A stretch of 64,000 bases of DNA from NCBI GenBank assembly GCA_001986395.2, contig MQVO02000027.1:1-64000 (forward strand). Direction: 5' to 3'. The notes below the pieces were generated by a model, which was not told the DNA's origin, did no database searches, and saw only the letters and a program-made list of their open reading frames with translations. Shown here piece after piece: positions 1 through 64,000 of this stretch (the stretch's first letter is position 1; each line of letters starts with the position of its first letter). Made by a program: the position numbers and the translations under genes. The DNA comes from Irpex lacteus. Lineage: Eukaryota; Basidiomycota; Agaricomycetes; Polyporales; Irpicaceae.

Positions 1-604
1 ACAGTTTACCCCACAAACTCGCGTCCGGAACTCCTTCACCACCTCTAAACTCTCTCTACCAAAAACTCCTCATTTGCGACTTCGCGACTCTGCGTTCACT
101 GCGACTGCGTTATACTGCGTTTGCGACTGCGACTGCGACTGCGTTACTGCGTTACTGCGTTCCTTTGCGACTTTGCGTGTTCCGTTCCCGTGCGTCCGAT
201 CCGTGCGTACGGTCTGCGTTCCGTCCCATCTTCTCCCCCGGATCCTGTAGTTCCGTTGTACCAGCGGACTGTGCTAGAGTCTTCCGTGGATTCTTGGTGC
301 TTGTGCGTGGTTTCGACCAGTCTTAGTAGGACGTATACTTCTGTCTACGGACGGAAGGCCCTGCTGTGTGTGTCACGATCGTTGTTCCGGTTCCGTCTCT
401 AGCAGCCACACTTGACCTAGTGTTGAGTTCGGATTGACTACCTCTGCGTTGCGGTGTTGGTTGTTGGTTAGTCAGTCTTGGGACTCAGAGACCCTCGCAC
501 TACTACACACTCCCTCGCTCATCGCAGGCCACGTTATCGCTCCGTTCCGGGGTTAGGTGGTCTGTAGGTTCTTGTCTCTTATCCGAGCGCGGCTTGGTGT
601 CTCA
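1..604 (+). repeat. 5' LTR, 3' portion
   Basis: This is identical to the end of the 3' LTR apart from one C in a short C run near 171. It ends in GTGTCTCA at 604, directly before the primer-binding site. Around 85-175 it contains a run of TGCGACTGCG-type short repeats. No long ORF in it looks coding. Confidence 0.95.
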
Positions 605-606
605 TT

Positions 607-623
607 TTGGAGCCCACCGCGAG
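607..623 (+). other. Putative primer-binding site
   Basis: Two bases after the 5' LTR end the sequence reads TGGAGCCCACCGCGAGG. Its complement ends in CCA, as expected for annealing to the 3' end of a tRNA. The tRNA species was not identified, so this rests on position and the TGG start. Confidence 0.55.
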
Positions 624-691
624 GGGTCTCTCTTGACATCTCCGAGATCTGACTTTCGTTAAAAATTCCACGCCAATCATCGAGTTCCGCG

Positions 692-2551
692 GTGAGTTCC
701 TCGAAGCATACCCGTAGTCGCGGAACTTCAGAGTTCGAACCACTACCCGATCCCGACACTCTCCTACACAAGCCTCGTAAATCCAGGAAGCGTTCCGTGC
801 CCGCGGAAGAATCCCCTTACGCGTCCGCGGACGAATTCCAAGAAGTAGAAAACCAACTCGTTCCGGACGAGGAACCCAATACTCCACCCGTTTCTTTTGA
901 TCCATCCTTGTCTGCGGAACCCTCAGAACCCCAACCAATCCATTATCTCCTTGCCCGCGAATCTCATACCAATCGCCTCTTCGAAGTCATCGACCAGTAC
1001 GACGCCCAAGTCTCTCACCTACAACAGCAACTAGCCATGGCCACCACTCCTATGCCCCTCTCCAGCGACCGTCATGCCCCTACCTTCGATCCGGCGCAGC
1101 CCGTACCTTGTCCCGTTACTTCCAGAACCTAGAAGAGCTCTTCACCCGTGCCGCTATTGCAGCGGACGCGGACAAAAAGTCTTACGCCACCCGTTATGTT
1201 CCGATAGAAGTCTCAGACCAATGGGACACGCTGTCCGGGTACGCGAACGGAACCTACGACGCCTGGAAGACACAGGTATTTGCGCTCTAATCCTGGGGCG
1301 GATGCTACTGTCCGTTACACTCGTCAGGGTCTTCTCGACTACGTACAGCAGTGGAGGGCCCGTGGCTTCAAAACACTTGGCGACTGGGCTGAGTTCTTCC
1401 GGAACTATCGTACTCAGGCTGCGTGGTTAGTCACCAACGGAAAGATCTCAGACATCGACCGGAACCGATGGTGTGAGGACGCCATTGGAACCCAGATGTC
1501 CGCTATCTCGACGCGCTTGCAAGTCAAACCACCCTGATACTCATCCGGGTGACGGGTACGGAATGGACGCACTCGACGAAGCTATGCGGTTTCATCTTCA
1601 AGGAACTCCCACCGTCCTATCCGCTCCCGCCGCTGCCCCAGTAACTCTCGCGACTCCCATTCCGTCCACTTCGTCCACCACGGAAACGACCATCAAAATC
1701 GAGGATGTAGCCAAGCTGTTCGAGTACCTCGGACGCATGGCCTCGAGTTCCGCTGCTAACGCACCCGTTCCGCGTCCACCCACACCATCTTCCGCGAACA
1801 TGGGCTGTCATTATGACGGAAAACCAGACTGTCGTACCCACAACTGCCCCGCGGCCGCGGAGGACTTAGCAGCTGGTCGAATCCGTCGCAACGCGGAGAA
1901 CAAGATCGTCCTGCCGAACGGAACGTTTGTTCCACGGAACCTCCCTGGAGAAACCATGCGCGACCGTGTCTTCGAATGGCACAGACGGAACCCTGGTCAA
2001 CTTGCTGCGGGTAGTCTTTCATACACGGCTGTCCCGGATCCAGCGGGTTCGATGTTGGTGGAGCTCGTCAACGGAACATCCTACGACGGACAAGCTGCCT
2101 CTTACGTCTACCACCGCGATGATGAAGAACGGATCTTCGCTCTAGAACAGGAGCTCTTCAACCTGCGCAACAAGACCCGTTTCGACTCCGTCCGTGTTCC
2201 GCCCATGTCAGACAAGTATCGTCGTCAACGGACGCCTGCTCCCACCAATCGTACGCCTGCCCCGGAGCCTACGTCTCAGACGGAACACACGGAACCTTCG
2301 TCATCCAAGGCAGCCTCCGCTTCCCAGCAACCTGCTACTGCACGGAGCCTACTAGGGAGGAACCAAGCAAGGAGCCCGCGGAACACCCCCTGGCGGGGGT
2401 CCGTGACGCAACGTACATTCCGCCTACCTCTAAGAACGTTGGAGCGCCACCTAAAGCCTCGACTCGCGATCCGGCGTTCCGCACTGCAGCTCCCGTTGAA
2501 AGCACGGAAACCGCGGTGAAGGTACTCAAACCGCGCTCTGAAGGAGGGTAG
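692..2551 (+). pseudogene. gag: gag polyprotein, several frame breaks
   Basis: This is Gag of the agaric Gypsy type: a charged N-terminal part, a capsid-like part with an LYPGAD-type segment (near 1285-1310), and a diverged zinc-knuckle region around 1800-1850 (Cys-X7-Cys-X2-His-X-Cys) followed by an FVPRN motif. The coding signal moves between frames at about 1101, 1291, 1528 and 2340. Each is explained by a one-base gain or loss, two of them in C runs. No ATG opens the first frame; it can only be followed from about 692 (GTG). The last frame stops at 2549-2551, five bases before the protease ATG. A spliced reading of the 1276 GT was considered, but the skipped bases encode conserved Gag sequence. 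It is either decayed or affected by assembly indels. Confidence 0.75.
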
Positions 2552-2555
2552 CCTC

Positions 2556-3266
2556 ATGATCACTCCCGAGGAGCTTCTCGCTATCTCACCCGACGTCCGT
2601 TATAACCTGCGCTCCCTCATCACCCCCAAACGTCTACCGGCTGCTCAACCTACTGCTCCGTCCGCTACCTACCTTCATGAGCAAGAAGAAGTCTGTCTGC
2701 CTAGCCCGGAAGTCCTCACTTCCCAGGGCGACCTTCCTCGAGGAGTGTACCGGATCGCGGATCCTTATGAAGCGTACCTCCGTGCACTTCCTCCGGGTGA
2801 AGAACCTCGTCCCGTCAAAGTCGCTAACGAGTCCGGGTCGCTGCGCACGATCCGTGCTCTCGTAGCTAACAGCGAGGAGGTGGACTGTATTCTTGATCCG
2901 GGCTGTCAAATCGTCGCGTGTTCCGAGGCCGTTTGCCATGAGCTTGGCTTATCCTACGATCCGACCGTGGTATTACACATGCAAAGCGCGAACGGAGGAG
3001 TCGACCGTTCCTTGGGCCTCGCACGGAACATCCCTTTCGCTATAGGGGATATGGTCTTCTACCTCCAGGTCCACGTCATCCGGGAAGCTGCGTACGACAT
3101 CCTGTTAGGCCGTCCGTTCGATATCCTGGCGTCCACCGTCGTCCGGAACTACAAGAATGAAGACCAGACTATCACTCTCACTTGTCCCAACACCGGCCGC
3201 TGCGTCACCATCCCCACCCTACCTCGCGGAAAGCCTAAGTTCCGTCTCCCGGAACAGGGTTTTTAG
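2556..3266 (+). CDS. Retrotransposon aspartyl protease region
   Basis: The 236-residue frame starts at an ATG. Its retropepsin core carries the catalytic Asp in an ILDPG context at about residue 110 (where DSG is more usual), with a second conserved segment, DILLGRPF, near residue 187. In the element it processes Gag and Pol. It shares its frame with the RT-integrase part, but the roughly 250 bases between them (3267-3510) read as coding in another frame. Two compensating single-base indels, near 3262 and 3505, may therefore split a former continuous protease-pol frame. Confidence 0.8.
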   Translation: MITPEELLAISPDVRYNLRSLITPKRLPAAQPTAPSATYLHEQEEVCLPSPEVLTSQGDLPRGVYRIADPYEAYLRALPPGEEPRPVKVANESGSLRTIRALVANSEEVDCILDPGCQIVACSEAVCHELGLSYDPTVVLHMQSANGGVDRSLGLARNIPFAIGDMVFYLQVHVIREAAYDILLGRPFDILASTVVRNYKNEDQTITLTCPNTGRCVTIPTLPRGKPKFRLPEQGF

Positions 3267-3509
3267 GGGTCGAGGAGTCGCGCTCAGGCCGAGGAGATCT
3301 CATCAAGCATATACCCCCGTCTATCGACAGTTCCGGCCCTGATTTCCTTTCTTTCTGTCTCTCTAAGCTCACGGACGATCGTCTCTCTACTCAAATCTCT
3401 TCCCTTCTCCTTTTCGATCTCGTCTCTTCTTTCTCCGCTTCCGTGTGGCACCAGCTAGGAGCCACTCCCGATACCCTGCGTCAAATCTTCCTCGGCGCGA
3501 AGAAAAAAG

Positions 3510-6500
3510 TACAAGCCCGTGCACCTGAAGGTCCGTCCCGTGAAAACGGAACTACCCAAGGAGTACCGCATCGTACGCAACATATCCGGCGATCCGTTGT
3601 CGATTATGCCCGTCATCAACTATGCTCACATCCCTGACTTCGTTCCGTCCGGACGCTATACCCTCGAACGCATGCAGGAGACGGATGCACGGCTTGATCC
3701 TTTTCTTTTACCGGAAGAGCGACGCCTGCTCCACTACTTCATGTGTCTCCATAATCAAGCCTTCGCGTGGACGGACGAGGAAAGAGGAAGCTTCCGTACC
3801 GACTTCTTCCCACCCGTCGAATTTCCCGTCGTCCCTCACGTTCCGTGGGTAGAACGGAACATGCCTATCCCGCCCGGAATCTACGACGAATGCTGCCGAA
3901 TCATACTGGAGAAGATCAAAGCTGGTGTCTACGAACCCTCCAATGCAGCCTATCGTAGTCGATGGTTCCCCGTCGCGAAGAAGAATGGCAAGCTCCGTAT
4001 CGTCCACTCCTTAGAGCCTCTCAACCGCGTCACTATCCAGCATTCCGGCGTTCCGCCCATCCCGGAACACCTTGCAGAGACCTTTGGAGGACGGGCGTGC
4101 GGCGGAATCCTGGATCTCTTCGTTGGCTATGACAACCGTCCGCTTGCAGAGTCGTCGCGCGACATGACGACCTTCCAGACACCCTTTGGCGCCATGAGGA
4201 TCACCACTCTCCCCATGGGTTGGACTAACAGTGTTCCAATCTTCCACGACGACGTCACCTCGATCCTCCAACCCGAAATCCCTCACGTCACCATTCCGTA
4301 CATCGACGATGTCCCCGTCCGTGGTCCAGCAAGCGAGTACCGGTTGCCTAACGGTGACTGGGAACGTATTCCGTCTAATCCGGGGATCCGTCGTTTTGTC
4401 TTCGAACACTTTGAGAACCTCAATCGCGTAGTCACCCGTGTCTTCTACTGCGGCGGAACGTTCTCTGGCCCAAAATCCGTCTGCATCGCTCGCAAGTACT
4501 CCGTCGTTGGATCCTGCTGCACCCCGGAAGGTCGTATACCGGAAGAAGATAAGGTTCGCGTCATCCGGAACTGGGGTCCGTGCAAGAATCTCTCTGAGGT
4601 TCGAGCCTTCCTCGGAACCGTTGGCGTGATCCGGATTTTCATTCGTAACTTTGCGCACCGAGCCCACCATCTTGTGAAGCTCACCCGCAAGGACGCACCT
4701 TTCGAATGGGGACCGGAACAAGAAGCCGCGCAGGCAGACCTGAAGAAGGCTGTACTTGAATCGCCCGCTCTCCGTGCAATCGACTACCGTTCCGGAGCAC
4801 CCGTCATCCTCGCTGTCGACACCTCATACCTCGCGATAGGCCACTTCCTTGCTCAGTGCGATCCGGATAACCCCAAGGTTCGTTACTACAGCCGCTTCGG
4901 ATCCATCACCCTCAACGAGCGGGAAGCACGGTTCTCTCAACCAAAGCTGGAACTCTACGGACTCTACCGCTCTCTCAAAGCTCTCAAACTCTACATCATC
5001 GGTGTCCGCAACCTCATCGTCGAGGTCGACGCGCAGCATATCAAAGGGATGATCCAGAACCCTGATCTGGCCCCTTCCGCGTCGATCAACCGATGGATTG
5101 CTGCCATCCTCACCTTCCACTTTACACTGGTACACGTTCCGGGGGAACGTCATGGTCCGGACGGACTCTCGCGTCGCCCGCCTCAGCCTGGTGACCCGGA
5201 TCCTCCTGACGACGACGAAGACGAAAATCCCCTTGGTCCCTGTTTCCTAACCATGCACTTCTGGTCTCAGCTCCGTCCCTCCACTTCTCTTACATCCTCT
5301 TTCGCTAACCTGGAAGCTGAGGACCAACCTCCTCTCGAGTACCACGACGTTCCGCGAACACGGAAAGCAACGGACGCGGACAACAAGCTCTCGCAGGTTC
5401 CGCCTTTCCTCGAGACCTTCGTTCCGCCAACGGATCTCTCTGAGAAAGCCTTGCAAGCATTCGTCCGTTTTGCTACTCAGTTCTTCCTCGACAGCGGACG
5501 ACTCTGGAAACGCGATCCGTCCGGGGCTCACAAGCTCGTCATTCCCCCAGAAGACCGGATCCGTATCCTGCGCGAATGTCACGACCGTGCTGCTCATAGA
5601 GGAGTCTACGCGACTACAGTGATGATCTCGGAACGTTTCTGGTGGCCCTTCCATATCGCGGACGCCGCCTGGTACGTCCGGACTTGCCATATCTGTCAGC
5701 TCCGCCAGAAACGCCAGATCCTCATCCCACCCACCGTTGCGCAACCCGCCCCTCTCTTCGCCAAGATCTACGTCGATACCATGCACATGCCCAAGTCGTC
5801 CGGTTACAAGTACATCGTCCAAGGCCGTTGTTCCATGACGCACTGGCCAGAGTTCCGTTTACTCAGGACGGAAACCGGGAAGACTATTGGCGACTGGCTC
5901 TTCGAAGACGTGCTCTGCCGTTGGGGTGGCTTGTCCGAGATCGTCTCGGATAACGGTGGCCCATTCGTCGCTGCTATCGAGTACCTTTCCAAGAAGTTCC
6001 ACATCTCCCACATCCGTATCAGCGGGTACAACTCCCGTGCCAACGGACAGGTCGAGCGTTCTCACTTCGACGTCCGCCAGTCAGTCTACAAGGCAGCGGA
6101 TGGAGACGCGTCTAAGTGGGCTTCCGTGGCAGCATCCGTCTTCTGGTCAGAACGGATCACCGTCCGCAAACGGATGGGGTGCTCCCCTTACTTCGCTGTC
6201 ACTGGTACTCATCCCGTCATTCCGCTCGATATCGTCGAGGCAACTTACCTGCAACCCCCTCCGGAATCTATCATGTCGACCACGGATCTCATTGCCCGTC
6301 GAGCCATAGCCCTTCAGAAGCGTCGAGAGGACCTTCAAAGGCTCCGTGACAACGTGGTCGAGTCCCGGAAACAAGCAGCCCGTCGATTCGAACAGGACAA
6401 CGCACACACCATCAAGGACTTCAACTTTACCCGCGGATCACTCGTGCTCATCCGGAACACAGCCATCGAGAAAGCACTCAACCGCAAGATGCGTCCACGG

Positions 6501-6779
6501 TACCTTGGCCCTCTCGTCGTCGTCTCCCGCAACAGAGGAGGGGCCTATGTATTGTGCGAACTTGATGGTTCCGTCCTCGATCGTCCCGTGGCCGCGTTCC
6601 GTGTCGTCCCCTACCTTGCCCGTCGTTCCATCCCCCTACCAGACGGTTTTGCGGATATTACCCCGGAACGTCTGAAGGAACTCACGGACAGCACCTCACT
6701 AGGTGATGACGACCCGGACGAGCCCACGGATGCCGTCGATCCGCTCGACGATGACACTGAGGATCTCCCTCAACCTTAG
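3510..6779 (+). CDS. pol: Retrotransposon RT-RNase H-integrase (pol)
   Basis: About 1,089 residues are uninterrupted. In order: reverse transcriptase with catalytic YIDD (about residue 267), RNase H with an Asp in LAVD (about residue 433), a His2-Cys2 integrase zinc finger (HRG...CHIC, about 695-735), the integrase catalytic core with DTMH, SDNGGPF and an Glu in QVER, and a C-terminal GPY-type segment (RPRYLGP). These convert element RNA to cDNA and insert it into the genome. No ATG is seen at the N-terminus; the frame is clearly coding from 3510 and the first GTG codon is at 3519. It probably continued from the protease. The acidic tail (DDDPDEP...) ends at the TAG at 6777-6779. Confidence 0.93.
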   Translation, partial: YKPVHLKVRPVKTELPKEYRIVRNISGDPLSIMPVINYAHIPDFVPSGRYTLERMQETDARLDPFLLPEERRLLHYFMCLHNQAFAWTDEERGSFRTDFFPPVEFPVVPHVPWVERNMPIPPGIYDECCRIILEKIKAGVYEPSNAAYRSRWFPVAKKNGKLRIVHSLEPLNRVTIQHSGVPPIPEHLAETFGGRACGGILDLFVGYDNRPLAESSRDMTTFQTPFGAMRITTLPMGWTNSVPIFHDDVTSILQPEIPHVTIPYIDDVPVRGPASEYRLPNGDWERIPSNPGIRRFVFEHFENLNRVVTRVFYCGGTFSGPKSVCIARKYSVVGSCCTPEGRIPEEDKVRVIRNWGPCKNLSEVRAFLGTVGVIRIFIRNFAHRAHHLVKLTRKDAPFEWGPEQEAAQADLKKAVLESPALRAIDYRSGAPVILAVDTSYLAIGHFLAQCDPDNPKVRYYSRFGSITLNEREARFSQPKLELYGLYRSLKALKLYIIGVRNLIVEVDAQHIKGMIQNPDLAPSASINRWIAAILTFHFTLVHVPGERHGPDGLSRRPPQPGDPDPPDDDEDENPLGPCFLTMHFWSQLRPSTSLTSSFANLEAEDQPPLEYHDVPRTRKATDADNKLSQVPPFLETFVPPTDLSEKALQAFVRFATQFFLDSGRLWKRDPSGAHKLVIPPEDRIRILRECHDRAAHRGVYATTVMISERFWWPFHIADAAWYVRTCHICQLRQKRQILIPPTVAQPAPLFAKIYVDTMHMPKSSGYKYIVQGRCSMTHWPEFRLLRTETGKTIGDWLFEDVLCRWGGLSEIVSDNGGPFVAAIEYLSKKFHISHIRISGYNSRANGQVERSHFDVRQSVYKAADGDASKWASVAASVFWSERITVRKRMGCSPYFAVTGTHPVIPLDIVEATYLQPPPESIMSTTDLIARRAIALQKRREDLQRLRDNVVESRKQAARRFEQDNAHTIKDFNFTRGSLVLIRNTAIEKALNRKMRPRYLGPLVVVSRNRGGAYVLCELDGSVLDRPVAAFRVVPYLARRSIPLPDGFADITPERLKELTDSTSLGDDDPDEPTDAVDPLDDDTEDLPQP

Positions 6780-6985
6780 ACACACTTCTTTCCGTCTGTT
6801 TTCTTTTCCGTCTTATTTCTTCCACACTCATTCCGTTCCGTTTTGATTTCACTAACCCATGGACTCACCCGTTCCGTTTCGCCCGGATCTCCTTTAAAGG
6901 AGTCCCCCTTTAGGTCGATGATGAGCTAGCTCTGATGACCACTCACTTCGACTTTCCCTCGTGCCCTGGGGACAGGGCTTCTTTG

Positions 6986-7003
6986 TTTCAGTAGGGAGGA
7001 GGA
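6986..7003 (+). repeat. Internal copy of the polypurine tract
   Basis: TTTCAGTAGGGAGGAGGA occurs here and again, identically, at 9284-9301 just before the 3' LTR. The two copies bracket the antisense gene. It could act as a second plus-strand priming site or mark where the antisense module was acquired. Confidence 0.7.
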
Positions 7004-7324
7004 AGGCGGAAACGCCCAAATCCGCCCAACGAAAACGGACCCGGCCACTCAGGCACGGAACTCAAAATTTTGGACTATTTTTCGACTTTTACGCCTCGTA
7101 TTCACTCATTTTCATACCTTTTTCCTACTTACATCACCCAGAAAATACTTACTTATTATTCTCTTTCGCATCACTCCCTTTCATCTTTCAGAGACACGGA
7201 CACTTTATAGTACATACACGAAGCGGATACTTTACAGGATTCGAAACGCGCGGAACACGAGACACGCGGAACACGGAACAAGCGGAACACGGACGACGAA
7301 CACGAGCAACTCACAAGACCCAAG

Positions 7325-9121
7325 CTACTTCTTCGCTGGAGCCTTCCCCTTCCCGACGACGACTTCATCGACCTCCATCTCAGCATCCTCTTCACCCTCA
7401 GCGTCGACGTCGACGACTTCCGGTTCCGTTGGAGACGGAGGAGGCATCACGGAACGCGGCGCGGAAGACGAACTAGCGATCTGCGCCTCCAGCACCGCGA
7501 TCTTGTGGTCGAGAGACTGAAGCTCCGCGGCGTGCACCATCCGGTAGGCACGCATCTCCGCCAAGTAGCCTAGGAGGTAGGCACGATGGAGTTCCTCCGG
7601 CGTATAGGAGAGGAAGGAGCGGCGCGTTCCGTGCGCCAGGAAGGGAGCCAGAGCCGTGTGCGGAACCGTGTTGGGCGGAATAGCTGCACAGGGATCAGAC
7701 CACGGAACCGCGGATCGAGAAGGCAAACTTACCAAAGGGCTCCTGCGCAGTCGACGACGAAGGAAGGGAGCGAGTAGCAGCCACGGGAGGAGCACGAGGA
7801 CGGGAAGCCGGTGCACGACGAGGAACAGCCTGGCGTTCCGGAACGTTTGTACCCGCTGGGGCAGGCTGAGTCGACGATCCGCCCTGAGCCAATCGCGGAT
7901 CCCTGGCCGCTGCACCCCTAGGAACGGGCTGGGGACGACGTCGTGGCGCGGGCGTTGGGGCAGAAGTCTCTGCCATCGCCGGTTCGTCCTCTTGGTCCGC
8001 GGCCCTCGACTTCCCGCGCACATTGGAGCCACCCCGACGCGCAGCCTTACCCGACGACGAAAACGCGCAAGTAATCTTCCGGGCGGCACAGTTCACGCAG
8101 GCATGCGTCACACCATCCTTGACCGGAACGATGCACTCTGCCTTCGAGCGGGACTGGCACTGGGGGCACTGATAGGACCCATAAGTGTACACCTCCTGAT
8201 CCGGGCGACCATCGAATAGGCCACTCACCATGGATCCGTCGCGATAAACGACCTGCTCCTCCGTAGGGGCCGCCGCCTTGCGAGCCCGCTTAGGCTTGGG
8301 CCCGGACGCACCTTGCACCAGCGTCGCGGAACGGTCGCGAGTACGCCCAGTCCGTGGGGAGCTCTCCTCCTCCTCCTCCTTCTCCTCCTCATCCTCGGCC
8401 TGCGACGAGGCCTCTCCGTCCTTGTCGACCTCTTCCGCCGCATCTGCATCCCCCTCTGCGTCTGCATCCTCCTCACCCGCACCCCCAACGTCGCCCATAG
8501 CAGTGTCGACGTCCTCAGCACCTGCACCCGTTTCCGCGCCCACCACAGTATCGTCGTCCGCGGGACCCGTCTGGTCCCCGGAACCCGTGTCGAGCGGAAC
8601 GGAACTGGAACCAGCAGCGGGCGTGGGCTGGGGCTGAGACGTGGCGAGACCTGGAGTGACCCCCGCGTCGAGTTGGATGGGAGTGGGACCACCATGGATG
8701 GCTTGGTTGGCGGGCGTCACGGAGACTTGTCGAAGGAAGCGCAAGTTGCGCAAGGCAGCCTGACGTTCCGGGCTGATGAGGCCTTGACGATGGTACTCTT
8801 GGACGAAGGGGGAGGCCACGGACAACGCATCCACCAGAGACTCCATGACGGACAGCGACATCTCATGACGAAGATCCCAAAGGGCCTCAGCGGCACCCAG
8901 GATCCCCTCCCTGAGACCTTCGTCGCCCACGGTCTCCAGCTCTTCGACTGCGGACGCCTGCACCGTGACCAGTCAGCCCACCCGTCTGCAGGAGCGATCC
9001 GTCCACTTACCAGCACGGCACGGAACTTCACTTGCCACTGGGCACTCTCCAGGAAGGTGGTCTTGCGTTCCGTGAAGCAACGGAGACGCTGGATAGCAAT
9101 GTCGACGGCGAGGGGAGACAT
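7325..9121 (-). CDS. Spliced antisense gene carried by the Gypsy element
   Basis: Three exons on the strand opposite gag-pol join in frame: 9121-9011, 8957-7733 and 7683-7325, giving 564 residues. Both introns (53 and 49 bp) have GTAAGT donors and CAG acceptors, and each removes a frame break, which argues for a real gene. The N-terminus is helical and acidic. A middle acidic stretch (poly-Glu, encoded by a TCC repeat on the + strand) is followed by a basic PKPKRARK nuclear-signal-like segment and a cysteine cluster (C-X2-C-X7-C-X9-C-X2-C-X5-C, containing CVNCAARKITC). That cluster resembles zinc-binding domains of fungal regulators. A coiled-coil-like segment and an acidic tail follow. It sits where env or extra genes lie in other LTR elements. 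The function is unknown; DNA or RNA binding is only an inference. Confidence 0.75.
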
Positions 9122-9283
9122 GTTGAGCTTGGTTGGTGTTGGTGGTGGTGGTTTGGGAGAGAAGTGTTGAGTGCGGGTTGGGGGACTTTGGCGAAATTTT
9201 CAGAAGGACGGCTTTCTCGACAACGAGGCAGGCGCGCGGAACGAGTCATTGATCCCCATCAGGAAGCCGGGGACGGCTTCGAA

Positions 9284-9301
9284 TTTCAGTAGGGAGGAGG
9301 A
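9284..9301 (+). other. Polypurine tract
   Basis: The purine-rich AGGGAGGAGGA sits directly before TGACACG, the proposed first bases of the 3' LTR. This is the expected position of the plus-strand primer. It is identical over 18 nt to 6986-7003. Confidence 0.7.
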
Positions 9302-10636
9302 TGACACGTGGCTGAACGGCTGCACGTTCCAGACTCCTGAAATCGGCATTTTCCGCTCGATCCGTCGTCATCACGGAACCTCGTATACGCCCGTCGCGGG
9401 ACCCTTCGAACCGCGGAACTCTGTCGTCACGGAACGCCTGCCTGTACCCTCGTCCCTTCCTCGTGACCTCTCGGATCGCTCTACGCGTCGCGGATCTTCA
9501 AATTAACGACGGGACCCTGGCAACCACGAACGACCATGTGCCTTCCCCTCGAACGACCGACGCCTCGCCCCCGTTTGATCGACGGACGACTCTCTTCGGC
9601 GTTATCGGACGGACCAGAATAGCTGCTTGTCAAATTGGTTGCTAGCGCCCCTAGCCTCGTGTTCGCAACTCCCGACGACTGCCCCTTTGGACCATATGAC
9701 CACCGCTCCACCTCCTGCCTTGGCGCCCGTTACTCTTGTCCTCCCATTCGCTGTTACCCTCTCCCTCGCCTGATTCTTTATTTTCCCCGCTTCCCATTCG
9801 TCCATGCCCGCGTTCCGCGCTGCACTACCCTTTCCGTCTCTCCCCGACGTACCTGTTTCATGCTATATTTTATCCTCTGATTCGTTTCTTGGCACGGATC
9901 GTGTCATTTCTCTTTACACTCGCTTAGTCACCCACGGACAATATTTCTCTAAATTCGATTTTGCTTATGGACGCTCTACCGTATATAAAGAGGCCTGTAC
10001 TCGTAGGATAGAGACAAGAAATCCACCCGCTACAGTTTACCCCACAAACTCGCGTCCGGAACTCCTTCACCACCTCTAAACTCTCTCTACCAAAAACTCC
10101 TCATTTGCGACTTCGCGACTCTGCGTTCACTGCGACTGCGTTATACTGCGTTTGCGACTGCGACTGCGACTGCGTTACTGCGTTACTGCGTTCCCTTTGC
10201 GACTTTGCGTGTTCCGTTCCCGTGCGTCCGATCCGTGCGTACGGTCTGCGTTCCGTCCCATCTTCTCCCCCGGATCCTGTAGTTCCGTTGTACCAGCGGA
10301 CTGTGCTAGAGTCTTCCGTGGATTCTTGGTGCTTGTGCGTGGTTTCGACCAGTCTTAGTAGGACGTATACTTCTGTCTACGGACGGAAGGCCCTGCTGTG
10401 TGTGTCACGATCGTTGTTCCGGTTCCGTCTCTAGCAGCCACACTTGACCTAGTGTTGAGTTCGGATTGACTACCTCTGCGTTGCGGTGTTGGTTGTTGGT
10501 TAGTCAGTCTTGGGACTCAGAGACCCTCGCACTACTACACACTCCCTCGCTCATCGCAGGCCACGTTATCGCTCCGTTCCGGGGTTAGGTGGTCTGTAGG
10601 TTCTTGTCTCTTATCCGAGCGCGGCTTGGTGTCTCA
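9302..10636 (+). repeat. 3' LTR
   Basis: It begins TGACAC after the polypurine tract and ends GTGTCTCA, so it has TG...CA ends with short inverted termini. The end at 10636 is fixed by comparison with the 5' LTR. The start at 9302 is inferred from the polypurine tract because the matching part of the 5' LTR lies outside the window. Length is 1,335 bp. CGGAAC and GTTCCG words are dense throughout. Confidence 0.85.
9982..9989 (+). promoter_or_regulatory. TATA box of the LTR promoter
   Basis: TATATAAA lies inside the 3' LTR. The likely transcript start, and so the U3/R boundary, would be about 25-35 bp downstream, near 10015. The equivalent place in the 5' LTR is outside the window. Confidence 0.55.
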
Positions 10637-10659
10637 ACGCTCAACCAATGATTGCGTAG

Positions 10660-13600
10660 ACGATCGTGCAAAAGCGGACTTTGACTGGTGCGCCACGCTC
10701 GATGTCGTCTTTTGTTCCTCAGCTGATATCGTTTATAGCGTCGATCGTATTCTCCTCTATGACTGGCGAGTCTCTACCGTGTTGCATTATCGACACTTGT
10801 GAATTCTAACACGGGCATTAGCCTTCAACATGATTCGTTCGCAGATGTTCAGAATTTTCGGCTTGTTGCCAGGGTTGATTACAGGTGCGCTATAATCAGT
10901 GTATTCGGTTGGAAAATTTACTAACTTTGCTTCTTCAGCAAACGTTTCGCTTGGACGTGTCGCAGACTTCTTGTTCAATGTGAGAATACGGTTGTACGCA
11001 CTTGGCCGATCGCTAACAACTGATACAGACGGAGCTGCTCGACGCATACACCGAAGAACCTGCTGGTTCAGTAATAGCCGACTCATCCGCAGAACACTCT
11101 GACGAAATCGGTTTCGGGAGATCTACATACTCATGGTCTAATGGACCATCCGACGGTACCCTGACCCCATCCAAACAGTCATTCCGCCTCCACATAGACA
11201 ATGAGCTGATCTTCAAAAAGGGAGCCTTCAACCTCATTATTGGACCGACAGGATCCGGCAAGACATCTATGCTCATGGCTTTACTCGGGGAGATGCATTA
11301 CATCCCGAGTGGACCGGAATCGTGGAGAAATCTCCCCAGAGCCGGTGGAGTCGCATACGCAGCTCAGGAATCATGGGTACAGAACGAGACCATCAAGGTG
11401 AGTTTAGAAGCTAATATATGAGGAACTGCGGCTTCAATTATGTTATAGGAGAATATCGTGTTTGGCTCGCCTTATGATGAGCAGCGTTACAAAAAAGGTT
11501 GATACGCATCTTCTCCTCTTGTTGACTGTTGTTAACATGCTTGCAGTCATTCATCAGTGCGCTTTAACCCGCGATCTTAGCCTTTTCGAAGCTGGAGATG
11601 CTACTGAAGTCGGTGAGAAGGGGCTGACGCTTAGGTGCGTCCGTGACGCAAGCGAATTTCTTGATACCGTCACTGACTTATGCGTAACCTACCCTATATC
11701 AGTGGAGGCCAAAAAGTAAGTCCCTTTTATTTATTCATGCCCATGCAGAGATGTCCTAAATAATGTAATTTGTTAGGCTCGTATCACCCTTGCAAGGGCG
11801 GTCTACTCCAAGGCAGAGATTGTGTTGCTAGACGACGTATGTGGCCTAATAATTCGGCATAGATAGTGATGTTGATATGATCCTGCTAGGTTCTTGCAGC
11901 ATTAGTGAGCTGAATGTCTAGTCCGACCGTGAACACTACTGATGTCCCACGTAGGACGTACACACGTCGCGATGGATAGTGGACAAATGCTTCAAGGGCG
12001 ATTTACTTCGTGACCGCACTGTAATCCTTGTTGTAAGTGGCAAGGAGCTCCGGATTTGATGAAGTGCTTCATCTTTGTTTTACAGACCCATAATGTCGCA
12101 ATGGCCGGACCTTTGGCCGATTTCGTGGTTTCGCTTAACACAGACGGCCATATCGTTAGCCAGGGATCGGTCAAAGAGGCTCTTGCTAAGGATGCAACGC
12201 TGGCGGAAGAGGTGAAACATGAAGAGGAGGCGATTGAACTAGAGGAAGTAGAAGAAGACAAGGCTGACGAGTCTACCGATACCAAGAAGGGACAGCTTAT
12301 CGTTGCAGAAGAGATCGCTGTTGGCCGTATCAGTTGGCCGGCGTGTAAGTGAACTGCCCGTCTTTGTGAGATCAGTCGATTAACAACTCCTCTCAGTTAA
12401 ACTCTTCCTCCATGGCCTGGGCGGCCGCTTCGCGCTGTTTTTCTGGTTCAACTATCTCACAGGCGAGGGTTTGTCGGATATTTTCGACGTACTTGAAATC
12501 TGGTGGCTTGGATACTGGGCCCAGCAATACCTGCACACTGAGCCCTCGAAGGTCTCTGCTGCCTTGTAAGATATCTATCACGCGCTGTTTGGACGGTAAC
12601 TGATTATGTGTCATAGTTATCTGTCAGTCTACTCGCTACTAGTTCTTTGCGTCATAGTTACCCATACATGGGGTTATCTGAGCTACACTATTGGCTCGCT
12701 GCGCGCATCGAGAACTATCCACGCTCAGCTCGTAAAGTCCTTGATAGGTTGCACATTCAGGTGAGTACATCGAACGTCAGTGCGAGGAGGTTGAAGCTGA
12801 CTCGCGAGTCAGATGGCTCGATGTCACTCCAGCATCCCGAGTCATTGCTCGTTGCACCCAAGATATCCAAGCTGGTATGTGTTCGTCCACCTCCCAACCA
12901 TGGCATACACTTAACCGATTTTCCAGTTGATGGTGACATTGCGCTCAATCTTGGGAACTTGAGTAAGTTGTACCGTATTATTATCTGTCAGGTTCTAGAG
13001 GTCTAACGTGCCACCCATTTTCATCTATTAGTCTCGGTCACCCTTACTATGATTGTGAAACTCTTCGCTGTTGTGTACTACACCCCAAGGTTCTTCTTCC
13101 CTGCGGTTGTAATTGCGATCATTGGGGGCTGGCTTGGCAATGTTTACATCAAGGCCCAGTTGTCCGTCAAGCGAGAGATGTCCAACGCGAAAGCTCCTGT
13201 GCTTGGAATCCTTGGTGGTGCAATTGCAGGTCTGAGTAAGTGAAAATCCCCTATGAACAAAGACCCTACGTCTGATGTATTATATTAGCTTCCATTAGGG
13301 CCTATTCCGCACAAGACAACTTCAAGAAGAACATGATCTTCCGCATAGATCGGTATATTCGCGCGTCGAGGACCTTTTATAATCTCAACAGGTAGCTTTT
13401 CCCTGTGCGATTGCTTCTTTTTGTAGCTGAAGCCGCTTTGTTCAGGTGGATTGGTGTGCGGATTGACGCACTATCCGCAGTCTTCACGTCCTCCCTGGCA
13501 TTCTATCTCGTTTATGGCTCCGGCGCATATACATCTTCCAGTATCGGTTTCATCCTGTCGATGGCTAGTAAGTGAACTTGCTTCAATTGCAACCACCTTG

Positions 13601-14935
13601 AGCTAACCTCGTATAGGCAGCTTTAGTGAGCTCATCCTCTGGTGGGTCCGAATCTACAACGATTTCGAAGGTGTGTAACTTGTGTTTGCGCGTCCTATAT
13701 ATATGCTGACGCTCCTGGCCATTAGTAAGCGGCAATAGGTTAGAAAAACCATTTTCTTGTGTATTCCTCTGTTGATCTGGTTGCCTTTCTGCATAGTCTT
13801 GAGCGCATTCAGCAGTTTATCGACATCGAGCAAGAGCCGGAACCGAAAGATGGTGGCAATCCTCCCGCATACTGGCCTGCAAGCGGAAAGCTTGAAGTGG
13901 AGAAGCTCACCGCGCGATACTCTCCTGTGAGTCGCTGAATGATATACTACCTGTGCTCCATATCTTATGTCTTTTCCAGGATGGTCCTAAGGTTCTGCAA
14001 GACGTCAGCTTCTCTATCAAAGCAGGAGAAAGAGTTGGCATAGGTACGTATATCGAGTTCTTCTATGACTATTGTACTAATACGGAGTTGACAGTCGGAC
14101 GCACTGGTTCTGGAAAGTCCACCCTCACACTTTCTCTTCTTCGTGCCATCTACACTGAAGGAAAGATGATTTATGATGGAATTCCAACCGACGATCTTAA
14201 TCTGGACGCCCTTCGTTCGAATGTTACCATTATTCCCCAAGTGGTATGCCTTTTGCATGTTGTAGTGAATCTTCGAACGCTTACTCAATCAATATAGCCT
14301 GAGCTGCTGGGCGGAACTCTCCGCCACAATTTGGACGTCTTTGGACAATACGATGACGCAACGCTCAATGACGCTTTACGCGCTGCTGGTCTTTTCTCGT
14401 TGCAACGTCTTTCGGACGAGAACAGGATGACACTCGATAGCGAAATTGCAAGTGGCGGTGGCAACTTGTCTGTGGGCCAAAGGCAAATCATCGCTCTAGC
14501 TCGAGCCATCGTTAGACAAAGCAAGCTGCTTATCTTGGACGAGGCCACATCCGCCATTGGTGAGATATTCTCTGAACCATCCCCTGCATCCAGTATCTCA
14601 TCGCAATTTGCATAGATTACGAAACCGATGCTGTCATTCAAGAGTCTCTCCGACATGAGCTCAAGAACGACGTCACAGTTATTACCGTGGCCCATCGTCT
14701 TCAGACAATCATGGATTCTGACAAAGTGGTAAGTCTTCGGATAAACTGAGACCTGGTCGGGCGTCGCTGAATGCATGAACAGATGGTCCTTGATGCCGGG
14801 AAACTCGTCGAATTCGATAGTCCCCAAGAGCTACTCAAACGCGAGAGTCTTCTCCGTTCATTGGTGGATGAGAGCGCCGATAAGGATGCGCTTTACGAGA
14901 TGGCCAACGCTAAGGCCGCTACCAATTCCGCCTGA
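10660..14935 (+). CDS. ABCC/MRP-type ABC transporter copy A, 3' part, interrupted by Gypsy element
   Basis: Many short exons encode the C-terminal two thirds of a full-size multidrug-resistance-associated ABC exporter, which uses ATP to move substrates across a membrane. Visible in order: end of TMD1; NBD1 with Walker A GPTGSGKT (near 11250), split signature SGGQK (11701-11780) and Walker B IVLLDD; TMD2 (about 12410-13650); NBD2 with GRTGSGKS (near 14100), LSVGQ and LLILDEATS, and the H-loop VAHRL. The stop is TGA at 14933-14935. All junctions match copies B and C, so the 3' half looks intact. The first exon seen (10660-10687) starts 23 bp after the LTR; upstream exons, if kept, are left of the window. 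One intron after 10764 appears to use a GC donor (GCGAGT). Substrate unknown. Confidence 0.88.
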
Positions 14936-17900
14936 ATGCTATGATCTATGAATTTGCTCACATTTGCTTGTATGTCATATATTAGTTAGTTGATTAGTCG
15001 GACAATGTTTTGGACAATCGTTGGTTTACGGTTACGTTTTTTTACACGCAATCTTCAAATGCACGCTACGAAACCCTAAAAAGCACAAATGGTCGAAAAA
15101 GAAAGAAGAAAGATCGTTGATTTCGTCTCCTGTACACGTAAGGGTTGCTCGTATATATATATATGATGTCGTGGCCAATAAAATATTTATGTAACGTTTC
15201 CTATTGCTCGACTGTCATTGCGCGAGTCGACCGAGATCGGTAGTATAGGCGCTAAGATTGCGCCACAAAGCTGAGAGGTACTATTTTGGGGAACATGCCC
15301 TTTGAGTGCGTACTACCACCAAGTAATGATGGATTGGATCTTCCTGTCCTTCTTCTCGCCTGGTATACTGTATGCCAAGCGACTTGATCACACATTGTAA
15401 CTAGCCCCCACTCGATCAAACTAATTGCTACGATAAAAGGGGATTGGGTGAGCACGCTCCGAATCTGTAAATTCCTAAAGTCTGTTGACGTAGCATTTAG
15501 GTTGATAGCTATAGGTGATCATCAAACCTGTTGTACATACCTCATTATGTCTAGGCAGTACGTTTCCGCTTACACTCTTTGAGGGCAAGTAACCATCACT
15601 CGCTTTGTGAGTTGATTTCGCACTGCTCGGAGCGTCGCTTGCACGCCTTCCACACTTACCATACGGGCTTCTCACTGAACCCATATTGACGGAATGGGCG
15701 GGATACCTTCTGTACAATCCCCTTTCATGTAACACGTGAAATCTAGGGCTTCCATGCGCATACGCCTAGTCGATCACCCTGTAAGGTCCTTCTCTCGATT
15801 ACAATCGGACATATACAACTCTGCTCATCTGATCATGATTGAATCAATAATACAGACGGAACAAAGTTCTTTTGAGAGGCCTGTGTTCTTGGAGATAGAC
15901 CTTCCCTCAAAGCGAAGAAAACGTGGCCAATACCTCAACGGCAGTACTGCGGAAGAATCAATATCTGGGAACTTACAGCGTCCGCACTACCTACTCACCG
16001 ACCTTAATCTCATCGTAAGGGTTTATCTCGCTCTTCTGCAGCTGCGTACTGATGATATCGAAAGGCAGCAGTTGGGGTCCGTAGTACTCATGTCAAACAG
16101 CCTGTTCCATATGCTATGTTCTAGGCTGAGCCTGTGCGTCGGCCAATCATCCAACGACGCATACGCAGCCAATCGTATGGAACGGTCTTAGTATACCACC
16201 AGATGTCCAGACAAAGCTTATCCCGGACGATTCTTTTTCCAGGTTATGGGACATAGATGCATCGCAGGCACGCTCTATCATCCTGAGCCTGAGGGGAACT
16301 GATTAGTATTAGTTATCACGATTACGGTTGCCAGCGTGGTGCCAGTGAGTGTCATACCGCTATTTATTCTAAGCGTACCTATTCTTACATCTGAACTGAT
16401 AGCTTTGTATTTTCTGCACATGAGGGTCCAGTAAACCACGAACATATTCCGCAGATTTCATAAAGTGAGTCCAAGGCGCTTGCACACGTCTAGGCCTCCC
16501 TCGATATGAACAAATATTCGTTCACGGAGTGCGCAATGAGGTGCGCAACAGCACTCACTGCATCCTGTCTTCGAACACACCCTGGATTTCTTCCGGGCGA
16601 TATCAGCAAGCTTTGTATAGCTTTACTCGGGTCCACCTATTGATTCCCAGTCGGCAGGTTGAGTGTATCACTTGCTTGGTTAGGGCTCAAGCTCAAGGCA
16701 AAGGCCAAGGTCAGTTAGACTCAAGTGTTTGAGAGCCAGAAGAACGCGCGTTTTTACACGAGCTCAGATCATGCGGCGCGTGATAAAGTTAGGGGTGAGT
16801 CGATATTTTCGAAGCGATCTGTTCAATGTAGCCTGTTGATTCATTTCAAGATCAGATCAACCAAGCAGTTTTGTGCATCTCGCTGCATGTGCCAGTGAGG
16901 TTGCAATGCGGGGTAAGCTGCATATAACGCGCTCATGCAGGGACGTACTGTGTATCGATACCAAGCGCGTGGGCTGAGTAGTACATGCTGTATTGTGGTT
17001 AGTCAGGTACGTTCATTCACTCTCTGTGTCACGAAATGCCTCACGGATATGATTATCAGTGCTCCTCAGGCTTGAGACTACTGTTGATATATGATCGTCG
17101 CGAGCGGAACTCGGTATGACATAGAGAAGTCTTGCATCCCTGGAAAGGCATGTCGGTCAGTCACCACTTAGTAAGTCTTGTCTTACATCAAACTCAACTT
17201 GAACTTACCAGTGGCACGGTCGGCGCGTCTTTTGACAGTGTCAACCCTTCGCACCACTGATGACCTGCAGTTCAATGCTCTCTTCTGGAACACACGCACG
17301 TGTGTATTGCCCGGTCTTGTCATTTCATCATCATAGATACGTCGAAGAACCCATGCGCATATCGGAATGCGTGTTCAGGTGAATTGCGCGATACACACCC
17401 CGCAGAATTCGAAGTCAAGGCAAAGATTCACTACCGCTATGCTATCGCACAGTAGTCCCCTCGGTAGCTCGGTGAAGGGTTCTTCCACCCGTACGGATGT
17501 AAGTGGGTACAATTGCTACGTGTGTTCACCAGCAGTATTAAAACCTCCCGACGCAACCTTAACTGCGTCTCTATAGATCTTGTCTAGGCCCTGTGCACAG
17601 GAATCGCTTTGCGAATTGGTCAAACCACAAGACCAATCATCCTCCCGCCCTGCTGAGGCTAAAGACACCAGTCGGTGGCGGCGGCGTCCCGAACACTTAC
17701 AGCACGTACGAGTCCGCTAATCATCGCTCGGGCCAGTGGACGGTTCAAATGTATTGGACTCGCGTTCTCGACCTAATACAGCAGTGTAACCACTGCAGCT
17801 TGTGGCCCCACGCGACTTTCAAGTTGCTGCGGCGTTATGGTTGAACGAATAATCACGGTGGCTTTGAGTTTGTGGAGGTCGTGGCTTTGGCTTCGCGTCC

Positions 17901-20816
17901 GGGCGTTAGAGTGTGAACGAGCTGACGATTCGTGGCTTCGCTTTCTGATCTTTCGACGGCCAAAGCCCTATGACGGAAATCGCGATAACATATCGACTTC
18001 ATCCATTGAATTCCGTCGGAGCGCTGGGAATAGAGGATGCGGTCATGGGTGAGCTGGGTTCTTCCGTCGAAGGCACGCACGCGCAAGCAAGGAAGGTTCG
18101 AGGTGAGTTTCCGAGAGAATCGCGATCGATGTGGGACTGCTTACTCTATTCGACTGGCCACTGTCTAAGTGGGCTGGATTCCCGAGCTCGAGCTCACTGG
18201 CATTTGTGAGGGGGATCGTCGTCGTTTGGCATATATGAGATTGCTCTTGACTGAATGGAACTAGTATTTCATCGTCGTTGTCGTTCAAACGGGCTAGACT
18301 CAGGCTACTTACCCTCCAGACACTCGGAAAGACGAACATGACCGAGATAAGAGGGCACTTCGTGGCGACCAGCCTCAAAGCTCTCAAATCCCCTTGTCTG
18401 CGTCATCAATTAATATTGCAGGGCTAAATAGCCCTCGATCATCCATAGAACGTTGGCGCCCCATGCCCATCTGTCGAGAGCAGCACCCATTCAACTAAGG
18501 ATGATTTATGACATACCGTCTCATGTTGCGGCTGATCTTGCGACATACTCGTGTTACAATAGTACGCATTTATGGATCCTCATTGAACGCCACTAGCGTA
18601 CCTCGAGGCTACAGCCCATACAACACGGTAGATGATATACTCACCGTTTCTCCCGACGCCTTTCCAGAATGTAGAGATGCTCAAGTATGCATATTGGTGG
18701 CTGCGCGGAGATGAATACACCCTTGCCCGACACTGCGTGCACTGATCTGCAGTTGTGCGGAGAGTTCATACATATGCGGCGAATTAAGTGCAAGGTTGTA
18801 GATCTGTCTAGAACATGGGTGCATACATCCGAAGTGAAGATTAGATACAATGGTGCGTAAACGGAAAAGGACATGATCTGCGCCATCATGTAGTCCTGAG
18901 GCTTACATGCTCTGCAGCCGTAACGAATTCGAAGACTGCTGGAGCAGATACCCAAATCAAAACCCTACAACCAGAGTCAGCCGAAAAAGCTTTTTGCAGA
19001 CCGCACATTCCTCAACAGGCATAGGTGAGAACCGTCGATCCCGAGATGCCCTTTCATAGCAGTGGTTTGTTCCGAGATGTCTCCTGCTCGTGCAACCAAC
19101 TTGGCGTATGTGATATGTTTACAGGCATGGCCTGCGGGTCACCACAGGTCGGAGCTGGCCTTCTTGCTTCTCGGAGCAATACAAAGCGCATCACGGCCGA
19201 TCGCACAGTGTGGCCTTGATCCGACGCGCACATAAACGAACACGAGATAACAGATTGCCAGCATATGTCCAGATTTTAAAAAGTCTATCGCAGTGGAGTG
19301 GAGTGACCTCTGGCCATGCTCGCTGTCGTAAGCACCCACGGAGGCCAACGAAGAACGGATGTGCCCGAGAAGCCGTCATGAATGGTCATTTCACACGTAC
19401 GGTGCCTAGACCACGGAGAACAAGAGACATTTCGTCGACCAGCCAGACGGAGAGTTTGATTGATAAGGGAAGAAGACTGAGAGATAGCTAGACCTGATCA
19501 GGAACCAGTGGGAACAGCCAATCATGAGACAGGCCTGGAGAGCTTAGGTCGAAAAGAGATCGAGAGGACATTGACGTGAGAGAAGCTTTGCAAGGCGTTC
19601 GAAGTCTTCTGTAAATCGAAGCGCGCCTTGTCGTAAATGCTCCGAGCCCAGAGAAAGGAATGAGCGCGTACGTGGGTCATTTTGGCGTAGACAAGGTGAC
19701 AAGACGTGAGGATATGACGGTGATGGCGGGTATGTGGCCAGCGAGCGCGTAGATTGCGCTACCGTAAGCTACCGCTTGGTGGCAGTGCGGTTGCTATTCG
19801 TTGCTCAATATGACGTTTTGAGAATCCGTATCAATCATGGACTGTCATCGCAAGCACATTCAGAGAACGGCTACGGGAAGTTGGCGAGGCCTGGAGGCTG
19901 GAATTGCAATTTGTGATTAGTGAAATGCTATTGTAATTGTCAAGGAGATGAGAAGAGACAATGTCGGGAAAATCGTCATAAGTACTCACCTCAGCTTAAG
20001 AGCGCGAGACATGGTGGCGAAAGCAAAGACAGCACTGCGATAGGATGGCAAAGAAGACGATGGGTGCGGGTTGGGGAAGGCGGGGGATTGAATTGATATA
20101 TGCAACGTGATCGCCGACGAAGCGCTACTTCCCTGGGTCGGTACCGTAAGGGGCTACACGCTCGAGAAAACGACGTGAGAGAGCGACCGAATGATGGTCT
20201 TGTTTCGACAAGGAACCAGGACGTGTTCGTATTGGCAGGGAAGACGGGCAATGTGAGAGACAAGAGGATGACCCGAATGTCCAGGAGGCTTGTCTCGAGC
20301 TCGCAGGACAAAGACAAGGTTTGGGTAGTTCGAGAGCCATCGGCATGAGGTTCTTTCCGTCGTTTGTACCATCCTAATTGCAGAAGATGGTGCGAAAATG
20401 TCGGGCGGTGGAAAGGCGAAACGGAAGAAAGTAGAGCTTCAGGATTTCATCCACTAGGAGCAGCACGCGCTTTCGTTCGCAGAGTTCGTAATCGAGGTGC
20501 GGATCGTTGACACAGAAAAGAAGTGTGTGGCCAGCGCACCGCATTCGGAATATTGAAGAAGGTTGGCGATATTGCTCAGCGTGATGAAAGGTCGTGCAGG
20601 CCGAGACAAGCAGAGGATCGCATTGAAGAGAGTTCGAGAATCCGAGACAAGCAACGTTTCGGACGACGAGCTGTGCAGTGGAGCAATTGGAGGTATAGAG
20701 AGGGTGCAGCCACCGGAAAGGCAGATTACGAAGCAAGTAGAGCAGAGGCATGGAGAACGGCCGTGTCGGCAAGAGGAGAAGATCGAATGGGCGGAGAGCG
20801 AGGACGTGGGTGAGGC
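14936..20816. other. Gene-poor interval, no supported gene
   Basis: This 5.9 kb stretch follows transporter A. Frames are short and broken; the longest, 151 codons at 15736-16191 (+), shows no family resemblance. A short AT dinucleotide run lies near 15151-15164. Near 18640-18760 (-) a segment ending in a LEHLYILE-like motif vaguely recalls leucine-rich F-box fragments, but not enough to call. No tRNA or clear repeat was recognised. Part of it may be decayed genes. Confidence 0.5.
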
Positions 20817-20825
20817 CCGTCTCGG
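20817..20825 (+). repeat. Target-site duplication, left copy
   Basis: CCGTCTCGG occurs immediately before the left inverted repeat and again at 26388-26396 immediately after the right one, in the same orientation. The match is exactly 9 bp and stops on both sides. Confidence 0.9.
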
Positions 20826-20987
20826 TAGTCTCGTTAGCGCCAGACTCTCATGACATCCCAAATTGGGAACCCTGTCATGAGAGTCTGGTCTCCAGCCAGG
20901 AATGGAAGCGGGGGTCTGCGCTCAGGTCGCGCGTCACGGGCGCCTCGTAACTTCACGCCTCTCGTTCGCCCGCCACCGTCGTCTCTC
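20826..20987 (+). repeat. Left terminal inverted repeat (162 bp)
   Basis: It matches the reverse complement of 26226-26387 with one mismatch. An inner perfect hairpin lies at 20840-20888. A stretch readable as MEAGVCAQVARH is part of the repeat and occurs in both ends, so it is not a protein start. Confidence 0.95.
20840..20888 (+). repeat. Hairpin in left TIR
   Basis: CCAGACTCTCATGACA (20840-20855) pairs perfectly with 20873-20888 across a 17-nt loop. The loop contains TCCCAAATTGGGA, itself nearly palindromic. The same structure lies at 26325-26373. It may be a transposase-binding or end-processing site. Confidence 0.9.
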
Positions 20988-21078
20988 GCTTTTGCTCGTC
21001 GTTTCCTGTCGAAATGCTCTTTTGACTCTGTACACACTGTCCCTACGTGCTTCAAATATACACTTTGAAAACCTTACT

Positions 21079-23238
21079 ATGACCGAGAATCCAGCACCTG
21101 CCCTCCCTCAGCAGCAACCACCACCCCAGCGCAAATCGACTGCACCCTCTCGCCAACCGGAAGCGTCGAACTCTACAACAAGAGCTCCGCATTGCACACC
21201 AGTTGCTGCTGAAAAGGGATCTTTTCCTGCCACATCAAGTAAGAAGAAGCCACAGAAGCAGTTCCGTAACGGCTATGAAGTGAGTCCACAAGCCCTGTCA
21301 TTCGTGCCGTACAAGCTCGAGAAGAAGGCACGTAAACGGGCCAAGCCATTCTCCTTCGAAGATGGCCCAGCTGCTAAGCAGCCACGCAAACGTACAAAGG
21401 TCACAGTGGACCGCTGGAACGAGCTCGCTCGCGAAGCAGGTGTTCTTCCTGTCGACGCCACTCTGCGGGAATTTCAGATACAGTGTGCCAACCTCGTTCT
21501 TCAGGCTGGCAGGGATATCTGTGTCATTGCGCCAACTGGTGCGGGGAAATCGATGCTGTGGTGCTTGCCCGTGCTTGCCCAGCCACGCACAATCTCCCTA
21601 GTGATTACTCCTTATACAAGTCTAGGAGAACAAGGGGAAGCCGAGTACGTATTTTTTTTTTGCATCTGTATACATTAATTATCACTTATACTAGTATACT
21701 ATAGCATGAACCGCTGTGGTATCTCGTCAATTTTCATCAACGCAGATCAAAATAGCGAGACAGACCTGCAGAACGTTGCCCGCGGAGTATACAAGGTTGT
21801 ATTCATCTGCGTTGAGTCCGTCGAGACTCCGCGGTTCGCTCGGGTGTTGTACTCGAAGACGTTCAAAGAAGCCCTACAAGGAATCTACATCGACGAGGCA
21901 CATCTCGTCAAGGAATCTCTAGACTGGCGGCCAGGTTATCAGCGACTAGGTCAGCTGCGAACAGTCGTCGGAAGAGGCGCACCACTTGTCGCCATCTCCG
22001 CCACCCTTCCGTCCTCTTATCGCAGTGCTTTGTGCACGCATGCCGGTCTTGGAACAGAGCATCACCTGATCAACCTTGGCAATTTCCGTAATGAACTCTC
22101 GCTTGTCGTTCGGCCGTTACAGTACCCTGGTACCTTTCAGGATCTCGCGTTCACGGTACCAACAGGCGCCAGTTCGGCCACCATCGTGCCCACTCTCGTG
22201 TATTATGACGACACCCTGAAGCTTACCGATATGCTCTGGTGGTATCAGCACCGTCTTCAAAGTGCAGGCATACCCGATACACTGGTTGACATCATACATG
22301 CAGGGCTTTCCTCTACTCATCAAGAACTTGCACTCAAAGGCTTTCGACAGGGGCGTACGAAGATCCTACTAGCAACCGAGAAGATCGGAGCTGGTATACA
22401 TCTGCCACGTGTCGAACGAGTTGTCCAGTATCTTGCACGGAACAACCTAACGTTGGCGAAACTCGATCAACGACGCGGTCGCGGGGCACGCACAAGAGGA
22501 ATGACAGCTATAGGCTATTTTCTCGTAGAGCCAGAGCTCATTGGCGGCGACCCATCCACTTTACCGGAAGCTACGGACCCCGGTATACTTGCCCTCGTCA
22601 GAGCCGACGGCTGCTATCAAGACGTACTCGATCACTGGCTCGAAAATCCTATACGCCAGCGTCCATTCCCTTACGACATGGCAGCCCGTCTCTGCTGCTC
22701 ACACTGTCAACCCGATCTTGCGGCCATTCAAGAGTATCAATGGATAGCTGTTGATCCTGAGGCCCAAGTGAAGAACACGAGCAGTATGCTACCGGAGGTG
22801 GAACGAGAGGCTGTACTAGCTGAGCTCCACAGTATGCGGCTCACTGCTTGGCGAGAGCAGTGGCGCGTTAAGTGGCGAGGATTTGGGCCGAAGACTCTCA
22901 TTGCCAACAGTGATCTCGAAGCTGTCGCAAAGGTCGCCACAGCTATTAACTCACTCGATGATCTTCGTCCTATCACTCACATTCCCTATTGGAACGACTT
23001 TGCGCCGTGGCTCTTATCTGCGGTACAGGCAGTTGTACTCAAGCTTCGGTTGGCAGAGGACTCAGGCGAGACGGATGATAGAGAAAAGGCACGACTCGGA
23101 GAGGAACATGAGACGTTTGTAGAGTCTGCGCAAACGAACTCCGCTACCACTAATAGTACCAAACCTCGTCGTCGTCGTAATGTAAACACAAATCCAAGAA
23201 CTTTAATGCATCATGCGGAAATGTTAATAGAATTCTAA
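21079..23238 (+). CDS. RecQ-type DEAH helicase of the TIR element
   Basis: A DNA-unwinding superfamily 2 helicase of RecQ type. Exons 21079-21644 and 21705-23238 are joined across a 60-bp intron (GTACGT...TAG), giving 699 residues. A proline/lysine-rich N-terminus is followed by a Q-motif-like LREFQ segment, Walker A APTGAGKS (about residue 151), DEAH (about 252), SATLP (about 287), the motif V-like ATEKIGAGIHLP and motif VI QRRGRGAR (about 444). A C-terminal region with a WRVKWRGFG segment is unassigned. The ATG at 21079 is preferred over 20902 because the latter lies within the inverted repeat. It ends 23 bp before the 3' end of the opposing gene. In the element it could assist strand separation or repair during transposition; that role is inferred. 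Confidence 0.9.
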
Positions 23239-23261
23239 TGTACCTGTTACATGTCTACTAT

Positions 23262-26118
23262 CTATATCGGCATAGGCAAAGCCAATAACTCTTCGTCGGG
23301 AATGTCAAACAAGTCAGGTTCGACAGCAGTGTGCTCGATGTCAAGACGTGTATCGGCTGCGCTGCCAAGCTCCTCATCAGCTTGTTGCGCTAATGCAGTC
23401 TCCTCCTCTGACATCTGGGCCGGGCCATAGATTTGGCCATGACGTGTGCGAAGACGAAGCTTGTGACGCATCAAATGCTTCATGTGTCCACCGGTTTGTC
23501 CTGAGAGCTTCATTAGGCCACCGCGGAATAGGTCTGGCACTGCGTGTGATGAGGCTTTGTCCTTGGTCCAACGGAAAATATTGTTCTTTTGCATGTACCC
23601 GACAAGCTTGAGAACATCTTCGTCCTGTTTCACATGTGCGTGCCGCTGGTACATGTCTTCAACGTCTAGATCATCAAAAAGTTGTCGCACAAGTCCACGG
23701 AGTTCGCCTATGGCAGGCGTGATCTTCTCTAATAGCTTCGGAGTTGCATTAGGACCGTGTGCACGCGACTTGATCGCATTATTGAGATGCTCAACGTCCA
23801 AGTCGCCTTCCTTGAAGTTATTCGGGCGTCCGGTAGTGTTGACGATCATGGTAGATAGAAGTACGTCAGCTGTGTCGGTGGGCCAGTCGTGAATGATGTT
23901 ATGTAACAGCTCCATTGTCTCGTGAGAGTAGTTGTAGCCGCCGCCTGCGTAGTACATAGGAGCCCAGAACTTGAGTACCCGGAGAACTCGTGTTGGGTGT
24001 CCCTTCTTGATTGCGTCGCGCATTTCATGCAAAGTCATCAGGTCGTGTAGTAACAACACTGCATGACCAGACTCGGTATCCCCTTCAGTAGATTTGGTTC
24101 CGTCTGCCTCGAGACCATCAAGTGCGGGAAGGAGATATTCGTCAACAACGGCTGCGCATAGTTCTTGAAACTTTGTCGGTGTCCAGTGGTAAACAGTACG
24201 GCTGACGTCCTCCAGTTTGCGGTCCAAGTGAGCAAGAGCAGCCGAGACAGCAAGAGCACGAAGAATGACATTGAGGAACCGCAGCCATGCATAGAAGTCG
24301 TACTTGCGAGTGTTGATCCCAGCCCGGTTCGGTAGCTCATCACGTAGAGTTTGAAGGCTGAGAGCATCGGTAGCACCAGTAGTTCCCCAGTAGACCCGAC
24401 CAAAGTTCTGTATCATGTTCAGAGAGTAATGCATAAGCCCACCGAGCATCTCAAAGCATGATAGATGATCGAAACACCAAGGTGAAGTGTCAACACTCCG
24501 CTGGTCTTGTGCGGCACGATCACGAGCAGTGGTTAGACGGTCACCGAGAATAAACACCTTGATGTCTTCGAAAACGGGCTTCGGCATCTTCAGAACATCC
24601 AGAAAATAGTGCTCTAGAACGACCATATTGCCACGGGTAGAAGACTGCTCTTGATCAAATGTGGGAAGATAGTACCGACGTGTTTGCTTGGGTTCTATCG
24701 CGGCTGGGTCATCAAGTGTTCCGATCGAAGACGCAAATCGTTTGCAGCCTGGTAGGTCACCGCTGAGAAACTCGGCAATATGGTGGATAGCGTTCAGGCG
24801 GAAGGTGTCGCGGTCATTTGTGTTCGGCATGATGTCGACAAGTGACTGTTCGGCAGAGACGTTCAGTCTTGAACCGACGAGTTCCTTGAAGCGAGCGGCA
24901 CTGGCAAGATGGCGGGCAGTGAGATGCTGATATGCTGGGGGGATTGTCGGAATGATGACCATTGCGGAAACTTGATCATGTTGAAGAGTTCTGTGGAGTA
25001 CAGATACTTCGTGAGCGATTTGTTGCCAATTGTAGTTGTCATAAGGCAACGTAACAAGATTGTTCGGGTCGTTGGCAGCAGCAGAGGCAACGCGCTGAAC
25101 ATCCTTGCTAAGTGCGTTGACAGCGCGGACCTGGTACGGATAGGAGGAGCAGAGGCCGATATGATTGAAGGCTTCGAGAAGCCGCTTGGGCACTTGCTGG
25201 TCCCAGTAGACAAGTGCATTGATTGCTGCGTGGTAGTTGGTGTTACGGCTCCGCATATTGAGTAGCATTGAGGTAGTGTACGTTCGAGCCTATTAATTCA
25301 TCAATACCCACTCTCAATGAGAAGTAACAATCACGCACATCGTTTGCATCTCGTGCCGTTGAACTTCCAGAGTCCTTGTCGATGACAGCGGAAAGAATCC
25401 TCTGTGTGCGGGGCAAGGTCCGGTCGTACAAACCCGTGAGGTTTTCGAGCTTGAACGAACGGACCATGTCCACCGAGACATCCTTCGCCTTCACCCGAAG
25501 ACGTTGCGCATCACCATAGTGCGGGCCCTTTGACGCACTGTCCGTGAGGTGGCTGCACTCATGTGAGCACAGCTCGGCTGCCTTGTCAACGACCCAGTCG
25601 GACATCTTGTCGTTATACTTCTTCGCTTGCATACGTGTTCCACAGTCCCAGATGGTTTCCATGAGCCACGGTCCTCCTTTAGTACGATTCAGAAATATTC
25701 CAGTATACGTCCTAATAGCAGGGTCTTCAGATCGAAACAGTGAGTTGAGAAATCCCTTGAGTGATAGACGAGGGAATTGCTCTTTCATGAACCCGAGGAT
25801 GGCACGAACTTTCTGCTCCTCGCTCAATGCAGGCCGACGGTCTCCTGCCTCTTCTGTTCGGTCGGACTGCTCCTCATACTGCGGGACCCAGTCTGGGTCA
25901 CCAACTGGGTCGTAGTCCTCGTCATAGTCTTCGTCGGAGGAGATATCTGCAAACATGAGGTCGTACAGAGAAGGCAGAGGTGCGCCTGCAGTTGCTGGTG
26001 AGCTGGGTGGCGCTATCGAGCTTGTGTCTTCGAAGTCGAGGGCCTCAAAGTCTGAGAAACGATGAGGATTAGCCTCCTCATCCCATGTTGACAACTTAGG
26101 GCGTAGCGAGCGAGCCAT
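23262..26118 (-). CDS. DUF6589 protein, candidate transposase
   Basis: Exons 26118-25339 and 25289-23262 are joined across a 49-bp intron (GTGCGT...TAG), giving 935 residues. The acidic N-terminus is followed by a region with a conserved Trp-rich segment. The junction produces ARTYTTSMLLNMRS, and then comes a long DUF6589 domain with the YDNY motif, ILGDRLTT (about residue 508), GRPNNF and DLDVEHLNN (about 757), and RHKLRLRTRH near the end. DUF6589 is a family I know from agaricomycete genomes without an assigned function. Invariant Asp and Glu residues in predicted strand-helix settings, and its place inside TIRs, fit an RNase H-fold (DDE-type) transposase, but this is inference. The ATG at 26118 is the first in frame. 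Confidence 0.85.
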
Positions 26119-26225
26119 TGTTGTGGAAGAGCACAAAAGCGACAAGAGTATAGTATAAAATCATTTTATTAACTGAGATACGGTACAGAGGCTGGCGGGG
26201 GCTGGCAGAGGCTGACGAACGACGA

Positions 26226-26387
26226 GAGAGACGACGGTGGCGGGGGAACGAGAGGCGTGAAGTTACGAGGCGCCCGTGACGCGCGACCTGAGCGCAGACC
26301 CCCGCTTCCATTCCTGGCTGGAGACCAGACTCTCATGACAGGGTTCCCAATTTGGGATGTCATGAGAGTCTGGCGCTAACGAGACTA
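26226..26387 (-). repeat. Right terminal inverted repeat (162 bp)
   Basis: Reverse complement of 20826-20987 with one mismatch. It ends in AACGAGACTA directly before the right copy of the 9-bp duplication. Confidence 0.95.
26325..26373 (-). repeat. Hairpin in right TIR
   Basis: Arms 26325-26340 and 26358-26373 pair perfectly over 16 bp across a 17-nt loop. It mirrors the left hairpin. Confidence 0.9.
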
Positions 26388-26396
26388 CCGTCTCGG
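26388..26396 (+). repeat. Target-site duplication, right copy
   Basis: CCGTCTCGG, identical to 20817-20825. Confidence 0.9.
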
Positions 26397-27299
26397 GCAG
26401 CACATCAAGTGGCCATGAGACCCGTCTTATTGGATTTTATCTAGCGCGGCTCGGCAGGCTCACGCCCTGGAATGAACAGAGAACTTGTTCCGAAAACTCT
26501 CTGGCAACGGAATGCGTGGACACGACGCAGGGGCAGACCAATGGGGGAGACTAACGGCCACAGAACAGTCAGAGAGGACAAACAACGATTGCAGCGTGGC
26601 CTGTGAGGATGTTCCGCGTCGAAAGCAGCGAGGATGGTGTGTCTGATGTCGAAACGATCTGGACCTGGCCTGTGCAGGGAGACAGTCGACAGCGGCTGAA
26701 GTTCGAGCCTGATATGGGAACGGGGTTGGCGTGGATTCATCATCACAAAGACAGCCGCGCCCGTCGTGCTCGTCCCCGTCAACGACGTCTCCTGCGTTGC
26801 CGCCCGGGGAATACAAAGGGAGGGGGCGGGATGCATGACGTAGGGCCCGCCGCAGAAGGCCTCAAGATGGGGCGCAGCGGCGGGCGGAGGTGTGGTGGGA
26901 TCGAGGGACTTGGGCGGGAGACCGCGTGAGGGAGGAGAAGGTTCAAATTGATCAATGCCGCGTGTGATTGGAAAAAGGCACCTGATCTGGGGATCTGGAA
27001 CACATTTTCGGTGGGCGGGGTTTGAAAACAGATGACGCCATGAACGTCATAATGTAAGGGGACAGTGATGGGGGGAGTCGAGTGCCCTCCTCTCTCCCCC
27101 ATTCCACCAAAACAAACTCTGCGTCGTCATCGTCCACCACAGCCAACAACACACGTCACCGCTCCATTCATCCATCTGTAAGGCCCTTCATTCTTTTCTT
27201 ACTCCCATACAAACCCGTACTTACCCGATAACAAAAAATTGTTACCATCTAGTTCTATTGACACCGACACGACATCATCGTTGAGTCCCGACCCACGTC
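26397..27299. promoter_or_regulatory. 5' region of the bZIP gene
   Basis: No credible gene is visible here. The interval holds several CRE-type half sites: TGACGTA at 26836-26842, TGACG at 27033-27037 facing ACGTCA at 27044-27049, and ACGTCA at 27295-27300 overlapping the start codon. Because Atf1-type factors bind TGACGTCA, self-regulation is possible. The DNA just before the ATG is rich in C and T. Confidence 0.45.
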
Positions 27300-28947
27300 A
27301 TGCCCGCCGAGAGTACCAAGTCGCCCACGTCGGCTGCGTCGCCCGCCTCTGACGTCGACCCCGCCAACAAATCCCGCCCTCCACCCCGTCCCAACCGCAG
27401 CAACTTCGACCTCGAACCCAACCCCTTCGAGCAGTCCTTCGCCCGCCCCTCCAACGACTCATCTGTCCGCACCCAGCAAAACTCGCCCTCCGCCGTCGCT
27501 GAGTCCAACGATGGCCGCACTCAGTCGCGACCAGGTTCTGCTGATAAGACATCGAGCACGACCACGCCGCCTGACAAAAACAACAAGACCGTCCTGCCCC
27601 CGCTCGCTGCGATAGCGTCGCCATCCGATGCCCACTACTCGTGGGCATTCTCCTCGTCCTCCTTTTCCAACTCTCTGCGATCGGGGCCCCTCTCTCCAGC
27701 GATGCTCACAGGGCCCCAACAGCAGTCGGAGCAGCAGCCCCTAGCAGCATTTGATCCCGCCGCTTTCAGAACGGGCCTCACTCCGCGTATGGGTCTCACC
27801 CCCGGGACAGGTCTTACACCTCTCCTCGGTGGCCCCGTCTCATTCCCACCCGCCTCTCCGAACACCGCTGCTTTCCTCTCCTCCGTCATGAACAACGGCG
27901 GCACGCCAAGCCTATCAGGCGTCGCCGGCACTATCACTCCCAACACACTCTCTGCCATTACTGGCGTACTCTCTAACCAATCTCATGGCCATGCCCAATC
28001 ACCCCTGTCGATGTCTACCGTTACATCGGGCTATCCTCCGCGATCAGACGCAAATGCTACCAACGGCAATGCCGCTGCAACGAACGGGGCCTCAGCGTCT
28101 GGCGCCAACGGCACATACCCTGCATCGGCTAACAATGCCGCACAGACGGCCACCAACGGCCTGTTCTTGCTCTCTCAAGCTCATCAAGAACTGACAAAGC
28201 GCGAGGAGGAAGCTGCTGCTGCTCTCACCGGCTCAGCGAATACGAATAGTGCGGCGAAGCGCGGTACGAAGCGAAAGAGTTATGAGGTGGAGTCTCCCGT
28301 TATCGCTGCACCACCACCTGTCTCTCAGCAAGCGCCTGCTAACGGCAAGCGGACGAGGAGCCAAACAACATCGAGCAACGGTCGGAGAGCGTCCACTGTC
28401 AGTCTTGGTGACGAGGAAGAAGAGGAGGAAGACGACGACGATATGACCAAGATTGGGAGCAGCACTAGCTCGGCACAAGGTCAGAAGAAGGGCGGCCAGA
28501 AGAAGCCTGAAACTGAGGAGGAGAAGCGGCGGAACTTCCTCGAGAGGAATCGACAGGGTAAGTATATCGTGGATCGACTGATCGTGCAGATCATGATGCT
28601 AATATCTGTTGTGTGATATAGCTGCTCTCAAATGTCGGCAACGCAAGAAGGCATGGCTTGCACAACTCCAAGCCAAGGTCGAGTTCTTGCAGAACGAGAA
28701 CGAGACCCTCAAGCAGGCCCTTGTCACCTCTCGAGAGGAGATCACACGCCTGTCTGGCCTCGTCGGCTCGGCTGGAGGTAACTCCCAGTCGTCCGTCAAT
28801 GGCAACGGCATGGTCAACGGACACGGACACCACCAGCAGATGCCTGCGTCGATGCAGGCTGGTCTGGGGAACGTCAACGTCTCGATGGCCAGCTCTGGGA
28901 AGAGCATACCTGCCATGGTTGGCGGAGGTGGTCGATTCGGATACTGA
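27300..28947 (+). CDS. atf1: Atf1/AtfA-type bZIP transcription factor
   Basis: A nuclear stress-response activator of the ATF/CREB class, in fungi usually a target of the Sty1/Hog1 MAP kinase. Exons 27300-28557 and 28622-28947 (64-bp GTAAGT intron) give 527 residues. The NPFEQSF segment (about residue 41) resembles the Aft1 osmotic-stress domain. The LTPRMGLTPGTGLTP repeats (about 160-175) resemble the Aft1 HRA domain. A low-complexity Asn/Ala/Gly region and an acidic stretch follow. The bZIP at about 410-455 has the basic region NRQAALKCRQRKK, split by the intron exactly after NRQ, and a leucine zipper starting LQAKVEFLQ. The bZIP lies near the C-terminus, as in Atf1 proteins. The assignment is firm at family level; orthology to S. 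pombe Atf1 is inferred. Confidence 0.92.
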
Positions 28948-30220
28948 AAGTCCTCGCGTTTTATCGCTGTCGTGGAAGTGGAACCTTAGAGCCGGCTGGG
29001 AGAGATGGTCTCTCCTGGTCTGATATACACGCGCATCGCTCTTCCGCAATTCATTCGTCGTCATCGCCATCGTCAGTCCTTTTATCAGACGTTATACCAT
29101 ACCCCGAAGGGAGAGAAGAAGTTTTTGGGAATCTCTACTGCTCGGCCGCTTCTCCGTCCTGCGGTGTCACCAACACAGGTGATATGCGGAGGAGAGTTTT
29201 GCATCAACCGTCGTCTTGGCCGCCGTGCTAGGCGCCATTTGCGTTTTGCTCACGCGGCGACGGAGTCGCTATCGTGTGTTACCAAGAAGAGTCTTAAGAA
29301 GATTATATGTACTCTAGCCCTTTAAAATCTTACTTGTTGCTTCTACACTTGTTCTCTTTCTTCACCCCCTTCTGTGCTCTTCTTGGTTTCTTCCCCGTTA
29401 TCACGATTCTCTTCATACTTTCATCTCCCTTCCGTGCCCACCTGTTACTTCTCGCACTTCACTCCCACTTCTCGTATGACACGCATGATTTGTGCTTTTA
29501 TCTTTTTTCATCGCCGGACTTGTGTTAAGCGTCATTCCCACCACCTCTGTCCTATCTTGATGACCTCAACGAAACCCGTCCATGCTCTGCTTTCCCGCTG
29601 ATCCCTCTGCCCTCTTCATGTTTCCATATCTGTTTCACTGTTGAGCCATAGTCTCGTAGTTCATAACTTAACATCTACTTAAATCACGAAAAGTGTACAT
29701 ACGAATACAGGTACAAATCTTACTGTATATATCGTACGTGGTTGCGCTGTGCGTGGTGTGGTGGCAAGGTGGTGGAATGATGTCGAAAGGTATTGGTCTC
29801 GTCGAGGCATGAAGTTGGCGGTGTGGCCACAGACGGTTAATCAACTTAACTTCCTTTTATGGAAATATCGGAGTGAAGATTAACAAATCGCGGACACGCT
29901 GAAGCTGATACAATGTCAATGTATACTGAACAACCACGAGGAGGTTGTATACCTGCAACCCATAATGATAGCAATAAGTACATCCAAATGATGAGGGGTA
30001 TCATAAACATGTAAACACACTGCTGGCACACCTGGGTTGTGAAACGAAGGAGAGTTTCAAATAAAAGAGCGTAAATAAAGGAGTGACTGCAGGTAGGAGA
30101 AACGAATGGAGTGTGCAGGTTGCATGGTTTCCACTGATTGTCTGTGTATATTATACTAGCGGGAGGATGCCAACTTCCGTGCAACGGGTCTATGAGGGAA
30201 CCAGCAGAAGAAAGAGACGT
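28948..30220. other. Convergent intergenic region
   Basis: It lies between the 3' ends of the bZIP gene and the membrane-protein gene. Pyrimidine-rich and AT-rich tracts are present and all frames are short. No repeat or RNA gene was recognised. Confidence 0.5.
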
Positions 30221-32101
30221 TCATACAGGAGGTGCATTGTACCCGGGGATGGGCCGTGACGGTGGAGAATAGCTGGGTAGCGCCTCATCTCCCATACCAA
30301 AATCTTGCTGCATCCGCATCCGCTCCATTTCGTCGCGCAAGACGGAGATTTGGCGCATCAACTCGACCTCAACGGGGGACGTCGCGACGATGTTGGCGCT
30401 CGGATTGGCGCTGAGAGTGCTCGATGGAGGGCCACCAGCATAGACCAAGGGAAGTTGTGGCTGCTGCTGGGAACGAAGCTGTTCTATCTCTGCACGTAGC
30501 CTCTGAACCTCATCTCCCGAAGAGCCGGTGGTCCGCGCTGGTGTCTCGCCGGAGATTGAGCTACCACTGGAAGATGACTTTGGTAATCGCGAGGGTGAGG
30601 ACACCTCCGAGTCAGATACGGCTGTTGTGCTTAACGCGCTCTTCGAGGCACGCGCTTCGGCCAATCTGTTCTGCAACGATTGTAGCTCTCGTTGCAGAAG
30701 AACCTCCGAGGCACTAGAGGGGCTCGCCAGGGGCGACGATGTCTCAGAATGCGAGACAACAGACTCAGAGTCAGCCGGCTCCGCGTACGTTGTCGCATGG
30801 AGCAAAGAGACTTCGCTGGAAAGAGCAGCTTGGGACTCTTTTCGTTGGTTGGAATATCCCAAGGATATTCCAGGCTTCTCTGACCGGCTTGAATCGGTTC
30901 TTTGTAGAGGCGGTACAGCTTCCCGTGTATGTGGATCGAAAGGAGTGACTTTGGCTCGCCGCCGTTGACGTCGACGCCATAGGAAAGCGAAGAGGCAGGC
31001 CAGTAGCAAGACAGCCGCACCTACGACGCCGCCAATGATAGCCCCATGTTTGTATGACCAGAGGGCGAGGGGCCGGAGCTAAGAGCCTGTGTGGGTAGCA
31101 CGACGGGCGACAAAGGCGATGACCCGGCAGAGGTGCCAGAGGGTTGTAGCTGGACAACCTGACCATTCACAGTTACTGTTGACGTTTGCGATAATACGGA
31201 TAATGAAACCGACAGCGAAGGTGAGGGGGATAGTGTTAAGGCTGACGACGTTGGTGACGGCAGGGATGTTATTGAACTGCTTCCGTCGGTAGCCGAGGAC
31301 GGTAAGCTTTCGGGCGAGTTGGAGACAGAGGGTTGTAGTACGGATGCTGAAGGCGGGCCCTCTACGGTGTTGGTATTTGTCGATTTCGATGTGGCTGAAG
31401 GTGGAGACGACGGGGGATTCCCTGATTCGGTAGTTCTACACATTGATGTCATTAATAACATTTAACGAGTTGAGAAGCTCGAGTTAATCACGCACGTGTA
31501 CAGAGCATAGTCAAACAGAACAAGTGTTTGGTCTGATCCATCGGCACTCATCTCGACAGAATGCTCACCGAAGGCCAGATTACTCGCTGCAAACACCGGG
31601 ACACGATACAAAAACTGCGTGGAAGGGTTTGGACGATTGCTATATCGAGCCACGAAGTTGCCGTCAATGGAGATGCTGACTTCAGTGAGGTCTCCTCTAC
31701 TAAGAATGTTATATAGGTAGACAGCAGTGCCTACAGAGGAATTATTACCAGGTGTGACGACGTTCAATGCATGACGCACCGGTAAATTTGAAGGAAACTG
31801 TGATAGGTGGATCTCGAGAAGGATTGCGAGAACCATCATGCCAGGTCTCTATTGTAAAGGTTTATGATTTGTTTGTAAACAACTGTGAGAAAACATACGT
31901 TGCTCTGCCTGGCTCGCATCTGGCTTCGTAGAACATCCACCGCATCCATTTCCCTGTGACCATAGCTGTGAAGGAGAGTAGCTAACCTATATGCTTGATT
32001 GAGTCTTTTAATTGCACATAGACGAGGCTTGTAAAGCTCACCTGCTCCCCAGTAATGCTATCACCGTTCTGGTCATCTATTGTACGGTTGATCCAGCTCA
32101 T
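30221..32101 (-). CDS. Single-pass membrane protein, agaricomycete surface-protein family
   Basis: Exons 32101-32042, 31986-31899, 31848-31780, 31730-31496 and 31435 onward join in frame. The start is NRTIDDQNGDSITG and a CGGC cysteine pair and TWHDGSRNPS follow. The next part, up to TLVLFDYALYT, has the beta-rich look of an extracellular lectin-like or galactose-binding-like domain seen in many uncharacterised agaricomycete proteins. A long Ser/Thr/Pro-rich stalk leads to one membrane helix (GAIIGGVVGAAVLLLACLFAFLW), then RRRQRRR and a cytoplasmic tail with coiled-coil-like segments. Stalk and helix are in different frames; an 80-bp intron with donor GTTGTC (about 31173) and acceptor TTAG (about 31080) would join them. 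No N-terminal signal peptide is seen, so an upstream exon may be missed. Function unknown; a surface sensor is possible. Confidence 0.75.
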
Positions 32102-33122
32102 CCCTACACTGATAAAACGATAACAGTCTAATTCGCCGTAACAAGGAGTGTATTGGGCATAGCGCGCCCACGATGGACTAGTATGTGGAAGGGGGGAGGA
32201 GAGAAAGCAAGAAACGTGCCGATCGCTGAGCGAACGAGTGAACGATGATGCATCAGCCTTCGACCATGCCCGAGCCCGCCAGGCCGCAGTAATATGTGTC
32301 GCTGATGCGAAAACTCAGACAGAAAGTGCCAGGCACAACTGGTCCGAGTGTATTGAGTCTGTATCAGTCGAAACGTGACCATCACTGATGAAGAGGGTAG
32401 ATGATATGAGCAATCCCGGGCAAGAGTTAGTTATTATAAGGCCCATTGGCTTGCTCGGCAGCCATTCTTGAAGCCTGAGGTATAGACACACCGACTGCAC
32501 ACAAAACAGGGCAGTGAGTGTGGCCGCCAACCGAGCAACATGGATGCTCCTGGATGTCCCGAACGAAGGATGGTGTGAGCCACTTCATCATCGGAGCATG
32601 TGCGGCTTGACATGGTTTGGGTACTATTGGCACCGAGTTGTTAAGACAGACATGTTGCCATCAATCAGGTCGCGTCTGAATAAAGACTTGTCGAGAGTTC
32701 CAGGACTTCCGGTCACTGCTGACTACAACTTGAAAGAGGTATTGGCTCACAGACATATGCACTCATAAACACACATACAGTCGGTGACCAGTGAGAACAG
32801 GTAGGTATTGAGGCGTCTCGCACATTGAAGTGTGCCTCATAGATTGAAGCTTGTCCGGAGTTTTCATGGCGCTGTACTACGAACAGCGAAGTTCAGTAAG
32901 TAATATTTCTACTAATCTCTCTTCAGAACTTACTTTGAATTAGTCGAATATCACACAGATCTTGGGCTCAGTGGCGTCACTAACGGCCCACAGCAATACC
33001 GCGTAGAGAACCCAGTCGGAGGGGGGGGGGGGGCCTTGGTTTTGGGACTTAACAGCAATCGATTGCGTGGTAGTGAAGAGTTTCTACATAGACAGAAGAC
33101 ATATACGCGCCTCAGATATGAC
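32102..33122. other. Intergenic region with G tract
   Basis: No supported gene is seen between the membrane protein and the 3' end of transporter B. Positions 33020-33033 form a run of 14 G on the + strand, a candidate for length error or slippage. Confidence 0.5.
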
Positions 33123-36100
33123 TTACACGGCTTTGTCTTCGGCCATAGCGTACAACGCTTCTCTGTCCGCGCTCTCGTCCACCAGAGCACGGAGCAAGCT
33201 GGGTCGCCTGAGCAACTCCTTGGGACTATCAAACTCTATGAGACGGCCGGCATCAAGTACCATCTGCGATAGGGTGAGGAGATGAGGTGGATGATGATGT
33301 ATCTCGACACATACCACTTTATCGGAATCCATGATGGTCTGAAGACGATGCGCGACAGTAATAACTGTAACATCACTATTGAGCTCGTTACGCAAAGATT
33401 CTTGGATGACGGCGTCCGTCTCGTAATCTAAGGGCCAAATGATGTGTAAATTGTAAAAGACGCAAGTTATCAATCAAACTTACCGATTGCAGAGGTAGCC
33501 TCATCAAGGATCAAAAGCTTGCTCTGTCGCACAATGGCTCTAGCCAGAGCAATGATCTGGCGTTGGCCAACGGAGAGATTACCACCGCCGCTGGCTATAT
33601 CCGTGTCGAGGGTCAATCTGTTCTCGTCAGAAAGGCGCTGTAGGGAGAATAGACCCGCAGCACGCAAAGCATCGTTGAGCGTTGAATCATCGAATTGACC
33701 GAAAACGTCCAGATTATGTCGCAAAGTTCCGCTTAACAGTTCAGGCTATGCGTGGTTAGCTGTTCGCTATTTATTTTGAGACGTAGTTTACTCACCACTT
33801 GAGGAATGATAGTGACATTGGAGCGTAAGGCATCGAGGTTAAGAGAATCGGTAGCAATGCCGTCATATTTAACGGTTCCTTCAGTAAAAATGCAACGAAG
33901 TAGAGCCAGCGTCAGCGTTGACTTTCCGGAGCCAGTGCGCCCAACTATAAACAAGTGTCAAATCATCAACCTATGGAATAGCAGATTATGGTTTTACCTA
34001 TTCCTACGCGCTCCCCTGCTTCAACGCGGAAGCTCACGTCGCGCAGTACCATGGGCCCGTCCTATTCGAACGATACTCAGAAGTGTGGATGCATCGCATC
34101 GAATAGTACTTACGGAAGAATACCTTGCTGTGAGGTTTTCTACCTCCAGTTTTCCACTCGATGGCCAATATGCAGGCGGAACACCTCCATCCTTGGGCTC
34201 AGGCTCCTGCTCGATAACCACATATTGATGAATACGCTCCAAACTAGGATGTCACATCAGCTACGTCGGATAGTAGAAGATTAATAGAGAGTTTCAAACC
34301 TATTGCTGTTGACTATAGTCGAAGGCAGTATTCAGAACAGATCTCTTCCATACAAAATAAAACCTCTTACCTTCGACGTCGTTATAAAGGCGGACCCACC
34401 ACAGGATCATCCCGCTGAAACTGCCTTGACACGATATCTGTCAGTGAACGATGGCAATGAATGTGGGTTTATCCTCACTAGCCATATTCAAGATAAAGCC
34501 AATGTTGGATGGAGTATATCCACGGCCTCCATACACGAGATAAAATGCCAAGGAGGATGAAAACACGGCCGCGAGTGCATCAATACGAACGCTGATCCAT
34601 CTGTATACGTCATATGAAATTTAATTAAGCGCAACACCTTAGAACGAAGGACTTGCCTGTTCAAGTTATAAAAAACTCTGGCCGCGCGCACGTAGGAATT
34701 GACACGTCTGTACGTCTCCAGCCGGAACGTATCTTGAGCAGCATAAGCGCGAATAGAGGCTGGGTGGTGGATTAGAATGGTGCTTTAGTCAGAGCAGGTG
34801 GTAAGGCTTACTGAGGCCGGTAATGGCACCACTGAGGATTCCAATTACAGGTGCCTTTGCATTCGACATCTCACGCTTAACAGACAGCTGGGCCCTCAGA
34901 TAGATATTCCCTAGCCAACCACCGATGATAGCAATCAAGATTGCCGGTAGAATGAACGTCGGCGTGTACAGCACAACAGCACCGAGTTGTGTTAGCATAC
35001 TAACGGTCATGCCAGCTGTAAAAATGTCAGTATTACATCGGCGTTGGTAATGACAAACGACACTGACCCAAGTAGTTGAACCCGCCCGCAATCTGGCCAT
35101 CAACTACCAACTGACTTAGGTGAGTGATACAATCCATATTCCTCCATACATACCAGCTTGTATATCCTGGGTACAACGAGCGATAACACGGGAAGTAGGT
35201 GTAACATCGAGCCACCTGTGATGAAAGGTCCCTTGAGGATAATGGCAATCGATGGGAGTCACTGACTTACCGGAAGGTACTACCTAGCAGTTTGGTAACA
35301 AGGGTGTCGTGTATGACTCGTGATGAGCGCAAAGTAGCGATTGTGTATAGGAGCTCCGCATAGGTGGAAGTGAGTACCACCAGAAGTACCAGCAAGCAAT
35401 ACATTGACAGATAGCTAAGAATGCTGTGGTTAGACCCACTTGGTTATATCGTAGCCGTTATAATAACACTTACTAGGACACAGCGACCTGCGACGGCTCT
35501 GTAATGGAGTATTGGCGAGCCCAATAACCTAGCCACCACATTTCGGAGACGTCGAATAGCTGACTTAATACCATTCCAGTGATCCAGCCAATCCAGAATA
35601 GGGCAGGTAGCCTTCCACCCAGACTACTCAAAAAGAGTTTGACTATGAATAAGCAAAATAATGATCAGAGATGGGGCACACAGCATACAGGAAATACTTT
35701 ACAGGCGTCCCAGCTGACATGACCGATCGCAACTTCCTCGGCGACGACCAACTTTCCCTTGTCGGCAGGTTCTTGCGGTGTAGCATCAGAATCTGATACT
35801 TTGTCCAGCTGAATCGCTTCTTCCTCGTGGACGAGTTCTGCCTGTAATTTCTGGTCCTCGGTAATTGCGTCGGAAACAGAGCCTTGGCTGACTATATGTC
35901 CATCAGTGTTTAACGAGACCACAAAGTCGGCCAGTGGACCAGCCATCGCGACGTTGTGCGTCTACCAATAATCAGCCTTTGGTTCAACTCAATAGACTTG
36001 GACATACCACAAGCAAGACAGTCCTTCCACGAAGTAAATCGCCCTTGAAACATTTGTCGACGATCCAACGAGAGGTGTGAACATCCTGAGATAAGATTAG

Positions 36101-39100
36101 ACGAATACAAGGATTGCATCGCTCACGATCTTACCAATGCTGCTAGAACCTGCAATGGTTACCTATAAGAATATGCGAACACGCCATATAACATAGCTGA
36201 CTCACGTCGTCAAGCAGTACAATTTCAGCCCGTGAGTAGACCGCTCTTGCAAGAGTAACACGAGCCTGTGAATCACTTATAAGTGCATTACCTTACCGAA
36301 ATTAAGGACAGAAACTACGACCTTTTGCCCGCCGCTGTACGATGGTAAGATGAGTAGATGAGGGTGGGTTGCACGAGACAGTACAGGTAGACACACACCT
36401 AAGTGTAAGACCTTTCTCACCAACTTCTGTAGCATCCCCAGCTTCGAACAGACTCAAGTCTCGAGTTAGACCACACTGGTAGATAACTGAAGAGATATTG
36501 TTGGTAGATGCATCTCTCAAGAGGAGAAAACATTGGCGAACCTTTTTGATAACGATCCTCATCGAACAATGAACCAAAAATGATGTTCTCCTGTGTAACC
36601 GCAAACACAGATCATAAGAGGAACATTCACTCCGTTTCATAGGATGTCGATGACATACCTTGATCGTCTCATTTTGCACCCAAGACTCCTGCGCAGCATA
36701 TGCGACACCACCATCTCTTGGAAGATTTGTCCACGACTCGGGACCGGAAGGTATGTAATGCATCTCGCCCAAGAGCGCCATGAGCATTGATGTCTTGCCC
36801 GAACCAGTCGGTCCAATAATCAGATTGAACGCGCCCTTCTTGAACTTTAACTCGTTGTCAATGTGTAGTCGGAATGCTTGTCTCGACGGGGTCAGAGTAC
36901 CGTCGGAGGTATCGTTAGACCAGGAAAAGGTAGCATGCCCAAACCCAATGTCGGATTTGTGTTCAGCGGAGGAATCAATGATAATCTCGTCGGCCGATTT
37001 CTCGGTGAAAGAGTCCAGTAACTCGGTCTAGAAAGGTATCAGCACAAACATTAGCAGACAAAAACAGTCACTCACTTCGCGCAGAAATTCAGCGACACGA
37101 CCAAGGGAGACATGAGCTGCGATGAAGCCATTGATATCCTTGGCTTCGTGTGGTACAAGGCTGCACTTACCTGCAATCAGAAGAGGTATGAAGCTGAAGA
37201 TCTCGTACAACTCTGTTCTGATCATGTTGAACGCTGGTAAATTTAGTCGTCAGCAGGGGAAGCGACGGAGATATGCATCCTGCTTACCGGACATTGAGGA
37301 GAATACGATAGATGCTGCGGGAAAGGGTAAGGCAAAATGGAAACACATCAGAACATCGTATTACTTACCCGTTAAGGGCTTCCCCTGTACAGCAGTCTGA
37401 GGATAGAGAAGTCTCAGTGGCCAGCTCGCACCTCTGCATCCAACTTGTACTCACGTAGATGCCATAGGTTACAACCATATGTATCAATGGGATAGTGTGG
37501 CTAACCAACTCGGTTAATGTGCTTCATAAGGCAATGGAAAAACCGCATCCTCACTTTGCAACGTTTGAGAACATGCCGAGCAGCTTCCGTTTCCATATCC
37601 ACTTCAGCTCTTCTTCACGCTTCTCCGCAACAGAGTCTCTGACGCGAGTCTCCCATCCAAAAAGCTTGATCATGCGTAGCACACTCATCACTAACAAACC
37701 AAGTGTGTAGCAGGTCAGCAGGTGAAGACCTTATTCTATGTGGGGACCCTCACTTTCAGTGACATTCTGGACACGTGCATCCGTTGCCTTCATTTTCTGC
37801 TTTTGAACGGTGTTTGTCAAAGTAGCGACCCATGCAGGAGCCGGGCATAGCGCGACCATCACACCCAAACCAACGAACGAACTCCATCCCAGCACGACAT
37901 AGAGGAACCACATTCCAAGAGCCAGGTGTAGAGGAGCCGACACCACTGCATGGTAAGTATGAGTATCCATTGACGTCGTAGAGTCGGACACAAGAATGAA
38001 ATAGGCTTACCAACGAAGAGGAAGTTCCTGCCACCGGTGATGTTGTCCAAGTCGCTCGTAACAAGATTCTGAACTTTTCCCATAAAGTTGTCCTTCTTCG
38101 GCGATTCTTGTTTACTGTCTTTAGATTTGACGTTAGAGATTTCGGTGGCATCTGCTGTATCCGCTGCGGTCGATGAAGCGGCTGTAGCATCTTGCGAATG
38201 AAGTGTATTTGTGTCGTCGTTCTCGCGATGTGAGCTCTGTTCTACTGTCGTTGTTCCCTTTGCGTCGCTTGCGGGACGGCGTGGAGCGGTATCCTCAGCC
38301 CCTTCAGGGCCATCGCTTGTCTCAGCCTTCAATCGAACGCGAAGAGCGTGATCAAAAACAAGAGATGTGATGATCGCCTCGATACGGACAAGTACATGCG
38401 TCTGCGGACGATTAATAACAGCCTGTAAAGGTATATAGAGGCAAAACCTACCCCAGAGTAGATATTCAGCTGCCAGAGGAGGCTGTAGGTGATTGGTGAT
38501 GCCGCGATGAGCAAAATCCAAACCCATGGCCTCACGACTGCGCCTTCTCCGCCGGACTCCAGGTAACTAGAGGTTCAGGCAGTGTTAAAAACGACGCACA
38601 TTTGGCACTACAGCAAAGACATACGTCAACAATCTGTTTGTACCAATAGGGCCTGCAATGAGAGCCGCGGCCTGCATAGAGTCATTCTTAGACTTGGACA
38701 ATGAGAATGAGCAAGTGTACATACACATAAGAGGAGAGTAGCCAGCTGGAAGGCCAATGAAACTCTGAACGTAGCGACAAGGCCAAAAAATAAGTGCCGC
38801 CTTGGCGCTCCAGAGAACGGATCGAGATGCTGGCGAAAGGGTCAATATGGTTATCAGTAGTAAGAACAAGAAGGATACTTACACGGTAGCTTTGTTTAAT
38901 CAAGTTCTTCGCAGCGTCGAAGTCCGATAAAGGAGGAAGTTCCTCGGCTCTTAAATGTTTCACACGCGACGCCTTGAGGACAATTGGTTCGACAAAGAGG
39001 TAAAAGAGGAATGAAAACAGGGACGCTGTTTGCTCAGGGTTTGCTATGGGGAAGGGATCCTGAACATGATGTGACATCAGTGTCATTGAAATTATAGGGT

Positions 39101-39742
39101 GGTACATACAGTTGGGTCGACCGGGGTGTATGGATATGGTTCGAGAGCTGGTAGCACGATGCCAGCCAGCAATGCCAGAGTGACCTTGATCCACAGAAGC
39201 TTCCCTTCTGCTTCGTCGGCCGGACGGAGAGTGAAAGTCAGCAGGGGCCATAAATCGCGATAAGCGTATACAACGAAAATCGTAAACGAAATCAGGGACA
39301 AATGGAACGATGCTATCCGAGATTGTTGAACGGTCGTGAAAGCGTTGAAACCACCGAGGATAACTGCATAAGCCTGCGAGAAGCATGTTATTATCATTGT
39401 GATACCCGCTGATACTGTGTCACTCACAGAAGTCGCAACTGTAGCTGTATTGTACCAAGCCCAGCATGTGTTTGAAGCAGCAACCAAAGTCAGAGGAAAT
39501 AGCGTGAGGAGGGTCAGAAACCGAGCGAGTTTGAACGCGAAGATAGTCGCGCTTCCCCGCCTGCTGAGCCATCCCACGTTTGGTCCATGGTAGACACTAT
39601 GCTGCCCATTGTCGTCGCCCTGTTGCTTAAAAAACCTTAAAGACCATAGTACGAGTCCGTGAATGGTGAAAACGAGAAGCGAAGCTGCAGCAACGTAGGC
39701 GGGAAACAGCCGCGTGTCTCGCCAAATCCTGCTTACGTGCAT
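33123..39742 (-). CDS. ABCC/MRP-type ABC transporter copy B
   Basis: Full-length multidrug-type exporter on the - strand with about twenty short exons. In order: an N-terminal TMD0-like group of helices (about 39740-39100), TMD1 (about 38900-37100), NBD1 with GPTGSGKT (near 36800), signature SGGQK split by an intron at about 36315, Walker B IVLLDD, a linker, TMD2 (about 35650-34400), NBD2 with GRTGSGKS (near 33940), [14 protein letters not shown] and VAHRL. It ends EDKAV-stop at 33123. Intron positions match copies A and C, so the three are duplicates. Copy C has an extra first exon of 31 codons; here that exon is not found and a structured repeat lies in its place, so translation may start at the ATG at 39742 (MHVSRIW). 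B may have lost its original promoter. Confidence 0.88.
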
Positions 39743-39759
39743 GTGTTAGTAGCAGTTCG

Positions 39760-39960
39760 ATTCGCGTCGAGGCCGGGGACGTGCCTGGTACTCAAATGTT
39801 AGGCTCGTAACCAGCCGGTCTGACGCTGCGCTCTTCAGACCGGCTGGTACAATCGGTCGCGAAATGTCGATGTCGATCGAGCGCCCGCTAGACGCCCACC
39901 GTGTGAATTTTAACTTAGAAAAATCCGGGCTTCGTTTCTCGAGCTGGCCACACAAATTAT
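39760..39960 (-). repeat. Structured repeat, left member of inverted pair
   Basis: Read on the - strand it begins TTTGTGTGGCCAG and then has TCTAAGTTAAAATTCACACG, the same two blocks in the same order and spacing class as 42104-42175 (+). A perfect 14-bp-stem hairpin (ACCAGCCGGTCTGA, 39810-39823 with 39835-39848) follows. It abuts the 5' end of transporter B. Extent is approximate. Confidence 0.6.
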
Positions 39961-40069
39961 CGCATTATAGAACGTAGTCATAATTTACAGCGAACCAATG
40001 TATATCACATGGTTGCTACATACATCAGGAGTATAGAAAATGTGGTTAAAGATGCATAGCCGGCCAGGC

Positions 40070-40520
40070 TCACCTATGAACTTGAATCTTGCTTTTGACC
40101 CGCAGCCGAACAAAGGCATCCCCACTAATAGAGACGAGAAATCCTATGAAGTTGTATATGAAAAAACCACACGGTTGGTTAGAACACATCATTAGTGCAA
40201 GTATACAACATTCTCGCACCTTTCCCTTCATTATTTCGAGCCGGATTGACGAAACGAGATCGGGAGTGCCAGTCATTGAATGTAAAGGATCGGGACTGGA
40301 GACGAAGTAAGTACAGTAATGGTGACTGGGAGTGTCATTAATGAGATTAACTCACCTTCTCTCCCCTCAGGGTAAGTGCTAGGGCTGCAGGACGAAGAGG
40401 CGGAAGCGACGTAGGAATAGAAGCATGGGGGATGGTTGGGGCCATGACGGAACGAGGGTCGTGCCGTGGGAGTGCTTGAAGGTGCGGGTGGCTGATATAC
40501 AGTAAATTTCTGCACCACTG
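40070..40520 (-). pseudogene. Putative spliced gene fragment, unknown product
   Basis: On the - strand a Pro/Ser-rich frame (from about 40518) reaches a GTGAGT donor at about 40360. Likely exons continue at about 40304-40225, ending in a GTGCGA donor, and at about 40146-40077, ending in GTGAGC. Good splice signals suggest a once real gene, but no further exon is seen before the repeat at 39960. I do not recognise the product, which contains MTGTPDLVSSIRLE. It may be a remnant cut by the repeat. Confidence 0.3.
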
Positions 40521-40619
40521 CTTCATGCCAGAAGTGACAGTCATCGGGTAAATCAGGTAGCGAGAGGAGCAGACAACAGCAAAGTGTGCGTGTAACAGAG
40601 CAGCGGATTCAAACACTCA

Positions 40620-42103
40620 CCGCTATATAGCCTCCATCTTCATTGATATTGCCGAGAGAATAATGCAGGGAGCCAGTAGATCTGCACGTCTATACATCAC
40701 AATTCCTGTGGGAGGCTTATGGTCACTGGTCAGCTGTGGCAGGAGCCACGGTAGTAGATGTAACATCTGCAAACTAGGGGCGTGGCCGCCGTGGCGAGGG
40801 CATGAGTGAGAGCCGTCAATTCTTAGACTAATGTCGCGATAAGCTATATGTTAATACAACTTGGTTGTTATAAAGAGACAAAGACAAACTTACTGATGTT
40901 CTCAACTCCGAGCAACTTGCAATGGTGGTGGTCGCAGTTTCAGAACAGAGTAGTCTGAGAGGCGCCCATACTCAAGATTTCCAAGTGATGAACGGACGTG
41001 AGCACTTCGGTTCTCGCTTCCATCATCGTTCAATGGCCGATCCAGAATCGACATCTAACGACAATTCCATGGATCAAATGCGTCAGTAGTCTCACTAATA
41101 GTGTTTTCTTCACTATTCCACTTGCAACTGTTGCTGACTTCTGAGTCGCGTCTCTAGACAAGTCCGGGATTCCATTGGAAAAGGCCAGCTGTTTCCTAGG
41201 GCCAGCCACCGACGAATGCTCTGAAAACCTGTCTCAAGCCTGAGGGATTAGCCCATTGCGCTGCGTGTAGCGGCTCATTTCATGGCACGCCTTCCACGGG
41301 GAATCAGGAGCTCGTGAGTTGTCCGCTTCTCAACACCAACCCCGCGATACAAAAAAGACCTCGTGTTCTTGCAAGTGTAACCTAATCGTGATTGAAGAGT
41401 TGGATAGGCCGGTGAGCCTGAGGATATTCAACAATGATACAGCTTTGCTTGGTACGTTGTGCATCGTTCACCTTGTATGTGATTCTCTGCTTATCGCCAC
41501 CCAGTCAATCCAACTTCTAAGATCTCATCCACAAATTGCCGCTTGTTGGGTTATTTACGCTCACTCGCTATCACATAGTCCCGATATACCTCTGCGCACA
41601 TTGTGTGTAGGCAAGCGCGGTGGTGTCTGACAATCAACCTCGCCTCTGCAGTTGAGATATACGTGCGTAACCGCTTAGACTCACATTTTCACTCATCCTC
41701 TCTCCTCAGCAATACACTGCCGCCTTGAACCTTGCATGTAGCGAACAGCGAACTCAGAAGCGGAGGGACTCGTCAAGCAAATGACTTCGGAGCTGAACCG
41801 GCCCTTGTGTCGCCCCATCGCAGTCAATATCGAGTCCACCACGAGATCATGGGTAGTCACGACGAGTGCACCAATCGCTGGTCTATTGTTTCCGACCGTT
41901 TCAGACTTCAGACATGGCCTGTTCAACACGGAAGGCAGATTCACAGTAGCGACCGCAGGCTTTTACCCTGTTATCGGCTACAGGAGTAGAAACGATGTAT
42001 AAGGTGGTTCGTTGAATAAATACGCTGTCAATTTCATGCTTGTACATCAATTCTCTATAAATATATTTTGTGTCTAGAGGTAAACTAGGACGTGTAGAGA
42101 AGA
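40620..42103. other. Intergenic region between transporter copies
   Basis: Only short unrecognised frames are present, for example 41319-41630 (+) and 41781-42002 (+). It lies between the two inverted structured repeats. Nothing coding is supported. Confidence 0.45.
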
Positions 42104-42300
42104 TTTTGTGTGGCCAGACGGCGAACGCGCGATAATTCTAAGTTAAAATTCACACGCTCAGCGTCAATCGGTCAAGTCGACAATCGACGCCCGAGTATCC
42201 CAGTCCGCTCGCAAGCTCGCGCCTCCTTTGCTTGTCTCGGTTGGCGCGCGTCTCAGCTTGCGACCGGACTGGCTGGCGAGTCTACTCAAATGTGCAAGTG
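42104..42300 (+). repeat. Structured repeat, right member of inverted pair
   Basis: It begins TTTTGTGTGGCCAG, followed about 20 nt later by TTCTAAGTTAAAATTCACACG, matching the - strand of 39890-39955. A 17-bp stem with one mismatch (arms CAGTCCGCTCGCAAGCT near 42206 and AGCTTGCGACCGGACTG near 42260) follows. Both members thus share end sequences and a strong hairpin. Confidence 0.6.
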
Positions 42301-42633
42301 CTTCCTGCCTGGTCGCGAACGAGTCTTCGTCCAAAATAAGCTGCCAGTCGGCCGACTCCACATAGTGCATGGTGGTTCCTGCACAGAATCGAGCTATGGT
42401 AATGTTGAGTCAAGAATCAAGCTTATTTATATACTCACTCCGACTTCAAGTTGTTATCATGAAACTCACCCTCCGCCCTGGGCAGGTTGCCACATCATCA
42501 ATGCCCTAGACCCAAATTTAGGCGGGACATTAGGCCTTCAGGGGACATCTTCCGTATTTCAGTCGACAAGTTACGCAATATTGATGTACACACATCGAGC
42601 ATCATAATCCACTATCGCTGCGTACGCAGCTAG

Positions 42634-42880
42634 ACCCGCTACCAGCCGCTACCAGGTTTTTGTTCAGTGAAACCTGTGCGAAGTAATGGTATCGATACAC
42701 GGCGCACACCGCTGCAGGCCTTCGCGCCTCCGGCGCTCCGGCCAGCAGCTTTGTGCGCAGGATCCTCGGTATGTCATTCGTGCTTACTATAGTCACGTGC
42801 GGCACGTGCGACACACAAGCGTGCACACAACTCAACCCCAGACCCAAAGACCCGCTACACCAGCAAGCTGGTAGCGGGAA
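42634..42880. repeat. Short inverted repeat, possible MITE
   Basis: ACCCGCTACCAG at 42634-42645 is repeated in inverted form as CTGGTAGCGGG at 42868-42878. The right end also forms its own hairpin with CCCGCTACACCAG at 42851. About 247 bp, with no coding frame. No target duplication was identified. Confidence 0.35.
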
Positions 42881-43152
42881 CATGGGGACCAAAGACGTTA
42901 CTGAGAGTGTTACTTAGCCGGTGTGGAAACGCCGTTCAGTGAGTCAGGATTATGCTAGTCTGCCTTTGGAGTATAGACTGTACGGTACCGACAGGAATGA
43001 CTCTCGATGTTACGTAGAACAGCTTGAGCGAAGATTCACTACACACGATTCTAATTGAGTCGGTTGGGAGAACAAGTACGTGACGCGTAATGTAAGAAGT
43101 TCAAGAAATGAGGGAAGGGAGATAAGTACGAAGCATGGCAAACTACCGTGCT

Positions 43153-46100
43153 TCAAGCCACTTTGGCCTCTGCCATTGCGTACAAAGCGTCTTTATCCGC
43201 GCTTTCGTCGACGAGTGCACGCAGCAAACTCTCGCGCTTCAGCAGCTCTCTAGGACTGTCGAATTCGACGAGACGGCCGGCGTCGAGCACCATCTAGAAT
43301 AGAGCATTCTTAAGTTTCAGCATTCGTTGCGGAGAACGACATAACTTACCACTTTGTCGGAGTCCATGATAGTTTGTAGGCGATGTGCAACAGTAATGAC
43401 AGTAACATCGCTCTTCAGTTCATTGCGCAGCGACTCTTGAATGACCGCGTCGGTCTCGTAATCTGAAACGATAGAGACTTCGTGAGCGAATCTGTGTGAT
43501 ACTGAGGAGGATAACAACCAACCGATCGCAGAGGTAGCTTCATCTAAAATAAGAAGCTTGCTCTGTCGGACAATAGCTCTTGCAAGAGCGATGATCTGTC
43601 GCTGACCAACGGAAAGGTTGCCACCTCCGCTAGCTATCTCAGTGTCAAGGGTCAATCTGTTCTCATCAGAGAGACGCTGCAAGGAGAATAGTCCGGCAGC
43701 GCGCAAAGCATCGTTGAGCGTAGCATCATCGTGCTGTCCGAAAACGTCCAAGTTATGCCTGAGAGTTCCACTTAAAAGTTCGGGCTGTCAAACGTTAGCT
43801 ATTAGACTGACAGCTCACAATGCGACCTTAGACTCACGACTTGAGGAATAATCGTGACATTGGACCTGAGAGCATCGAGGTTGAGGGTATTCGTAGGAAT
43901 ACCGTCATAGATAACATTTCCCTCTGTAAAGATGCAGCGAAGGAGAGCCAGTGTGAGTGTTGACTTTCCGGATCCCGTACGTCCAACTAGTAAGAATCAT
44001 GAAGATTGAGATACATTTATGAGATGCGCCGGTCTCTTACCTATGCCAACGCGCTCTCCTGCCTCGATGCGGAAGCTAACATCTTGTAACACTTTGGGGC
44101 CATCCTACAGAATGACATCTTCAGATATCCAACCATGATGCCAGTTGGTGAGGGCGTACTCACAGGGGAGTATCTTGCAGTGAGTTTCTCGACCTCCAGT
44201 TTACCGCTTGAGGGCCAGTACGCAGGCGGAACGCCTCCGTCCTTGGGCTCCGGTTCTTGTTCGATTGTTACATACTGATGAACGCGCTCCAAGCTACGAG
44301 TCACATTTCAGATATCCGGCCAAACATATCCGGGAAAGGGAAGAGTCATACCTGTTGCCGTTTACTACATGTTATCATCAGCCCTCGTAACTCCGAATGC
44401 AGTCAGAGGATTCTCACCTTCGAACTCGTTATAGATACGAACCCACCACAGTATCATCTCACTAAACCCACCTTTGGAAGGTTAATTTAGAAAGGATTGT
44501 CGAATCGAGCAACACTTTACTCACTGGCCATGTTCAAGACGAATCCAATACTCGATGGAGTGTATCCCCGGCCACCGTACACCAAATAAAATGCCAGTGA
44601 CGAAGAGAATATAGCGGCGAGGGCATCAATACGAACACTGACCCAACTACATCTATTGTATTAGTACCAATACAAGATCATATTTCTAGATTATGAACGC
44701 TTACCGATTCAAGTTGTAGAAAACCCTGGCAACGCGTACGTATGAGTTCACTCGTTTGTAGGTCTCCTGACGGAATGCATCCTGTACAGCGTAGGCCCTG
44801 ATGGATGCTATCGTGGAATATTACCGTCGTCAGTGAGCTAAAGTGGATTATATAATCAATGATAACTTACTGAGACCGGCAATGGCGCCACCAACGATTC
44901 CGAGTACGGGTGCCTTTGCGTTGGACATCTCACGCTTCACAGAGAGCTGTGCCTTAATATAGACGTTCCCCAACCAGCCACCCGCGATGGCGATGAAGAT
45001 GGAAGGGGGAATGAAAGCTGGCGTGTATATAACAACGGCGCCGAACTTCATGATCATGCTCAGAGTGACGCCAACTACAGACAGCTCAGCAATATACACT
45101 CTGCAGAGGATTAAGAGTACCTACCGAGGTAATTGAACATGTTTGCGACTTGGCCGTCGACTAATATACTCATTAATTTAATACACGGGAAAGAAGTCGA
45201 TACACGTACTAGATTGCATATCCTGAGTACATCGGGCAATAACTCGAGAGGTGGGTGTGACATCAAGCCATCTGTCACGGAACCAACGTAAGAAAAGAGT
45301 AATGCAGGATCAACGTATGAGATCTCACCGGAACGTGCTACCAAGTAGCTTGGTCACAAGCTGGCTGTGTATGACTCGTGATGCTCGTAGAGTGGCGACT
45401 GTGTATATGAACTCTGCGTATGTCCAGAGTATCGTGACAGTGAGGACGATCGCGATGTAGATTGAGAGATAGCTATGGACAAGCTATGAGACTTGGCCAC
45501 CAGAAACAGGAGATTACTTACAATTTGATAGAAACCTCTGAAGGCGCTCTCTCGGCGTATTGACGAGCCCAATAACCTAGCCACCACAGCTCCGACACGT
45601 CGAAGAATTCTGCCAAGGCATTCCCGGAAATCCATCCAATCCAGAATGCGATGGGGAATTTCCCACCCAAGCCACTCAGGAAGAGTTTGACTGATAGTGT
45701 GGGTATGATTAGCGATGACAACAAGTTCAAAAGTGTGAAGTGTACTGACAAGCACTCCAACTGACGTGCCCGTGGGCGATTTCTTCGGCAACGACCAGTT
45801 TGCCCTTCTTATCCTCAACGGGTTTATCAACAGTAGGGTCTTCGTTTTCGTCTAGTTCGACAGCCTCTTCCTCGTGCTGGATCTCCTCTTGTAACTTCGA
45901 GTCTTTGGCGAGTGCATCAGAAACGGAACCTTGGCTGATTATGTGGCCGTCAGTGTTGAGTGAGACAACGAAATCTGCAAGCGGGCCCGCCATAGCGACG
46001 TTGTGCGTCTTCTCCGTATTAGTTGACGGTTCAAGAGATTGGACAGATGTTGAACTTACCACAAGTATAATCGTTCTGCCACGGAGTAAGTCGCCTTTGA

Positions 46101-49100
46101 AACATTTGTCAACAATCCAGCGTGAAGTGTGTACATCCTGGAAAAAAGATAAGAAACTATCTGAGAAGCAGACGGACGGAGTTCATCCCCTTACCAATGC
46201 TGCTAAGACCTATAAAACGAGCCATTGGAATCAAAGGGCAGACCGTAGATAGGGCTATGTTACTTACGTCGTCCAAAAGCACAATCTCGGCGCGGGAGTA
46301 CACTGCTCTGGCGAGAGTGACACGGGCCTGGGTAGAAGCGATGAGCGTAGTGACGAATGAGCAAAATAGCAAAATCTTACCTTTTGACCGCCACTATTAT
46401 TAGCACAGTTGGGTTAGTAGTGATGACGGACTATACTCAACAAGATATACCTGAGAGTGAGACCTTTTTCGCCTACTTCCGTCGCATCGCCAGCCTCGAA
46501 TAAGCTTAAGTCCCGCGTTAGACCGCACTGGTATATAACTAACGACCAATTGTCAATGAATGCACGTGTTTGGTCTTAAATCGACAAACCCTTCTTATAA
46601 CGCTCCTCATCAAACGGTGAACCAAAGACAATATTTTCCTGCGCATACGGGTTAGAGTAATTTTGATGTTATGCAGAAGGCCTGCGTGTACCTTAATGGT
46701 CTCGTTTTGTACCCAGGACTCCTGCGCGGCGTACGCAACACCGCCCTCTCGGGGCAGGTTTGTCCAAGATTCTGGACCGGAAGGTATGTAATGCATCTCG
46801 CCCAAGAGTGCCATGAGCAACGACGTCTTGCCAGAACCGGTGGGTCCAATGATCAAGTTAAACGCGCCCTTCTTGAAGACCAACTCGTCGTCGATGTGCA
46901 AGCGGAATGCCTGCTTGGACGGCGTCAGAGTCCCGTCGGAGGCTTCGTTGGACCAAGAGAAGGTTGCATGACCGAACCCGATGTCGGATTTGTGTTCAGC
47001 AGAAGAATCAACAATGATATCCTCCTTGGACTTTTCAGTGAAGGCGTCGAGTAACTCAGTCTGAACGTATCGATTAGTCCAGGCCCGGATATGTGCTCAT
47101 AAACTAAAGTTAAGGCGCTCACATCACGTAGGAACTCAGCGATACGACCAAGGGAGACGTTGGCTATGAAGAAAGAGATTAGATTGCGCACTCTGCAGCG
47201 ATTTGAGTGCACTCACCAGTGATCAGCACGGGTAAAAGGCCGAAGACACGGAACAACTGTGTCCTAATCATGTTGAACGCTATGGGCTCAATTAGCATGG
47301 CCTTTATTACCTAAGTATAAAGGACAACCGCACCCGTCATAGAGGAGAACACGATCGAGGCTAAGACAAAAAGGTAAGGTATGAAACGGGCAAGTAGGGG
47401 CAAGCAGGTCCGTACCAGTCAAGGGCTTCTTTTGCACCGCGGTCTATGGCAAACTATCAGCTCATGAAAAGATTGTATCATAAGGTACATGCACTTACAT
47501 AAACGCCATACGTTACCACCATGTGGACCAACGGGATGGTGTGACTGAATATTTCAACAGTCAGTATCGTTTGAGTGGCAGTCTCCACACCACGACGCAC
47601 TTAGCTGTGTTGGACGCCATACCAAGTAGTTTACGCCTCCACACCCACTTCAACTCTTCCTCACGCTTCTCAGAAACAGACTCCTTGACTCGACTTTCCC
47701 AGCCAAAGAGCTTAATCATACGTAACACGCTCATCACTGACAAGTGAAATGACGGTCAGTAAGTTGGACATGCTATCCAGAAATGCCCCTTACTTTCAGT
47801 GACATTCTGGACACGCGCATCGGTGGCCTTCATCTTCTGTTTCTGGACAGTGCTCGTCAAGGAAGCTACCCAGCCAGGTACCGGGGTTAACGCGACCATC
47901 ACTGCTAGACCGACGAACGAACTCCAGCCTAAGATCGCATAGAGGAACCACATGCCGAGCGCAAGCTGCAGCGGACAAGAAACAACTGCAAAGTAGTGAT
48001 ATATGTTAGTTTTCTGTAATTTTGATAATAAACTGAATGGACCCACGAAGAAAGAGGAAATCCCGCCCTGTAGTGATGTTTTCCAAATCACTGGTGACTA
48101 GGTTGTTGATCTTGCCCATGAAGTTGCTCGTCTTCTTTTTGATTTCCTTCTCAGCCTCTACGACGACAGTCTTTGCGGTGTCCGCAACTTTGCCAGCCTC
48201 TGGAGCAACAGCGGTAGTAGCGGTGGTGCTGGTGACAGCAGTAGTAGACGAAGCAGCAGTAGCACTCCGCGAGTGGACTGTCTCTTCATCGTCACCCTCA
48301 GACGAGCCTTCTTCTGGTGTGTTGGACCGCTCTGTGTCGCTGGCGGGTGCGCTGGGAGGAGCACTTTCGGTACCTTCCTTCTTGTCGCCCGTTTCTGCTT
48401 TCAGGCGGATGCGGAGGGCATGTTCGAAAACAAGGGACGTTATAATTGCCTCCGTGCGCACAAGTGAGGCTGTCTGTATGGAAATGAGTGACAACTCGTG
48501 AAAATGGCATGGAGCCCATACTCACCGAAAGGTAGATGTACAGCTGCCATAGCAAAGAGTAAACTATAGGTGACGCGGCGATAAGCAAAATCCAGAGCCA
48601 TGGCTTGACGATGGCGTCCTCGCCGCCATTCTCGAGGTAACTGGTGGTTCTACGGTGTCAACTTGATTTCCGTGTATGGCTTCAGAAATATACTCACGTT
48701 AATAGCCTGTTGGTTCCGATGGGGCCAGCAATCATAGATGCAGCCTGTACAACAATCCAATCAATGAATGAGAAGTTGAGGGTCACCTCATGTCACTCAC
48801 CAGGAACACGATGCAGAGTACTTGCAAAATCAGGGACCGTCTGAAAATGACGACAAGCCCGAAGAATAGATTGCGTTTGGGTGCTCCGGAGAATGGGTCG
48901 AGACGCTGAAAGTAATATTCTTAGGAAACAGATCACTGCAACTGCCAACTTACACAACTCACATGAAAGCCGCGCTTGATCAAATTCTTAGCCGAATCGT
49001 AATCAGCCAGCGGGGGAAGCTGGTCACTGCTCAGATGCTTGACACGCGAGGCCTGGAAGATGATAGGGTCCAAAAATATGTACAAGATGAAGGAGAACAG

Positions 49101-49977
49101 AGATGCCGTTTGTTCTGGGTTCGCGATGGGGAACGGTTCCTTTACGCTGTATCAATATCGAGTTCCCTTCTAGATTCAGGAGCGGTGAACTCACAAAAGG
49201 ATCCACGGGAATGTACGGATAGGGCTCAAAGATGGGGAGTACGAATCCAGCAAGCCCTGCAAGTGCCACCTTTGCCCACAGGATTTGTCCCTCAGCCTCA
49301 TCGGCAGGGTGGAGGGTGAAAGTCGTCAAAGGCCATACATCACGATAGAAGTACAAGGCCAGCGTGGCAAATGAGACCACGGACAAGTGGAAGGAGAACG
49401 TGATTGCAGGTCGAACCGTCGCGAACGCATTGAACACACCGAGAACAGTTGAGTAAACCTGTGAGCTAGGTCAATACTTTGCAGGGGCGTTATGAAGTGA
49501 CTGAGCTTACAGAGGTCAACACCAGAGCAACGTTGTACCATGTCCAGCCACCTTTTGCAGAAGAGACCACAGTAAGAACAAACAATGCGAGAAGTGCCAG
49601 AAGTCGCGTAAACTTGAATGCGAATATGGTCGCTGTGCCTCTTTTGCCAAACCAGGAGGTTGGCTGTTCCGGGATCTTGACATGCTCCTCGCTCGTCTCC
49701 CTATTGCCAAACAAACGTTGGACTAATTTTGTAGATAGAATTCCTTGAATAACAAGCACGATGACCGAAGCCGCCGCAACGTAGGCAGGAAAGAACCTTT
49801 CGTCCTTCCAAGCCCTAATTGTGTGCACGTGTCAGAAGTCGTAAAGCTCGAAACGTGGCGCATGAAAACGTGCCTTTTACTTGGCGCATCCAAGCTACTT
49901 ATTATTGCGCCCCATCCGAGTCTTTCTTCGAAGAGTTCGTTCACCAACACGGTTTGTGTCCACCATCCGTAGTCCAT
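43153..49977 (-). CDS. ABCC/MRP-type ABC transporter copy C
   Basis: The most complete of the three paralogues. Exon 1 (49977 to about 49882) starts [10 protein letters not shown] and joins RAWKDERFF across a short intron. TMD0 (about 49820-49190), TMD1 (about 48960-47250), NBD1 with GPTGSGKT near 46830 and Walker B IVLLDD near 46280, a linker, TMD2 (about 45760-44500), and NBD2 with GRTGSGKS near 43975, [14 protein letters not shown] and VAHRL follow. It ends EAKVA-stop at 43153. The two-TMD, two-NBD plan with TMD0 is that of yeast Ycf1/Ybt1-like vacuolar or plasma-membrane exporters of conjugates or drugs; substrate and location are not determined by the sequence. Same orientation and intron plan as copy B. 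Confidence 0.9.
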
Positions 49978-50669
49978 GGTGGTAGTTCGTAGAGAGTCGA
50001 GAAGGTCGACCCTGGGCCTTTGCTATGTATCTGTGACTCAGCTCCCAGCCTTATGTACTCACTCCGAGCCGTTAATGCGTTATCGGCGGGAGCGCCCTGT
50101 CTAGTGGCTGCAGCCGGTCAACTGCTCATGTAGGCCGTTGTTCATCAGCGCAGTAGGGTCCGACATTGTTGAAAGACCGCATGGGTCTCAGCAAATTCTC
50201 AGCCTATCACCATTTGTAAGATTCATCTCAGGTGGTACAACAGGGCGGTGCACAGCCCCCAGGGGGGCGCGCTTGTTTCCATACAGTATGTTCTCCCCGC
50301 TTGCTTCCTTTTTCGCTCCCCGCAGCGTGATACCAGGTGCTACCGCATCCGCATCATCCAGCGACCCCTTCCTCCAACGACGTCCCACCAATGAATTTTT
50401 GAAAGGCGAACCTTTCAACCAGGCCATAAGTAGCAGTCCATCTGCGCACTTGACATTTTCCAAGCTCAACCAACAATGAACATCATCTATACAGTCATGT
50501 ACACGATAGTTTGACAGCAACTCGATGGCATTCGTATCGCACAAATGCTGAACGAGGCGCGCGAAATAGTACAACAGATGTCCGTGTATCTACTTATGAA
50601 AAACGGATAGATACGCTTGGCTCGCTACAATAATACACTTGAATTTCTTTCTTTCTAAAATTACATGGC
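49978..50669. promoter_or_regulatory. 5' region of transporter C
   Basis: No gene is supported. It contains the promoter of copy C and the 3' flank of the hexokinase gene. No clear TATA or repeat was found. Confidence 0.4.
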
Positions 50670-52862
50670 TCATAGGCCTTGTTTGATGGCTTGCAGGGCG
50701 CACAGCGCAGCTAAGAATAGAGTCAGCGAGGAACACCGGGATGGATCACGAATGCCAACTGACCTCCGACGCCGCTTCCATCCTTTGCCATTCCGATATC
50801 TACGCGACTCTCAACTTCTTCACCAACCAGTTTGCGAAGTGATGCACGAAGACGGGTATTAAAGTTGGGGTAATGTTGGATCAAACTGGGAAGGCCCTCT
50901 GTGAGTTACGTTGTTCTGATTGGTCAGACTGGAAGCAGCTTACCTGCCGTCCACGCCCACAATGACATGCTCCTCTGGAGGTGTAACTCCACCACCCAGC
51001 TTTGCACGGCCGGTCTGTATCAATACAGTCGCTACGGCAGTTGCGCTCAGCTGAGCTGCACGGTTGGCGACAATCGACACGGCCCAACGGACGATGGCAG
51101 CATCTCGTAGCGATACATGGGCAGGGTCGAGGAAGAAATACTGTACAATGATGCTTCGGATCTTCTCGAGACGGGCAACGTCTTCCGGAGACGCTTTGTC
51201 TAAGTCTAAGAAATGGTGGGGGACCTCTTTGGCATTCGTCGCATGAGCTTGTGCAACTTCTGGCGAAGCGGCATCCAGCGCTGGGTCGTGCGCGCCTTCG
51301 ACGGGCTTTACATGGACATCTTGAGGGCGTCCTGCCTCCCAAGCAGCTTCGATCTCACTCATGACGGCAGTGTCGATGCCATAATGGTCGTTAAGCGTGG
51401 AACTTGAATAGCCACTGAAGATGAGAGGGTTGGGTGCGGCGTCGATCAGGGTCAAGAGGATGTTACGGGTGATTTCTCCAAGGTACATGCCAGAGATAAA
51501 CTTCTCGAACGCGTGATCTTTGGGGTTAATCGACTTGCGGTCGAGTTTGTTGTCGAAGGGTGTGGTAGGAAGTACAGAGCGCTGCAAGTTCGAAGATTAG
51601 TGAGCGATAATTGAGCATGGGTAGCCACGTAGCTGGGATACTGACCGAGTTATCGAACGCACCCCATTCCGTGTTGATGACCATATCGCCGCCATTCTTG
51701 CGCACAGGTGAGTCGCCGAGTTTGACGATGTTTTCAACCTTCTCGATGTAAGCACCATTTGTTCCTGTGCCAAAGATAGCACCTAGACAATGGCCGGATA
51801 AGTAAACTGGAATGAAAATGCGATATGTGAAACACACCAAGAATACATCCACCCGCGGTGTACGCATGGGAAAGGAGAGCGCCAACGGTCTAAAAAGTAC
51901 TTCAGCGTGCAATTGAATGTCTGCTGATAGAATACTCACGTCGTTAACAAGAGCGACACAGCGGACGTGCAAATGTTTCCTGTTGAAAGCATCCTGCAGC
52001 AATTGGACGACATCGTGACCGACGGCGTTCTTTGCGGAAAAGCCCTTGGACCACGTGAGGATCTTCCCTTGATTCAGAGCGGTTTGCTCGACCGGGAAAC
52101 TGAACGTAAGACCCAAAGGCAGCGCTGGATCAGAGGCTGGATTGATCTCATCGATGGTTGAAGAGCCCGCAAATGGATTTTGGGCGGCGGTTGTTGGGGA
52201 GACGGACGGCGTAGAGAGGAATGCGTCTACTGAATCAGCGAGATAGTCTGAGACGGGTTGATGTTAGTGCACGCTCTGCGGGACACTGAGGAATACACAC
52301 CAAAGAGCACACTGGCTTCTCCTGTCTTGAGAGCCTCGGATACTTTGTACTTTTGCTGTCTCAAGCTGAATTTGTGGTTTCCCAGAAGTTTGACCTCGCA
52401 GACACGCCTACACAGCTATTGTCAATGCAACGCTCCACCTGAGCTGAACACTGCACGTACAAGTTCGTTCCTCCAAGATCCAAAGCCAGGAAAGTGCTGT
52501 TGAGCACATGTCAGAGATAACTCAATAAGACACGATCTATCTCGCGCGAAACTTCTCTCGCGCGTGTTGACCACGAAGTGATGTAATGCCTACTCACCCA
52601 GTCTCAGATCCGTCTGGCACGCCGGTCACGAAACTCGGTCTTAGGAACAGTCAGATAACCTGCTGCGGAATGAACTCGTGCATACGTACATCATCGCCAT
52701 GGGGTGGTTGTATTCACTTAATCCCAGCCGGAAATCCTTCAGAAACTGGTTGACGATGTCATTTAGCTTTTCGTCGCTGAGATGGAACGAGGCCTCGATG
52801 TCGTCGAAGATAGCCCGCTCAGCCTCTGGGCTGGCGCCGTTTGGAATGGTTATGGGTGACAT
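50670..52862 (-). CDS. HXK1: Hexokinase
   Basis: Phosphorylates glucose and other hexoses with ATP, the first step of glycolysis, in the cytosol. About ten exons; the first ones are 52862-52690, 52639-52598, 52496-52461 and 52407-52301. The phosphate-binding loop LALDLGGTN is split by introns; sugar-binding segments LGLTFSFP and WSKGF, GAIFGTGTNGAY (about residue 235) and NTEWGAFDN follow. The C-terminal adenosine-binding part reads VGVDGSL...GSGVGAALCALQA and ends QAIKQGL-stop. The N-terminus MSPITIPNG has no mitochondrial signal. The segment MIPSFVTGVPDGSETG fits hexokinase rather than glucokinase. It shares a 1.1 kb divergent upstream region with the ATP synthase gene. Frame is intact. Confidence 0.96.
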
Positions 52863-53965
52863 CGGGGAGAGAGGGGGGTTGGGGAAGGAGGAGAGGCAGA
52901 CTCAAGGTAGAAATATCTGACTGCTTTCTCAATCAGGGAGTGGTATATGACATCTTTGAGGCACATTCACGTGGGCCGGCGGCTCCGGAAGCCTGGTCGC
53001 CCTCGGTGGCCTCACGGTGCTTACGCGCCCGGCGTCTGCCCGCACGACCGCCGCTCTCGGCCGCCCCCACAGCGGAGTCGGGGCACGGCTACAAGGTTTA
53101 TATGGCCCCGCCTCCGACTTCTGTCTCGCCCAGCCAGTCGTCCGCCTCGTCGAGAGCTGGCCAGCAAGAAACATATCCAGGAAATCTTCAGTTTTCAATC
53201 TTGGCAAATCACGCAGCGTCGAACAGCTTATCCGACGATCCGTTGATCTCTCTTGTTTGGCTCTTGCGTAGAACGTAGAAGCATACGCCGAAGGTTTATC
53301 GCCGCAAATAGTACTCCCGACTCCTGTCCAAAGTGTAACTATCTCGTCTTCGTCGACTCTTATTCAGCCTTCTCTCGGTCCCAAAGATATCGACAGCCGA
53401 GTTATCTGCGATTGGTTGAGTGCATCCCAAAGCGTAAATAGGAGGAGGCAACGATACGCTGCTCGTCAACATACTTCAATAAGAACTCAGCAGTGACTCA
53501 GGCTAAATAACGGCTTAGGGATCGTACTTGCGCGATTCAATGAGGAGAAACATCGCAGATTAATTGTCGTATCGTACTCTTCAAATCTCACTTTCAGTAT
53601 TATCTGCTTCGCAACGTAAAGTAGCAGGTACATGTCTCAGGTGCTCACCCATGTCGTGCGTGGCCTCGTATAAAATCGAGAAAGTCGTCCTACAGCTAAT
53701 TTATATATGGGTGCGCACAATGCGACACTTGGTAGATTATTGCATAAATTCGACCTCTGCTGCACGTACTTCGTGGTAAGAGTGGAAAACACACGAAGGC
53801 GCCGACGTCGAGGAGGTCGGCCAAAGCCGGCTATCGAGGCGACAATAGACGCGCGACCTCAGTCCACCTTCAACCTCTTCCTCAACGACTCTCACTCGTT
53901 TTATTGTGCGTAACCTCTCTGTGTACCGTCTATTGCTACATATTAAAAGGAAGAATAGATTCTAG
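52863..53965. promoter_or_regulatory. Divergent promoter region, hexokinase/ATP synthase d
   Basis: A 1.1 kb region between two outward-facing genes. Frames in it are short and without family resemblance. A pyrimidine-rich stretch lies just upstream of the hexokinase ATG on its strand. No repeat stands out. Confidence 0.5.
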
Positions 53966-54781
53966 ATGGCTACGAAAGCAGCGGCAAAGGCGGTGGTGAG
54001 TTTGACCGACATGCATCACGCGTATAACAACACGTTAATTCCTCCCCCCGACACGAAAGGACTTCACCCGTATCTACTCTACGCTCGGTCTCGGAAGGGG
54101 TGCGTCTACTTATGCCGCGCGCAGAGATTCAGATATTGAACAGTCCTTGCAATTACAGAGACTGTCGCTGCCCTCCAGGCCTTCCGCAAGCGTCACGCTG
54201 ACGCCCAGAGAATACATGCTCAGCTTGAGGCTCAGCCCACCACTGTCGACCTCTCTCACTACCGCTCCGTGCTGAAGAACAAGGCCATCGTCGATGAGGC
54301 AGAAAAAATCTTGAAGGAGTACCAGCCCGTGACATACGATGTTAGCGCTCACGTCAAGGCCATCGAGGCCTTCGAGACCAAGGCGGTGCGTCAATAAACT
54401 TGGATTTCGGACTGAGAGTACAACTGACATCCTTTGGCGCAATGAATAGATTGAGAAGGCTAAGGAGACCGAGACGAAGATTGGTGAGGAGTTGAAGGAT
54501 CTCCAGGCTGCTCTTGTCAACATCGAGGAGGCAAGACCACTCGAGGACTTGACAGTACGTATCCTTTGCTCTCGCTGGATGACTATCCTAATAATCCCCA
54601 AAGAACGAGGATGTCATCAAGGCCTACCCTCGTCTCCGCACCACCCTCGAGACTATGGTCAAGAAGGGCAAGTGGACCGTACCCGGTATGTGCTCTTTTC
54701 TTTCCGCGGGCATGCGCATGATGTCTGATAATGACGTCCTCAGGCTACAAGGAGCAGTTCGGCGACTACTCTATCATGTAA
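53966..54781 (+). CDS. ATP7: Mitochondrial ATP synthase subunit d
   Basis: Part of the peripheral stalk of mitochondrial F1Fo ATP synthase. Exon 1 (53966-53995) encodes MATKAAAKAV. The next exon starts DFTRIYSTLGLG, then an intron with GTGCGT leads to ETVAALQAFRKRH. The middle part SHYRSVLKNKAIVDEAEK and a long amphipathic helix (KETETKIGEELKDL) are typical of the family. It ends KWTVPGYKEQFGDYSIM-stop, a well conserved C-terminus. Total length is about 170 residues, normal for subunit d. The frame is intact. It is convergent with calcineurin B, whose stop codon lies 271 bp away. Confidence 0.95.
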
Positions 54782-55052
54782 ACACCTTCTGTCGTTGCAA
54801 TTTAGACCGTGCAGGGCCCGAACGCACATTGACTGTTGTGTTTTAATTGGACAACTATCATGGGACGCTTGAACGATGCATCAGAAAAATCTTGAAACCG
54901 GCCACTCGAAAGCTTTGAATACAAAAGATAGTACAAGACAAGGTGAGGTATGCGCATGTCGTGACCGTGGATGTGATGAGATGTCGTGAGTGCAAAAAGC
55001 CAGAAATCCGGTGAGGTCGAGAGTGGGTATGGGAATGAGCAAAGCTGGTGTA

Positions 55053-55941
55053 TTAGAACAAGTCTTCCAGTGTCATCTGTTTGACGATATCCTGTGAAGT
55101 GCGAACCCTGCCTCAATAAGAGGCACAACCAAACAGCAATTGACATGCGCACCGTGTTGGACACCATCTGAGCGAATTCTTCAAAGCTGAGCTTGCCATC
55201 CCCGTCTTGGTCTGCTTCCATGATTGTCTTGTCGACAATCTGCTGCAGCTGCCCATCCTTCAGGTTATTGCCAACCATCATCTTCAATACCAGGAACAGC
55301 TCTCCATTGGAGATGAACCCGTCGCGATCCATGTCATATACCTTGAACGCGACTGGGGCAAAAACGTGTATGTCAGATACACATCCTGGGTGTTAACGTA
55401 TCTGCGGAGCACGTACATCGAAGTTTCTCTTCTCGGCCTCCTCTGCTGCTGAATGCGCTCAAACCGCCCACGAACTCTTGAAAGTCGACTGTTCCTCCAC
55501 CACTGTTCAAGAGGGTATCAGCGGAACATGTATAACTTCAGTCGTAAGACAGACGCACTCTTCGTCGAAGATTGCGATTAAACGTGAGGCCAGAGGGTTG
55601 TTGGCAATCTGTGGTATCTGCAGGAACTCTTCACGGTCGATGGACCCAGATCCGTCGCTACAGAGTCGGGTGGCGTCAGCTCATGAACTTGAAACCAAGA
55701 CGATAGCTGCTCACCTGTCGAGTTTCATGAACCGCTTCTTCAGCCGTTCCAACTCTCCTGCATTGACTGTAACGCATTCACAAGGTTAATTAACCATGCC
55801 TTCATTGACCGTACAGATAAACGGTTTACGAACAATTGGAGCGCTTCTGCATGTCCTCCATAAACTGAGATTCTGTGACATACTTGAACTCAGCAGATGC
55901 GCATGCGATGACCACAGACTGGACTAACGCGTTTGTCCCAT
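55053..55941 (-). CDS. CNB1: Calcineurin regulatory subunit B
   Basis: Ca2+-binding subunit of the protein phosphatase calcineurin, acting in calcium signalling, stress response and hyphal growth. The start MGQT at 55941 carries the N-myristoylation Gly2. Four EF-hands follow: [36 protein letters not shown] and [12 protein letters not shown], all with intact ligand positions. The C-terminus is [16 protein letters not shown], as in fungal CnB. Several introns; the one after KRSN probably uses a GTTCGT donor, which restores [13 protein letters not shown]. Length is about 175 residues. It is divergent from MSS1 with 344 bp between start codons. Confidence 0.95.
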
Positions 55942-56285
55942 GGCTTCGACTTGTCTTGGACATCTTCTGTTCTGTGTGTGCCGAGGAGAGATGGAGGGAA
56001 AAACAAAGGTCGTTATGGACCTGGAAATCGAGCGGTCAGTAGAATCCCATCAGACGCCTTCTTTGGCAGCGGATGCGAGGCGTGCACGAGTTCCGAGTTT
56101 TTGTCAAGTTACACCGAACACTCACGTCCAGAAGTCGACATTCTGCGCTCATCATGAGCTATGCTTCCTAAGGATGCTTGCAAGAAGCCTCGTGAGTAGG
56201 CCTGCCACGGGCCTGCCTTGGGGATCGCCAGCCACGCGTAGTTTACGGAACGAGCACCGAATATTTGTGACTTTGCAGGACGTCA
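55942..56285. promoter_or_regulatory. Divergent promoter, CNB1/MSS1
   Basis: A 344-bp gap between start codons facing outward. An ATG at 56171 followed by a GTGAGT donor could belong to an upstream MSS1 exon, but its phase does not join the frame at 56286. Confidence 0.4.
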
Positions 56286-58198
56286 ATGTCAGAATCAAAG
56301 GTGAACTACGACGGACAGAGCCTGGAAGACGCAGTGCAACAACACTGCACGCTCCTCGAAACCTCGCTTCGTTCGGAGGCACAACGCAACACCATCTACG
56401 CGCTCTCTACACCACCCGGCAAAGCAGGTGTTGCTGTCATTCGAGTCTCGGGACCGGAAGCCCTGCAAGTGTGGAGAGACTTTGTGCTACTTCACGCGAA
56501 GAGCCCAAGGGAAAGGAAACAACTGCTGCCAGAGCCTTGGAAGATGCATCGCTGCGATGTCGTGCATCCTCAAACACAGGAGCTACTGGATAGTGGGCTC
56601 GCAGTGTTCTTTAAGGTGAGTCTCATCTCCTGTTCGTTCATTTGTTCATATATTCCATAGGCCCAAGTCATTCACCGGGGAAGATGTACTCGAGCTACAT
56701 ATCCACTCGGGACGAGCCATTGTTGCCTCCGTACTGGATGCCCTGGGTAGCAACCCAACTACGTTTAGCTGAGCCTGGAGAATTTACCCGTCGCGCATTT
56801 GAGGTTGGGCGACTTGATCTTACAGAGGTCGAAGGCCTTCATGATCTGATCAATGCCGAAACCGCAAGTCAGAGAAAGGCCGCTCTGCAAGCGTTGGAGT
56901 ACGTTTGTACATGCGGAATCTTCGCCGTTAACCTCCACTGACGAATCATTATTACAAACAGGGCCAACTACGAGCGCATTTTGATAGCTTAAGACAAGAC
57001 ATTCTACGCTCCCTTAGCCTCGTAGAAGCGCTTATTGACTTTTCTGAAGAAGACGTTGAAGAAGGCGTGTATGATCAAGGTAAGTCTTTTGGTAGTCGAC
57101 GGCTCAGGATAATGGTCATACAGAGGCAGCCAAGGACTTAGCTGCAAGAGCTGCGCAAAACATTCAATCATTGCTTTCGGATTTTCGTAAGGGGAGATCC
57201 TGAGGTCGGGTGTCAAGCTCGCGATATTTGGTCCACCCAACGCAGGCAAAAGCAGTTTACTGAACCTGTTAGGTCAGTCTTCGCTTTTACAATCTTACGC
57301 ATACTCGTCACTTATCGCGATATACTGCAGCTCAAAGAGAAGCCGCAATTGTGACAAACATCCCTGGAACAACGCGAGACGTGCTAGAGTTGACATTGGA
57401 CATCGGAGGATTTCCTGTGATCGTTGCAGATACGGCTGGTATACGCGAGACGGAGGATGTCGTAGAGAAAATAGGGGTAGAACGAGCGGCGAATGCGTCT
57501 GTATTTACTGCGGTACCTACTCTGGAATATATTTTATTGACTCTTATGTCTAGTGTAAATGATGCAGATATCGCGTTATGTGTATTATCACTGCCTGAGC
57601 TGCTCGAAGGTCTGAAATACGGGCGGATGTTGCTACCGGAGGGCATCTCTGCGTTAATTCCCAAGGACGATACCCTTGTATTACTCAACAAGACCGATTT
57701 GCTCTTCCTCGAGGATCACCTCCAAGTTAACGACGCCATCGACCAGCTCAAGAAGTTACTCGGCGTCGAGCATCTATGGACTGTGAGCATCAACACTCAA
57801 GACGGTTTTGCAGCATTTTTGCAGGACTTTGGGGGTATATTGAAGAATAGGTATGAGAAGTCGAATCTGCTGCCCTCACTATCATTCACCCTCCCAAGAT
57901 ACGATATTCTAGATCACTCATGGGACCGTGCGGCACCACTGGTCATCAACGCCAGACACCGTGCGCACTTAGATTCTGCTTTACAGTTCTTGCAAGCCTT
58001 CCTGGCCGACCGTGAGTACCGATAGCTCTCGGTGCGTTATTCAACTGAATAACGAGCTTGATTTCAGCCGACAATGACATCGTCCTCGCTGCTGAGGAAC
58101 TACGATACGCTGCACAATCGATAGGTCGCATCACAGGTCGCATAGATGTTGAAGACATCCTAGACGTCATCTTCAGAGACTTTTGCATCGGAAAATAG
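56286..58198 (+). CDS. MSS1: Mitochondrial tRNA-modification GTPase (MnmE/MSS1), with frame breaks
   Basis: GTPase that, with MTO1, modifies the wobble uridine of mitochondrial tRNAs. The N-terminal folate-binding domain ([42 protein letters not shown]) is followed by the G domain: G1 [10 protein letters not shown]2 TTRD, G3 DTAGIRE, G4 NKTD. It ends FCIGK-stop with the catalytic cysteine. The reading frame is broken: the exon after the first intron (starting 56661) is out of phase with exon 1, one extra base is implied near 56760, and one G is missing from a G run near 57191. The rest is well conserved, so these are more likely assembly errors than decay, but a pseudogene cannot be excluded. 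A mitochondrial targeting start was not identified; the ATG at 56286 is the best in frame. Confidence 0.85.
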
Positions 58199-58544
58199 TC
58201 CTGAGCATGTCTTCCATGCGTTGACTCAGAACGCACAAAGTACAATAGTAATGCGATGAATAATATAGACGAGGCGAAATCAAATCCACATGTGGGACCA
58301 AGCCCGAGGCAAAAACGTTCGGCACGTATGATACAAAGTTTGGTATAGAGTTTTGTGGCAATGTGGTATCATCCCTAGCATTAATGAGTCCCTGAGATCC
58401 ACACAGCATACGAAACCCCAATAGAAACAGTGAACTACCTAACAAGACGATACTAGCGATGTCGATGACAAAACAAATCAATTTCACTTATTTTCACCAG
58501 AACACAAAACCGGGAGACACGATGACCTCGAAGTGTGCATTTGC
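58199..58544. other. Convergent intergenic region
   Basis: A 346-bp gap between the 3' ends of MSS1 and the Zn2Cys6 gene. No feature was recognised. Confidence 0.4.
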
Positions 58545-61500
58545 TTACTTACCGCCACCTGGAGGCATCCCCCTCATCCTGTCATCAGGACGCTGCATGA
58601 CGTCCAAGAACTGCGCCCATTCCGACAATCCGAAGCCAACGGAAGCTCCCCACATGTACCCTTCGTCCGTGGTAGGCTGTACGTAGAACTCGCTCGACTG
58701 TTGGGGGACATTGGTTGGTACTTGATGATGCATGTCGACCTCATACCCCATGTGGTATGTGGGTGGATGAGAATTATGCTGGGACAGCTGGTTTGGGTAC
58801 TGAGAATGCATTCCCTGCGGCAGGTGATGATTCGGTGTAGAGTTGATGGGAGAAACACCATGCATGGCGGATATCGCATCGGATGACGGACGGTGGGAGT
58901 GGGCACTCGGCCCATCTGCGTCAGTGGGTGTCCAGCGCAACGAAGAGGTGGGAATCTGAGTCTGGGTCTGCTTCTGCATCGAGCCATAGGCCGAAGGCGA
59001 AGGATCCTCCTGGAAGACGTTCTGCGACGAGACACCGAGGGCTGGTGACGATCCGCTGGACGAATCGCCTTTCAAACTCCCTGCATCCTGGTACGGGAAC
59101 GCGAGCTTCCTCACAAGGTTCAGGACATGCGATTTCTTGCGTCGTCGTTCCTGTGGAAGCTCACTCGCGAAGTCGTCGGAATATAGGGGCGCCAGGGCCT
59201 GCAGGATCGTCAATGCCTTATCTGCGACCGGCATCCATCGGCTTTGCTCGAGACAGGTAATGGCCTTTTTGATGTTCTCGCGGAAGAGAGATGCAGGGGG
59301 TTGGTCGGGATGAGTGATGAGTTGGAACGAAAAGAACATCGCGGCACTGAACACGTGGAAGGGCCCCCAGTTCATGTGGCCAGGTACCGCAAGAGCAGTA
59401 TTGGAGAGGAACTCCGGGCTGGCTTGGCCTACCAGCGAGATGAGTTTGCTGGCAGCGCTCACAGCGGTAGCTTGAGAGGAGGGTATGCTGACGTATGGCC
59501 GATGGAGGGTGAACCGTATGTGGTAGTACGCAGCTCGGATGATGACACTCTGTACGCCAAACCTACGTACAGAAGTGACAGGGCTTGCCAGGGACCGGGC
59601 AATCCGGAATTCATCCAGATCGAGCTCCTCGGGAAGCTCGTCGTACCAGTCTGCGAGTCTTTGATCATGCGCTTCGATGGAGGAATATGGGACAGGTTGG
59701 AATGACACTGCATCATGCATGATGTGGCCTAGCACACCTGCAAGCTTCATGAGCGCGATATTCGGTTGGTAGAGACGACCGGACTTGTCCAGCGCAGGGT
59801 CACAGTCAGCCGGCAGACGTGTGTTATAATGGTGAGAAGCAATGGACAAGGGTCGTCCAAACATAAAGGCCTGCCATCTACAAATAGAATTAGATACAAT
59901 GAACCGCTTTGCATATGCATCCGGGGTTTCTACTCACCGCTCAAACAGGATGATATGCCACCATGCCCAACGCCTACGTTCTGATTCAAACCGACTGAAG
60001 CGAGTTTCACCGGGATCCTTATGCAGACCCATAGCAGTTCCGATGTTAATGAGCTCGCCTTTGATGGCCCATGTCTCCTCTGGATCTTCTTTGGCGAACG
60101 TAAGGTAATGCGAGCGCACTAGCAGCAGCTCGATCAGGTCTAAGCTATATCCTTTTCCCATACCATCCTTTCGGAGATCCCGCTGGTGTCTCTCTAGAGC
60201 CTCGCGCATAACCCCGTAGTATTTCGTCGCAAGTTCTTCGGTTGAACCTGGCAAAGAAGCCAATAGAGGATGGCCCTTTGGCAAGTATCGCACCGCGAGC
60301 AAGATAAGGATGCACACTGTTGCGAGGATCACGCGATCTCCGCCGTGCCCTGACTTGTACCTGCTCCAGCTCTTGAGAAACGCTGGCTCATTGACATGTC
60401 TATAGATCCAATTGCAGTACTCGAAGTAGAAGTCGATCAATCCGTCAACGGCGTGTAGGGGAGGCAGAAGGGCGATCAGATCTTCATCGTAGCCTTGGTA
60501 AGCCCCAGGGGGCGTCGTACTCTCAGGGAAGGTATTCGAAGAGCGAAGTGTCGATCCCAGGTTGTCAAGTGCAGTTGAGGACAATGGCCCATCATGGACC
60601 TCCTCGCGAACCTTAGTGAACGCGTCAGCGTCAAAATTCTGACTACTTGCGGGTAAAGGCAGTTGTGCTGACTTACAGATAAAAGATGGGACAAGGCACT
60701 TGTGGGTCCTGCGAAAAATCCACTGTGATCGGACTGTCCCAAGAGGCCTGGGGCGCTGTCGGCCTTCGCCTCCGCGGAGATAGGTGAATAGCTTCCCCTG
60801 GATATCTCCTTCTTAGGCATACCGCCCTGGATGGAGGTGGGTGGTGCTGGTAGCTGCATGGTAGGTTTCTGGGTGAGAGGGCTAGTCGCGACGGCAGAAG
60901 TTGTGTGTCCGACAGGCGTCGGCCTAGTGATTGATCCATTCTGGACAATGTGGGACTCCAGCAGAGCTATGGACTGCCTTATACGCGCGAATTCTGCTGC
61001 TGGATCTATACGAGAGTGTCTGTGTGTACGAACGCGGGCAAAGGAGTTAGCAATGACCTTAGATCACAGCAGACGACGGAAAGAAGACGTGCAACTATCT
61101 ATAATCACTCATAAAGTCGGTTGTAGCGCGATCGACGAGCCCCGTCATCTCCGCGGATCAAAGCAAGCTGCTAGGATTGGGAAGCGGGGCGAGTCAATCA
61201 CCCACGATAAATTTGCACCGATCCTTGGTGTAAGTACTTGGGAAGGCGCACCGAAATAGTGGCGGCCGCGGAGAGAAGCACACGTGCACAGGAATACTGC
61301 GAAGCGACAACCAACGAACTATGACTTACGACTGTTCGTCTGCTCTTCCTGAGCCCTCGCTCTCATTCTGGTAACACGATGCTGTAGTCCCTGCTCAACG
61401 AGTGAAGATGTGAGGAGCGACGGTATGTACGTAATATTGTAATCACGTACCCCGCAGTACGCAAGACGAGCATGGTCGATTCCTTAAGCAGGTGATGAAG

Positions 61501-61779
61501 ATGTAAGGGTTGGTTTATAGTTCAGAGCATTCACAGAAGGCTAATTCCTCACCTGTCGCATTTCAGCTTACTATTCCTACATGGTTCACAGTTGATGGCT
61601 TTACGTGCTCGTTTGGGGGCTGGAGGCTTGAGGTCATGGGCCTGGGAAGGGTCTATCGATGCCAAGACAGGAGAATGCGGTCGACTATGTTTCACGCGGG
61701 CCTGTGAGGTGGATGCAACGGGCGAATGGGAGCCATTTTCGAGGTGGGCTTGCTGACCGTGACCGGTACTAGGAGGCAT
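58545..61779 (-). CDS. Zn2Cys6 fungal-specific transcription factor
   Basis: Nuclear DNA-binding regulator. The start at 61779 (MPPSTGHG) is followed by the basic KRARKAINCEPCRNSKLKCDR, the first half of a Zn2Cys6 cluster. A small exon (about 61481-61450) supplies NRPCSSCVLRG and the next gives SCYQNE, completing the six cysteines. A short coiled-coil-like helix (IRQSIALLESHI) follows. The middle and C-terminal part is a fungal transcription-factor domain with DLIALLPPLHAVDGLIDFYFEY, a WAIKGELINIGTAMGLHKD segment and ERRRWAWWHI. The tail is rich in Pro, Gln and His. It ends GGGK-stop at 58545. The target pathway is unknown; its neighbours are housekeeping genes. Confidence 0.9.
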
Positions 61780-62798
61780 GGCACCTTGCCGAGAGTCGGC
61801 TGCGCGTGATAATGATACAGTACAGGCGTGCGGTAGGGATGTCGAGCCAGTGGCGTCGTTAGAGATGGCGATTAGATATTGCTCGGTGGTCTCGACGAAA
61901 CAGTGGGGGTTGGAGTCAACAAATGGTCGTGAGGAACGTGCGGGGAATGGTGACGGTGGGAGACAACGTGTATATAAGGTGGACTTGAACCGGCGACGTG
62001 AGTGATAGGTACAAGAAGTTAGGCTGGATGAAAGTTGCGTCTCGTAGGATACGAGGATTAGTGAGCAGCTATCCGAGAGAAGAGTTCAACGCAGAGAGCC
62101 TGTTCGTTTACTGCTCGCTGCTACAGTCTCGCCCGCTCTTCCGTACCAGCGCTGTCCAGAAACGGAAGGAGGCGGCAAAGGCGCGTTATCTTAGATTGCG
62201 CCGGACCTCAGATGAAGCCGAACACCTATGCACTCTGGTTGGATATAGGGTCATAGCCAATACCTTTGGTGAATGGTTAGTTATTCGACATAGATATACA
62301 GTAGAGTATCTTTGACAATGCCAAGATAATATATACCATCCCCTTTCAAATAAATGCATGCACGATGGTGCCCCAATCGAAATGCAATCTCACGTCCATC
62401 AGTCTGAAAGGAAACGACCGCGACGACCCGAGGCGATGTAAATACACACTGCAGAGCCTGGCTCGTCCATGGCAAATCATGTACGTTCCAGTACTGCCGT
62501 AGCACTGCCCTGCTTAAAGACTGAGAGACATGCGAACCTTTTTCCGTAAGGCCGTAAAGGATAATTGTGCGTATTTCGATGGCTGGTTCAACGGCTCACT
62601 GGCAGCAGAGAGGAGCACATAGAGATTCAGTACGATGTGCTAGCAAACTTTGGCTATTGTATACTATATATATATAGTTACTTTACAAGGATTTATGAGT
62701 GTTTCCGCAGCGAAAGATCTGGTTTGAAGCGAAGGTTTATTCTAAGAGCACCATAACTTGAAGTATAAGCGGCCACCGTATACAGCATGAACCAACTG
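61780..62798. other. Intergenic region upstream of the Zn2Cys6 gene
   Basis: It holds the 5' region of the transcription factor and the 3' flank of the desaturase. A TATATATA run lies near 62667-62678. No gene is supported. Confidence 0.45.
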
Positions 62799-64000
62799 TC
62801 ACGGCCTGCCATCCTCGACACTGTGTGGTACTGTATGAGAGACAATCCTTAAGCTCAAACAGGGGGGAACATTTGACGCTCCTGCATGCTCTGTCCCACC
62901 GTGAAGCACTGCTACACGCATGGTCGCCAGCAACTAAACGAAATTAGTATTTAGTGCCTGCCATGCTCTCGTATTCCTCCTGCGTTGGCAAACAAGACAC
63001 TTACATTGTGCGCTGCATTGGAATGCTCGTAGGTGCCTCCAAAGAACGCGCAAGTAGCATCCTTGCCAACAAGAGCGACCAAGGTATTGACGCCGCCCGG
63101 GTGACCTTCTGAAAATTCCTCCACGTCGTGTATAAACCCAGAAATAAGTACAAGGCGGCGGTTGCGCGCTTGATTTTTGTCTATTTGGACGAAGGGCATC
63201 AAGCCTGACGTTGTAAAACCATGAATGAAAGGCGTACATGTCTCCCAATCGACCACAGGCAGATCTTCGGACGATGGTGGCCATTGTATACTGTCTTGCT
63301 CTTTCTTCAAACGTTTGATGGTCATCGTAAAGATGCTTTTCTGCACTTCACCATCTGGGAAGGTTTTGAGGTGGCTAGCCAAACCAAGCTTCTCGCATAA
63401 GACAATAAACCACTTGGTGGGATCCCATTGGTACCATTTGACCGCATTACGATAATCCATAGGAAATTGATGGTGGAAGTTGTGGTATCCTTCGCCGAGA
63501 GTAACGATCGCGGTGATAAAGTGATCTCGGGGTGTCAACTTGTCGTCGAAGGTGGATTCTCCTAGCCAGTGCGCCAGTGAATTAACGCTAAAGACACACT
63601 ATCGATTCAATCGCACATATTAGCAAGATAGTTCATAGCCAAATTTGGGGCATAAACTCACATGATGTACCACTGTCAGTCGCAAAAAGCCCGCGTAATA
63701 GAAGCCACCACGCCAGTCTCCCCAACATAGTCCCGGAATTATAGAGGGTAGTAGTAGACCAAAGACAAACGCGATCATGAAGAATCTGTCGTGCTGCCAT
63801 GCTACGACGACGTTATGCTTTAGGTCACTAATGTCAGCTGGGCCGTGGCGCTGACTCGGTCTGACAAGCATCCACCCAATGTGAGACCAGAGGAGCCCAT
63901 GGTGCGCACCATATGGGTCGAAATCAGTATCAGTGTAGCGGTGGTGAGCCCGGTGGTGTCTTGCCCACCACTTGATGGAGCCCTGCACCGCACCCGCACC
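62799..64000 (-). CDS. OLE1: Acyl-CoA delta-9 desaturase with cytochrome b5 domain, 5' end beyond window
   Basis: Endoplasmic-reticulum membrane enzyme that introduces the delta-9 double bond into palmitoyl- and stearoyl-CoA. The second histidine box HHRAHHR is at about 63960-63940 and the third, GEGYHNFHH, at about 63480; the first lies outside the window. Membrane helices (IAFVFGLLLPSIIPGL) lie between. The C-terminal cytochrome b5 domain has the haem motif HPGG and a second haem histidine in HSNAAHN. An intron at 63004-62934 separates the last exon (LLATMRVAVLHGG...), which ends at the TGA at 62799-62801. Reading through that intron would give a false C-terminus. Another intron follows VVHH near 63660. 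The domain order matches fungal Ole1. Confidence 0.95.

Follow-up and report, generated by a model that had tools for sequence, protein, structure and literature searches.

Two convergent genes lie between long terminal inverted repeats

The window, the 64-kb stretch of an Irpex lacteus contig analysed here, contains an element of 5562 bp (20826-26387) bounded by terminal inverted repeats (TIRs) of 162 bp. The left TIR (20826-20987, forward strand), with the tip TAGTCTCGTTAGCG, and the right TIR (26226-26387, reverse strand) differ at a single base, TIR position 143, and we rejected a chance inverted repeat given this length with only one mismatch. Directly outside the left and right edges are exact copies of the 9-bp target site duplication CCGTCTCGG (20817-20825 and 26388-26396). 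Because this duplication is itself nearly palindromic, an automated repeat search stretched the TIRs to 178 nt. Within the 64-kb window, the 20-bp TIR tip had two matches at up to three mismatches (0.01 expected), both corresponding to the element ends.

The element carries two genes, both of which begin ~0.1 kb inward of the TIRs and are directed inward, such that they converge with stop codons 23 bp apart; the introns of both were predicted from splice signals together with the open frame. The first gene (21079-21644 and 21705-23238, forward strand) encodes a RecQ-like helicase of 699 aa. Exon 1 (21079-21644) begins with an ATG and includes the Walker A sequence GAGKS, the predicted intron (21645-21704) has the borders GTACGT...TATAG, and exon 2 (21705-23238) includes the DEAH box and motif VI, with matches to DEAD (PF00270) and Helicase_C (PF00271). 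Helicase motifs I (GAGKS), II (DEAH) and VI are intact in the translation. The best family among NCBIfam models was recQ_fam (TIGR00614, E 1.3e-24, which is below that model's own cut-off), and the best relatives in the PDB were WRN and RecQ. The second gene (26118-25339 and 25289-23262, reverse strand) encodes a DUF6589 protein of 935 aa (PF20231, E 1.1e-86). Its exon 1 (25339-26118) encodes residues 1-260 and its exon 2 (23262-25289) residues 261-935 and the stop codon, with a predicted intron between them (25290-25338, GTGCGT...TAATAG). For both genes, the same intron position fits the related copy on contig C58 described below. The original prediction had proposed 162-bp TIRs with one mismatch, a 9-bp direct duplication and two intact spliced genes; this proved exact to the base, the duplication abuts both element edges exactly, and both frames are open once one predicted intron is removed from each.

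Outside the element, ~0.9 kb past its right end, an open frame at 27300-28616 (forward strand) encodes an Aft1 HRA domain (PF11786, E 5.2e-20), which is typical of ATF/CREB-type bZIP factors.

Related copies carry their own target site duplications

The genome assembly (44.3 Mb, 317 contigs) was searched for other copies. Elsewhere in the genome, sequence similar to the TIR of the window element was found at element copies and remnants. The genome-wide TIR search that had been suggested along with the original prediction identified a second full-length element with the same gene pair (C58:953067-958689) and a remnant on C300, each with its own exact 9-bp duplication (CGGTGCGAA and GGTACAACT, respectively). 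The C58 TIR is 84% alike to the window TIR, while the two C58 TIRs are 100% alike to each other over 170 nt. The C300 remnant is a 104-bp tip-to-tip palindrome consisting of TIR tips only (L010 2017-2120). A third full-length element with the same gene pair (C170:61228-66752) is flanked by the exact 9-bp duplication GACGTGGGC, and two further remnants, of 99 bp of TIR tips on C18 (L066 1458-1556) and 22 bp on C214 (L061 1139-1160), lie in the exact 9-bp duplications CCGGACTTA and TGTTGTGAC.

Searching with the joined flanks of the C170 element, we found an unoccupied counterpart of its insertion site (C53:53414-53733, L083), which has a single GACGTGGGC, is continuous over the junction and is 92% identical. 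Compared with C170, it has 17 inserted bases on the right side of the junction. This counterpart could represent either the second haplotype or a paralogous locus. The corresponding searches for empty sites of the window and C58 copies in the same genome matched only their own flanks. We also noted identical 19-bp pattern matches that pair contigs (C1:867899 with C96:5119 and C308:561106 with C236:316), which may be haplotype copies remaining in the assembly.

Other lineages were delimited as well. Three copies of the C255 type, ~99% alike where aligned, have ends quite different from those of the window lineage (CAGGCTCCGTCCC) and the 9-bp duplications TGGCGCAAT, CATCTAAAA and GTCTATCTC. Near the right end of the C255 copy (CAGGCTCC-type), ~306 bases (L074 368-673) are absent from its two sister copies. 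Two 7.4-kb copies on C185 and C229 have the duplications CACACAAAT and GGTACCACC; ~1.0 kb from the C185 element end, an open frame (L057 5856-6971) encodes a protein kinase domain of the fungal type (PF17667). A DUF6589 and RecQ lineage on C296 and C38 (L079-L082 with L013) has the 8-bp duplications CTCCCGTT and TTCAAGAG; a 9-mer can be read at C296 if the last A of the element is lent to the duplication, but not at C38. Thus, among 13 insertions (10 elements with both ends determined, of the 36 DUF6589 loci, and the three remnants), the duplication is exactly 9 bp in 11 and 8 bp in two, with unrelated sequences.

A blind scan for target site duplications with TIRs (16-bp ends, up to four mismatches) recovered the C170 and C58 elements and none in L057-L060; the ends in L057 and L060 were resolved with wider flanks. 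An additional 8-bp scan match in L009 falls within the C58 TIRs and was dismissed as chance. One-ended matches were found at C308:1740156 and C213:173817 (3 kb examined). At the latter (L065), a C170-type TIR tip adjoins a RecQ-like stretch (C213:174283-175410) that is 48% identical and has one internal stop, and none of the DUF6589 matches listed is on contig C213; this locus probably is a broken copy.

Kolobok elements duplicate TTAA. The lengths and unrelated sequences of the 13 duplications led us to reject membership in KolobokH, a fungal DDE transposon that likewise encodes a RecQ helicase and that is placed in fungi only, with the helicase downstream of the transposase domain, in the relevant passages of PMC9587614, whereas the helicase here is a separate gene on the opposite strand. 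We give the KolobokH assignment a minute chance. Collectively, the copies with their own 9-bp duplications and the empty counterpart of the C170 copy strongly support the original proposal that the unit is a TIR transposon, related units of which have moved.

DUF6589 is probably a DDE transposase

The protein closest to the window DUF6589 protein is a hypothetical protein of Irpex lacteus (98% identical). In an AlphaFold model (pLDDT 88.6), the strands are ordered as in RNase H-like folds, as expected from the original prediction that DUF6589 is a transposase with such a fold, and D344, D510 and E717, all encoded by exon 2, form the candidate DDE triad. In a structure search with this model, the first 39 matches were DDE transposases or RAG1, and near and distant relatives retain acidic residues where the catalytic ones would be expected. 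The model and this conservation support a predicted RNase H-like core that is interrupted by a long helical insertion and carries the candidate triad. The DUF6589 profile had no match by sequence to solved structures in the PDB up to E 1, and a Pfam scan of both element proteins at E up to 1 returned only DEAD, Helicase_C, ResIII and DUF6589, with no nuclease. Based on the predicted fold, the acidic residues, the element structure and the empty site, DUF6589 very probably is a DDE transposase.

Other DDE families were considered. hAT elements are characterized by a hAT transposase sequence signature and an 8-bp duplication, the length seen at two of the 13 insertions. We rejected hAT membership since the Pfam scan gave no hAT family and the duplication at the window element is 9 bp, though the fold is similar; in the structural alignments, Hermes and the P element share only 7-11% identity with DUF6589. 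To our knowledge, hAT and P elements carry no helicase.

Long TIRs and 9-bp duplications are typical of Mutator-like elements (MULEs), and the window element has both, which would be explained if DUF6589 were a diverged MULE-type transposase. This is very improbable, however, given that Pfam detects DUF6589 alone in that protein at E up to 1, with no MULE transposase domain, for which reason we rejected Mutator-like membership, and that Hermes and the P element fit the structure better than, and rank above, ISCth4. DUF6589 also differs in having, by our own reading of the placement, GxxH (G284, H287 of exon 2) in place of the C/DxxH motif that hAT, P and MuDR share according to a passage of PMC9587614.

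DUF6589 proteins recur as hypothetical proteins in mushroom-forming fungi, and the relatives named to species are all fungal, both among the best 120 of 123 and among the best 120 of 311 matches. In viral contigs, 25 stretches fit the search pattern and none was a relative. The literature searched yielded no biological paper on DUF6589, PF20231 or IPR046496, the last of which we take to be the entry number for DUF6589.

RecQ-like genes are neighbors of DUF6589 at most of its loci

Given the suggestion that the two genes might also be neighbors elsewhere, we recorded the surroundings of DUF6589 matches, of which the genome has at least 71, representing at least 36 loci. A RecQ-like match lies within 8 kb at 28 of the 36 loci, compared to 0.49 expected under uniform placement, with both gene counts being lower bounds. 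The pairs are convergent in 18 cases, divergent in eight and on the same strand in two, and the C58 and C170 pairs are enclosed by TIRs; no RecQ-like match lies close to the remaining eight loci. None of the 16 DUF6589 proteins retrieved in a search for natural fusions has a helicase domain.

Pairing is equally regular when counted from the helicase side (27 of 35 RecQ-like clusters), as would also be expected if the RecQ-like gene provided the mobility function and DUF6589 had an accessory or DNA-binding role. DUF6589, however, is the protein with the transposase-like fold and the conserved acidic residues, and we know of no SF2 helicase that cuts or joins DNA, making this arrangement highly improbable. 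Between the window and C58 copies, silent sites are saturated in both genes (pS 0.79 and 0.77, so that the comparison yields no dN/dS figure) while pN is 0.19 and 0.25. Judged from these sequence comparisons, the helicase and DUF6589 proteins thus are both maintained by selection, which speaks against a passenger role for the helicase.

The element ends contain subterminal palindromes

In the window element, both TIRs contain an inverted repeat with perfect 16-bp arms, which begins 15 bp from the tip. The left palindrome (20840-20888) has arms at 20840-20855 and 20873-20888, and its score was reached by none of 60 shuffles; the right palindrome (26325-26373) has arms at 26325-26340 and 26358-26373. 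In C58 and C170, the palindrome is kept at both ends with paired changes, for example from CCAGACTC/GAGTCTGG to CCAGACCC/GGGTCTGG in C58. As the arms vary by paired changes in the window lineage, pairing, rather than the letters themselves, is conserved.

We surveyed seven of the 10 resolved elements, with 60 plain shuffles per terminus as the control. A comparable palindrome begins 12-18 bp inside the tip at either end of the C185 and C229 elements and at the left end of C296, and no comparable palindrome was found in the C255 type or at the right end of C296. In all, a palindrome is present at 11 of 14 termini, counting same-lineage copies that are non-independent and a C185 left palindrome that one of 60 shuffles matched, and in three of the four DUF6589 and RecQ lineages with ends found. 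Such a palindrome could serve as a symmetrical binding site or fold into a hairpin.

Relationship to AcademH and proposed mechanism

We conclude that the element most likely is an AcademH-type DNA transposon, autonomous and moving by cut and paste; the comparison with AcademH was made through published descriptions. AcademH was reportedly defined by Kojima in 2020, in Mob DNA 11:15, as a helicase-bearing lineage of the Academ superfamily; the nuclease of AcademX is of the XPG type. In passages of the papers that bear on these elements, AcademH duplications are 9 or 10 bp and AcademX duplications 3 or 4 bp, a difference the author ties to the helicase versus the nuclease (PMC10045372); AcademH is of low copy number and occurs in Basidiomycota, Ascomycota and Mucoromycota (PMC10799480); fungal Academ copies carry PF00270, recQ_fam and other domains and frequently bear host gene annotations (PMC6416283); and non-autonomous Academ elements are widespread in Marasmius oreades (PMC8290104). 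The Irpex lacteus element likewise has TIRs, encodes a DEAD/DEAH helicase of the fungal recQ_fam type (PF00270, PF00271) beside a DDD/E transposase, as judged from the predicted fold and conserved acidic residues of DUF6589, has no nuclease detectable by Pfam in either protein, makes 9-bp duplications and is a low-copy element of a basidiomycete. Given this agreement in the type of helicase, the length of the duplication, the host and the copy number, AcademH is by far the likeliest home.

The original prediction had raised the possibility of an undescribed superfamily, which we did not retain as first choice since, as far as these passages go, AcademH with its helicase and 9-10 bp duplications, and fungal recQ_fam Academ elements, have already been published. 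We nevertheless weighed a separate, unnamed superfamily in which a non-Academ DDE transposase acquired a RecQ-like helicase independently and the 9-bp duplications are coincidental. In favor of this reading, the likeness of the element to Academ was judged from published descriptions, the duplications are 8 bp in the C296 and C38 lineage compared to the 9 or 10 bp reported for AcademH, and our literature search brought up no account of the family. Against it, host range, recQ_fam helicase, duplication length and low copy number all match the published passages on fungal Academ and AcademH, and we regard it as unlikely. Relative to AcademH as represented by citing passages, subterminal palindromes and TIR-tip remnants are features of the Irpex lacteus elements.

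For an AcademH-like element, we propose that the DUF6589 transposase would bind the TIRs, with the subterminal palindromes as possible binding sites, excise the element and join it to a 9-bp staggered cut, which host repair would fill to give the 9-bp duplication. The gap at the donor site would be repaired, and the tip-only remnants are possible products of failed gap repair. The RecQ protein would act as an accessory, as originally predicted; in what is the weakest step of the scheme, it may open or clear DNA at the ends or aid donor gap repair. A more specific version, which we put forward as a rather unlikely conjecture, ties the helicase to hairpin-forming ends, with hairpins being opened or resolved during cleavage or donor repair and the 104, 99 and 22 bp remnants being failures of this pathway. 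If true, a hairpin-resolving helicase would represent a helicase-dependent route for DDE transposition.

The identification of DUF6589 as the probable transposase is a useful addition to what has been published for elements of the AcademH kind, giving a Pfam family of unknown function a probable role as a DDE transposase. Since DUF6589 proteins recur as hypothetical proteins, many annotated host genes with this domain, along with adjoining RecQ genes, may be transposon genes. Together with its diverged relatives, the intact element provides a ready system for asking why a DDE transposon would encode a helicase.
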